Positions 1 through 45,147 of a DNA stretch of 45,147 bases are shown here, one piece after another. Under the pieces are notes generated by a model, which did no database searches, had not been told where the DNA came from, and was given only the letters and a program-made list of their open reading frames with translations. The position numbers and the translations under genes are program-made. This DNA comes from Marinilabiliales bacterium (lineage in GTDB: Bacteria > Bacteroidota > Bacteroidia > Bacteroidales > F082). The stretch covers positions 1-45,147 of the forward strand of contig PKTA01000079.1 of NCBI GenBank assembly GCA_002869365.1. Reading direction: 5' to 3'. Each line of letters starts with the position of its first letter. The first letter of the stretch is position 1.

Positions 1-567
1 CTGATGTATTGCGTGCGAACTAACTTCCATAAACGCGTACTCGCATCCGGCCTCTACCATATCGTGAATAAGGCTATTTAAACTAATGGGATCGGGAGTT
101 GTATGTGTTGAGGGCATTACCTCATTATTAATTCTGTTTTCTATTGTTGAGAGCATTCCAACTTTAAATCCCAAAGACATAAACAGTCGGAACAACAAAC
201 TAACTGTTGTTGTTTTACCATTTGTTCCGGTTACGCCAATAAGATTTAGTTTTCCTGAAGGTTTATCATAAAAATTAGAAGCAATTATTCCAAGAGCAAC
301 AGAGGAATCTTTAACCTGAACATAGGTAACCTCAGCCGTGGTATTCTGAGGCAAAACTTCACATATAACTGCAGCAACATTTGCTTCAATAACTTTACTT
401 ATAAAGTCATGACCATCAACACGCGTACCTTTAACAGCGACAAACAGGCTGCCTTCTTTTGCCTGTCGCGAATCCATAGTTACAAAAGATATTTCTCTAT
501 CGATTTCGCCAACAACTTTTAGCAAACCACTTTTATATAATATGTCTTGTAAATTCTTTTTCATCAT
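1..567 (-). CDS. murE: UDP-N-acetylmuramyl-tripeptide synthetase MurE (N-terminal part, cut by window start)
   Basis: Cytoplasmic ligase that adds the third residue, usually meso-diaminopimelate in this phylum, to UDP-MurNAc-L-Ala-D-Glu. About 189 N-terminal residues are visible: the Mur N-terminal domain, then the ATP-binding motif GTNGKTTT near residue 115, followed by MLSTIENRIN and the STHTTPDP stretch that is characteristic of MurE. The ATG at 567 overlaps the TAA that ends the ftsI frame (TAATG), so the two are translationally coupled; a second ATG follows immediately. The C-terminal catalytic and substrate-selecting part (the DNPR region) lies outside the window, so the specificity for diaminopimelate is not proven here. 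It is the last visible member of the mraZ-rsmH-ftsL-ftsI-murE division and wall cluster. Confidence 0.95.
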   Translation of the reverse strand, partial: MMKKNLQDILYKSGLLKVVGEIDREISFVTMDSRQAKEGSLFVAVKGTRVDGHDFISKVIEANVAAVICEVLPQNTTAEVTYVQVKDSSVALGIIASNFYDKPSGKLNLIGVTGTNGKTTTVSLLFRLFMSLGFKVGMLSTIENRINNEVMPSTHTTPDPISLNSLIHDMVEAGCEYAFMEVSSHAIHQ

Positions 568-992
568 TAATATGTTGAGAGCATCAACTTTATTTTTCTT
601 CCTTTAGTAACTTTTGTACCTGACCTAACAGATTGACTCTTAACGGTTCCTTTTCCGAATAAACTTACTTCAAGCCCCATGTTTTCAAGCAGATACACTG
701 CGTCTCTGGCTTTCATCTGCCTGACATCAGGAATAAATTTTTGATTTATTAAGGCCGCATCAATGGTAGCTACACCATTCTCAATTTTTGAACTTGCCCA
801 CTGTTGTTCGTGTATGTAGTCATTCTTTTTTATTCCCAGAAAATCATAAACAGTTACAATATCATCATGCCAACTAATTGGGGTTTCAAAATTCATTTCA
901 CTTTCATCAATAGTGGTATCGCTGTCCATTTCAAGAGCTAGGTAGTTCGAATAAACTTTATCTGATATTTCCTTAAAGGCAGGAGCGGCAAC
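567..992 (-). pseudogene. ftsI: In-frame C-terminal continuation of FtsI, with PASTA domain, after an internal TAA
   Basis: Directly downstream of the TAA at 993-995 the same reading frame resumes with VAAPAFKEISDKVYSNYLAL, which is the normal end of the class B transpeptidase fold (usual pattern YYGGxVAAPVFKEIADKVY). It then runs to a C-terminal PASTA-like domain (FIPDVRQMKARDAVYLLENMG...VKSQSV). A separate ATG exists at 929, but nothing suggests that it is an independent gene: the frame is the same as ftsI and the conserved strand and helix begin before that ATG. Read through the stop, the whole protein would have about 705 residues, the usual length for a Bacteroidota FtsI with a PASTA tail. 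The stretch either is made by readthrough, is lost, or reflects a base error in the sequence. Confidence 0.8.
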
Positions 993-2684
993 TTAACCGC
1001 CATAGTATTTTCCTCCAGAGGGATTATTAACAACCACTATACATGAATATTTAGGATTGTCGGCAGGAAAATAACCCACAAAAGATGCATTATAATTCCT
1101 TTTATTATAGGCGCCACCGACAGAAATTTGGGCAGTTCCTGTTTTTCCTGCAATTTTATATGGACTACCCTGGAAACTTGTTTTTGCAGTTCCCCTTTCC
1201 ACAACGCCTTCCATCAGTGATTTTGCCAATTCAACAGTTTCTTTTTTTACAACTTGTTTATTAATTACCTCTACTCCATAATCTTCTTCAACCAAACCAT
1301 TTTTCATGATTTTAGTTACAAAGCGCGGTTTAACCATTTTTCCGCCATTAGCTATAGCATTATAATATGTTAAGGTTTGAAGAGGTGTTATCTGAAGTTC
1401 ATACCCAAACGACATCCATGCCAATGAAGTTCCATACCATGTTTGCTTATTTGAAGGATGCTTAATATATGGCTTCCCCTCCCCTTTTATTTTCAGGCCC
1501 AAGGGCTTGTTGAGAGACATAGCGTATAATTTATCGACGAAAGCCGAAGGATTATTCTTAAATGATTCGGTGATAATAATTGATAGACCAACATTTGAAG
1601 ATTGTTCAAAAGCATCGCGAACGCTTATTCTGCCATTTCCAATTTTATGAACATCCTGAACAGTTCTGCCATAATACATTTTATATCCTGCTCCCGTAAT
1701 CAAACTATCAGTAAGTTTTGTTTTACCTTCATCTAAAGCCGCAAGCAATGAAGGAAGTTTAAAAGTAGAGCCCGGCTCAATACTCTCTCCTATGGCATAA
1801 TTATAGGTTTCTTTGTATTTCTTATCGGTACTGTCATAACGAAGGTTGGCAATTGCTATAATATCGCCTGTTTCAACTTCCATTACTACAGCACAACCCT
1901 GAAAAGCCTTATGGTTTAGAAGTTGACGAAGAAGGGCATTCTCAGCAACATCCTGTATGTTTACATCGATGGTTGTAATCACATCCATTCCGTTTTGTGG
2001 CTCAATTTCATTCTCATTATAAAGAGGTATCCAGTCACCATGATTAATCCGGCGTCTTAATTGCTTACCTTTCTTTCCTTGTAGATAATTGGCATAAGCA
2101 CCTTCTATACCCACATACAAATCTTCCTTAGCATTTTCGTAGCCTATAGTTCTGGCTGCTAATTCTTTATATGGATGCTCGCGTTTAGTTTTCCGATGTG
2201 TTATCAGTCCTCCACTATATTTACCTCTTCTAAAAATTGGAAATCTTCTGAGTTTTTTTAATTGCTGATAAGTAGTTCTTCTGTTTATTAAAAAATAACG
2301 GTTTCCTGATTTTCGCGCTTTCACAAGTTCCTTCTTGACCTGAGCTTTCGACTTACTTCCTAGTATTTTACTAATCCCCAATGATAAAGAATCGATATTT
2401 GAATAAAATACATCATTTGATATCAAAGGAGAAGATGCATCGAAGCGGACTTCAAAAATTGGAATTGAAGTAGCCAAAAGATTGCCGTTGGCATCGAGTA
2501 TATTCCCACGACTGGCTTCAAGACTAAATTCTTTTATTTCCTGGGTTTCGGCCTTTTCAATCCATTTTTGCCTTTCTTTAAACTGTATTAAAACTAATTT
2601 TACCAAAATGGCAACAGCAAAAAGAAGTATACCGAAATATACCAGGTAAACCCTCCATAATATGTCCTTTTTACTATCTAACAC
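993..2684 (-). CDS. ftsI: Penicillin-binding protein, septal peptidoglycan transpeptidase FtsI (truncated by in-frame TAA)
   Basis: Class B penicillin-binding protein that cross-links septal peptidoglycan in the periplasm. It has a short cytoplasmic N-terminus, one membrane anchor at about residues 12-34, the PBP dimerisation domain, and the transpeptidase domain with all three catalytic motifs: S306-T-F-K309, S362-S-N364 and K514-T-G-T517. The start is GTG at 2684, which overlaps the ftsL stop by one base (TAGTG). The frame stops at TAA 993-995 in ...PSGGKYYGG, exactly where the family continues with VAAPVFKEI, and the sequence after the stop continues in the same frame (see 567-992). The truncated product keeps the active-site motifs but lacks the last part of the transpeptidase fold and the PASTA domain. 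Since ftsI is normally essential, an error in the sequence or readthrough should be considered before calling it dead. Confidence 0.92.
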   Translation of the reverse strand: MLDSKKDILWRVYLVYFGILLFAVAILVKLVLIQFKERQKWIEKAETQEIKEFSLEASRGNILDANGNLLATSIPIFEVRFDASSPLISNDVFYSNIDSLSLGISKILGSKSKAQVKKELVKARKSGNRYFLINRRTTYQQLKKLRRFPIFRRGKYSGGLITHRKTKREHPYKELAARTIGYENAKEDLYVGIEGAYANYLQGKKGKQLRRRINHGDWIPLYNENEIEPQNGMDVITTIDVNIQDVAENALLRQLLNHKAFQGCAVVMEVETGDIIAIANLRYDSTDKKYKETYNYAIGESIEPGSTFKLPSLLAALDEGKTKLTDSLITGAGYKMYYGRTVQDVHKIGNGRISVRDAFEQSSNVGLSIIITESFKNNPSAFVDKLYAMSLNKPLGLKIKGEGKPYIKHPSNKQTWYGTSLAWMSFGYELQITPLQTLTYYNAIANGGKMVKPRFVTKIMKNGLVEEDYGVEVINKQVVKKETVELAKSLMEGVVERGTAKTSFQGSPYKIAGKTGTAQISVGGAYNKRNYNASFVGYFPADNPKYSCIVVVNNPSGGKYYGG

Positions 2685-3091
2685 TAGTTATCTTTTTTGA
2701 TAATTATCGATTTAACAGGTTGAGCATTTTCTTTTATTCCTAATATTTTAAGCCTTTCAGAAATATTCGATTGCTTACTAGCTTCCATAAGTTCCGATTT
2801 GCCTGTTATATACTCATATCTCAATTCCTTTAGTTCTTCACGCAAATCATTCACTTTACGTATCTTATTCTCTGCCAGGTAATTATTAGCAATATATATT
2901 GAAGCAAGCATCGCCAGGAAGAGAAGAAATGGAAAGAATTTAAAACTCCTTTCAGAGAGATACTCTCCGGCCAAAACACCTTTCGCTGCTTTTCCAATAC
3001 CTTTCCCCTTGTCAAGCACCTTTTTCTTAGGCTTCTTTTCAAGTTTCTGAGGTTCTGGCTCTTCGATATGTTTTAACTTATTTCCTTTCAC
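2684..3091 (-). CDS. ftsL: FtsL-like cell division protein
   Basis: Small bitopic membrane protein of 135 residues: a basic, lysine-rich cytoplasmic tail (residues 1-50), one membrane helix at about 52-72, and a periplasmic coiled-coil region (about 73-105). Its position between rsmH and ftsI and its topology match the FtsL-like division proteins of Bacteroidota, which are thought to act with FtsB/FtsQ partners to activate FtsWI at the septum. It starts one base before the rsmH stop region (gap of about one base) and its stop overlaps the ftsI GTG, so it sits inside a tightly packed operon. Identification rests on position and topology, because FtsL sequences are poorly conserved. Confidence 0.85.
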   Translation of the reverse strand: MKGNKLKHIEEPEPQKLEKKPKKKVLDKGKGIGKAAKGVLAGEYLSERSFKFFPFLLFLAMLASIYIANNYLAENKIRKVNDLREELKELRYEYITGKSELMEASKQSNISERLKILGIKENAQPVKSIIIKKDN

Positions 3092-3092
3092 T

Positions 3093-3986
3093 TTATAATC
3101 TTTCTGCTATTCTTAATTTTGCACTTCTGGCTCTGTTATTAATCTCAATTTCTTCATCAGTAGGTATGATTGGTTTACTGCCAAATGTTTTGAAATCAAG
3201 TTGGGGCTGACCAAAAAAATCTTTTTCTACTTTACCTTCGAAATTTCCACTACGGATGAAATTCTTTACCAGACGGTCTTCCAGCGAATGGTAAGAGATC
3301 ACAACCAGTCTGCCGCCCGGTTTTAAAACATCTATGGTTTGTTTGAGGAAGGATTTTAACACCCCCAACTCATCATTTACTTCTATTCGAAGTGCCTGAT
3401 AAACCATTGCCTGGAATTTGTTTATTCTGGTTTTAGGGAATATTTCAGAAATTATTTCATTGAGTTGAACACTGGTTTCTAGCGGATATTCTTCTCTGCG
3501 TTCACAAATTGTTACTGCCAGTTTATAACTACTTTTTATTTCGCCATACTCTTTAAAAATTCGAATCAACTCATCCTGATCGTAAGTATTTAAAATTTTA
3601 GCCGCATCCAAATCCTGTTTTCTATCCATTCTCATATCGAGTCTGGCTTCAAAACGAGTGGAAAATCCTCTGTCGGCCTCATCAAACTGATGTGATGAAA
3701 CTCCCAGGTCAGCCAATATTCCATCAACTTTTTGAAAACCATGAAACCGGATGAAATTTTTGAGGAATTTGAAATTTTGATTTACCATGATAAATCTCTC
3801 ATCATCGATGGTGTTATTCAAAGAATCGGCGTCCTGATCGAAGGCTATGAGTTTTCCATTTTCAAGTTTATTGAATATGGCACGACTGTGACCTCCACCA
3901 CCAAAGGTAACATCAACATAAATCCCATTAGGATCTATTGACAAACCTTCAATACATTTTTCTAATAAAACCGGATTGTGATACAT
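3093..3986 (-). CDS. rsmH: 16S rRNA (cytosine-1402-N4)-methyltransferase RsmH (MraW)
   Basis: S-adenosylmethionine-dependent enzyme that methylates N4 of C1402 in the 16S rRNA P-site. The 297-residue length is normal for the family. It opens with the family signature YHNPVLLEKC, has the SAM-binding loop FGGGGHSRAI (residues 28-37), the motif ILADLGVSSHQFDEADRGFS, and ends with the typical VISYHSLEDRLVK and NNRARSAKLRIAER segments. It lies between mraZ (5-base gap) and ftsL, the conserved order of the division cluster. Confidence 0.97.
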   Translation of the reverse strand: MYHNPVLLEKCIEGLSIDPNGIYVDVTFGGGGHSRAIFNKLENGKLIAFDQDADSLNNTIDDERFIMVNQNFKFLKNFIRFHGFQKVDGILADLGVSSHQFDEADRGFSTRFEARLDMRMDRKQDLDAAKILNTYDQDELIRIFKEYGEIKSSYKLAVTICERREEYPLETSVQLNEIISEIFPKTRINKFQAMVYQALRIEVNDELGVLKSFLKQTIDVLKPGGRLVVISYHSLEDRLVKNFIRSGNFEGKVEKDFFGQPQLDFKTFGSKPIIPTDEEIEINNRARSAKLRIAERL

Positions 3987-3991
3987 ATGCC

Positions 3992-4450
3992 TTACTCAAT
4001 TTCTAACTCTCCCATAACATCTTCTGCCAGGCCGGCAAAGTCATCGGGATCGTAATCAACCGCAAGTTCATATTGGGATCTGTCCCAAATTTCAATACGG
4101 TTTACAACCGAGGTAAGCACGATTTCTTTGGTAATATCGCCATAACGCAGAAGGTCTTTGGGAATTAACAACCTTCCTGTACCATCTAGTTCTACAGGCT
4201 TAACCCCTGCCATGAACTTGGTAACAAAATCCGCGTTTTTCTTCCGGAACATATTCAATTTGCTCACCATGGCAGTTTCTGTTTGCCACTGCTCAATTGG
4301 AAACAACTCAAGGCACTTTTTAAAAATGCTTCTCTTGATTACAAAACCGCGTTTCAATTCCTCTCCCATCTGGTTCTTGAACTGAACAGGAAACATGAAT
4401 CTGCCTTTCGCATCCAACTTACACTCGTATGTACCTAAAACACTGACCAT
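3992..4450 (-). CDS. mraZ: Transcriptional regulator MraZ
   Basis: DNA-binding protein of 152 residues that represses the division and wall cluster, including its own gene, in other bacteria. Two AbrB-like MraZ repeats are seen, each with the DxxxR motif: LDAKGRFMFP at about residues 12-21 and LDGTGRLLIP in the second half. It is the first gene of the leftward cluster. Just upstream (4479-4514) are phased GTGGTA direct repeats that resemble the spacing of known MraZ boxes, so autoregulation is likely. Confidence 0.96.
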   Translation of the reverse strand: MVSVLGTYECKLDAKGRFMFPVQFKNQMGEELKRGFVIKRSIFKKCLELFPIEQWQTETAMVSKLNMFRKKNADFVTKFMAGVKPVELDGTGRLLIPKDLLRYGDITKEIVLTSVVNRIEIWDRSQYELAVDYDPDDFAGLAEDVMGELEIE

Positions 4451-4478
4451 TGAAAAACTTCGAATTATGGCGTAAATT

Positions 4479-4514
4479 TACCACATTTTTACATTATATA
4501 CCACCTTTTACCAC
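4479..4514 (-). promoter_or_regulatory. Candidate MraZ operator: phased GTGGTA repeats in front of mraZ
   Basis: On the minus strand GTGGTA occurs three times (plus-strand TACCAC at 4479-4484, 4499-4504 and 4509-4514), spaced 20 and 10 bases, with a poor copy in the missing 10-base register at 4489-4494. MraZ of E. coli binds direct repeats of TGGGN separated by 5 bases, that is a 10-base period, upstream of mraZ. The phase and place agree while the core differs (GTGGT instead of TGGG). A -7-like TAAATTTA lies next to the proximal copy. The assignment is inference. Confidence 0.55.
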
Positions 4515-4857
4515 TTTGTTGATAAAAGGTTTCATATTAACAAATATATTTTTTTGAAGAATTTACTTAACTAACTGTTTTAGTGTATTTTAAGGTTAAT
4601 AAAAATATTGATTTCAAACTTATTAACAATAAAATAAAATTTAAATTGTTAATAAGTCGTATTAACAAATTTATATTGTTGATATACAACTATTTACAAA
4701 ATAGTTAAAAATTTGATTAAAAACGCATATACCTGTTTAACAGCGCATTACAAAATGTTAATATCCGCAATATCACGGGTTTAAATTTGGGATTTAACGG
4801 CAAATAAACGTAAAAAGTTTCAAAAAAAATGAAGAAAATCAAGGAGCTTATTTACAA
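4515..4857. promoter_or_regulatory. AT-rich intergenic region with TATTAACAA/TTGTTAATA repeats and a 13-base inverted repeat
   Basis: No gene is seen between mraZ and gldB. The stretch holds several copies of TATTAACA or its complement (near 4537, 4621, 4645, 4660 and 4757). Two of them form a perfect inverted repeat with 13-base arms, ACTTATTAACAAT at 4618-4630 and its complement at 4645-4657, with a 14-base AT spacer. The hairpin or dyad has no T-tract of a terminator, so I read it as a possible protein-binding site. A TTATCAACA at about 4515-4523 (minus) resembles one DnaA box, but no cluster of such boxes is present. Confidence 0.5.
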
Positions 4858-5853
4858 TTATGGTTTATAACCAGAGTCGTGAAGTAAAGTTTGAGAATCA
4901 GAAATATTTAACAACTCTTTGATATCTGTTTGGGGATTATTTTCCATATAATCCCTTACTATCTGCCATCCTAACCATACCCCAATTCTTGCCGGAGATC
5001 GCTTTGAGAAACCAGTTGTAAAAGGACCATCTACCATGAGTTTCGATTGCGATTTATAATCGGTGGAAAACAATAACTCATTGTCGATTAAAAATGCCCA
5101 GATATTTTCCTCATTATCATCGCACCATTCCAACTGATCAGAAGTATAACAAATTTTCAAACTATCGGCACTATATGGAAGTACCATATCTAAATAATAC
5201 ATCAATTTACCTGCTGAAATCATTCTGTCGAGCAAAGTATTTTGTATTGTTCTTCTCATCAGATACTGATTATAAAACTGTTTGGCTACATCAATATCCA
5301 GGATTTCGGGTCGCATGCATGATATTTTATATTTTGGCAAACCCAAACTGTAATATGGAATAAAATCACCTCCCAAATAAAGGTCAAGTCCAATTATCAT
5401 TATACTATCCTGTATAAAAACAGGACTTTCAAACTGCAACCCGGAAACATAAGTATAAACATATTCTGGAAGACTAATTTGTGGGAAATGATACTTCATA
5501 TAGTTGAATAGTGAACTTAAGTTCTCATTCAAATATTTATTATCAGGAAATACTTCGTCTGTTTTATTATAAATTCTAATTAGAGCCGTATCACTAATAA
5601 ATCTTTTTATTTGATTCACGTTAGAAGTATCATCCAGGTTGGCATCCAGAAAAAGAGGATAATCAGGCTTTATACTTTTCAAACCTTCGACCATTTTAGA
5701 AGTGTCAATTTCAAAAATAGCCTTCCCATATCGTTTTACATTGACTTGTATTTCAGGGAGTTTAGAATCATCGACTATAAATTTATTGGTATTTTCCTCA
5801 CAAGAAAAGAGCACAATCGAAATTAATAAAACAAATACTATCTTCCTCAACAT
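4858..5853 (-). CDS. gldB: Gliding motility-type lipoprotein GldB
   Basis: Predicted outer- or inner-membrane lipoprotein of 331 residues, with a lipobox ending VLFSC at Cys18. The length, the early KRYGKAIFEID-like strand, and the conserved end RIGVWLGWQIVRDYMENNP match the GldB family, first found in gliding flavobacteria but also present in many non-gliding Bacteroidota. The biochemical role is not established. In flavobacteria gldB neighbours nadE, and here nadE is only 1.7 kb away on the other side of two barrel-protein genes. A -7 motif TACTTTTG lies 20 bases upstream of the start. Confidence 0.82.
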   Translation of the reverse strand: MLRKIVFVLLISIVLFSCEENTNKFIVDDSKLPEIQVNVKRYGKAIFEIDTSKMVEGLKSIKPDYPLFLDANLDDTSNVNQIKRFISDTALIRIYNKTDEVFPDNKYLNENLSSLFNYMKYHFPQISLPEYVYTYVSGLQFESPVFIQDSIMIIGLDLYLGGDFIPYYSLGLPKYKISCMRPEILDIDVAKQFYNQYLMRRTIQNTLLDRMISAGKLMYYLDMVLPYSADSLKICYTSDQLEWCDDNEENIWAFLIDNELLFSTDYKSQSKLMVDGPFTTGFSKRSPARIGVWLGWQIVRDYMENNPQTDIKELLNISDSQTLLHDSGYKP

Positions 5854-5873
5854 AATAATTAATTTTTGCTTTG

Positions 5874-5881
5874 CAAAAGTA
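5874..5881 (-). promoter_or_regulatory. -7 promoter element TACTTTTG of gldB
   Basis: On the minus strand TACTTTTG fits the Bacteroidota -7 consensus TAnnTTTG and lies 20 bases before the gldB ATG. No clear -33 TTTG partner was found. Confidence 0.55.
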
Positions 5882-5916
5882 GCAGAAAATGATGTACGAT
5901 CTTTTAGGAACTAAAC

Positions 5917-5955
5917 ACAAAAAAGCCTTCAGTATTGTGCTAATACTAAAGGCTT
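5917..5955 (-). terminator. Rho-independent terminator after the barrel-protein gene
   Basis: Hairpin with arms AAGCCTT-x-AGTATT and AATACT-x-AAGGCTT around a 5-base loop (5923-5955), followed on the minus strand by a run of T. It ends the transcript of the 5979-6632 gene just before the gldB promoter. Confidence 0.8.
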
Positions 5956-5978
5956 ATTATATTGAAATAATTATTGAT

Positions 5979-6632
5979 TTAGAATATCTTCCAACCAAGT
6001 GTTACTAAAAACATACTTGATTTTGAACCAACTGTATGAGATTCATCATTATATGTTAGGTCGCCAACAATAGGCTCACCAAATGCTCCAACATATTTAA
6101 CATCAAGTGCAAACATTAACACATCCACACCAACTCCTACATGATAATTCCATACCATATCCTTAATATCAGAGTCTTGTATTGGTCTAAATAAGTCTTC
6201 ATCAACACCACTAACATCCTCTGAATTGTTTATTTCCTTATTTACAACAATATCCGTATTAATTCCACCGAATACCCTAATATTAACTAGTTTAAGATCA
6301 ATTATTTTCCAGCCCAGAGATAAAGGAATATTAATAGTATTAAGTTTAACATTTTGTTCAAAAGGACTTAAATTAACACCTCCAAGATTTACTTCTGGAT
6401 ATTTAAAAACGCTTCCTTTAGTCATCCAGTTAACTTCGGGTTGCAGATATACTTTATCACCCATACGCACGAATACACCAAACGTAAAACTACTTTTCAG
6501 GTTATTTTTTATATCGTCAGTGTTCATACTTATGTTAGATGCGGAATAGCAAATTTGTGGGCCAAAATGAAATTGGCCGAACATAGTTGAAGAAAAGGCC
6601 AATGCCAATACTAATACTGTTAAACGTTTCAT
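5979..6632 (-). CDS. Outer-membrane beta-barrel protein (PorT-like family)
   Basis: A 217-residue exported protein: signal peptide MKRLTVLVLALAFSSTMFGQ with cleavage near residue 20, then alternating amphipathic strands (FHFGPQICYSAS, SFTFGVFVRMG, VYLQPEVNWM, NIPLSLGWKI, NIRVFGGI, YHVGVGVDVLM, ALDVKYVGAFG) and a final strand ending MFLVTLGWKIF with the terminal aromatic residue of outer-membrane barrels. It matches the small 8-stranded OMP_b-brl_2/PorT-type proteins abundant in this phylum. The substrate or function is unknown. It has its own -7 motif and terminator, so it is a single-gene unit divergent from the next barrel gene. Confidence 0.8.
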   Translation of the reverse strand: MKRLTVLVLALAFSSTMFGQFHFGPQICYSASNISMNTDDIKNNLKSSFTFGVFVRMGDKVYLQPEVNWMTKGSVFKYPEVNLGGVNLSPFEQNVKLNTINIPLSLGWKIIDLKLVNIRVFGGINTDIVVNKEINNSEDVSGVDEDLFRPIQDSDIKDMVWNYHVGVGVDVLMFALDVKYVGAFGEPIVGDLTYNDESHTVGSKSSMFLVTLGWKIF

Positions 6633-6661
6633 AATATTTAAGTTTAATTTTTTTATGTTAT

Positions 6662-6669
6662 CAAAAGTA
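6662..6669 (-). promoter_or_regulatory. -7 promoter element TACTTTTG of the 217-residue barrel gene
   Basis: TACTTTTG on the minus strand, 29 bases before the ATG at 6632, fits TAnnTTTG. Confidence 0.55.
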
Positions 6670-6730
6670 AAATAATTTTGTAATATTTTAATTTAATTAA
6701 CATAAAAATCGATTATTAATTGTGAATAAT

Positions 6731-6738
6731 TAAATTTG
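6731..6738 (+). promoter_or_regulatory. -7 promoter element TAAATTTG of the barrel-nadE unit
   Basis: TAAATTTG fits TAnnTTTG. It predicts a leader of about 75 bases before the ATG at 6820 and makes the 6633-6819 gap a divergent promoter region. Confidence 0.45.
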
Positions 6739-6819
6739 TACCTTAAAATTTTCAAAGGGAAACAGTAATTATTTTAAATATACAGACAATAAATCACAGG
6801 TTTTTGTAAAAACAATATT

Positions 6820-7512
6820 ATGAGAAAACTACTTACTATCACATTAATAATGCTTGCTCTAAGTTCTTTTGCCCAACACAAGGCTTTTCAAATGGGTTTT
6901 AAAGGGGCTCTTAATTTGGGTTGGTTTGCAACTGACGCTACAGGATATAAAGGTGAAGGTGCAAATTTTGGAGGCTCATGGGGATTTACAGCAGATATTT
7001 TTCTTATGGAAAACTACTCATTTACAACTGGTTTCGATTTAATATATCTAAATAGCACAATTTCATATCCCGACCATAAACCTCATGATGTACTAACAGT
7101 TATGGTAGATGGAGTAAGTACACGCAAATACAAACCAAAATATGTAGAGATCCCTTTGGTTTTGACCATGAAAACCAATAAAATAGGTAACCTACGCTAT
7201 TATGGTCAGGTAGGTTTTGGAATGGGCTTTTTAATTTCAGCGAAAGCTGACGAAGATTTTGTTGCCAATGACAGTGAATTTACGAGTTCGGAAACTGTTA
7301 ATGCATTTAAGGATTTATCACGAACGCGACAATCATTAATAATTGGTTTGGGAGCAGAAATTCCCATACAAGGATCAACTTACATAAGAACTGGCGTCAA
7401 ATTCGATAATGCATTTGTTAATATTTTAAAAGGTTACAACAACACCGATGCATATTTAAAAAACAATGGCAGAAATAGTTTTATTGAAATTAACTTATCA
7501 GTATTTTTCTAA
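6820..7512 (+). CDS. Outer-membrane beta-barrel protein (PorT-like family)
   Basis: A 230-residue exported barrel protein: signal peptide MRKLLTITLIMLALSSFAQ, then strands such as FQMGFKGALNLGWF, SWGFTADIFLM, YSFTTGFDLIYLN, YVEIPLVLTMKT, RYYGQVGFGMGFLI, QSLIIGLGAEIPI, TYIRTGVKFDNAF and a last strand SFIEINLSVFF that ends in Phe, the usual barrel-assembly signal. It resembles PorT-type OMP_b-brl_2 proteins; no specific role can be assigned. The nadE start lies 11 bases downstream, so both are probably in one transcript, although no functional link with NAD synthesis is evident. Confidence 0.8.
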   Translation: MRKLLTITLIMLALSSFAQHKAFQMGFKGALNLGWFATDATGYKGEGANFGGSWGFTADIFLMENYSFTTGFDLIYLNSTISYPDHKPHDVLTVMVDGVSTRKYKPKYVEIPLVLTMKTNKIGNLRYYGQVGFGMGFLISAKADEDFVANDSEFTSSETVNAFKDLSRTRQSLIIGLGAEIPIQGSTYIRTGVKFDNAFVNILKGYNNTDAYLKNNGRNSFIEINLSVFF

Positions 7513-7523
7513 AAAAGTAAGTA

Positions 7524-9161
7524 GTGAAAATAGCATTAGCACAATTAAACTACCACATAGGGAATTTCACAGAAAACAGTGAAAAAATAATTTCTACAAT
7601 TAATAAAGCCAAAAAAGAAAATGCAGATTTAGTAGTGTTTTCAGAGTTGGCAATCTCAGGTTATCCTCCCCGCGACTTTCTTGAATTTAACGATTTCATT
7701 ATCCAGTGTAATGAGGCAGTTAACGAAATTGCCAAACATTGTATAGGTATTGCTGCAATTATTGGGTTACCAACTTTTAATCCAAAAGAAAAGGGTAAAC
7801 CGCTTTATAATTCTGCAGCATTTTTAAGTGATGGAAAACTCGTTCAGTTAGTTCATAAAACATTATTACCCAACTATGATATTTTTGATGAGTACCGATA
7901 TTTTGAACCAAATAGTGAATTCAACTGCATAAATTATAAAGGCAAAACAATAGCCCTTAGCATTTGTGAAGATTTGTGGAATGTACAGGATAACCCTCTT
8001 TACAATATAAATCCAATGGATGAGCTGATAGGGCAAAAGCCTGATTTAATGATAAATATAGCTGCATCTCCATATAATTATCATCAAACAAAAATACGCA
8101 AAGAGATACTTAAAAGAAATGCTAAAAAATATAATTTGCCTCTTTTTTATATTAATCATGTTGGAGCACAAACAGAACTTCTATTCGACGGTGGTTCGCT
8201 TGTATTAAATTCCGAATCGGAAATATATGATGAGTTAAAATATTTTGAAGAAGACTTTAAAGTTTATGATTTAAAAGAAATAGAAACAAAATCAGTAATC
8301 AATAAAAATCAGGAGTTTAGTGAAATTGAATCTATTTATAAAGCCCTGGTAATGGGTGTAAGAAATTATTTTCAAAAACTAGGATTTAAAAAAGCAATAT
8401 TAGGTCTTTCAGGAGGTGTCGATTCTGCAGTAACTGCCTCCATTGCAGCAGAAGCTTTAGGCAGCGACAACGTTTATAATGTTCTGCTTCCAAGCAGATT
8501 TTCTTCGGAACATTCGGTTGAAGATTCATTAAAACTGGTTAAAAACTACGGAATGCCTTATGATGTTATTGAAATTGAAAAAGCATTCAGCACTTTTGAA
8601 GATACCTTAAAGCCATATTTTAAAGGCTTACCGTTTAATATCGCGGAAGAAAACTTACAAGCCCGAACCCGTGGTGTTTTGCTTATGGCTTTATCCAATA
8701 AGTTTGGTTATATTTTACTGAATACCAGCAATAAAAGTGAAGCGGCAGTGGGTTACGGAACCCTTTATGGGGATATGAATGGTGGACTATCGGTAATTGG
8801 TGATGTTTATAAAACACAAGTTTTTGAATTGGCGAAATTTATCAACACCAACAAAGAAATGATTCCTGTAAACATAATAACCAAACCTCCCTCAGCAGAA
8901 TTACGTCCCGACCAGAAAGATTCAGATTCACTTCCAGACTATGATATTTTAGATGAGGTTCTGTATCAGTATATAGAACATCGCAAAGGGCCGAAGGAGA
9001 TTATTGCCATGGGCTTCGAGGAGACATTGGTAAACAGAATATTAAAATTGGTAAACATCAGCGAATACAAAAGATATCAAACCCCTCCTATTCTTAGAGT
9101 TTCAACTAAAGCCTTTGGAATGGGACGCAGAATGCCTATAGTAGCAAAATATCTTTCTTAA
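7524..9161 (+). CDS. nadE: Glutamine-dependent NAD+ synthetase
   Basis: Last step of NAD biosynthesis: amidates nicotinic acid adenine dinucleotide with ammonia from glutamine, using ATP. The 545 residues contain a nitrilase-type glutaminase domain with the catalytic triad Glu41, Lys112 and Cys148 (in FSELAISGY, HKTLLPNYD and SICEDLWN), then the synthetase domain with the PP-loop SGGVDSA at 296-302. The end, RVSTKAFGMGRRMPI, is typical. The start is GTG at 7524, giving KIALAQLNYHIGNF, which aligns with the normal N-terminus. It follows the barrel gene by 11 bases. Confidence 0.97.
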   Translation: MKIALAQLNYHIGNFTENSEKIISTINKAKKENADLVVFSELAISGYPPRDFLEFNDFIIQCNEAVNEIAKHCIGIAAIIGLPTFNPKEKGKPLYNSAAFLSDGKLVQLVHKTLLPNYDIFDEYRYFEPNSEFNCINYKGKTIALSICEDLWNVQDNPLYNINPMDELIGQKPDLMINIAASPYNYHQTKIRKEILKRNAKKYNLPLFYINHVGAQTELLFDGGSLVLNSESEIYDELKYFEEDFKVYDLKEIETKSVINKNQEFSEIESIYKALVMGVRNYFQKLGFKKAILGLSGGVDSAVTASIAAEALGSDNVYNVLLPSRFSSEHSVEDSLKLVKNYGMPYDVIEIEKAFSTFEDTLKPYFKGLPFNIAEENLQARTRGVLLMALSNKFGYILLNTSNKSEAAVGYGTLYGDMNGGLSVIGDVYKTQVFELAKFINTNKEMIPVNIITKPPSAELRPDQKDSDSLPDYDILDEVLYQYIEHRKGPKEIIAMGFEETLVNRILKLVNISEYKRYQTPPILRVSTKAFGMGRRMPIVAKYLS

Positions 9162-9180
9162 AAAAACAAGTCAAATAGTG

Positions 9181-9188
9181 TACATTTG
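9181..9188 (+). promoter_or_regulatory. -7 promoter element TACATTTG of the M3 peptidase gene
   Basis: TACATTTG fits TAnnTTTG and lies 22 bases before the GTG at 9211. An upstream GTG at 9178 would place the coding start inside the promoter, so this element decides the start in favour of 9211. Confidence 0.6.
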
Positions 9189-9210
9189 CCAAAAATTAAA
9201 ACTACACACC

Positions 9211-11307
9211 GTGAAAAAGAGTATCATAATCGCATTGTTTGCAGGACTAATTCTTGCTTCATGCACACAAAAAAAAGAAACAGAAATGAAGAACCCCCTA
9301 CTACAAAAGTTTGATACACCATTCGAGGTTCCACCTTTCGAACAGATAAAAGTGAGTGATTTTCTACCCGCATACAAAGTTGCTATGGAGGAAAATGCCA
9401 TGGAAATAGAGGCAATAGTAAATAATACAGAAAAACCAAACTTCAAAAATACTATAGAAGAACTCGATGCCAGTGGTAAATTATTAGACAGAGTTTCTTA
9501 TACTTTTAACAATCTTAATGCCTCTTTAACAAGCGACAGCATGCAGGACATTGCACAAACTGTTGCTCCGCTATTATCAAAACACTTCGATGATATTGCT
9601 TTAAACGCCAAACTTTTTGCGAAAGTAAAAGCCGTTTATAACTCCAGGGAAGATATAGAACTAAGTCCAGAACAAAGCAGATTACTTGAAGTTATTTATA
9701 AGGGATTTGAGCGTGGTGGCGCAAACTTGAGTGCTGATAAGCAGGAAAGACTTCGTAAATTAAATGGTCAGATTGCAGTTTTACAACTGAAATTCGACAA
9801 TAATATTTTGGCAGAAACCAATAACTATAAACTCATTATCGATAATGAAGAGGATTTATCCGGTTTGCCGGAATCAGTTAAAAAATCTGCAAAAGTTACT
9901 GCTGAAGAAAATGATCTTAACGACAAATGGGTATTTACAACTCATAAGCCCAGCATGTTGCCATTTCTTACCTATTCGGATAAGCGTAATTTAAGAGAAA
10001 AACTTCACACAGCATATATTATGCGTGGCGATAATAATAACAAATACGATAATAAAAAGATACTTGCCAAAATTGCATCACTAACAACTGCCAAGGCTCA
10101 TTTATTTGGTTTTGATAATTATGCTGAATATGTTTTAGATAAAAACATGGCAAAAAATCCTGAAACAGTTTTCGATTTTACCAATAATATTTGGGATGCA
10201 GCACTTCCTATTGCTAAAAAAGAGGCTGAAGAACTTCAAAAACTTATTGATGAAGAAAATGGTGGATTTAAACTTGAACATTGGGATTGGTGGTATTATT
10301 CTGAGAAATTACGAGCCAATAAATACAATCTTGACGAAGAAATGCTTCGTCCATATTTTGAATTAAACCAAGTACGTGATGGAGCCTTTATGGTTTCCAA
10401 TAAACTATTCGGATTAAAATTCAAGGAAAGAACAGATATTCCAAAATATCATCCCGACGTTCAGGTATTTGAAGTTTTAAATCCTGATGATTCACATTTG
10501 GGAATTTTATATATGGATTGGTATCCAAGAAGTAGCAAAAGTGGAGGGGCATGGATGGATGCTTTCAGAAAGCAATCGGAAGGTGTTAGCCCGGTAATTA
10601 CCACTAACTTCAATTTCACTACCCCATCTGGCGATAAGCCTGCTTTACTTTCAATCGATGAGGTTGAAACAACTTTCCATGAGTTTGGTCACGCACTTCA
10701 CGGATTGCTATCAAACTGCAAATACAACACTCTTTCGGGAACCTCAGTTGCCCGCGATTTTGTTGAATTACCATCGCAGTTTATGGAGAATTATTCAACG
10801 CATCCTGAGGTTCTTAAAATGTACGCAAAACATTATAAAACAGGGGATCCTATTCCTGATGAGCTAATTCAAAAATTTAAGAATAGCGGACTTTTTAATA
10901 ATGGATTTGTTGTTGTTGAGTATACCTCAGCAGCATTATTAGACATGAATTGGAACACTATTAACGACACTGTTCAACGTGATCCAACAAAATTTGAAAA
11001 TGAGGTAATGGCAAAAATTAATATGTTGCCGGAAATTATTGTAAGATATAGAAGCCCATATTTCTCACATGTTTTTGGTGGCGGATATGCAGCAGGATAT
11101 TATAGTTATCAATGGGCAGCCGTTTTAGATGCTGATGCATTTAGTGTTTTTCAGGAAAAGGGATTATTTGATCAGGAAACTGCAAAATCTCTAAGAGATA
11201 ATATCTACTCCGCAGGAAATTCTAAGCCTGCAATGGACTTATATAAAAAATTCAGAGGCTCAGAACCAAAAATTGATGCTTTCTTAATTAGAAATGGATT
11301 AAACTAG
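9211..11307 (+). CDS. dcp: M3 family zinc metallopeptidase lipoprotein (peptidyl-dipeptidase Dcp-like)
   Basis: Zinc peptidase of 698 residues related to Dcp and oligopeptidase A, which cuts short peptides. The zinc site is HEFGH at residues 490-494 (ETTFHEFGHALHGLL), and the downstream SQFMENYS and GGGYAAGYYSYQW segments are those of the M3A family. The N-terminus KKSIIIALFAGLILASCTQ carries a lipobox, so the enzyme is probably a lipoprotein facing the periplasm. I start it at GTG 9211, because this gives a standard signal peptide and leaves the -7 element upstream. It is 50 bases after nadE and has its own promoter. Confidence 0.9.
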   Translation: MKKSIIIALFAGLILASCTQKKETEMKNPLLQKFDTPFEVPPFEQIKVSDFLPAYKVAMEENAMEIEAIVNNTEKPNFKNTIEELDASGKLLDRVSYTFNNLNASLTSDSMQDIAQTVAPLLSKHFDDIALNAKLFAKVKAVYNSREDIELSPEQSRLLEVIYKGFERGGANLSADKQERLRKLNGQIAVLQLKFDNNILAETNNYKLIIDNEEDLSGLPESVKKSAKVTAEENDLNDKWVFTTHKPSMLPFLTYSDKRNLREKLHTAYIMRGDNNNKYDNKKILAKIASLTTAKAHLFGFDNYAEYVLDKNMAKNPETVFDFTNNIWDAALPIAKKEAEELQKLIDEENGGFKLEHWDWWYYSEKLRANKYNLDEEMLRPYFELNQVRDGAFMVSNKLFGLKFKERTDIPKYHPDVQVFEVLNPDDSHLGILYMDWYPRSSKSGGAWMDAFRKQSEGVSPVITTNFNFTTPSGDKPALLSIDEVETTFHEFGHALHGLLSNCKYNTLSGTSVARDFVELPSQFMENYSTHPEVLKMYAKHYKTGDPIPDELIQKFKNSGLFNNGFVVVEYTSAALLDMNWNTINDTVQRDPTKFENEVMAKINMLPEIIVRYRSPYFSHVFGGGYAAGYYSYQWAAVLDADAFSVFQEKGLFDQETAKSLRDNIYSAGNSKPAMDLYKKFRGSEPKIDAFLIRNGLN

Positions 11308-11386
11308 AATTCTAATTTGAAATTATTTTAAAACGTAGTTATAGTTAAAAAACTAGGATTACCTCCTAAATAATAAATATTTTTCA

Positions 11387-11394
11387 TAGATTTG
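11387..11394 (+). promoter_or_regulatory. -7-like element TAGATTTG immediately before the VanZ-like gene
   Basis: TAGATTTG fits TAnnTTTG, but it ends only 5 bases before the ATG at 11400. If it is used, transcription would begin at about the first codon, giving a leaderless mRNA. It could also be a chance match. Confidence 0.35.
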
Positions 11395-11399
11395 TATGC

Positions 11400-12626
11400 A
11401 TGAGTCATGCTAAATCTACACTGTTCAGTTTAACGACCAGCCGGTTACTCTATATTCTTCTCTTAATTGCAACTCCATTTTTATTACTTCAAAACTATTT
11501 ACAATCCGCTTTAGGTCAATTATCGGATTATACTTATAAAATAGGAAATATCGATATGCCCATTACTTTAACTGTTGCAATAGCAATAGTTTTAGTAACG
11601 CTGTATTTTACCTTGAAAAAAATTAATTATTTTCGATTCATTAGTTGGCTGATAATAATTTTATTGTTTTGGATAGGGCAAAAAACCACAGACTTTTATT
11701 TCAATCATAAGTTTTACGAACTACAATATAATTGGCATTATTTTGCATACTCCATATTTGCATTTATAAATTATAGATGGTTAAAAGCAAAAAATCGTCC
11801 TGATTACAGGATAATTCTACTGACCTTTATTTCTGCATTAGAAATTTCAACCCTTGACGAATTAATACAAATGCCATTGTCAAATAGAATTTTTGACCTG
11901 GGAGATGTTTCAAAGGATTTATGGGGAACAATGATATGCCTATTCTTCATATATTTTGTTTTGGAAAATGGTAAAATAATTAAAACTAAATGGAACGTCC
12001 GACAAAAAATCATTAAAGATTACTTCAAATCTCCTGTTTCATTGTTTATGTTCCTGTTTGTCCTTAGTTACATTTTTATGTTTGTTTCTTCCATTTTGAC
12101 TGACACTGATTACATTTTGCAGTCTATAATTTTCACCTTGATAATTTTTTCTTTCATCGCATTCGCAGTACATATTTCGCAATTTAAAAAGTTAGGTTAT
12201 ATACTCATTTCACTAATCTTTATTTTTTTCTTTTCTTTGGGTTTTTCGATTATAAAAAACTTCAACAAAGACATTACTTACTCCCATGGTAATATACTCG
12301 TTTACAAAGGCATTCCTATAGTTTATTTTGATGTACTTATCTATCCAAATGGGCTTTTCAGACTGGTAGATAAAAAGACAACTTTTAATTTAAGAGATCA
12401 GCAAACCATATTGGCAAAAAGTGAAAATATTATTATAGTTTCTTCCGGTAAAAACGGAGAAGGGGCACACGGTTTTACATCTCGTGAAAATGTGCATTTT
12501 GTTTTCGATAAGAATAAAATGAAAGGAATTCAGATAATACCTCAAAAAAATGAAATGGCAGTTTCCACCTTCAACCGATTAAAAACTGAAGGTAAACGAC
12601 CATTACTTATTTATCATAATAATTAA
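11400..12626 (+). CDS. VanZ-like integral membrane protein
   Basis: A 408-residue membrane protein with about eight helices, among them LLYILLLIATPFLLL (16-30), ITLTVAIAIVLVTLYFTL, FISWLIIILLFW, WGTMICLFFIYFVL, and three more before residue 295, then a soluble C-terminal domain of about 110 residues. The segment ISTLDELIQMPLSNRIFDLGDVSKDLWGT matches the VanZ-family pattern in which E/DxxQ, R and a DxxxN/D-like helix lie together. The family is named after a teicoplanin-resistance protein, but most members have no known role, and resistance should not be inferred. It ends 5 bases before the TPR gene, which suggests an operon. Confidence 0.75.
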   Translation: MSHAKSTLFSLTTSRLLYILLLIATPFLLLQNYLQSALGQLSDYTYKIGNIDMPITLTVAIAIVLVTLYFTLKKINYFRFISWLIIILLFWIGQKTTDFYFNHKFYELQYNWHYFAYSIFAFINYRWLKAKNRPDYRIILLTFISALEISTLDELIQMPLSNRIFDLGDVSKDLWGTMICLFFIYFVLENGKIIKTKWNVRQKIIKDYFKSPVSLFMFLFVLSYIFMFVSSILTDTDYILQSIIFTLIIFSFIAFAVHISQFKKLGYILISLIFIFFFSLGFSIIKNFNKDITYSHGNILVYKGIPIVYFDVLIYPNGLFRLVDKKTTFNLRDQQTILAKSENIIIVSSGKNGEGAHGFTSRENVHFVFDKNKMKGIQIIPQKNEMAVSTFNRLKTEGKRPLLIYHNN

Positions 12627-12631
12627 TTTAT

Positions 12632-13504
12632 ATGAGTCTTGATAAAATCATATCATATGTAATTTTTAGCATTTGGGGATTACTTCTTATAATGGGAATT
12701 TTTACCCTTCTACAACCACAATGGCTGCAAGATTTATCTGTTTCCGGTAAAAACAGCGAAGCTATTAGCATTAAAAAATCGGCCGATAATTATTTGAAAA
12801 ACAAGAGATATGGCGATGCAATAAATCTCTATAAAAAAGCACTTAAAATAGTTCCTGATTTAAAAGGCGCAATAGCTAACTTAGCAGTATCGTATCAAAA
12901 ATCTTCTAACTTTAACCTGGCACTCATTACCTTTAAACACCTTTTAAAACTAAATCCTGAATATCCGGAAGTAATATATTTCAATATTGCTGAAATATAC
13001 GAGAAACAAAATGATTTAGATAAAGCAATTAAGTACTATTTGCTTTCTGCTGAGCACGCTGCATTTCCTGAGGAATCCTTTCAAAAAGCAGGACATATTT
13101 TAATGAATAATAATGAGTGGGAGGAAGCAATATTAAACTTTAAGTTAGCAATAGAAAACAAGAAGACTTTTGCAAACCTTTATAAAGGCATGCTGATTAA
13201 TTATCGGAAATCGTTAGACGACACATCCTCATTATTCCAGGAAATAAATAATATTTTAGAATCGGAAAGTTATTTAAAATTGCAAGACCTATATTACAAA
13301 CAGTCGATTGATATTCAGATAGGTAACGACACTAAACTCATAAAAACCTATAATAATATTGGTTTCTGCCTAGCGAAGATAAAAAGGTATGATGAATCGG
13401 TAATTTATTTGAAAAAGGCTTTGGAAATGGATCCGGGTTTCGTAAAGGCTAAAAATAATCTTATGGTTGTTGAGGGTTTAAAAGGTAAAGAAGCCGTCAA
13501 ATAA
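12632..13504 (+). CDS. Membrane-anchored TPR protein
   Basis: A 290-residue protein with one N-terminal membrane helix (about 7-26) and tetratricopeptide repeats over the rest. Clear repeats are seen at KSADNYLKNKRYGDAINLYKKALKI, ANLAVSYQKSSNFNLALITFKHLLKLNPE, FNIAEIYEKQNDLDKAIKYYLLSAE, and a last pair in NNIGFCLAKIKRYDESVIYLKKALEMDPG. TPR domains serve as protein-binding scaffolds; the partner is unknown, but the 5-base spacing from the VanZ-like gene suggests that the two act together at the inner membrane. A long-loop hairpin spans its stop codon. Confidence 0.8.
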   Translation: MSLDKIISYVIFSIWGLLLIMGIFTLLQPQWLQDLSVSGKNSEAISIKKSADNYLKNKRYGDAINLYKKALKIVPDLKGAIANLAVSYQKSSNFNLALITFKHLLKLNPEYPEVIYFNIAEIYEKQNDLDKAIKYYLLSAEHAAFPEESFQKAGHILMNNNEWEEAILNFKLAIENKKTFANLYKGMLINYRKSLDDTSSLFQEINNILESESYLKLQDLYYKQSIDIQIGNDTKLIKTYNNIGFCLAKIKRYDESVIYLKKALEMDPGFVKAKNNLMVVEGLKGKEAVK

Positions 13505-13529
13505 GTTTTAAATTACTATCCGGCTTCTT
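13488..13529. terminator. Possible bidirectional terminator between converging genes
   Basis: Perfect 9-base arms AAGAAGCCG (13488-13496) and CGGCTTCTT (13521-13529) with a 24-base AT-rich loop. It overlaps the end of the TPR gene and faces the end of the gene on the other strand. The T-tracts are short, so strength is uncertain. Confidence 0.5.
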
Positions 13530-13540
13530 TATATATAGAT

Positions 13541-13906
13541 TTACTTATTTACCATAAAAATTGTACTATCAACACTCTGGCTCGCGATAAAATTTGTATT
13601 GAAAGGTATATCATTAATATATGACTCTTCCTGTATTTCAAAATCCTTTTGCATAGCAATTTCCTGCATTTTTTCTGTTGCTATTTCATAAGTATCAAAA
13701 GGTATATCATTTACACTTTCTTCCTCAATTGAAAACTCTGTACTAAGAGCGTAGTCTAAAATCATCTGCCCTGCTATTTTTTCTGTATTAAATGGAATAT
13801 CATTAATATATTCTTCATTCTCCATTTCGAAGCCGCCAGCAAAAATATTTGTAGTTAAAAAGATAGTCATTAGTATTGCTAGTATTGATGTAGTTAAAGT
13901 TTTCAT
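13541..13906 (-). CDS. Secreted protein of three NDIPF repeats, unknown function
   Basis: I do not recognise this 121-residue protein. It has a signal peptide (MKTLTTSILAILMTIFLTTNIFAG, cleavage near residue 23) and then almost nothing but three copies of a unit of about 31-32 residues starting at Phe26, Phe58 and Phe89: F-x-[MI]-[EQ]-x-E-E-x-x-[IV]-N-D-I-P-F-[ND]-T-x-x-I-A. The invariant core is NDIPF(N/D)T followed by IA, with an acidic stretch before it. Linkers carry Gln, Met and Ala. There is no lipobox, Cys or metal motif. It converges on the TPR gene. A periplasmic or surface binding role is possible but unsupported. Confidence 0.8.
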   Translation of the reverse strand: MKTLTTSILAILMTIFLTTNIFAGGFEMENEEYINDIPFNTEKIAGQMILDYALSTEFSIEEESVNDIPFDTYEIATEKMQEIAMQKDFEIQEESYINDIPFNTNFIASQSVDSTIFMVNK

Positions 13907-14239
13907 TTTTATATTTTTTAATTGTTTATCTAATTTTTCAGCAAATATATGGCGACCTCATAGGGTGGAGAAGGAGAAATAGGCGAATGGAATACTCTGG
14001 TCGGTGAATGGAGGAGAATTAGTGAATAATTAATAGTTAAAAGTGAAAAACTAAAAGTGAAAAACTTGCCTGCCGGAATGTAATTTAGGCAGGGCATAGA
14101 AGTATGAGTTATTAATTATTAGATAAAGTAAAGTTGAAAACTGAAGACTTGGGATTGAGGATTGAGGACTGCCTACTGAAGACTGCTGACAGAAAACTCA
14201 ATTTACTTATCTTTACAAGAATAAAATAAATCATTTGCT
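13907..14239. repeat. Intergenic region of short degenerate repeats
   Basis: No gene is seen in this 333-base gap. From about 13960 to 14200 it is built of short, imperfect direct repeats: AAAAGTGAAAAAC twice in tandem (about 14039-14065), GGATTGAGGATTGAGGACTG (14152-14170), and several GAAGACT units (near 14141 and 14177). A GCCTGCC...GGCAGGGC inverted repeat (about 14068-14096) looks like a decayed form of the GC-rich palindrome common between genes in this phylum. Base composition is unlike the genes on both sides. Confidence 0.6.
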
Positions 14240-15052
14240 ATGAGTGATACAGACATTAACATTCCTTCAAATGCTATACAATGCAAAAATTGTGGAAATA
14301 ATTTTGGAGGTAAGTTTTGCCCTTCTTGTGGTCAAAAGGTAATTAATGAGAGGAATACCGTAAAACATTTTTTCAAATTGCTATTCGCCAGTTTCGATAT
14401 TGATAGGGGAATAATTTATACTGCGCGCGTGTTGTTTACATATCCTGATATTGTTGTTCACGATTATCTTAATGGCAAAACAGTTAAGTATTATAATCCT
14501 TTAAAATACTTAATTGTAGTAGCCGGAATCTATGCAATTCTAATGATCGGCTTTAATATTTTTGAATCAAATATAGCATCTACGAACGAACTAATGGGTG
14601 AATATGGAAAACAAACACAACTTCAGCAAACGATAAATTCATATACGAAAAAGTACTTAAGCATCATACCAATTATAATGATCCCATTTTTTAGCATTGT
14701 ATCCAAATGGGTTTTCAGCAAACATAAATTGTTTTATGGAGAGCATCTTTTAATAAACACCTATTTATATGCCCAGTATTTGCTAATAACTACTGTTATT
14801 GTAATAATAATAGCCCCTTTCGATGATTTATTCAGATTGCTCTTCCCCTTTGGCTTTGTTATTTTAGCGATTTATTATGCCTATGCTACCAAAAAAATAT
14901 TTGACACTTCACTTATTTCAGCATTTATTAAATCGCTGATAATTATTGTCTTAGGTATGGCATTTTTCTTACTAGTTGTAGTAATATTATCAATGTTGGT
15001 ATTTACAATATTGGCTTTATTGGGTTATGATATTAAGGAGATGGTAAGTTAA
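14240..15052 (+). CDS. DUF3667-type zinc-ribbon membrane protein
   Basis: A 270-residue protein with an N-terminal zinc ribbon (Cys15-x2-Cys18 and Cys27-x2-Cys30 in CKNCGNNFGGKFCPSCGQK), the DUF3667 segment through RGIIYTARVLFTYPDIVVHDYLNGKTVKYYNPLKYL, then about five membrane helices. This family is widespread in Bacteroidota and has no known role; it probably places the ribbon in the cytoplasm next to the membrane. It stands alone between the repeat region and a converging gene. Confidence 0.85.
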   Translation: MSDTDINIPSNAIQCKNCGNNFGGKFCPSCGQKVINERNTVKHFFKLLFASFDIDRGIIYTARVLFTYPDIVVHDYLNGKTVKYYNPLKYLIVVAGIYAILMIGFNIFESNIASTNELMGEYGKQTQLQQTINSYTKKYLSIIPIIMIPFFSIVSKWVFSKHKLFYGEHLLINTYLYAQYLLITTVIVIIIAPFDDLFRLLFPFGFVILAIYYAYATKKIFDTSLISAFIKSLIIIVLGMAFFLLVVVILSMLVFTILALLGYDIKEMVS

Positions 15053-15118
15053 AGTATATTAATACAATATAACACCAACTACCAAATCAAATTTCGTGCA
15101 ATCTATGTAATTTGATTT

Positions 15119-15679
15119 TTATTCTTCAACCATTAAAAGCCGGTCAAGGTTGTTGTTCAATTTATCCTGACAGTATTGACAAAATAATATTTTTTTCTGA
15201 TCAATATCTTCAACATAGGTACTCGATCGCATAACACAAACAGGATTATGGCAATGTATCAATCCAAAGGTATGCCCTAATTCGTGAAGTATTACTTTCC
15301 TAAAGCGCTCTATTTGTAAATCATTATTACGGGCAAGGCCGTATAATTCATTTCTTAATCGAAAAAGTGATACAATACCAACATCACCATTTAATGTTGC
15401 TTGTCCGAAAATATAGGTAAGTATGGGGATAAAGAAATCAACCCGAAACAATCCAATGGTTTTCAGCGCATCGGGCGTAGATTTATCAGCAACCATTTTC
15501 AATATTCCATTGCCATCGTATTGGCGACGACCCGGATTATAAAACTTACTTAATTCGAAACTACATTCTTTATGAACAACAGGATAATGAAATGCTCGGG
15601 TAATATCATTAGAAATCAATTTGAGCATATCTTTCTCAAAATGACCACAGGACAATAGTATGATAGGTTGCTTTTTCAA
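15119..15679 (-). CDS. Archaemetzincin-type zinc metalloprotease
   Basis: A 186-residue metalloprotease of peptidase family M54. The family pattern is complete: H132-E-L-G-H136-T-F-G-L-I-H142, then Cys143, Cys148-V-Met150, and a CxxC pair at Cys167 and Cys170. In known members the three His and the Glu hold and activate one zinc and the four Cys hold a second. Archaemetzincins with this motif are known from archaea, vertebrates and scattered bacteria; substrates are poorly known. There is no signal peptide, so it acts in the cytoplasm. It starts 27 bases after the sigma-54 regulator gene and may be the last gene of that operon. Confidence 0.88.
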   Translation of the reverse strand: MKKQPIILLSCGHFEKDMLKLISNDITRAFHYPVVHKECSFELSKFYNPGRRQYDGNGILKMVADKSTPDALKTIGLFRVDFFIPILTYIFGQATLNGDVGIVSLFRLRNELYGLARNNDLQIERFRKVILHELGHTFGLIHCHNPVCVMRSSTYVEDIDQKKILFCQYCQDKLNNNLDRLLMVEE

Positions 15680-15705
15680 TGAAAATTTCAGTTTTTACAG
15701 ATGAT

Positions 15706-16392
15706 CTATTCATCCACTTTCAAATTATATTTCTTAATTTTATTGTAGAGTGTCACCCTGTCGACGCTTAATGCTTTGGCTGAGCGTGAAATATTCCATC
15801 CGTATTTATTAAGAATCATTGCAATATGCTTCTTCTCCAAATCGTCAAGGCTTTCAATAGAATTACTGATAACTTCTTTGCCCATGGGAAGATCTTTAAG
15901 TCTTATTTCTTTACCGTTCCCTATTACAATGGCACGTTCTATCATGTTTTCCAATTCACGCACATTTCCCGGAAATTCGAATCTTTCCAAATGTTTCAGA
16001 GCGGCTGGTTCTATTGAAATGATATCCCTACTCATAGAAGTGCAATATTTTTTTATAAAGTGGCTTACAAGTCTTGGTATATCTTCAGTCCTCTCACGCA
16101 AAGGGGGGATTTTAATATTCACCACATTCAGGCGGTAGAAAAGATCCTCACGGAAAGTACCGTTTTTCACCATGCTTGTTAAATCACGATTTGTGGCGCA
16201 AATTACCCTGAAATCGGAGGATATTTCCTTATTACCTCCTACCCTCACAAAGGTTTTTGACTCAAGAACCCGTAAGAGTTCAATTTGCATTTTAAAAGAT
16301 ATGGTTGCTATTTCATCAAGGAAAATGGTGCCTCCATCGGCCATTTCAAATCTTCCCTTTCGATTGAAAGTTGCTCCGGTAAAGGCTCCTTT
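15706..16392 (-). pseudogene. In-frame C-terminal half of the NtrC-type regulator after an internal TAA
   Basis: Right after the TAA at 16393-16395 the frame continues with KGAFTGATFNRKGRFEMADGGTIFLDEIATI: the GAFTGA loop that contacts sigma-54, then Walker B (GGTIFLDE), the sensor stretch VICATNRDL, the arginine-finger region FREDLFYRLNVVNIKIPPLRERTEDI, and a C-terminal Fis-type helix-turn-helix (IAMILNKYGWNISRSAKALSVDRVTLYNKIKKYNL). An ATG at 16344 could start a 212-residue product lacking Walker A, which would not be an active ATPase. The residue replaced by the stop is Glu in nearly all homologues (ELFGHEKGAFTGA), one G-to-T change from TAA. Confidence 0.88.
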
Positions 16393-17046
16393 TTAATGAC
16401 CAAAGAGTTCACTTTCCAGGAGGCTTTCTGATAAGGCACCACAATGAACACTTACCAACGGAAAGTATTTCCTGGGAGAATTTGCATGTATTGCCCTGGC
16501 AATCAACTCCTTTCCTGTTCCACTTTCACCAGTGATAATGACTGATGAATTGGACTGAGCCACGCTTTCAACCTCCTTGAGTACTTTTTGTAAGGCTTCA
16601 CTTTCGCCTATTAAATCATCCACATCTTCCAGAGTTGATAACTTATTCTTCAAACCTTCATTTTCACTCTTGAGCATTATCTGGGCTGTTGCATTGCGTA
16701 TCAAATGTGATAGTTCGTCAGGATCAAAAGGTTTAGTGACATAATCATAAGCTCCGTTTTTAAGTGCCTGCACTGCAGTTTCCACAGAGGCAAAAGCAGT
16801 CATAATAATAAAAATGGGTTCTTTATTAAGTGTTTTTACACGTCGATGCATTTCCAGCCCATCCATACCCGGCATTTTGATATCTGCCAGAATAATATCA
16901 AAACCATTCTCCTCAAGCATAGATAAGGCTTTTTTTGCATTCTCTGCACATTCAACTATATAGCCATCATCTATAAACCAGTTATACAATGAATCTCTAA
17001 CGGATTCTTCATCATCTACAATAAGTATAGAAATTTTATCTGTCAT
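16393..17046 (-). CDS. Sigma-54-dependent response regulator, NtrC/AtoC/ZraR type (receiver and first half of AAA+ domain; in-frame TAA)
   Basis: The 217 residues before the stop make a complete receiver domain (acid pocket Asp11/Asp12, phosphoacceptor Asp55 in ILADIKMPGMDG, Thr/Ala and Lys switch residues in IIMTAFAS and YVTKPF) and the start of the AAA+ domain with Walker A (ITGESGTGKELIARAIH). Translation stops at ELFGH-TAA, just before KGAFTGA. The frame continues intact to 15706, so the original gene spans 15706-17046 and about 446 codons, normal for the family. The gene starts 12 bases after the histidine kinase and is its obvious partner. It probably drives a sigma-54 promoter, with a candidate in front of the operon at 23520-23536. 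Confidence 0.92.
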   Translation of the reverse strand: MTDKISILIVDDEESVRDSLYNWFIDDGYIVECAENAKKALSMLEENGFDIILADIKMPGMDGLEMHRRVKTLNKEPIFIIMTAFASVETAVQALKNGAYDYVTKPFDPDELSHLIRNATAQIMLKSENEGLKNKLSTLEDVDDLIGESEALQKVLKEVESVAQSNSSVIITGESGTGKELIARAIHANSPRKYFPLVSVHCGALSESLLESELFGH

Positions 17047-17057
17047 GATAGTGTGTT

Positions 17058-18731
17058 TTAATTATTGCTTAGCGGGAAAATAATAGAAATGGTTGTGCCT
17101 TTGCCAACTTCGGTGTCAACAATTACTTTTCCTTTATGGTTTTCAATAATACCGTGAACTATGGCAAGCCCAAGACCAATGCCGCTGGCATTTCGCTTGG
17201 TTGAGAAAAAAGGTTCAAAAATATGAGACTTGTCTTCTGGTGCTATTCCCGGGCCATCGTCAGAGATATCAAGTCGTATAGAATCCTTATCAGGATTCCA
17301 TGTTTTGATAACTATTTCGCCATGTTCCTGAATAGCCTCTGAAGCATTTACTAAAATAGCCACACATGCTTGTTTTATTTGATTTTGACTACAGAATATT
17401 TCGTCCGATTCGGCCTTAAAGTCAGTTAAAAAGTTGATGTCTGCAATTTTTATGGAATGAGTCATCAATGTAAAAGTAGCTTCAAGCAATGGATGTAAAT
17501 GTGCTATTTTAAAATCTTCCTGATCTTTTCTGGAAAAATCCAGTAAACCTTTTACAATATCACCACAACGTTTAGTCTCATTTTCCACCAGTTTAAGGTG
17601 TTTTAAAATTGACTCCTTCTTCTTGTGGCTGAAATCATCACTATTTAACTGCTTGTATATCAATTTTGTATAAACAAGTATGCCAGATAAAGGATTATTA
17701 ATTTCATGTGCAACTGATGAGGACAACTTACCAAGTGAGGCAATTCTTTCCACGTGAATAAGTTCATTTTGCGCCTCCGAAAGTTCTTCCGTTTTTCGTT
17801 GTACCTTATACTCCAATTGTTGCGACCAATTTTGTAATTCGGTAGCAGCCGACTCTATATTATCGAGCATATTATTAAATGCAAGGGAAACCTTGCTTAG
17901 GTCGTCGAGGAGATTGGGATTAATATCCAGCCGTATGCTGGTATCGCCCTTCGACACAGCCTCACTGGCTTGAATTATAGAATACAATGGATCTTTAATT
18001 TTCTTTCGAGTAAACAGAATTAAAAATGTCATTAATAGTCCTGTAATCACTGTAACGATAAGAATAAAATCGGTAGATGATTTATTTTCAAATGCATCAA
18101 TTTTATTCAATGGTAATTTAATAATTAATGATCCTAAAACAGCATCTTCTTTGTCGTGAGCATGGCAAGCGGCAGTATAGCATGACTTTTCATTTAAAAT
18201 AGGCTTTCTAATCAGAAGATACCGGCTGTTGGTTTCTGTTTGTGAAATTCCACAACCCGGCATCTCTCCAACTATGCGGTACGATTCTTCTCTGGACGGA
18301 AACATGGTTCCAAAATCAGCATGACAAGCACCACAATTGGGATTACCAGGTCCATCTTTATCGGTGGAAACAGAAGTAAAGGCCAGACTATCATTTTCAT
18401 AGTACATATTTACCTCATCAATTCCCGACATGGTACTGATAATATAAAGTGTTTGCTGCAACATGGCCTTGTCGTTTTCCAGCATAGAAAAATACAATGA
18501 GCCTTCAACAATTGAACTTACATTATCACCATTTTGCCTGATTGTTGTGTTAATAAATTCTTCGTATACAGAGCGAAAAACAATATTGAATAATATGTAT
18601 AAAACTAGTATGGAACCGCCAATTATTAATACTACCTGACCATAAATGGATGAACTTAATCTATTATAACTTTTAACTAAGTCATTGTTGAGTAAATTTT
18701 GATAGATCTTCTTTAAGTTTCCTGACATCAC
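17058..18731 (-). CDS. Sensor histidine kinase with c-type haem motifs in the periplasmic domain
   Basis: A 557-residue membrane kinase. Helix 1 is at about 32-52 and helix 2 at about 222-241; the domain between them is periplasmic and contains C133-x2-C136-H137 (GNPNCGACHADF) and C184-x4-C189-H190 (CYTAACH), a standard and a longer c-type haem attachment motif. A HAMP segment follows, then HisKA with the phosphoacceptor in SSVAHEINNPLSG, the N box LVNASEAIQ and G boxes DDGPGIAPED and GIGLGLAIVHGI. It should phosphorylate the adjacent response regulator (12-base gap). The haem motifs suggest redox or small-gas sensing. A further Cys160 is unpaired. No haem was shown here; that part rests on motifs only. 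Confidence 0.9.
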   Translation of the reverse strand: MMSGNLKKIYQNLLNNDLVKSYNRLSSSIYGQVVLIIGGSILVLYILFNIVFRSVYEEFINTTIRQNGDNVSSIVEGSLYFSMLENDKAMLQQTLYIISTMSGIDEVNMYYENDSLAFTSVSTDKDGPGNPNCGACHADFGTMFPSREESYRIVGEMPGCGISQTETNSRYLLIRKPILNEKSCYTAACHAHDKEDAVLGSLIIKLPLNKIDAFENKSSTDFILIVTVITGLLMTFLILFTRKKIKDPLYSIIQASEAVSKGDTSIRLDINPNLLDDLSKVSLAFNNMLDNIESAATELQNWSQQLEYKVQRKTEELSEAQNELIHVERIASLGKLSSSVAHEINNPLSGILVYTKLIYKQLNSDDFSHKKKESILKHLKLVENETKRCGDIVKGLLDFSRKDQEDFKIAHLHPLLEATFTLMTHSIKIADINFLTDFKAESDEIFCSQNQIKQACVAILVNASEAIQEHGEIVIKTWNPDKDSIRLDISDDGPGIAPEDKSHIFEPFFSTKRNASGIGLGLAIVHGIIENHKGKVIVDTEVGKGTTISIIFPLSNN

Positions 18732-18820
18732 AAATAGTTATTAAGCATCATCACTAATGTTTTTTGCAATCATGAATAGGTAATTCAAAAGACAACCTTT
18801 TCACAACAACAAGCGTACTT

Positions 18821-18910
18821 CTATTCTTCAGTCAAAAACTTTGTTTCAATAAGTTCTAAAAGTACAAAAAAAGATCCGATAAATAAAATGATTCCAATAT
18901 GTTTTAATTC
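18821..18910 (-). other. In-frame membrane-helix peptide after the stop of the second GcvH-like gene
   Basis: After the TAA at 18911-18913 the same frame continues for 29 codons to a TAG: ELKHIGIILFIGSFFVLLEL then IETKFLTEE. This is a strong candidate membrane helix with charged ends. No ATG, GTG or TTG lies before the helix, so as a separate gene it would need an ATT start. It may be a readthrough tail, a lost small subunit, or chance in AT-rich DNA. Confidence 0.3.
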
Positions 18911-19618
18911 TTAATTATTTAGAAAATTTTCTTGAAAATCATACCATATTTCAGCAGACATTTCCGACAGTGGATTATCGGCCAGTTCACCACCTTCCTG
19001 CAATATTACAGCGGCAGGTTCAAGGGCATTTTTATTCAATGATGTTGCCAGAAAATCTTTCAATCTCAGTAGTTCGTTTTTAAACCAAATTGCAACTTCA
19101 TTATCCTGAATAGATGAATTTGTTTCTTCTGCCCATTTTTCAGTTTTTATTTTATACATCCATCCCTTTCCATAAGGATCGTTACTTAAGGTTTCTTTAT
19201 CAAGCAAAGTGTTGACTCTTTCAATTTTACCTGTTAAAGGAGATTTTATTTTTAATACTCTTTCTGCACTTTCAATTTGTGCAAATTGTTCTCCTTTTAC
19301 AACACGATCACCTGACATTTTAAGTGTTTTGATATTTACCGGCCCCACGATATGCAGCAACAAATCATCCAGTCCCACATTGGCATATCCCCCGTATTCG
19401 GGTCTTGCCCAAGTATGATTAGGATTGTAAAAAATGCCCTGTTTAATTTTCAGGATATTTGCCGTTAGGGCCTGCAAAGTTGACATGGCAATTGCCCTTG
19501 CTTTTATTGGTTTGTTGAGAGCCCTCCAAAAGGGTATTAACAATACGAGAAAAGCTATGATAACAAGGTACTCTATACCTTTTGTATCGAAAATATTTAT
19601 GTAACTATATTCGTCCAT
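18911..19618 (-). CDS. Membrane-anchored GcvH-like (lipoyl-domain fold) protein without the lipoyl lysine
   Basis: A 235-residue protein: one membrane helix at about 15-31 followed by a basic stretch (RALNKPIKAR), which by the positive-inside rule puts the rest in the cytoplasm. Residues 62-158 match glycine-cleavage H protein: NPNHTWARPE, NVGLDDLLLHIVGPV, and IESAERVLKIKSPLTGKIERVN, then SNDPYGKGWMYKI. The lysine that carries lipoate in GcvH (ESVKA) is Glu119 here (ESAER), so it is unlikely to be lipoylated. The last 60 residues (IWFKNELLRLKDFL, LQEGGELADN, IWYDFQ) are shared with the C-terminus of the 21768-23459 protein, so the two are paralogues. It lies 22 bases after the NrfD-like gene. 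Confidence 0.82.
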   Translation of the reverse strand: MDEYSYINIFDTKGIEYLVIIAFLVLLIPFWRALNKPIKARAIAMSTLQALTANILKIKQGIFYNPNHTWARPEYGGYANVGLDDLLLHIVGPVNIKTLKMSGDRVVKGEQFAQIESAERVLKIKSPLTGKIERVNTLLDKETLSNDPYGKGWMYKIKTEKWAEETNSSIQDNEVAIWFKNELLRLKDFLATSLNKNALEPAAVILQEGGELADNPLSEMSAEIWYDFQENFLNN

Positions 19619-19640
19619 TGTTTTATTTTTTAATGTTAAA

Positions 19641-20867
19641 TTATTTTTTATTTACCCAAGATGGTGAATCACGCAATACAGGCAAACGGTTTACTATCCA
19701 TCTGAAAATCCATATTTCAATAAATAATACTGTGAGTGTAACAACAATTTCCATCCAAGATGGCACATAATGCACAGCCGCGTCCCATTTAAAGCCTATT
19801 ACTGTCACATTTAGCCTGTTTATAATAATACCAACCATAGTAATTAACGCAGCCAGTTTAATAAGGAAGATATTTTGTTTTCTATAACTATAGAAAAATA
19901 ATACCATTGGCAGGAGCACGAAGCCTATCATTTCAACCAAATACCATCTTCCCATAGGACTATCGAGATAAACCCATCTTTTTCCATGAACGAAAGTAAG
20001 TACCTGAAGGAATAAATAAACAAACATAGTAATGGTACAAATCTTTGATAGTCCATGTATAATACCATTATGGCTTTTATGATTCTTATCACTTATCTGC
20101 TTACCAAAGACTTTATGACTAATAGATCCTTCGAATATAACCATTGAGAGTCCGGCGAAGATGCTGGAAACAAAGAATAATATTGGAATAAATTCGGAAT
20201 ACCATAGAGGATGGATTTTTTCTTTTGCCATAAGATATAAGGCTCCAAGACCTGATTGATGAAGTGTGGAGAGTGTAATTCCAAAAATCACTGCTGCCAG
20301 TGTCATTCCGGAAAGTATTTTTCTGGCCCTCTTTAGGCCTACCCATTCCGCAATTGCGGGAGAAAATTCAATGAGCATAGCAATCATATACAAAAGGAAA
20401 TGCCAAGCTACCAGAAATAGTACAGAACTCACTCCAAAACTATTTCCTATGATAGGGTTTATCACATTCCAGGGACGCCCAAGGTCGAGCAATAAAGCTC
20501 CGGCATAAAACACATAAGCCAGAAAACCATTCAATACTGTTGCTCTAACTATTGAACGGTATTTCTTCATATGAAGAATATACACCATAAAGGTGATAAC
20601 ATAAGCTCCTCCGGCAAATGCAACACCTGTTACCACATCAAAGCCAATCCACAATCCCCATGGAACCTCCTGGCTTAGGTTAGTAACAGAGCCTATTCCC
20701 TTAATAAACCTAACAACTATAATCCCAATACCCAGCAAAATAATTGGTATTGAAATCATGTTAAATGGGGTAAAAAACTTTCCCTGTGGCTTTATATTCT
20801 CCTTTAAAAACTTCATGATGGGCATGCCGTCATTATCTTTTACCAGTACTGTATTTTGACTACTCAT
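19641..20867 (-). CDS. NrfD/HybB-type integral membrane subunit
   Basis: A 408-residue polytopic protein with about ten predicted helices, matching the HybB branch of the NrfD/PsrC family: GFDVVTGVAFAGGAYVITFMVYIL, LDLGRPWNVINP, SSVLFLVAWHFLLYMIAMLIEFSP, TLSTLHQSGLGALYLMA and the HGKRWVYLDSPMGRWYLVEMIGFVLLP segment. Such subunits exchange electrons between a quinone and a periplasmic iron-sulfur partner. The partner is surely the HybA-like protein, whose gene end overlaps this start by 8 bases. No catalytic subunit is encoded nearby. A second membrane anchor with a GcvH-like domain follows. Confidence 0.9.
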   Translation of the reverse strand: MSSQNTVLVKDNDGMPIMKFLKENIKPQGKFFTPFNMISIPIILLGIGIIVVRFIKGIGSVTNLSQEVPWGLWIGFDVVTGVAFAGGAYVITFMVYILHMKKYRSIVRATVLNGFLAYVFYAGALLLDLGRPWNVINPIIGNSFGVSSVLFLVAWHFLLYMIAMLIEFSPAIAEWVGLKRARKILSGMTLAAVIFGITLSTLHQSGLGALYLMAKEKIHPLWYSEFIPILFFVSSIFAGLSMVIFEGSISHKVFGKQISDKNHKSHNGIIHGLSKICTITMFVYLFLQVLTFVHGKRWVYLDSPMGRWYLVEMIGFVLLPMVLFFYSYRKQNIFLIKLAALITMVGIIINRLNVTVIGFKWDAAVHYVPSWMEIVVTLTVLFIEIWIFRWIVNRLPVLRDSPSWVNKK

Positions 20868-21729
20868 AATCTTCCTCCTCCGATTTATTATTTTTTAATG
20901 CTTTTTGTATTCCTAGCAAAGCAGCCGGCCACAATACAAAAATGGAAGGCACGCTATAAAGAAATCCACTTGTTAATTCAGGATATGAACTCTTTTGTAT
21001 GGAAGTATTAAATCCCAGTTCTTCAAAAGGAACGGGAGACAAGTACATAAATCCGGTTCCTCCGGCTTCATTTTCTCCATAAATATAATTATGATAATCA
21101 TCAGGATTTTCGCTGATACGTCTATGAGCTTCAGCAACAAGTTCACGTCGGCTACCAAAAGTAATTGCTTCGGCAGGACAGTTTTCAACACATGCCGGTA
21201 ATTTACCTTCTATAACCCTATCGTAACACATATTACATTTTACAATTTTCGGATTTGGACTATGATACTCAAACTTAGGAACTTCAAACGGACAGGAAAC
21301 CATACAATATCGGCATCCCATACATTTGTCACCATTCCAGGTAACAGGTCCTTCATATGTTTTTTTCATTGCATTTGTTAAACAGGCAGAAGAACAAGCA
21401 GGCTGATTGCAATGCATACACTGACTTTTAATATAAATTTCACCTTTAGAGGTTTCGTATGCATTAACAACCGTTCGTCGGTTTTCATTTGTCTTGCGTA
21501 ATTTACCTACTTCAGGCATGTCGCTCGGGTCAGGTTCAGGTAAACCATGCTCAGCAGCACATGCGAATTCACAACTCTGGCAACCCACACAGCGTGTAGC
21601 ATCGTAAAGGATACCAAAGAATTCTGTTTCATTCTCATTTTCTTGGCTGGACTGTAATTTTTCTCCGGTGGCTAAAGAAACACCTGTAACACCCAATACT
21701 GCAAGAAAATTTCTTCTATTTATTTTCAT
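20860..21729 (-). CDS. Tat-exported ferredoxin-like protein with four [4Fe-4S] clusters (HybA type)
   Basis: A 289-residue electron-transfer subunit. The N-terminus has a twin-arginine signal (RRNFLAVLG at 5-13), so it folds with its clusters before export to the periplasm. Sixteen cysteines form four cluster sites: 47, 50, 53, 57; 104, 107, 112, 116; 136, 139, 142, 146; and 165, 168, 180, 184. A C-terminal membrane helix (about 257-276), as in HybA, anchors it beside the NrfD/HybB subunit, whose start overlaps its end by 8 bases. In hydrogenases and related complexes this protein passes electrons between the catalytic subunit and the membrane subunit; here no catalytic gene is present. Confidence 0.92.
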   Translation of the reverse strand: MKINRRNFLAVLGVTGVSLATGEKLQSSQENENETEFFGILYDATRCVGCQSCEFACAAEHGLPEPDPSDMPEVGKLRKTNENRRTVVNAYETSKGEIYIKSQCMHCNQPACSSACLTNAMKKTYEGPVTWNGDKCMGCRYCMVSCPFEVPKFEYHSPNPKIVKCNMCYDRVIEGKLPACVENCPAEAITFGSRRELVAEAHRRISENPDDYHNYIYGENEAGGTGFMYLSPVPFEELGFNTSIQKSSYPELTSGFLYSVPSIFVLWPAALLGIQKALKNNKSEEEDYE

Positions 21730-21767
21730 ATTATAACTTTTTAGGAAAAGAATAAATAAGTATTAAC

Positions 21768-23459
21768 TTACATTTTATCAGGCTTATTAATAATTTCATT
21801 TTGAAATTCCTCCCAAACTTGCGGACCGAATTCTTCAAGTAAATTATCCTTAATTTCTCCACCATCCTGCATTACAACCTGCATGTTCAATGAAGATTCG
21901 GGTTTAATCCTGAGTGTGAGAAAATCTTTCAACCTGATAAATTCGTTTTGCAACCAGATTTGATAGGTCTCTCCCATAAAAAGGGATTTTATTTCTTTAA
22001 GCCAGTTATCCGATTTCACTTTGTATACCCAGCCTTCACCATAAGGTGAACTATTAATAATGGAAGACTTATTTTGAAGACATAAATTTTTTTCCATGAT
22101 TATTCCAGATACAGGGGATTTAATATCCAATTGCTTACCATGCTGTATAATGGAAAGAAAAGTATCGCCTTTTGTAATTTTTTCACCCGGATTTTTCATT
22201 TTAACTTTCGTGATGGAACCCGTTACATGTTGTAGAAAATCATCGATTCCTATCCTGACGGCTCCTTCCTTTTCCATAAATGCCCAGGTATGAGATTTAT
22301 CGAAAAACAAACCTGAAGGCGCTGTTATTGAATGCTCACCAAATACTGCACTATTTGGCAGACTTTCCCTAACTGCATCTTTTTTCTCACTCTTAAAGTA
22401 GAAAACCAAAAACAATATTAATACACCAAGAGCTATCAAACCGATAAATATTAATATCATACCAGCCTGACTTGTATTTGTTTGGGCTTCAATAATTGGT
22501 GTCTGAACCTCCGTTAAGTCTTCAATTTTTGATTTTCGTTCATTGAAAACCAATTCAGAATAACCAGAGGCAAAGAGAAATGGTTGTCCTTCTGTCAATA
22601 CCCATTCAAGGAAATCCACATTTTTTCCATCTCGTGGTTGAGTGCCGGATACAGCATAAATGTTTTCATATAAGTCTCTGGGATATTTACCTATCCAGAT
22701 ACCCCTCGACAAATCATCGTAACTGCTGTAAATATCTTCAAAATAGTCTACTTTATTATTGCCATTCTTATCAATTGGTACAATACTAATTCCATTAAGT
22801 AATTTCTGATTTTCGGCATCCATAACATCAATCAAACTACAGAAACCTATAGAGTAGGGATTACTTAAGATCTCTGAAATAAACTCTTCTTTTCCAGAAA
22901 CATTAATGTAGTGGATTTCTTGCTGATTTGTTTTCAGAAATTTTGACAGGCAAGCATCCACATTTTGATCCCCAAAACAATAGCACTCACTTGAATTTAA
23001 CTGTTCATCATCAAGTAAAATTCCCCATGACTGATTAGAAGAAACCCCGAAAACCTTAGCAAATTGGTCAGGAGTAATACCTTGTTGTTGAATTTTGTTG
23101 AGAAAGGGATTTTTGGAATTTATAACAGGTACTATAACGTTGCGTGCAACAGCCATTTTCCATACAGGTTTTTCCTTGACAAGGGGGAGAAAATCATTGG
23201 AGAAAAACCCCAAATAATCTGGTTTTTGCATCAACAAAGGAACTGCTTCCTTATCGATAACCTTTAATCCCATTTTTATTTCAGAATTTAAGTGTGTGTA
23301 TTCGCTCATCCAGGAGGTGGCAATTTCGGCCAGGTTGGGGCTGCACCATACATGAATCGAATCGCTTTTGGTTTTTAGGGTTTTTGCTGACACCAGAGTG
23401 TTTGTGAAAAAAACTAAGAAAAGTGTCGCTAAACTGATTAATGTAATTAACTTTTTCAT
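21768..23459 (-). CDS. Fusion of a PstS-like binding domain, a membrane helix and a GcvH-like domain
   Basis: First gene of the redox operon. With the start at ATG 23459 it has 563 residues: signal peptide MKKLITLISLATLFLVFFTN and on to about residue 25, a periplasmic domain resembling phosphate-binding proteins (ends AVSGTQPRDGKNVDFLEWVL, TEGQPFLFASGY), a membrane helix at about 332-355, a basic turn, then a cytoplasmic GcvH-like domain at about 388-479 (DKSHTWAFMEKEGAVRIGID, IKSPVSGIIMEKN, SSPYGEGWVYKV). The lipoyl-lysine position is Gly441, with a Lys one residue later. The tail (IWLQNEFIRLKDFL, MQDGGEIKDN, WEEFQ) is shared with the 18911-19618 protein. An ATG at 23495 would add 12 residues before the signal peptide. 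No ABC transporter genes accompany it, so phosphate uptake is unlikely. Confidence 0.82.
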   Translation of the reverse strand: MKKLITLISLATLFLVFFTNTLVSAKTLKTKSDSIHVWCSPNLAEIATSWMSEYTHLNSEIKMGLKVIDKEAVPLLMQKPDYLGFFSNDFLPLVKEKPVWKMAVARNVIVPVINSKNPFLNKIQQQGITPDQFAKVFGVSSNQSWGILLDDEQLNSSECYCFGDQNVDACLSKFLKTNQQEIHYINVSGKEEFISEILSNPYSIGFCSLIDVMDAENQKLLNGISIVPIDKNGNNKVDYFEDIYSSYDDLSRGIWIGKYPRDLYENIYAVSGTQPRDGKNVDFLEWVLTEGQPFLFASGYSELVFNERKSKIEDLTEVQTPIIEAQTNTSQAGMILIFIGLIALGVLILFLVFYFKSEKKDAVRESLPNSAVFGEHSITAPSGLFFDKSHTWAFMEKEGAVRIGIDDFLQHVTGSITKVKMKNPGEKITKGDTFLSIIQHGKQLDIKSPVSGIIMEKNLCLQNKSSIINSSPYGEGWVYKVKSDNWLKEIKSLFMGETYQIWLQNEFIRLKDFLTLRIKPESSLNMQVVMQDGGEIKDNLLEEFGPQVWEEFQNEIINKPDKM

Positions 23460-23519
23460 CTTTGCGATATTTAGTGGTTTGCTACGACGAAACATTTTCC
23501 CGTCGCTTAGCTAAGCAAA

Positions 23520-23536
23520 TTCAAACCGCATGCCAA
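23520..23536 (-). promoter_or_regulatory. Candidate sigma-54 promoter (-24/-12) of the redox operon
   Basis: The minus strand reads TTGGCATGCGGTTTGAA. Against the sigma-54 consensus TTGGCACGnnnnTTGCA it keeps the -24 GG and the right spacing, with T for C in the -24 box and A for C in the -12 GC. It lies 24 bases before the ATG at 23495 and 60 before that at 23459. The operon encodes an NtrC-type activator, which supports the call. Confidence 0.5.
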
Positions 23537-23681
23537 ACCCAAAAATAGAGACTTAACACATTGTATATAAGTATTTTATGAAATTTGAGTTAATAAATCA
23601 AAGAGAGTTTGTGTTGAATTTCCTTACACAAAATAATGGCAAATGAAGCATAAGTATTGTATTTCAGGCATTTAGGTGTAC

Positions 23682-23717
23682 TGTTGCATTTTACAACACA
23701 TGTTGTGTTTTTCAACA
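23682..23717. promoter_or_regulatory. Tandem TGTTG-N7-CAACA dyads, candidate enhancer sites for the NtrC-type regulator
   Basis: Two 17-base dyads, TGTTG-N7-CAACA at 23682-23698 and again at 23701-23717, are separated by 2 bases, so their centres are 19 bases apart. They lie about 146 bases upstream of the candidate -24/-12 element. Paired dyads of this size and distance are usual for NtrC-family enhancers. Binding by the operon's regulator is inference. The rest of 23537-23968 holds no gene that I can see. Confidence 0.6.
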
Positions 23718-23968
23718 GTTAGAATATTTTAGCGAAAGGTAAAAATTGTTAACTACTAATTATCAATCACTTAAAGCGTATTGAAGTTTTAAACTATTTT
23801 TAATTATACCTACATTAGCCCACCCAGCAATCAGGTTTATACTTTATGTATGATGTGCTGCTTTTTAGTATCCTCAACGCTATATTTACAGATTTCGAAA
23901 ATTTCTTGATTCCTTTTTGCAAAACTTTCTTATTCCTAATAATTATTTTAAGTCCTTAATAAATCAAT

Positions 23969-24289
23969 CTAAGAATCAAATTGTTTTTGATCTACCTGAT
24001 TCATAAAATTTGACACCGTTTCTGATCCTGAAACTCCATATGCATCCACAACCGTTCCCTTAAGACCTGAATAGGTTTCTAAAACATATAAAATACTCAT
24101 ATCCGAAGGATTGGTTAGTCCTTCAAAGCGATGAAATTCATGCAATTCCACCTGCGAAGGTAAAAAGGAAACTTCTTCACCCTCTACAAGTTGGCCGTGT
24201 TCATTTACTTGAAAGTTGTGTGTGTAGCCTTTCTTTATTAATTGCTCCAAGGCTTCTACCATAGTTTCATATTGATTGTTTTTTCCCAT
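23969..24289 (-). CDS. Small conserved protein of unknown function (often mislabelled phosphoribosylpyrophosphate synthetase)
   Basis: A 106-residue soluble protein with the pattern ALEQLIKKGYTHNFQV, HEFHRFEGLTNPSDMSILYV and LKGTVVDAYGVSGS. Proteins with this HRFEG-xx-NP-x-D-x-S-I-L-Y core and a final DAYGV are common in Bacteroidota and often carry the name phosphoribosylpyrophosphate synthetase, but the PRPP synthetase motifs (the PRPP-binding loop and the ATP flap) are absent and the length is a third of the enzyme. The function is therefore unknown. It is a single-gene unit with a -7 motif TACTTTTG upstream. Confidence 0.8.
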   Translation of the reverse strand: MGKNNQYETMVEALEQLIKKGYTHNFQVNEHGQLVEGEEVSFLPSQVELHEFHRFEGLTNPSDMSILYVLETYSGLKGTVVDAYGVSGSETVSNFMNQVDQKQFDS

Positions 24290-24311
24290 GCTTTGATTTT
24301 TATTCTATTTT

Positions 24312-24319
24312 CAAAAGTA
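24312..24319 (-). promoter_or_regulatory. -7 promoter element TACTTTTG of the 106-residue protein
   Basis: TACTTTTG on the minus strand, 22 bases before the ATG at 24289. The remaining gap 24320-24570 shows no gene; it includes a 10-base palindrome CACAATTGTG at 24543-24552. Confidence 0.55.
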
Positions 24320-24570
24320 TTAAAAAATTTGTTCTATATTATTAGTGAAATAATCTTGCCAAAATTTTGCATAATTATTTATTCATACTATTTACTCATT
24401 TACAATGCTTTATGCTAATTTAAAGTTTGAATTAAAGTGTTGAGGGGATGTTGATTAAACCGAATTTATGTTAATATAATTACACGGTAAAGCGGAGAAA
24501 CAAGTAAATTTGATTGTGCCTTTATCTTTTCAGTTTGTGTTTCACAATTGTGCTACAAAAACTGTCGAAT

Positions 24571-24616
24571 TGATCCAACTAAAACAGATGACCATCCTTC
24601 GGGATACGCTAGCCAA
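24571..24616 (-). repeat. tRNA-like remnant resembling the adjacent tRNA-Pro
   Basis: The minus strand reads TTGGCTAGCGTATCC, a short CGAA loop, GGATGGTCATCTG and TTTTAGTTGGATCA. It follows tRNA-Pro from the D-loop (TTGGCTAGCGTA) through the variable region (GGTC) to the T arm (GTTCGAGTCGGATCA), but the 17-base anticodon arm is replaced by a shorter hairpin and the acceptor 5' half is absent. It begins directly after the tRNA terminator. It cannot be a working tRNA. Confidence 0.6.
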
Positions 24617-24647
24617 CAAAAAAAGACTGCCTATTAAAGACAGTCTT
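24617..24647 (-). terminator. Terminator of the tRNA-Pro gene
   Basis: Arms AAGACTG and CAGTCTT (24623-24629 and 24641-24647) around an 11-base loop, followed on the minus strand by a run of T at 24618-24624. It lies 14 bases after the tRNA 3' end. Confidence 0.75.
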
Positions 24648-24661
24648 TGAAACATTTATTG

Positions 24662-24735
24662 TCGGAGTGATCCGACTCGAACGGACGACCACTTGCACCC
24701 CATGCAAGTACGCTAGCCAACTGCGCCACACCCCG
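24662..24735 (-). tRNA. tRNA-Pro (anticodon GGG)
   Basis: A full cloverleaf on the minus strand. The acceptor pairs CGGGGUG with CACUCCG, the D arm is GCGC-AGUUGGCUA-GCGU, the anticodon stem CUUGC/GCAAG encloses the loop AUGGGGU (anticodon GGG, reading CCC and CCU), and the T arm is GUCCG-UUCGAGU-CGGAU. The C1-G72 pair with discriminator A is usual for tRNA-Pro. CCA is not encoded. Confidence 0.95.
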
Positions 24736-24814
24736 ATGAATTCCATATAGAAATCAGTTGCAAAGATAATTCTTTTTCTAAAAAATAACTATAAATGTGA
24801 ATCTTCTAATAATA

Positions 24815-25849
24815 CTAAGTTGGCCTATTAAAGATATTACTTTTTAATATCCCCTCCTTTATTAATTCTTTGATTACGAGTTCAGTTAACTCACTTTTAA
24901 AAGCGAATTCTTTATCAAGTGTTGATACATATGCCTTCAATCGCATTTTTAACACTGAGTTGCGGTCTTTAAATTCGTTAAAAAATAGCACAGAAATTGG
25001 TTTATTCAGGAAAATGTACTTAGAAACCAAAGCGGCTTCTGTTGCTATTTGTCTTACTTTTCCAGTATCGATATCCAGGGGTAAATAAATTTCGGCTACT
25101 ACCTGGCAATTGTTTTCACCTGAATTTGAATTAGCAACATATTGCATCATAAACTCGCTATTAGGGATGGTTATCACCGAGTCGTCAGGAGAGACAACCT
25201 TGGTTGAACGTATACCAATTTCTATCACTTCACCATAATATTTTCCTGATTCGATTTTGTCACCAATCTGAAAGGGTCGATCGAACATAACAACAAGTCC
25301 TCCAAACACATTTTTAAGTAAATCTTGCGACGCAAATCCAACAGCTACGCCTACCGATGCAAGAAAAGCAAAAACTGTTGCTGCAGGAGGACTATAAATT
25401 CCCTCAATTATGAGGTAGACAATAAAAGCCCAACTCAGGATTCTGATGATTGGAATAATACGTTTAATGGCAAACTCACGTTTTTTATTTCTTCGCGCAA
25501 TATTGGAAAGTAGATTGATTATAAGAGTGATGACAAAATAACCAAGGATTAAGGTTATGAAAGTCCATACAATATTCGAGAAAGAAACAACATCAGATAA
25601 CTCTGGTGGCTTAAATGAATCTCTTTTATTTTTTGCAGATTGTGTAGTGTCATTCTCAGCCAATACAACAACTTTTTTGGGTGTTGCCTTTTCAACAGAG
25701 AGTTTATTTAACACTTCTTTTTGAACAGAAACAGTATCCTTTGTCTGTGCAACAGCAGTTGGCAGAATAAGATTGACAAGTATAAACAAAACGGTTATCT
25801 GTAAAAAGTGTCGCTTGATGGAGGAAAAATTAAAATAGTTCATATTCAA
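24815..25849 (-). CDS. MscS-family mechanosensitive ion channel
   Basis: A 344-residue membrane protein. It has a signal-like helix (about 14-34), a periplasmic linker, two helices (about 92-118 and 130-150), then the pore helix and beta domain of MscS (FAFLASVGVAVGFASQDLLKNVFGG, FDRPFQIGDKIE, GEVIEIGIRSTKVVSPDDSVITIPNSEFM) and a C-terminal alpha/beta domain. Channels of this family open when membrane tension rises during osmotic downshift. It starts 11 bases after the end of a 994-residue ATPase gene, so the two are surely co-transcribed and probably work together, an uncommon pairing. Confidence 0.92.
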   Translation of the reverse strand: MNMNYFNFSSIKRHFLQITVLFILVNLILPTAVAQTKDTVSVQKEVLNKLSVEKATPKKVVVLAENDTTQSAKNKRDSFKPPELSDVVSFSNIVWTFITLILGYFVITLIINLLSNIARRNKKREFAIKRIIPIIRILSWAFIVYLIIEGIYSPPAATVFAFLASVGVAVGFASQDLLKNVFGGLVVMFDRPFQIGDKIESGKYYGEVIEIGIRSTKVVSPDDSVITIPNSEFMMQYVANSNSGENNCQVVAEIYLPLDIDTGKVRQIATEAALVSKYIFLNKPISVLFFNEFKDRNSVLKMRLKAYVSTLDKEFAFKSELTELVIKELIKEGILKSNIFNRPT

Positions 25850-25860
25850 AGTTCATTAAG

Positions 25861-28845
25861 TTAATGTAATAAATTCAAAATGTACAACTCGCGAATTATC
25901 TGACTATAAATTAGCGGATTAATTAAGTAGTATTCTTCTGCCATCACTAATAATCCGTCATCTTTCATCTGATCCAGATGCAATTTACTGAGTTCAAAAT
26001 CCTGATTAAATTTCCGGGAATGACCTTCGATGGTTATTCCATTATTTATAAGTATATTTTTTAGGGTGATCATTTTTGACAGCGAAATGGATTTGATAAA
26101 GTTGTTTTTAATTTCGTAAATCTGACGGATATAAATCACATCATTTTCAACCCGTGAAGTTGATCGTAGCCAGTATAGAAATGCCTGCGACAAATTGTTG
26201 TTATTGAACTCTGCTAAGCCTTTGAAATATATCTCTTCAAGTTCTGATTGCATTTTTTCATATGTCAACTTTTTTTTACGAATGAAAGATTTTTTTTCAG
26301 GCAATGCTTCATAAACCAGTTTGTATCCACTCATATTATGTCGTCGTTCGATAATACCTTTCATATCAGCAGCTGTAATGTCTGTCAGTTTTATGTGATA
26401 TGCAAAATAATCAGAAATATTAAAGGATTTATCTATGTAATACCACGAATACAAATGAGCGGAAACTATCCAGAGGACTTGTGAACTAGTATCAGAAATA
26501 AGTTTCATAGTCTTCATTAAGTACTTAAAGCCATTTACTTCTGTGGTGAACAACCTTGCTAGTCCATCAATAGCTAAAATAGTATTCTTGCTTTCAGAAT
26601 TAGAGGCTTTTACATTATGCTTGTCAGCAACTAGGGCCTCAATTTCGTTATAAAACATTTCAGGGGTTTTGTTTACCTCATGCAAATCAAGTAAAATCAC
26701 TTTTTCATCATGAACCTTTGTCTTTAAAAACCAATTCAAAATCGTTGTTTTACCTGAGCCTTTTTCCCCAATAATTACAATTGGTGCAAATCTTCCTTCC
26801 TTCCATTTAGAATAAGCTATTGACAAAATTTCAGCTGGCTTCTCACGCCCAATAAAAAGTTCAAACGACTTTAGTGCTTCTATTTTAAACAAACGTTGAT
26901 ATATATATGGTAATTTATTGATGGCTAATTCAGTAGTAGCCAAATAATCGGAAGTTTCGGAGGTAATAAATTGTTGTTTTTCTTCAATTCTAAATTGTTT
27001 ACCAATTTTTTCAGAAGATTGCCATAAAAACCTAATGCCAAATTTTAAGTTTTCGACAACAACCGGAATAAAGTTTTTAATCCTCCGACTAATATTTTGC
27101 CTGATCTCTTTTGATTTTGCTAGAGCCTGTAATTTAACTATACGTATGTTGATTTGTGAGGCACTATCCGAATCAGCGATAGCAGTTATTTCATTTAAAA
27201 ACTTTTCGATAGATAGTTTTAATGTTGAAACTTCGCCTTGGCTAAATGATTGGTGGAATCCGGATATTTCCGCCAGTTTTTTCTCAGCCCTCACAATACC
27301 TTCTGTGGATATTTTAATTGCGTCTTCGACGCTTCCTTCATTTTCATTAAATGAAATAGATGACTCGATTGCAAAATTTATTATTTCAGGAATTTCAGCA
27401 ACCTTTTTCTCAAAGACTTCTACATGATTAATAAAACTAGTTTTTAATTTTGGAAAAACGGCTTTTAACTGTGGCATGAACTCATATCCAATAATATCTT
27501 TGGGCGAAATACCTTGAAATTCTGATTTTTCAATGGGCTTTGAGTATTCTGACATATTTGTCACAAAACGCTTTTCTGAAATTCCATTAAAACGGCTTGT
27601 TATATCTGTCTCTATACTGTCAATTGCCTTAGTTATCTCCGACTTAATAATAACTTCCTTTAAAACTGGAATAATTTTCAAAAATAATTTTCTCTTGAAT
27701 TCAGATTTTGATTCAGTAAGTTGCTCTTTAAACTTAGTTTTTACATTTTTACTTGTATTTACTACGTTTACTTTTAAATCATCGAGCGAGGCATTTATCA
27801 ATTCTATAATATCAACCACAGGCTCAGTATAGCGGGTATCCATCACCTTCGAAAAATTAAAGAACTGTTTAAGAATATAAAATTTGAACGAGTTTACTTC
27901 CAGATCCAATTTCCAATCCTCGGCAAGAATAAAAATAGAATTCTGCCAGTTTTGCCTATTTTTTACTATTGCCTGAACCAACTTTTCACTCTCTGTTTCA
28001 ATGTTGAGTTTGCTTTGATAAGTGTCGTGTTCTATTATTTTTCCTGAGTTAAAATCATCTATAAAATTACTGCTTTCAATATTTATCTCTTCAGTAATCT
28101 GATCTTTTGAGGAATTTATTTCATTTAAAAGTTGTTCTATTTCATCAATTTTATATTCAATTTTCAGGGCTTTAATATCTACATCTATTTGAAAATTTGT
28201 TGATGCAAACAGATTGAATTGTTCAATTCTTTTCTTGTCAAAGTTCCATAAACTATTAAGCAGCAGGATAATCTTTGAAGAAAAAGTATTGTAAAGTTTA
28301 ATCTGCCTCTTTAAATTACTTAGTATTAAATAATAAAAGAAAAAGTTTCGGTTCTGAAATTGTTTATAAGCGGCAAGTGAAGATCCTTCATTTTGCGCTT
28401 TTAAATTCATATAAGTTTTTGACTTAGAATCAGAGAGAATTGATAAAAAACCACTTTTTTCCTTTTTCGAACGGGCAATTCTAATCTGTTCGGATAAACG
28501 TTCGTTTTCAGGAATAAGTTCTAATTGCTTGTATGCATCAATTATAAACTTATTCGTCATTTCCTTCAGCAACACAGGTGTTTTTTCCTTAATAGTATCT
28601 TCCAATAAGGAAAAAACAGTTTTGCTTAAACGTTCATTCTCGTATAGTAAAACTTGTAATGAACCATTATTTATTGCTTCAGCAGTTTTGGTGTTATACT
28701 CATCAATACTCTGAACAAAACTATTTGTAAAATTCTGAAACACCTGAATTTCCTTATCTAGAGCAGTGCCAATTGTTTCAGTAGCTAATTTCTTCAGCCC
28801 AAGAGTGAGTATTGAATAGTCTATGTCTTTTTTTCCTGTAGTCAT
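25861..28845 (-). CDS. Large coiled-coil P-loop ATPase, unknown function, upstream of MscS
   Basis: A 994-residue protein that I cannot assign to a named family. Residues 1-660 are mostly helical and rich in Lys, Glu, Ile and Asn, with no signal peptide or membrane segment. An ATPase domain follows with Walker A GEKGSGKTT (693-701) and Walker B NTILAIDG (Asp760), then LWIVSAHLYSWYYID, a possible sensor strand, and a helical C-terminal domain (residues 860-994) with the form of a winged helix (LSKLHLDQMKDDGLLVMAEE). It resembles STAND- or AAA-type ATPases in outline. The next gene, 11 bases on, is a MscS channel. A -33/-7 promoter with 21-base spacing precedes it. Confidence 0.75.
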   Translation of the reverse strand: MTTGKKDIDYSILTLGLKKLATETIGTALDKEIQVFQNFTNSFVQSIDEYNTKTAEAINNGSLQVLLYENERLSKTVFSLLEDTIKEKTPVLLKEMTNKFIIDAYKQLELIPENERLSEQIRIARSKKEKSGFLSILSDSKSKTYMNLKAQNEGSSLAAYKQFQNRNFFFYYLILSNLKRQIKLYNTFSSKIILLLNSLWNFDKKRIEQFNLFASTNFQIDVDIKALKIEYKIDEIEQLLNEINSSKDQITEEINIESSNFIDDFNSGKIIEHDTYQSKLNIETESEKLVQAIVKNRQNWQNSIFILAEDWKLDLEVNSFKFYILKQFFNFSKVMDTRYTEPVVDIIELINASLDDLKVNVVNTSKNVKTKFKEQLTESKSEFKRKLFLKIIPVLKEVIIKSEITKAIDSIETDITSRFNGISEKRFVTNMSEYSKPIEKSEFQGISPKDIIGYEFMPQLKAVFPKLKTSFINHVEVFEKKVAEIPEIINFAIESSISFNENEGSVEDAIKISTEGIVRAEKKLAEISGFHQSFSQGEVSTLKLSIEKFLNEITAIADSDSASQINIRIVKLQALAKSKEIRQNISRRIKNFIPVVVENLKFGIRFLWQSSEKIGKQFRIEEKQQFITSETSDYLATTELAINKLPYIYQRLFKIEALKSFELFIGREKPAEILSIAYSKWKEGRFAPIVIIGEKGSGKTTILNWFLKTKVHDEKVILLDLHEVNKTPEMFYNEIEALVADKHNVKASNSESKNTILAIDGLARLFTTEVNGFKYLMKTMKLISDTSSQVLWIVSAHLYSWYYIDKSFNISDYFAYHIKLTDITAADMKGIIERRHNMSGYKLVYEALPEKKSFIRKKKLTYEKMQSELEEIYFKGLAEFNNNNLSQAFLYWLRSTSRVENDVIYIRQIYEIKNNFIKSISLSKMITLKNILINNGITIEGHSRKFNQDFELSKLHLDQMKDDGLLVMAEEYYLINPLIYSQIIRELYILNLLH

Positions 28846-28888
28846 AAATTGATTAGTCGAACTTTATTATTACAAACAAATGTTTTAT

Positions 28889-28921
28889 CAAAAGTAATTC
28901 TTTTCGATTAGTCTTTTCAAG
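28889..28921 (-). promoter_or_regulatory. Promoter of the ATPase-MscS operon
   Basis: On the minus strand a CTTG (28921-28918) is followed after 21 bases by TACTTTTG (28896-28889). This fits the Bacteroidota pattern TTTG-N19-21-TAnnTTTG with one mismatch and lies 43 bases before the ATG at 28845. Confidence 0.6.
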
Positions 28922-29092
28922 TTTTTTATCAATATTATTTATCAGTTAAGGCCTTGACAAACAATCTATTAAGTCAATTTACCGTCATCGAACTATGATA
29001 TAATTTCAAAATATACCTATCTGAAATCAAATACAATAAATAAAGTTTAATTTTAACCCAAAGTATTATATATAATCAAGTTACAACATTAT

Positions 29093-29322
29093 GCTGATTT
29101 AAACTCACTAGCGGTTATAAATAAAAGTAGCTCGGATATTGATTTGATTTTGATGGATATTAAACTGTCCGTTATGGATAGTTTAGAAGTAAGTAGAAAA
29201 ATAAGATAGTTTATTCAGGAGTAATAATAATAGTACAGTCAGCCTATGCGCTGCCACCTGACCAACAATAATCATTAGAAGCAGGCTGTAACGAATTTAA
29301 TAGCACACTTGTGTTGGGCTGA
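29093..29322 (+). pseudogene. Remnant of a response-regulator receiver domain
   Basis: In one frame (29093-29209) the sequence reads ADLNSLAV, then SDIDLILMDIKLSVMDSLEV and SRKIR-stop, which is the phosphoacceptor strand DLILMDIKMPVMDG and the helix EVSRKIR of a receiver domain. After a frame change, 29221-29322 reads VIIIVQSAYALPPDQQ-stop-SLEAGCNEFNSTLV, matching the usual next part (IPIIAQTAYALAGD, AGCNDYISKP). At least two stops, one frameshift and loss of the P after DIKL show decay. The start and the effector part are gone. The rest of the 28922-29359 gap is AT-rich and shows nothing else. Confidence 0.75.
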
Positions 29323-29359
29323 GCATCAAATCTTAGATCGAACTCAGGTTAATAGTTAA

Positions 29360-29758
29360 TTATTTCTTGTCAGTAGAGGGTAGATTCTCATCAACAACCA
29401 AAGGCCCTGCTTGCCGGCACGTTTCGAGTTCTTTACTCAATTCCGTTTTCAGTTGATCTAACTTCTTTATTTCGATAGTGTCGCCATTATATTTATTAAA
29501 AATATATTTTTTTAAGTCTACAGTAAGTTTGAAATTTGTCGATTTTTTTTGATATAAAGATCTATCAGCGCGTGTTTTCGTCAACTTATCTTCAATCAAA
29601 ACTTTCTGGCAATCCAACTCTGCCAATGCATATGCATCTGCTTTTCTTTTTTCTTCTTTAATATAACGTGCTTTAGCTTCGCTCGACATAGGCACAACAC
29701 TACATGAAGAAACCACAAAAACTAATAATAAACTAAGTAATTTAATTATCTTTATCAT
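29360..29758 (-). CDS. Small lipoprotein, unknown function
   Basis: A 132-residue protein with the signal MIKIIKLLSLLLVFVVSSCS (lipobox Cys19) and a highly charged, largely helical body (EAKARYIKEEKRKADAYALA, LDCQKVLIEDKLTKTRADRS, KLDQLKTELSKELETC). I do not recognise a family. The ATG at 29758 is preferred over one at 29806, because the -7 element TAAATTTG at 29783-29790 lies between them and the shorter form begins with a normal signal peptide. It is monocistronic. Confidence 0.75.
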   Translation of the reverse strand: MIKIIKLLSLLLVFVVSSCSVVPMSSEAKARYIKEEKRKADAYALAELDCQKVLIEDKLTKTRADRSLYQKKSTNFKLTVDLKKYIFNKYNGDTIEIKKLDQLKTELSKELETCRQAGPLVVDENLPSTDKK

Positions 29759-29782
29759 AAAATAATTTTTAGCATTTGAATG

Positions 29783-29790
29783 CAAATTTA
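29783..29790 (-). promoter_or_regulatory. -7 promoter element TAAATTTG of the small lipoprotein
   Basis: TAAATTTG on the minus strand, 24 bases before the ATG at 29758, fits TAnnTTTG and decides the start codon. Confidence 0.55.
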
Positions 29791-29876
29791 AACATATAAA
29801 AGACATATTGTCACTTAAACAATCTTAAAAATTATTTGGCATTCTAATTGACTAACGACAAATAAAAATTAAAAAT

Positions 29877-30815
29877 ATGGAAAAACATAAATGTTTAATA
29901 ATTGGATCCGGACCTGCTGGTTACACGGCTGCTATTTATGCTGCTAGAGCAGATCTAAAACCTGTATTATATGAAGGAATGGAACCCGGAGGCCAATTAA
30001 CAACTACCACTGAAGTAGAAAATTTCCCTGGTTATCCGGATGGAATTGACGGACCTAAAATGATGGAAGACCTTAAAAATCAAGCCGTAAGATTTGGTAC
30101 TGATGCCCGCTGGGGAATGGTAACAGAGGTTAATACCACTAAACGTCCTTTTCATGTTAAAATAGATGATGGCACTGAAATTTTGGCCGAGACAATTATT
30201 ATTGCAACCGGAGCAACAGCACGTTATCTTGGACTAGAATCAGAAGAAAAATTTAAAGGTGGTGGAGTGTCTGCTTGCGCAACTTGTGATGGTTTCTTCT
30301 ACAAAGGAAAACCTGTTGCCGTTGTTGGTGGTGGAGATACTGCTGCTGAAGAAGCAACTTACCTTGCAAACCTTGCAAGTAAAGTTTATATGATTCACCG
30401 TAGAGATGAACTTAGAGCCTCAAAGGCAATGGCTAAAAGAGTGCTAAACACTAAAAATATTGAAATGCTTTGGGACAGTGAGGTTAAAGAAGTTGTAGGT
30501 GTTGAAGAAGGATTTACAAAAGCCTTAAACGGAGCAATTATAGTAAATAAAGTTACCGGAGAAGAAAGAAAAATTAATATTGAAGGATTTTTTGTTGCCA
30601 TTGGACATACTCCCAATACGGATCTTTTCAAAGGCAAACTAGAAATGGACGAAACTGGTTATCTTATAACCAAACCCGACTCCACAGCAACTAATGTACC
30701 CGGAATTTTTGCTGCTGGCGACGTACAGGACAAACACTTCCGTCAGGCAATTACCGCTGCCGGAACAGGATGTATGGCCGCTATGGAAGCAGAAAGATTT
30801 ATTGGAGAACAATAA
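29877..30815 (+). CDS. trxB: Thioredoxin-disulfide reductase
   Basis: Cytoplasmic flavoenzyme that reduces thioredoxin with NADPH. The 312 residues contain the FAD-binding GSGPAGYTAAIYAAR (10-24), the redox-active pair C134-A-T-C137 (SACATCDGFF), the NADPH-binding VVGGGDTAAEEATYL and the late FAD motif GIFAAGDVQDKHFRQA. The length is normal. It ends in a strong hairpin at 30834-30879, so it is a single-gene unit. Confidence 0.97.
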   Translation: MEKHKCLIIGSGPAGYTAAIYAARADLKPVLYEGMEPGGQLTTTTEVENFPGYPDGIDGPKMMEDLKNQAVRFGTDARWGMVTEVNTTKRPFHVKIDDGTEILAETIIIATGATARYLGLESEEKFKGGGVSACATCDGFFYKGKPVAVVGGGDTAAEEATYLANLASKVYMIHRRDELRASKAMAKRVLNTKNIEMLWDSEVKEVVGVEEGFTKALNGAIIVNKVTGEERKINIEGFFVAIGHTPNTDLFKGKLEMDETGYLITKPDSTATNVPGIFAAGDVQDKHFRQAITAAGTGCMAAMEAERFIGEQ

Positions 30816-30833
30816 ATAAACATATATAATCCC

Positions 30834-30879
30834 AAAAAAGGTTCAGGAGTAAAATTGATTTAATTCCTGGACCTTTTTT
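30834..30879 (+). terminator. Terminator after trxB
   Basis: Arms AAAAAAGGTTCAGGA and TCCTGGACCTTTTTT (15 pairs, one of them G-T) around a 16-base loop, ending in a T-tract. The A-run before the left arm also allows it to work in the other direction. Confidence 0.88.
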
Positions 30880-30938
30880 ATTTTTATGCTACTCAAAGTT
30901 AAGTTATCGAATTCTTTATAAATGCCCAAAACTATTTT

Positions 30939-30946
30939 TATCTTTG
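30939..30946 (+). promoter_or_regulatory. -7 promoter element TATCTTTG of the CDF transporter
   Basis: TATCTTTG fits TAnnTTTG and lies 12 bases before the ATG at 30959 and 18 before the alternative ATG at 30965. Confidence 0.5.
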
Positions 30947-30958
30947 CCTTAATAAGTA

Positions 30959-31891
30959 ATGCTAATGGCAACTGAACAACAACGTACGCAGATAATTATA
31001 AAAGCATCATGGGTGGCTATTATAGGAAACGCTGTTCTTTCTGTTCTTAAAATAGTTGTTGGCCTTATTTCTGGAAGTATCTCTGTTGTTGCCGACGGAG
31101 TGGATTCAGCCAGCGATATCATCACATCACTGGTAACTTTGCTTACTGCCCGAATAATTTCAAAACCGCCTAACCCCAATTTCGCCTATGGCTATGGAAA
31201 AGCAGATACCGTTGCCGCTAAAGCTTTGTCATTTATTATTTTCTTTGCAGGAGCGCAACTTGCCCTTTCCACCATCGACAATATTCTCAACCCTGCTGAA
31301 AGAGATTTACCCGGAATAATTTCGGTTTACATAATAATTATTTCCATTGTAGGAAAATTTGCACTGGCATGGTATTTAAATAAAACAGGCAAAAAAATCG
31401 ACAGTCAGATGCTTATCGTAAACGGTCGTAATATGCAAAACGATGTGGTTATTTCTGTAAGCGTATTAATAGGATTAGGTTTCACTTTTTGGTTTGAATT
31501 GCCAATTCTCGACACCATAACTGCTTTACTGGTAAGTTTTCATATTATGTTTATTGCATTCAGAATATTTATGCAAACTAATCGTGATTTGATGGATGGA
31601 ATAAGCGATACCGAAATTTACAAAAATATTATTGAAATTGTAAACTCTGTTGATGGAGCCCATAACCCACATCGTATAAGAGTTCGCAAATTAGCAAACC
31701 TCTATCTGGTTGCTCTGGATCTGGAAATTGATGGAAATCTTAGTTTAAACCAAGCTCACGAAATTAGCAATCAGGTCGATGCATTGATAAAAGAAAAAAT
31801 TGATAATATTTATGATGTGCTTATTCATGTCGACCCAAAGGGAATAGAAGAAGATGAGGCCTATGGTGTTTCCGAAAGCGACCTGAAATAA
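30959..31891 (+). CDS. Cation diffusion facilitator family metal transporter
   Basis: A 310-residue inner-membrane metal/proton antiporter with six helices and a C-terminal cytoplasmic domain (from about 205, ending with the HVDP motif). The metal site in helix 2 is Asp49-x3-Asp53 (ADGVDSASD) and in helix 5 Asn158-x3-Asp162 (NMQND), where zinc exporters usually have His-x3-Asp. Sites built of Asp and Asn without His have been linked to manganese or iron in this family, so zinc should not be assumed. An ATG at 30965 (MATEQQ) is an equally possible start. It has its own promoter. Confidence 0.9.
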   Translation: MLMATEQQRTQIIIKASWVAIIGNAVLSVLKIVVGLISGSISVVADGVDSASDIITSLVTLLTARIISKPPNPNFAYGYGKADTVAAKALSFIIFFAGAQLALSTIDNILNPAERDLPGIISVYIIIISIVGKFALAWYLNKTGKKIDSQMLIVNGRNMQNDVVISVSVLIGLGFTFWFELPILDTITALLVSFHIMFIAFRIFMQTNRDLMDGISDTEIYKNIIEIVNSVDGAHNPHRIRVRKLANLYLVALDLEIDGNLSLNQAHEISNQVDALIKEKIDNIYDVLIHVDPKGIEEDEAYGVSESDLK

Positions 31892-31998
31892 ATAATGGCT
31901 TAACTAATTTATTAACTGCATTTTAAACTTGCCTTTATATTAACTTTTATACCTTGATATTTTCTTAAAACTTTATTTATTCATACTATAGTGTTTTC

Positions 31999-32006
31999 TA
32001 TATTTG
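31999..32006 (+). promoter_or_regulatory. -7 promoter element TATATTTG of purL
   Basis: TATATTTG fits TAnnTTTG. Transcription would start near 32012, leaving about 25 bases before the ATG at 32037 but only about 7 before the ATG at 32019, so the former start is preferred. Confidence 0.5.
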
Positions 32007-32036
32007 CAGCCATAATTAATGTCAAAACATTATTGT

Positions 32037-35000
32037 ATGATTTCATTTTTCCACCTCAACAACAAACATTTTTACCTTGTTAAATCTTCAGCAAAATTAG
32101 GACTCAACAACGTAAAAAAACTTAAATGGCTTTTTGGTGAGGCCAAAAGAGTTGAAAGCGACTCAGTTGACGCCTTCTTTATTGGTCCCAGAAAAGAAAT
32201 GATAACTCCCTGGAGCACAAATGCTGTTGAGATTTGTCAGAATATGGGAATAAATACCATAGAAAGGATAGAAGAATTTACAAGGGTTGAAAGCAGAGAG
32301 GCGAAATTCGATCCTATGCTGCAACAATTTTACAATGGCCTAAATCAAACTACTTTTGATATTCCCGCTTTAGCGGAAGAAATGAAGTATATTGATGATA
32401 TCAACTCATACAATAAAAAAGAAGGCTTGGCATTAAGTAAAGATGAAGTTGAATACTTAAATTCAGTTAGTGATAAGATAAATCGTAAACTCACCGATTC
32501 GGAGATTTATGGCTTCGCTCAAATTAATTCGGAACATTGTCGCCATAAAATATTTAATGGCACATTTATTATCGATGGCAAGGAGATGAAAGACAGTCTT
32601 TTTGCTTTGATAAAAAGAACATCGGAGCATACTCCGGGAAAATTAGTCTCGGCTTATAAAGATAACGTTGCTTTTATTGTTGGCCCGAAAGTAGAACAGT
32701 TTGCCCCCAAAACACAAAACACTTCCGATTATTTCAGCATAACAGATATTGAAACTGTTTTATCGCTAAAAGCGGAAACTCATAATTTTCCAACTACAGT
32801 AGAACCTTTTAACGGTGCTTCCACAGGCTCAGGAGGAGAAATTCGCGACCGGCTTGCAGGAGGAAAAGGAAGTTTGCCTCTGGCAGGAACAGCCGTTTAT
32901 ATGACTTCTTATACTCATAAAGACAAAAGCCGTAAATGGGAACAAAGTGTTGATGAAAGAAAATGGCTTTACCAAACTCCGGAAGAAATTTTAATAAAAG
33001 CCTCAAATGGAGCAAGTGATTTTGGAAATAAATTCGGACAACCATTGATAAATGGTAGTTTGCTGACTTTTGAGCATAAGGAAAACGACAAAACTTTTGG
33101 CTTCGACAAAGTTATTATGCTGGCAGGTGGTATTGGTTTCGCCAAGAAGGATGATGCTTTAAAAGCCAATCCCGAGCCGGGCGATATAATTGTTGTACTT
33201 GGTGGCGATAACTACCGCATCGGAATGGGTGGCGGAGCAGTTTCTTCTGTCGACACAGGTGAATTTGGTAATGCTATCGAACTTAATGCCGTTCAGCGGG
33301 CAAATCCGGAAATGCAAAAAAGGGTTATGAACGCCATAAGAGCCATGGTAGAAACTAAAAACAACCCAATAGTTTCCATTCATGACCATGGTGCAGGAGG
33401 TCATTTAAACAGCCTGTCGGAATTAGTAGAAGATACAGGTGCTGTAATTGACGCAAGGAAATTGCCTGTTGGCGATCCTACCCTCTCGGTAAAGGAAATT
33501 CTTGGCAACGAATCGCAGGAGCGCATGGGCCTGGTTCTTAAAAAGGGCGATTATAAAACCCTTGAAGAAATTGCTTTACGAGAAAGATCACCAATTTACA
33601 ATGTTGGAGAAGTTAAAGATAATCAGTCTTTTATAATCGAGGCTGACGATACTTGCCCGGTTGATTTAAAACTTGAGTATCTATTTGGCAAACCGCCTAA
33701 AACCGTACTCAACGACAAAACTTTAAATCCTGATTATAAAGAAATAAGTTATAATGAATCGGAATTAACTGACTATCTTGACAACATATTAAAACTTGAA
33801 GCTGTTGCTTGTAAGGATTGGTTAACAAATAAAGTTGACCGCTCAGTAACAGGTAAAGTTGCAATGCAACAATGTACAGGACCTATACAATTGCCCTTAA
33901 ACAATTTGGGCATTACCGCCCTCGATTATCAGGGTAAAAAAGGACTTGCAACAGCCATAGGACATGCTCCTGTTCCTGCACTTATCGACCCCCAGGCAGG
34001 TTCACGTTTGGCAATAGCCGAATCCTTAACAAACCTGGTATGGGCGCCCATCGATGGAAATCTGGCGGGAGTTTCTTTAAGCGCAAACTGGATGTGGCCC
34101 GCAAAAAATGATGGTGAAAATGCACGTCTTTACAGAGCTGTTGAAGCAGTTAGTGAATTTGCCATAAAGTTAGGAATAAACATCCCGACAGGCAAAGACT
34201 CCCTTTCGATGACACAAAAATATCCTGATGGTAAAGTTGTTTATGCTCCCGGAACAGTAATTATTTCGGCAGTTGGCGAAGTAACCGACATTAAAAAAGC
34301 AGTTAGTACCAGACTTAAACCAAAGGAAGGCACAAAAATATTATACATCGATTTTTCAAATAAACCATTCGAATTGGGAGGAAGCAGTTTTGCTCAAACA
34401 ATGAGTAAACTTGGAAAAAAATGTCCTGATGTTGATGCTGATTATTTTGCAAAAACTTTTAATGTTGTACAAAAACTGATATCAGAAGAACAAATTCTAT
34501 CAGGTCACGACATCTCCTCAGGAGGTTTAATAACTACCTTACTGGAAATGAACTTCCCAAATGTTGATTGTGGTATGAAGTTAGATGTCAGCACATTTGA
34601 CTACGACAGTATTAAAACTTTGTTTAGCGAAAACCCTGGAATAGTTATCCAGGTTGAAGATTCGAAAGCAATAGAAGAAATACTCGCTAATGAAAACATA
34701 AATTATTGTTTGCTTGGTGAGGTACAGTCTGATCGTAAGTTAGAGATTAAATTAAAATCAGAAACCATAAGTTTAGATATTGATGACTTGAGAAATAAGT
34801 GGTTTGAGCCTTCTTATTTACTCGACAGCAAACAAACTTCCGGCAATCTTGCAGCTGAAAGGTTTAACAACTTCAAAAATCAGGATTTAAATTTCAATTT
34901 TCGTAAGAGTTTTACAGGAATAGCAAAAGACTACGGCATAGATTTAAGCAGGCGAAAAAGTAGTGGAATTAAGGCAGCGATAATTCGTGAAAAGGGTGTA

Positions 35001-35720
35001 AATGGCGACCGAGAAATGGCTTATGCTCTTCACCTGGCGGGATTCGATGTAAAGGATGTTCATATGACCGACCTTATAAATGGTCGTGAAGATTTATCAG
35101 ACATAAATTTCATAGTTTTCGTTGGTGGATTTAGTAATTCCGATGTGCTTGGTTCAGCAAAAGGCTGGGCAGGAGCTTTCCTGTATAATAAGGAAGCAAA
35201 AAATGCACTCGTTAATTTCTATGCAAGAAAAGATACTCTTAGTTTAGGCGTTTGTAATGGTTGTCAGCTTATGGTAGAGCTCGGCCTGATTTATCCAGAA
35301 CATCCCGAAAAACCAAAAATGCTGCATAACGATTCCGGTAAATTTGAATCCGGTTTTGTAAATCTCCTTGTAAAAGAAAACGCTTCGGTTATGCTTTCCA
35401 GTTTATCATGTATGAAACTTGGTGCCTGGGTTGCACATGGTGAAGGAAAATTCTCCTTCCCTTATTATCAGGATCAATATAATATCGTAATGAAATACAG
35501 TTATGATGAATATCCCGGTAACCCCAACGGCAGCGATTGGTCGACAGCGGCAATTTGTTCCAACGACGGCAGACATCTTGCAATGATGCCTCATCTGGAA
35601 AGAGCATTCCTTCCATGGCAATGGCCATACTATCCTAAGGAAAGAAAAGAGGATGAAATTAGTCCATGGATGGAAGCCTTTGTAAATGCTAGAAACTGGA
35701 TACAAGATAAAACCAAGTAA
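32037..35720 (+). CDS. purL: Phosphoribosylformylglycinamidine synthase
   Basis: Large single-chain FGAM synthase (1227 residues) of purine biosynthesis, which turns FGAR, ATP and glutamine into FGAM. It has the N-terminal PurS-like domain, the linker, two ATP-binding halves (SEHCRHKIFNGTF, AETHNFPTTVEPFNGASTGSGGEIRD, GKDSLSM) and a C-terminal glutaminase with the nucleophile in LGVCNGCQLM and His/Glu in MMPHLERAFLPWQ. The ATG at 32037 (MISFFHLNN) aligns with the family better than the one at 32019. No other pur gene is near. No PurR-box or riboswitch was seen upstream. Confidence 0.96.
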   Translation: MISFFHLNNKHFYLVKSSAKLGLNNVKKLKWLFGEAKRVESDSVDAFFIGPRKEMITPWSTNAVEICQNMGINTIERIEEFTRVESREAKFDPMLQQFYNGLNQTTFDIPALAEEMKYIDDINSYNKKEGLALSKDEVEYLNSVSDKINRKLTDSEIYGFAQINSEHCRHKIFNGTFIIDGKEMKDSLFALIKRTSEHTPGKLVSAYKDNVAFIVGPKVEQFAPKTQNTSDYFSITDIETVLSLKAETHNFPTTVEPFNGASTGSGGEIRDRLAGGKGSLPLAGTAVYMTSYTHKDKSRKWEQSVDERKWLYQTPEEILIKASNGASDFGNKFGQPLINGSLLTFEHKENDKTFGFDKVIMLAGGIGFAKKDDALKANPEPGDIIVVLGGDNYRIGMGGGAVSSVDTGEFGNAIELNAVQRANPEMQKRVMNAIRAMVETKNNPIVSIHDHGAGGHLNSLSELVEDTGAVIDARKLPVGDPTLSVKEILGNESQERMGLVLKKGDYKTLEEIALRERSPIYNVGEVKDNQSFIIEADDTCPVDLKLEYLFGKPPKTVLNDKTLNPDYKEISYNESELTDYLDNILKLEAVACKDWLTNKVDRSVTGKVAMQQCTGPIQLPLNNLGITALDYQGKKGLATAIGHAPVPALIDPQAGSRLAIAESLTNLVWAPIDGNLAGVSLSANWMWPAKNDGENARLYRAVEAVSEFAIKLGINIPTGKDSLSMTQKYPDGKVVYAPGTVIISAVGEVTDIKKAVSTRLKPKEGTKILYIDFSNKPFELGGSSFAQTMSKLGKKCPDVDADYFAKTFNVVQKLISEEQILSGHDISSGGLITTLLEMNFPNVDCGMKLDVSTFDYDSIKTLFSENPGIVIQVEDSKAIEEILANENINYCLLGEVQSDRKLEIKLKSETISLDIDDLRNKWFEPSYLLDSKQTSGNLAAERFNNFKNQDLNFNFRKSFTGIAKDYGIDLSRRKSSGIKAAIIREKGVNGDREMAYALHLAGFDVKDVHMTDLINGREDLSDINFIVFVGGFSNSDVLGSAKGWAGAFLYNKEAKNALVNFYARKDTLSLGVCNGCQLMVELGLIYPEHPEKPKMLHNDSGKFESGFVNLLVKENASVMLSSLSCMKLGAWVAHGEGKFSFPYYQDQYNIVMKYSYDEYPGNPNGSDWSTAAICSNDGRHLAMMPHLERAFLPWQWPYYPKERKEDEISPWMEAFVNARNWIQDKTK

Positions 35721-35730
35721 TACATTTACG

Positions 35731-36810
35731 TTGCAAAAAAATATATTCTATTATTTAATACTTTTTCTCTTTATTTTTTCCTGTTCTAAGAAAAGTAGAT
35801 CACCCTTAGAACAAGAAGATTATCCCTTTATACTATCAGCAGATTTATCTTCACTTCCGCTTGTTGAATCCAAAAATATTGTTTTTTATAATTTAAACAA
35901 TAAGCCCGAAGACTTGCTTACAACATTAAAAAACAATGGTATAAATACAGTAAGATTGAGGTTATGGCACACACCTCAAAACGAAAATTCAGGATTTAGT
36001 GAAGTAAAAACATTTAGCGAAAAACTTCATTCTATGGGCTTTAAAGTCTGGTTATCAGTACATTATTCCGACACGTGGGCAGATCCAGGGCATCAAATAA
36101 TACCTCAGGCATGGGAAGGTATTGAATATGACATTCTGAAAGACAGCATAAGTAATTATACCACCAAAATTGTTAAAGAAATCAATCCGGATATCTTTCA
36201 AATTGGAAATGAAATTAATCCCGGTTTTTTGTTGCCTTACGGCGATATCAATAATGAAACACAGTTCATAGGTTTATTAAAAACGGCTTCTGAGGCAATT
36301 AGAAATAATTCCGAAAACTGCAGGATTATGATACATTATGCAGGTATAAACGGATCAGATTACTTCTTTAGCAAAATGCAATCTCTTGACTACGACATCA
36401 TAGGCTTATCTTTTTATCCCATTTGGCATGGGAAGGATATGGAAGTATTATCAAACACAATAAACCAAGTGTCGGATAACTACAAAAAAAGCATTGCAAT
36501 TGCAGAAACTGCCTATCCTTTCACATTGGGTTGGAATGATTATACAAACAATATTATAGGTTTGGAAGATCAAATAATATTACCTGATTATCCTGCATCT
36601 CCCCAAGGGCAAAAGAAATTCATTTCTACAATAATAAACATTGTTAAAAATGATAGTCTGGGTTTTGGAGTTTCATATTGGGGTGCCGAACTAATTGCTT
36701 TCGACGGACCCACATCAGAAAATGGATCTCCATGGGAAAACCAGGCATTTTATGATTTTGATAATACAGCACTTCCGGTTATTGAATCCTTCAATGATTT
36801 AAACTATTAA
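35731..36810 (+). CDS. GH53 arabinogalactan endo-beta-1,4-galactanase lipoprotein
   Basis: Secreted glycoside hydrolase of family 53, which cuts beta-1,4-galactan side chains of pectin. From the TTG at 35731 it has 359 residues: a lipoprotein signal (QKNIFYYLILFLFIFSCSKK), then the barrel with NTVRLRLWHTP, VWLSVHYSDTWADPGHQ, acid/base Glu161 in QIGNEINPG, and nucleophile Glu259 in IAIAETAYP. GADLS-like ILSADLSSL opens the domain, as in the family. An ATG at 35686 lies inside purL and would give an atypical signal, so TTG is preferred. No SusC/SusD pair is nearby, so it is not in a standard utilisation locus. Confidence 0.88.
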   Translation: MQKNIFYYLILFLFIFSCSKKSRSPLEQEDYPFILSADLSSLPLVESKNIVFYNLNNKPEDLLTTLKNNGINTVRLRLWHTPQNENSGFSEVKTFSEKLHSMGFKVWLSVHYSDTWADPGHQIIPQAWEGIEYDILKDSISNYTTKIVKEINPDIFQIGNEINPGFLLPYGDINNETQFIGLLKTASEAIRNNSENCRIMIHYAGINGSDYFFSKMQSLDYDIIGLSFYPIWHGKDMEVLSNTINQVSDNYKKSIAIAETAYPFTLGWNDYTNNIIGLEDQIILPDYPASPQGQKKFISTIINIVKNDSLGFGVSYWGAELIAFDGPTSENGSPWENQAFYDFDNTALPVIESFNDLNY

Positions 36811-36842
36811 CCTAACATACATCCATTGCAGACAGAATATTG

Positions 36843-36945
36843 TTGAGTTTACTTAGTGATCCTTTGTGCTGTTCTTTGTGATCCTTTGTGGTATAAATTT
36901 AAACACAAAGTAACACTAAGGATTACACAAAGTGACTCAAAGCCA
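36843..36945. repeat. Intergenic CTTTGTG repeat with inverted arms
   Basis: GTGATCCTTTGTG occurs twice in direct order (near 36857 and 36878), and the complement follows (CACAAAG near 36903 and 36929, with TAAGGAT between), giving an imperfect inverted repeat around ATAAATTTAAA. It lies between two converging transcripts and looks like the CTTTGTG-type spacers found in many Bacteroidota genomes. No gene is seen in 36811-37018. Confidence 0.55.
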
Positions 36946-37018
36946 TACAACCTATTTACAATCACTATATATGACAATAATAAAACGAACTCAGGAAACT
37001 CGAGTTAATAAAACTAAT

Positions 37019-38098
37019 CTATTTAGGGGCTTTTTGAATCAGGAAAACGCCAATAATCATATAAATAATATTAGGAATCCATGCCGCCAATATGGGTGAA
37101 AGATTACCATAAGTGGCAAAAACGGTTGAGAACTGCATAAACATTATATAACTGAATGTCAGAGCAATACCAATTCCCAGATGAAGCCCTATCCCTCCCC
37201 TAACCTTTCGGCTGGAAAGAGCCACTCCAATAAAAGTTAATATTATTATGGCTACAGGTCCTGCCATTCTTTTATGTTTTTCTATCTCATATTTCTTATA
37301 AACTATTGAACCTTTCTGCTTTTCCCTGGTAATGAAAGCATTAAGCTGATAATAGTTCATTTCTTCAAACCTCTCTTTAATTTTATAAAGATCGGTAGTT
37401 TTTAAATTAATGGTAGTATCCTTCTCATCTCCCATACTTATATGCTGTTGCCCTAAACTGTCAATGGTTCTGATATAGTAATTTTTGATATTCCATTTAT
37501 TTTTTACCGTATCCCATTTTATATTATCAGCCATGAGTTTATACACTAATTTTTGACCGTCGAGTTGCTCCATTGAGAATTTAAATCCTATACTTTCATC
37601 ACTATTAAACCTATTAGCATAAACAAAGGTATTGGGTTGTATCTGAATATGGATATTGGTCTCATTATCCTTGGTAAGTTTCTCCATATAGGTATTTTTA
37701 AATACCCGCCTAACTTCATTAGTTTTGGGAATCAAGAAGTTCCCAAGATAAAACGATATTATTGCCAGAAAAACGGACGCTATTAAGTATGGTAGTAAAA
37801 ATCTTTTAAAACTCACACCACTACTTAGAATAGCAATAATTTCAGTATCGCCGGCAAGCTTGGAAGTAAAGAAAATAACCGAAATAAATGTAAAGAGATA
37901 AATAAAGAGGTTAATAAAGTATGGAATGAAGTTTATGTAATAGTCAACAACTATCGCCATAAACGGAGCCTTATTTTTTATAAAACTATCAACATTTTCG
38001 GAAACATCGAACACAATAACGATAACAATCAGTAAAGTAATGGCATAGAAGAAGGTGCCCAGAAACTTTTTAATTATATACCAATCGATTATTTTCAC
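37019..38098 (-). CDS. LptF/LptG family lipopolysaccharide export permease
   Basis: A 359-residue permease of the YjgP/YjgQ family, which with LptB and LptC moves LPS from the inner membrane to the periplasmic bridge. Three helices at the N-terminus (about 10-30, 50-78, 98-120), a periplasmic jellyroll of about 150 residues, and three helices at the C-terminus (from MAGPVAIIILTFIGVALSSR to the end). The cytoplasmic loop TSKLAGDTEIIAILSSGVSFKR is the family's coupling helix. It follows tgt by 18 bases. Whether it is LptF or LptG cannot be decided; LptG is the common choice for this position. Confidence 0.88.
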   Translation of the reverse strand: MKIIDWYIIKKFLGTFFYAITLLIVIVIVFDVSENVDSFIKNKAPFMAIVVDYYINFIPYFINLFIYLFTFISVIFFTSKLAGDTEIIAILSSGVSFKRFLLPYLIASVFLAIISFYLGNFLIPKTNEVRRVFKNTYMEKLTKDNETNIHIQIQPNTFVYANRFNSDESIGFKFSMEQLDGQKLVYKLMADNIKWDTVKNKWNIKNYYIRTIDSLGQQHISMGDEKDTTINLKTTDLYKIKERFEEMNYYQLNAFITREKQKGSIVYKKYEIEKHKRMAGPVAIIILTFIGVALSSRKVRGGIGLHLGIGIALTFSYIMFMQFSTVFATYGNLSPILAAWIPNIIYMIIGVFLIQKAPK

Positions 38099-38116
38099 TT
38101 AAGTGTTGAGTTTATT

Positions 38117-39247
38117 CTATAATCTTTGAACTAGTTTTTTAACCATTATATTTTTCCATTCGCTGAAATCACCTTTTATTATATGATTTCTGGCTTCACC
38201 AACAAGCCACAAGTAAAAACTTAAATTATGCAAACTTGCTATCATGGCCCCCAGCATTTCTTTTGCCACAAACATATGACGCAAATATGCTTTTGTATAT
38301 TGAGTATCAACAAATGAAGTTCCTTCCTCATCAATAGGACTGAAATCATGCATCCATTTTTGATTTTTAATGTTTATGATACCATTTTTGGTAAACAACA
38401 TTCCATTCCTGCCATTTCTTGTTGGCATAACACAGTCGAACATATCAATACCCAAAGATATACTTTCCAGAATATTTGCAGTTGTACCAACACCCATCAG
38501 ATAACGTGGTTTATCTTCCGGTAGTATACCGCAAACAAGTTCTGTCATTTCATACATCAATTCGTGTGGTTCTCCAACAGAAAGTCCTCCAATAGCATTG
38601 CCCTCAGCATTTTTCGAGGCTATTGTCTCTGCTGATATTTTCCTAAGGTCACGATATGTACTCCCCTGAACTATAGGGAATAAAGCCTGTGAATATCCAT
38701 ATTTTGGTTTAGTATTATTAAAATGAGTTATACATCTATCCAGCCAGCGATGTGTTATTTCCATGGAGTTTTTTGCGTAATCATAATCACATGGATATGG
38801 AGTACACTCATCGAATGCCATAACGATATCAGCACCAATTGTTCGCTGAATATCCATAACTGATTCGGGATTAAAATTATGCCTTGAGCCATCGATGTGC
38901 GATTGAAATACAACGCCCGATTCATCGAGTTTTCTCCTGTCGCTCAAAGAATAAACCTGATAACCACCACTATCGGTTAATATTGGCCTGTCCCAACCAT
39001 TAAACTTATGTAAGCCGCCCGCTTCCTCCATCACCTGTAAACCGGGACGCAGATAAAGATGATATGTATTTCCAAGAATTATCTGTGCTTTCACATCATC
39101 CTTAACATCTTTCATATGAACACCTTTTACACTTCCTGCTGTACCCACAGGCATAAAAATTGGTGTTTGAATTTTGCCATGATCTGTTACTATTTCCCCC
39201 GCTCTGGCTGAACTCTTTATATCTTTCCCCTTAAGGCTAAATTTCAT
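38117..39247 (-). CDS. tgt: Queuine tRNA-ribosyltransferase without the usual zinc cysteines
   Basis: Exchanges guanine 34 of tRNAs with GUN anticodons for preQ1 in queuosine synthesis. The 376 residues carry the base Asp92 (TDSGGYQVYSL), the substrate motif GGLSVGEPHELM, the nucleophile Asp271 in GIDMFDCVMPTRNGRNG and the end YTKAYLRHMF...HNLSFYLWLVGEARNHI. The zinc motif CxCxxC that normally precedes AYLRH is replaced by GTSFVD (309-314), so only the His of the site remains. I recall the same pattern from other Bacteroidota, so it is likely a lineage feature and not damage. The gene starts the operon with the LptF/G permease. Confidence 0.93.
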   Translation of the reverse strand: MKFSLKGKDIKSSARAGEIVTDHGKIQTPIFMPVGTAGSVKGVHMKDVKDDVKAQIILGNTYHLYLRPGLQVMEEAGGLHKFNGWDRPILTDSGGYQVYSLSDRRKLDESGVVFQSHIDGSRHNFNPESVMDIQRTIGADIVMAFDECTPYPCDYDYAKNSMEITHRWLDRCITHFNNTKPKYGYSQALFPIVQGSTYRDLRKISAETIASKNAEGNAIGGLSVGEPHELMYEMTELVCGILPEDKPRYLMGVGTTANILESISLGIDMFDCVMPTRNGRNGMLFTKNGIINIKNQKWMHDFSPIDEEGTSFVDTQYTKAYLRHMFVAKEMLGAMIASLHNLSFYLWLVGEARNHIIKGDFSEWKNIMVKKLVQRL

Positions 39248-39423
39248 TCTGATAAATTTTTTGCAAAATTACTCTTTTTGTTCGATTGAAACATTTTTTG
39301 AATACTTCTGTTGATCAATATTAGCAGCAATTAATGCATGCTTAACAGTTGGCATAAAATATTTAATGACATCAAACTGTTTATAAATAATTATGCTAAA
39401 AAAATATTGCTCTGTTTACTTAG

Positions 39424-39431
39424 TATTTTTG
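39424..39431 (+). promoter_or_regulatory. -7 promoter element TATTTTTG of the GT2 gene
   Basis: TATTTTTG fits TAnnTTTG and lies 16 bases before the TTG start at 39448, giving a very short leader. Confidence 0.4.
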
Positions 39432-39447
39432 TATAAAAATTATTGAT

Positions 39448-40575
39448 TTGTTCCAGGACTTAAGTAACATTAGTATTGTTATAGCGGCAATTTTTGCCTT
39501 GTCGACCTTAACTCAGTTAATATATTATTGGCTGATATTTTCCCGCTTGGCATTCTATAAAAAAAGCGATTCGACCGGAGATAAAAAGCCGCCGGTTTCT
39601 GTTGTTATTTCAGCCAGAAACGAATATTATAACCTCATGGAAAATCTTGAGTTAATATTACAACAGGATTATCCCGATTTTGAATTAATAGTAGTAAATC
39701 ATGCTTCCACCGATGAATCGAAATATTATCTGGAAGAAATGAAGCACAAATATTCTAATTTGAAGATAGTGCAAATCGATCAGGATTTGAACTTCTTTAC
39801 GGGCAAGAAATTTCCACTTTCCATAGGTATTAAATCGGCTAAAAATGATATCCTTTTACTTACTGATGCCGATTGTAAACCAAATTCCAAAAACTGGATA
39901 AGCACAATGGTTTCTTCCTATGAAGATGAAAAAACCGAAGTCGTTTTAGCTTATGGGCCATTTATAAAAGAAAAAGGTTTCCTCAATCTACTCATGCGCT
40001 ACGACACTTTTGTTACCGCTGTTCAATACTTTTCATACGCACTTGCAGGAATGCCATATATGGGCGTAGGCCGAAATCTTTCATATCGCAAATCTCTGTT
40101 TATCAGGAACAAAGGTTTTATATCACATTACAATATCCCTTCGGGAGATGATGATTTATTTATTAATAGAGTTGCAAACAAGACTAATTGCCGCATAGAG
40201 ATTGCGGAAGAAAGTTATATGTATTCGAAGGCAAAGCCAACTTTTAAAGAATGGTATAAACAAAAACTTCGGCATTTAAGTACGGGAAAAGTTTATAAAA
40301 TGAAGTTTAAAATTCTATTGAGCATATTTGTTTTTAGTCAGATATTTTTTTTCCTATCCTTCGCTTTTCTTGCCATAACCCTAACATTACCAATACTTGT
40401 TTTGAGTGCCTTTGGAATTAGATTTATTACCCAAGTACTTGTTAATAAAAAAATTAGCGATCAACTTAATGAGGGAAGTTTATATTTATTTTCGCCTATA
40501 CTGGAGGTAATATTTTTAGTTTTACTACCCATATTCAGTTTAATGAGCATGAGGAAGAAAGTTGCATGGAGGTAA
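39448..40575 (+). CDS. Membrane-bound family 2 glycosyltransferase
   Basis: A 375-residue inverting glycosyltransferase. It has an N-terminal helix (about 7-30), a GT2 catalytic domain with VSVVISARNEYYNL, FELIVVNHASTDES, the metal-binding DADC (LLLTDADCKP), the later acceptor motif SGDDDLF and the processivity-like region KQKLRHLSTG, and two C-terminal helices at about 288-345. The product is unknown; chitin-, cellulose- or lipid-linked sugar synthesis cannot be told apart. The start is TTG at 39448, the only start-like codon before the first helix. The next gene overlaps its end by 10 bases. Confidence 0.87.
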   Translation: MFQDLSNISIVIAAIFALSTLTQLIYYWLIFSRLAFYKKSDSTGDKKPPVSVVISARNEYYNLMENLELILQQDYPDFELIVVNHASTDESKYYLEEMKHKYSNLKIVQIDQDLNFFTGKKFPLSIGIKSAKNDILLLTDADCKPNSKNWISTMVSSYEDEKTEVVLAYGPFIKEKGFLNLLMRYDTFVTAVQYFSYALAGMPYMGVGRNLSYRKSLFIRNKGFISHYNIPSGDDDLFINRVANKTNCRIEIAEESYMYSKAKPTFKEWYKQKLRHLSTGKVYKMKFKILLSIFVFSQIFFFLSFAFLAITLTLPILVLSAFGIRFITQVLVNKKISDQLNEGSLYLFSPILEVIFLVLLPIFSLMSMRKKVAWR

Positions 40576-41168
40576 AAAATACATTAACAACAAAAGGTCA
40601 GAGAGATTATAAACTTATTCAGCAGGCCCTCCACAAAGGAGACCAATCGGCTTATGCCGAACTACTAAATCTTTACCGCGATTCCATTTACTATACCATG
40701 TTAAAAATGACCCACGACCCCTATGATGCTGAAGATCTTACAATAGAAGCGTTCGGCAAGGCCTTTAAAAACCTGCAGCAATATACTTCTGATTACGCTT
40801 TTAGCACCTGGCTTTTTAAAATAGCAAGCAACAACTGCATCGACTTCATACGAAAGAAAAAAATGCATGACAATATAGTCGAGTCAGGTGAAAACAAAAC
40901 TGGATCCTTAGGTTTTAAAATTGCAGACAATGAGTTAAATCCGGAGGAAGAAATAATCAACAATCAGAAAATATTAATGATGCGGGAAGTTATCCATCGG
41001 CTAAAGCCACATTATAAAAAGCTAATTGAACTACGTTATTTTAAAGAATACTCATACGAAGAACTTGTACAAGAACTTAATCTCCCGTTGGGAACAGTAA
41101 AAGTTCAGCTGTTTAGGGCCCGAACTTTTCTTTATAATATTCTCAAAAATTCAGAAGAAAAAATTTAA
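40566..41168 (+). CDS. ECF-type RNA polymerase sigma factor
   Basis: A 200-residue sigma-70-family factor of the extracytoplasmic type: region 2 at about 25-95 (DPYDAEDLTIEAFGKAFKNL and FSTWLFKIASNNCIDFIRKKK), a linker of about 35 residues, and region 4 (LIELRYFKEYSYEELVQELN, LPLGTVKVQLFRARTFLY). No anti-sigma gene follows. Its start lies within the end of the glycosyltransferase gene (10-base overlap), so the two are translationally coupled; the sigma factor may control surface glycan or lipid genes, but no target is visible. Confidence 0.93.
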   Translation: MEVKNTLTTKGQRDYKLIQQALHKGDQSAYAELLNLYRDSIYYTMLKMTHDPYDAEDLTIEAFGKAFKNLQQYTSDYAFSTWLFKIASNNCIDFIRKKKMHDNIVESGENKTGSLGFKIADNELNPEEEIINNQKILMMREVIHRLKPHYKKLIELRYFKEYSYEELVQELNLPLGTVKVQLFRARTFLYNILKNSEEKI

Positions 41169-41212
41169 TAATCCTTTAAATTTTAAATCAAATTCCCTGC
41201 TAAAAAATTAGT

Positions 41213-41230
41213 TAACATATGTTATATTTG
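41213..41230 (+). promoter_or_regulatory. Promoter with overlapping palindrome before the acyltransferase pair
   Basis: A perfect 12-base palindrome TAACATATGTTA (41213-41224) overlaps the first two bases of the -7 element TATATTTG (41223-41230), which lies 20 bases before the ATG at 41251. The arrangement suits a repressor site. No -33 element is clear. Confidence 0.5.
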
Positions 41231-41250
41231 CATGGATTTGATTTTTAAAA

Positions 41251-42123
41251 ATGAAAGAGGATAAAGTTAACAGTGAAATAAAGTTAATCAATCTGGATGA
41301 AGTACTAAAAACTAAGAGTCCGGTTCTAAATAAGGTCTTGCCAGGTTTTATTAAATCGTATTTGAAACGTGTTGTTCATCAGGACGAACTCAACTATTAC
41401 ATAAAAAATCACGGGCATTTAATGGGCATCGAGTTTATTGATTCGGTACTCACAGAAATGGATGTTAAACTTGAAACTGATGGGCTGGAAAATATACCTG
41501 AAAAAGGACGATGCATTATTGCCTCCAACCATCCTCTTGGCGGCCTCGATGGGGTTGCTCTAATGCTGGTAGTTGGAAGGAAACGCCCTGATCTGGTTTT
41601 TCCTGTTAACGATATCCTTATGAATGTGAAAAATTTGGAGCCGCTCTTCATTCCAATTAATAAGCATGGTTCCAATGCCGACAACATTAAAATAATAAAT
41701 GAGAATTTTGCATCTGAAAAACTCATTTGCTATTTTCCTTTCGGTTTGGTTTCGCGCAAACGCGATGGTAAAATTGAAGATTTAGAGTGGAAGACCACAT
41801 TTATCACTAAAGCAAAACGATTTAAACGCGATATAATTCCTACAAACATCAGTGGTAGGAACACTAACTGGTTTTACAATCTTTCAAACTTTAGAAAAAA
41901 ACTCGGAATAAAGGCAAATATTGAAATGTTATATCTTGTGGATGAATTTTCCAAACAAAAAGGAGAAACCCTGAAGTTCTACTTCGGAAAACCGGTTTCT
42001 TACAAAACATTCGACAAGAGATATAAAAACGATCAATGGGCCGAGTTTATGAGACAATATTCTTATAAACTAGCCCAGGGTTACAAAGGCAGTTTTGAAG
42101 ATTTTATTTCCGAAATTAAGTAA
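41251..42123 (+). CDS. glsA: PlsC-family acyltransferase, GlsA-like (glycine lipid O-acyltransferase)
   Basis: A 290-residue acyltransferase with the motif NHPLGGLDG (residues 91-99), the Bacteroidota variant of the NHxxxxD active site, then FPINKHGSNADN-like FIPINKHGS and the FPFGLVSRK segment. The gene pair of this protein and the next GNAT protein matches glsA and glsB of Bacteroides, where GlsB makes N-acyl-3-hydroxy-fatty acyl glycine and GlsA adds a second fatty acid. Ornithine-lipid OlsA/OlsB are related and cannot be excluded. It has its own promoter. The GNAT gene begins 16 bases after its stop. Confidence 0.78.
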   Translation: MKEDKVNSEIKLINLDEVLKTKSPVLNKVLPGFIKSYLKRVVHQDELNYYIKNHGHLMGIEFIDSVLTEMDVKLETDGLENIPEKGRCIIASNHPLGGLDGVALMLVVGRKRPDLVFPVNDILMNVKNLEPLFIPINKHGSNADNIKIINENFASEKLICYFPFGLVSRKRDGKIEDLEWKTTFITKAKRFKRDIIPTNISGRNTNWFYNLSNFRKKLGIKANIEMLYLVDEFSKQKGETLKFYFGKPVSYKTFDKRYKNDQWAEFMRQYSYKLAQGYKGSFEDFISEIK

Positions 42124-42139
42124 TGAAAAAACATTCCCC

Positions 42140-43069
42140 ATGGAAACTATTATACCACCTGTTGATAAAAGATTGCTTGAGCAAGAACTCAACGAAAAAA
42201 CCTTTTTAAGGGAAACAAATAATGGTCATAATGAGATATATATTCTCAATGATGAAAATGCTCCAAACGTTGTACGAGAAATAGGACGTTTAAGAGAGGT
42301 AACTTTTAGAGATGCCGGAGGCGGTACAGGAAAAGACATCGATCTGGATAAGTTTGATGTGGGCAAAAATGCATTTATGCAAATGATTGTTTGGGATCCT
42401 GAAGAGAAAGAAATAGTTGGCGGATACCGTTATGTTCATTGTAAAAATCTCTTTATTGATGATAAAGGCGTTGTGGCTTCTCCTACTTCAACTCTTTTCA
42501 AATACAAACAGAAATTTATCGATAAATACTTTCCTCACACTATAGAATTGGGAAGGTCATTCGTTCAACCATTATATCAACCAACTTATAATTTAAGGAG
42601 AGGTATGTATGCTCTCGATAATTTATGGGATGGCTTGGGGGCTCTGCTTATTGAGCATCCTGATATTGAATATTTGTTTGGTAAAGTTACTATGTACTCC
42701 AGTTTCGACCGATTGGCCAGAGATATAATTCTTTTCTTTTTTGAGAAGTATTTTCCTGATAAAGAAGGCCTTGTAGTTCCCCATAAACCCTTGGAGCGTA
42801 CTACCAGCGATAAGGTTTTAAATAGCATTTTTACCGGCTGCAATTATGAGGAGAATTATAAAATCATGGTTCAAAAAGTCAGAAAACTTGGCGAAAATGT
42901 ACCTCCTTTATTTAGTGCTTATATGAATCTTTCATCTACAATGAAAACTTTTGGAACTGCTCTTAACGACCATTTTGGCGATGTAGAAGAAACAGGAATC
43001 CTGATAACAGTTGGTGACATTTACGATATAAAAAAGGAACGACACGTTACCACTTATAAAAAGAAGTAA
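42140..43069 (+). CDS. glsB: GNAT-family N-acyltransferase, GlsB-like (glycine lipid synthesis)
   Basis: A 309-residue acyltransferase of the hemolysin/OlsB type of the GNAT fold, expected to join a 3-hydroxy fatty acid from ACP to glycine. Visible family features are REIGRLREVTFRDAGGGTGK, KEIVGGYRYVHC, the ELGRSFVQPLYQ core and ALDNLWDGLGALLIEHPDIEY. The start is ATG 42140 (METIIPPVDK); an in-frame ATG at 42095 lies inside the preceding gene and is less likely. Together with the PlsC-like gene it probably forms a two-step membrane-lipid pathway. The amino acid substrate (glycine or ornithine) is inferred from phylum alone. Confidence 0.8.
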   Translation: METIIPPVDKRLLEQELNEKTFLRETNNGHNEIYILNDENAPNVVREIGRLREVTFRDAGGGTGKDIDLDKFDVGKNAFMQMIVWDPEEKEIVGGYRYVHCKNLFIDDKGVVASPTSTLFKYKQKFIDKYFPHTIELGRSFVQPLYQPTYNLRRGMYALDNLWDGLGALLIEHPDIEYLFGKVTMYSSFDRLARDIILFFFEKYFPDKEGLVVPHKPLERTTSDKVLNSIFTGCNYEENYKIMVQKVRKLGENVPPLFSAYMNLSSTMKTFGTALNDHFGDVEETGILITVGDIYDIKKERHVTTYKKK

Positions 43070-43093
43070 TAGGTATATTTAAAATTCAAATAA

Positions 43094-45147
43094 TTGCCTT
43101 TAAATTTTGGATACTATAAACTGATATTTATTCTTCTGCTAAGTTCAATCTATAGCAGCTGTTCCAATATTGATGAAAGTAACAGCATAAAGCTAAACTC
43201 AAACTGGAAGTTTAAATCTACTGATGATACTACTTACTTAAAGGTTAAAATTCCGGGCTCTGTTCACTTAGGTTTATTGGAAAACAACATTATAGAGAAT
43301 CCCTTTTATCGATTAAATGAGCATAATGTTCAGTGGGTTGATAAAAAAGACTGGGAATTTAAAACCACTTTTGATGTAGATAAATCAATATTGAATAATG
43401 AGTTTGTGGAAATTGATTTTAAAGGCCTCGATACCTATGCTGATGTTTTCCTTAATAATCAATTGATTTTAAAAGCAAACAATATGTTTGTAAATTGGGT
43501 TGTAGAGTGTAAAAGCAAACTCAGGGAAGGAAAAAATGAATTAAGAATTATTTTTTATTCCCCCATTAAAAAAGGCCTCGAAAAAAGAGAAAAATTACCC
43601 TACCTACTACCTGGTGCAGAAAACGACCAATCGGAATTGGGCGGATTAGGTAATAAAAAAGTATGTGTTTTTACAAGAAAAGCGCAATATCATTTTGGAT
43701 GGGATTGGGGTCCGCGATTAGTAAGCATAGGTATTTGGAAAGATATTGAACTAAAATGGTGGAACAAAGCAAAAATTGAGGATTTGTATATCCATCAACC
43801 GAAAATTGAAAAAAACAGGGCTAAAGCTATTGCAGAATTAAGAATTAATTCATCTTCTAACCAGAATGCTGAACTTATTTTAAAAACAGATAATAGTATC
43901 TCAGCCAGCAAGCATTTGAATCTCAAAAAAGGAAATAATGTTATTAAGATTCCTTTTGAAGTAGAAAATCCGGAACTTTGGTGGACCAATGGGCTTGGCA
44001 ACCAAAAACTTTACAATATTGAAACCGAATTAAAAATAGATAATCGAATACTTAGCAAATCAGAAACTAATATTGGTTTACGTACAATTGAGTTGGTAAG
44101 AGAAAATGATTCCTTAGGAAAGAGTTTTTATTTTAAAGTCAACAACAGACCGGTTTTTATGAAAGGAGCCAATTATATCCCGCAGGATATTTTTCTTTCC
44201 AGAGCTAAACCCTCAGATTATGAACACCTTATAAAATCGGCAGCAGAAGCCAACTTCAATATGTTGAGAGTTTGGGGAGGAGGTGTTTACGAAAAAGACA
44301 TTTTTTACGACCTATGCGATAAATACGGAATTTTGGTATGGCAGGATTTTATGTTTGCTTGCGCCATGTATCCCGGCAACACGGAATTTCTGGATAACAT
44401 AAAACTGGAAGCCGAACAGAATATAAAACGGCTCAGAAACCATGCATGTATTGCTTTATGGTGCGGTGATAATGAAATTTTATCAGCATGGAACAGATGG
44501 GGATGGAAGGAAAATGTTATAGAAAATCAGGGTGAAGCTAAAGCTGATAAAATTTGGAACGATTATGATACATTGTTTCATAAAATATTGCCTGATATTG
44601 TAAAACAACTCGATCCTAAAACCGAATACTGGTCATCGTCGCCAAGTTCAGATATTGGAAAACTTGAGAACAAAACTTCCGGCGACATGCATTACTGGGG
44701 CGTATGGTGGGGTAAAGAGCCTTTTTCAAACTACAAAACTTATATCGGCAGATTTATGTCGGAATATGGTTTTCAGTCGTTTCCCGAAATTGGTTCCATA
44801 GAAAAATATACACTCCCGGAGGATCACGATATTAACTCTGAAGTGATGAAATCGCATCAGCGATCTAGCATTGGCAATGTAACTATTGTTGAATACATGG
44901 ACAGAGATTATAATAAACCCAAGAATTTCCCCATGTTTATTTATGTCAATCATTTACTACAAGCAGAAGGAATTAAAACAGCAATGGAAGCACATCGCCG
45001 TAATATGCCATATTGCATGGGATCGCTCTACTGGCAACTCAACGACTGCTGGCCCGTGGCATCCTGGTCGGGAATTGATTATTATGGAAAATGGAAAGCA
45101 CTACATTATTTCACCAAAAAGGCGTTTAATAATATTCTTGTTTCACC
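43094..45147 (+). CDS. GH2 beta-mannosidase lipoprotein (5' part; runs past window end)
   Basis: Glycoside hydrolase family 2 enzyme that removes beta-linked mannose from the ends of mannans or N-glycans. About 684 residues are present: signal with lipobox (LIFILLLSSIYSSCSN), sugar-binding and immunoglobulin-like domains (YADVFLNN, FHFGWDWGPRL-like YHFGWDWGPRLVS), then the barrel with FMKGANYIPQDIF, MLRVWGGGVYE, acid/base Glu461 in CGDNEIL, and nucleophile Glu557 in MSEYGFQSFP. The start is TTG at 43094, directly after an in-frame TAA; no ATG precedes the signal peptide. The stop lies outside the window. Confidence 0.9.
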   Translation, partial: MPLNFGYYKLIFILLLSSIYSSCSNIDESNSIKLNSNWKFKSTDDTTYLKVKIPGSVHLGLLENNIIENPFYRLNEHNVQWVDKKDWEFKTTFDVDKSILNNEFVEIDFKGLDTYADVFLNNQLILKANNMFVNWVVECKSKLREGKNELRIIFYSPIKKGLEKREKLPYLLPGAENDQSELGGLGNKKVCVFTRKAQYHFGWDWGPRLVSIGIWKDIELKWWNKAKIEDLYIHQPKIEKNRAKAIAELRINSSSNQNAELILKTDNSISASKHLNLKKGNNVIKIPFEVENPELWWTNGLGNQKLYNIETELKIDNRILSKSETNIGLRTIELVRENDSLGKSFYFKVNNRPVFMKGANYIPQDIFLSRAKPSDYEHLIKSAAEANFNMLRVWGGGVYEKDIFYDLCDKYGILVWQDFMFACAMYPGNTEFLDNIKLEAEQNIKRLRNHACIALWCGDNEILSAWNRWGWKENVIENQGEAKADKIWNDYDTLFHKILPDIVKQLDPKTEYWSSSPSSDIGKLENKTSGDMHYWGVWWGKEPFSNYKTYIGRFMSEYGFQSFPEIGSIEKYTLPEDHDINSEVMKSHQRSSIGNVTIVEYMDRDYNKPKNFPMFIYVNHLLQAEGIKTAMEAHRRNMPYCMGSLYWQLNDCWPVASWSGIDYYGKWKALHYFTKKAFNNILVS

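Follow-up and report, generated by a model that had tools for sequence, protein, structure and literature searches.

Two nearby genes in a contig of a Marinilabiliales bacterium (PKTA01000079.1) raise the question of why a cell should keep membrane-anchored copies of the glycine cleavage H-protein (GcvH) fold from which the lipoate-bearing lysine has gone. By the window we mean the whole 45,147-nucleotide stretch analysed, to whose positions all coordinates refer; every feature located below lies on its minus strand. A preliminary description made from the letters alone had suggested a GcvH fold put to new use, structural or in binding, followed by an unnamed C-terminal domain, and our analysis supports that reading. 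Here, we will distinguish between the long protein, PBPH, and the short protein, sH.

PBPH (21768..23459) comprises a PstS-like periplasmic-binding-protein (PBP) domain, a transmembrane (TM) helix, a GcvH-like domain and a tail. The ORF as called (21768-23495; 575 aa) opens at 23495, but its start is most likely the ATG at 23459, since homologues align from M13; residues are numbered from this ATG. A signal peptide precedes the PstS-type domain (22506..23366, aa 32-318), whose AF2 model matches 4jwo with a Z of 22.1 at 13% identity, that is, a PstS-type fold. Within it lies an EF-hand-like loop with the sequence motif DxNxN(G)xxDxxE (22737..22772, aa 230-241), in which D230 and E241 are invariant in 81 homologues. 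The TM helix (22401..22457, aa 335-353) is followed by positive charges, the GcvH-like domain (21942..22328; placed by Pfam match, structure comparison and alignment) and the tail (21777..21980; placed by alignment and tail comparison). No transporter genes stand beside PBPH in the window.

The short protein sH (18911..19618; 235 aa) has an N-terminal TM helix, a GcvH-like domain (19103..19450; Pfam match and structure comparison) and a tail (18914..19117; alignment and tail comparison), and shares 32% identity with PBPH over 219 residues, membrane segment included. The preliminary description had placed the two proteins correctly and recognized both GcvH-like domains and the tail; it left unmentioned the PstS-like domain of the long protein and the HmcB-like and HmcC-like genes that lie between the pair.

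That both proteins keep the H-protein core is borne out by Pfam GCV_H matches (E = 3.4e-19 and 4.6e-24) and by predicted structures: PBPH superimposes on pea H-protein 1htp with a Z of 20.4 and an rmsd of 1.3 A over 131 residues, and the sH model matches 1onl. They resemble GcvH (PF01597) in fold, in the HTWA, DPYGxGW and SPxSG motifs and in their approximately 30% identity to solved structures, but differ from the canonical protein in having a TM anchor and an extra tail, in lacking the lipoyl lysine, and in lying outside a glycine cleavage operon. Both miss the NCBIfam GcvH cut-off of 117 bits (66.4 and 84.7 bits). Among non-canonical relatives, GcvH-L (5a35) and the chlamydial GcvH-like protein (TIGR03077) are matched weakly by the window proteins, although the scores are far under the cut-off and the gene context differs. 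The barrel-sandwich domains of RnfC and NqrA likewise reuse a lipoyl-like fold in membrane electron-transfer complexes; here the Pfam matches are weak and sub-threshold, and the complexes are different.

The lipoyl lysine is indeed replaced, as had been described, by Glu119 in sH (19262-19264; next residue R120) and by Gly441 in PBPH (22137-22139; next residue Lys442). When all were placed in a single alignment, 50/50 canonical GcvH had the lysine, against 0/81 PBPH, 0/62 sH and 4/79 distant relatives, so that it is not intact in most homologues. The substitution is not random, a point that the preliminary description did not make: PBPH members have Gly at the lipoyl position in 81/81 cases and Lys at +1 in 80/81, and sH members follow with 56/62 and 53/62. 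The window's own sH departs from this "G-K" family pattern.

One might expect so regular a lysine to carry a covalent group (lipoate, another acyl or a redox group) and to pass electrons or thiol-redox equivalents to the neighbouring HmcB and HmcC homologues (HmcBC). We consider this very improbable. Most distant relatives have Arg or Lys at +1, but it is Arg in 24/79 of them and in the window's sH, and Gly or Ala in others. The Glu at -3, present in 50/50 canonical GcvH, is mostly lost in the other families, where PBPH has Ile or Val (76/81) and sH keeps Glu in 10/62, the window's sH included. In a related lipoyl domain, that of B. stearothermophilus, mutagenesis that shifted the lysine by one place abolished lipoylation (reviewed in PMC6270654). 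Because of this result and of the Arg in many distant relatives, lipoylation at Lys442 is unlikely, and the GcvH-like domains of both proteins are likely non-lipoylated, which their sequences support well. Wherever divergent copies occur in the genomes examined, a single canonical GcvH is present as well.

The two proteins end, as had been noted, in a common tail, which is 40% identical between them over 58 residues (E = 5e-17). Across 63 aligned members it is a helical domain of approximately 66 residues in which GG and F are invariant. Its unnamed status and its separateness from GcvH hold: it matches no Pfam or NCBIfam model, a search of PDB sequences gave no match, and membership of a known family finds no support at the sequence level. 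A search of the phylum with the tail found it at GcvH-like loci, together with a 68-aa fragment and other weak matches.

In a tree built on 118 columns, in which many deeper forks are unresolved, canonical GcvH and the divergent domains fall on opposite sides of a branch with an SH-aLRT of 100. PBPH and sH each form one group and are sisters of each other (96), which makes a duplication inside the window-type lineage their probable origin. The TM-REC-GcvH proteins of approximately 385 aa found in relatives sit under the label dist_H in this tree, outside REC_H. We reject a recent GcvH duplicate or a pseudogene, because both families are conserved, sit in operons and branch apart from canonical GcvH. 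When plasmids were searched, the best matches listed were ordinary GcvH.

The genes around the pair run in the order PBPH, HmcB-like, HmcC-like (NrfD), sH, putative haem-c kinase, sigma-54 regulator and archaemetzincin, and all seven keep that order in 51/80 Bacteroidota loci, most of the others being cut by contig ends. The HmcB-like iron-sulfur protein (20860..21729) bears a twin-arginine motif, cysteines for clusters in four sets and a hydrophobic C-tail, and scores 328 bits against NF045715 (cut-off 420). The HmcC-like protein (19641..20867), an NrfD-family quinone-reactive membrane subunit, scores 408 bits against NF045714 (cut-off 550). The nearest described setting for such a pair is the Hmc complex of Desulfovibrio (HmcA-F), but both equivalog cut-offs are missed, and the window has GcvH-like proteins in place of HmcA, E and F. 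The NtrC-type response regulator (15706..17046) has REC, sigma-54 activator and Fis HTH domains, and its gene contains an in-frame TAA at 16393-16395. The archaemetzincin-family zinc metalloprotease (15119..15679) passes NF033823 with 158.5 bits (cut-off 145) and has its HExxHxxGxxHC motif conserved as HELGHtfGLiHC.

The sensor histidine kinase (17058..18731; two TM, HAMP, HisKA, HATPase) carries two periplasmic haem motifs, CxxCH (18321-18335) and Cx4CH (18162-18182), and these are found together in 69/70 window-type and 37/37 distant kinases. It resembles the haem-c Cache sensors (Tll0287/sCache_heme; GSU0935, GSU0582) in its covalent-haem motif, but differs from them in adding Cx4CH. Its sensor profile matches 3b42, a haem-c sensor from Geobacter, at E = 1.6e-5, which would suit a Cache-like fold. 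The Pfam matches of the sensor domain are all weak, with PF11845 in few members (3/67) and PF21563 in 34/67. When they are fused to signalling modules, haem-c Cache domains show properties of nitric-oxide sensors in vitro (PMC12889525), and by analogy the window-type kinase may sense NO.

Loci in other classes came from a phylum sample of 395 genomes, within Bacteroidota, and can be sub-divided into three types. In type A (e.g., L115, L128), a GcvH-like protein with tail, HmcB, HmcC, a second GcvH-like protein, kinase, regulator and archaemetzincin follow one another, and the GcvH-like proteins have no PBP domain. Type B (e.g., L135, L143) runs HmcB, HmcC, class III cytochrome, kinase, REC-GcvH, TM-REC-GcvH, and is the only type with that cytochrome. 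In type C (L243, L244, L246; Qrc families named on L244), two GcvH-like genes enclose QrcA, QrcB-like, QrcC-like and QrcD, and kinase, regulator and archaemetzincin adjoin, though the L246 stretch showed no archaemetzincin. QrcA and QrcD beside GcvH-like genes pass curated cut-offs. The Qrc menaquinone reductase thus accompanies GcvH-like genes in relatives and is absent from the window; we know of no GcvH-like gene in the described Qrc operons.

The receiver domains that precede GcvH-like domains in relatives are complete, some with a TM anchor, and their genes adjoin HmcB, HmcC, a multihaem cytochrome and the same kind of kinase. At L144 and L147, the HmcBC pair closely resembles the window's, and the GcvH-like proteins that go with it are fused to receivers; different GcvH-like forms therefore accompany the same core. 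The link to the kinase is not universal, as several loci (L140, L142, L153) have GcvH-like and HmcBC genes with no kinase found nearby.

Ten loci keep PBPH and the kinase while HmcBC and sH are missing from between them, with the regulator and archaemetzincin following where the contig is long enough. Among the HmcBC-less loci, L075 retains fragments of HmcB and sH, and what L059 shows is limited to a weak match (77 bits) to HmcB. The HmcBC-less form also occurs in a cultured carrier, Draconibacterium mangrovi (L081). HmcC was not found in any of the eight HmcBC-less genomes tested, and each of four control genomes gave one match. This loss pattern speaks for a link of PBPH with the kinase, beside which it stays where HmcBC and sH are gone.

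The same loci bear on what PBPH may sense. It might chiefly be a ligand sensor, whose PstS-like domain binds a periplasmic anion or other ligand and whose TM helix and GcvH-like domain relay the signal to the kinase, with HmcBC as an optional redox input. The PstS fold, the invariant residues of the EF-hand-like loop and the retention of PBPH with the kinase in HmcBC-less loci all speak for it; however, the membrane GcvH-like proteins of other classes, and of some genomes of the order, have no PBP domain, and we regard this account as improbable.

They bear equally on the proposal that the GcvH-like proteins serve HmcBC (or Qrc) purely as structural or assembly subunits and have no part in signalling, with kinase, regulator and metalloprotease only regulating expression. 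In distant loci on long enough contigs, the GcvH-like genes are always beside HmcBC or Qrc, and the N-terminus of sH weakly matches HmcD (E = 0.027, NCBIfam search). Retention of PBPH with the kinase where HmcBC and sH were lost, and the receiver-GcvH-like fusions of relatives, argue the other way, and we think this proposal rather unlikely.

The side of the membrane on which the modules act should be considered next. In both PBPH and sH the positive charges come after the TM helix, and by the positive-inside rule the GcvH-like domain would therefore be cytoplasmic. Relatives that run TM, receiver domain, GcvH-like domain point to the same side, because receiver domains are cytoplasmic. We infer that the GcvH-like domains of PBPH and sH face the cytoplasm.

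We therefore favour, with a probability of roughly 0.6, the reading that PBPH and sH, anchored in the membrane and facing the cytoplasm, are non-lipoylated modules for docking or regulation that join quinone-reactive NrfD complexes to haem-c two-component signalling. The GcvH-fold modules would work through contacts between proteins rather than as a swinging lipoyl arm. They would dock with the HmcBC-like complex (Qrc-like in relatives), a probable route of electron exchange between quinone pool and periplasm, on one side, and on the other with a two-component system presumed to consist of the haem-c Cache-type kinase and the sigma-54 regulator. What is sensed at the membrane, a redox, gas or ligand state, could enter via the haem-c kinase and the PstS-like domain of PBPH, and would from there influence gene expression or act on the complex. 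In relatives with a receiver before the GcvH-like domain, phosphorylation could switch docking directly.

This docking reading is favoured by the seven-gene order of the window-type loci, by GcvH-like domains fused behind receivers beside HmcBC and the kinase, by the GcvH-like pairs on either side of a Qrc-type operon that also has kinase, regulator and archaemetzincin, and by the persistence of PBPH with the kinase in the ten loci lacking HmcBC and sH. The lipoyl-site counts, the canonical GcvH kept beside the divergent copies, the supported branch of the tree and the haem motifs of the kinase with their 3b42 match count for it as well. It is disfavoured by the loci with no kinase found nearby, by the in-frame stop in the window's own regulator gene and by the lack of a conserved sigma-54 site upstream of PBPH, where one was looked for. 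Gene context and domain fusions are what suggest an adaptor role; we infer the absence of lipoate in vivo, a contact with HmcC/QrcD or with the kinase, the direction of signalling and the nature of the signal. A more specific version, which we offer as a tentative and less likely possibility, has the non-lipoylated GcvH-like domain as a signalling module, a response-regulator output and adaptor domain that would switch NrfD-type quinone oxidoreductases (Hmc- or Qrc-like) directly at the cytoplasmic face on a signal from the haem-c kinase; a phosphorelay would then control electron flow by docking rather than transcription.

As far as could be searched, this gene set is widely conserved in Bacteroidota and seemingly undescribed. 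Tail-anchored iron-sulfur proteins paired with HybB-like partners have been surveyed (PMC10924467), in a text where "GcvH", "glycine cleavage" and "lipoyl" are all absent. In the open-access literature we found no paper joining GcvH with HybB, HmcB/C, NrfD, archaemetzincin or response-regulator output domains, and none joining archaemetzincin with a histidine kinase. Annotation pipelines would name these genes "glycine cleavage system protein H", so that a metabolic name may be masking a module conserved around anaerobic respiratory complexes. If the docking reading is true, a cofactor-carrier fold would have become a docking module that connects signal transduction with electron transport. 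The archaemetzincin, for which we know of no established role in bacteria, gains a consistent gene context from this operon.

The gene for the sigma-54 regulator, an NtrC-type response regulator, is interrupted in the window by an in-frame TAA (16393-16395, minus strand) that lies immediately ahead of the GAFTGA loop. Complete homologues of this regulator are 443-457 aa long and carry no stop at this site; the TAA could be a genuine mutation or an assembly error.

Within PBPH, the protein that joins a PstS-like periplasmic binding protein (PBP) domain to a GcvH-like domain, the PstS-like part includes an EF-hand-like loop (22737-22772, minus strand) in which a D and an E are invariant. Stand-alone proteins of approximately 320-350 aa match this PBP part across the order of the source bacterium, and a PBPH-like protein without it occurs in six genomes (G453 and G431 are examples from this comparison). 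Upstream of PBPH in the window is a 106-aa ORF (23969-24289, minus strand) with no Pfam match. From translation alone, a 994-aa ORF (25861-28845, minus strand) has a P-loop-like motif, GEKGSGKTT, and is adjoined by an MscS-like ORF (24815-25849).

Among the related loci, L075 retains fragments of HmcB and of sH, the short GcvH-like protein, between PBPH and the kinase, and L059 has only a weak HmcB match there. Fusions of a receiver domain to a GcvH-like domain adjoin HmcBC-like genes in L135 (7943-13045), L143, L145, and L147, and in the L135 kinase the stretch that separates HisKA from HATPase matches a zinc ribbon. In L243, L244, L245, and L246, two GcvH-like proteins, one with a Cys-rich N-terminus that contains repeated CPFL..E motifs, flank Qrc-type operons; in L245 a set of this kind (type C) stands next to a second kinase and HmcC-like gene.
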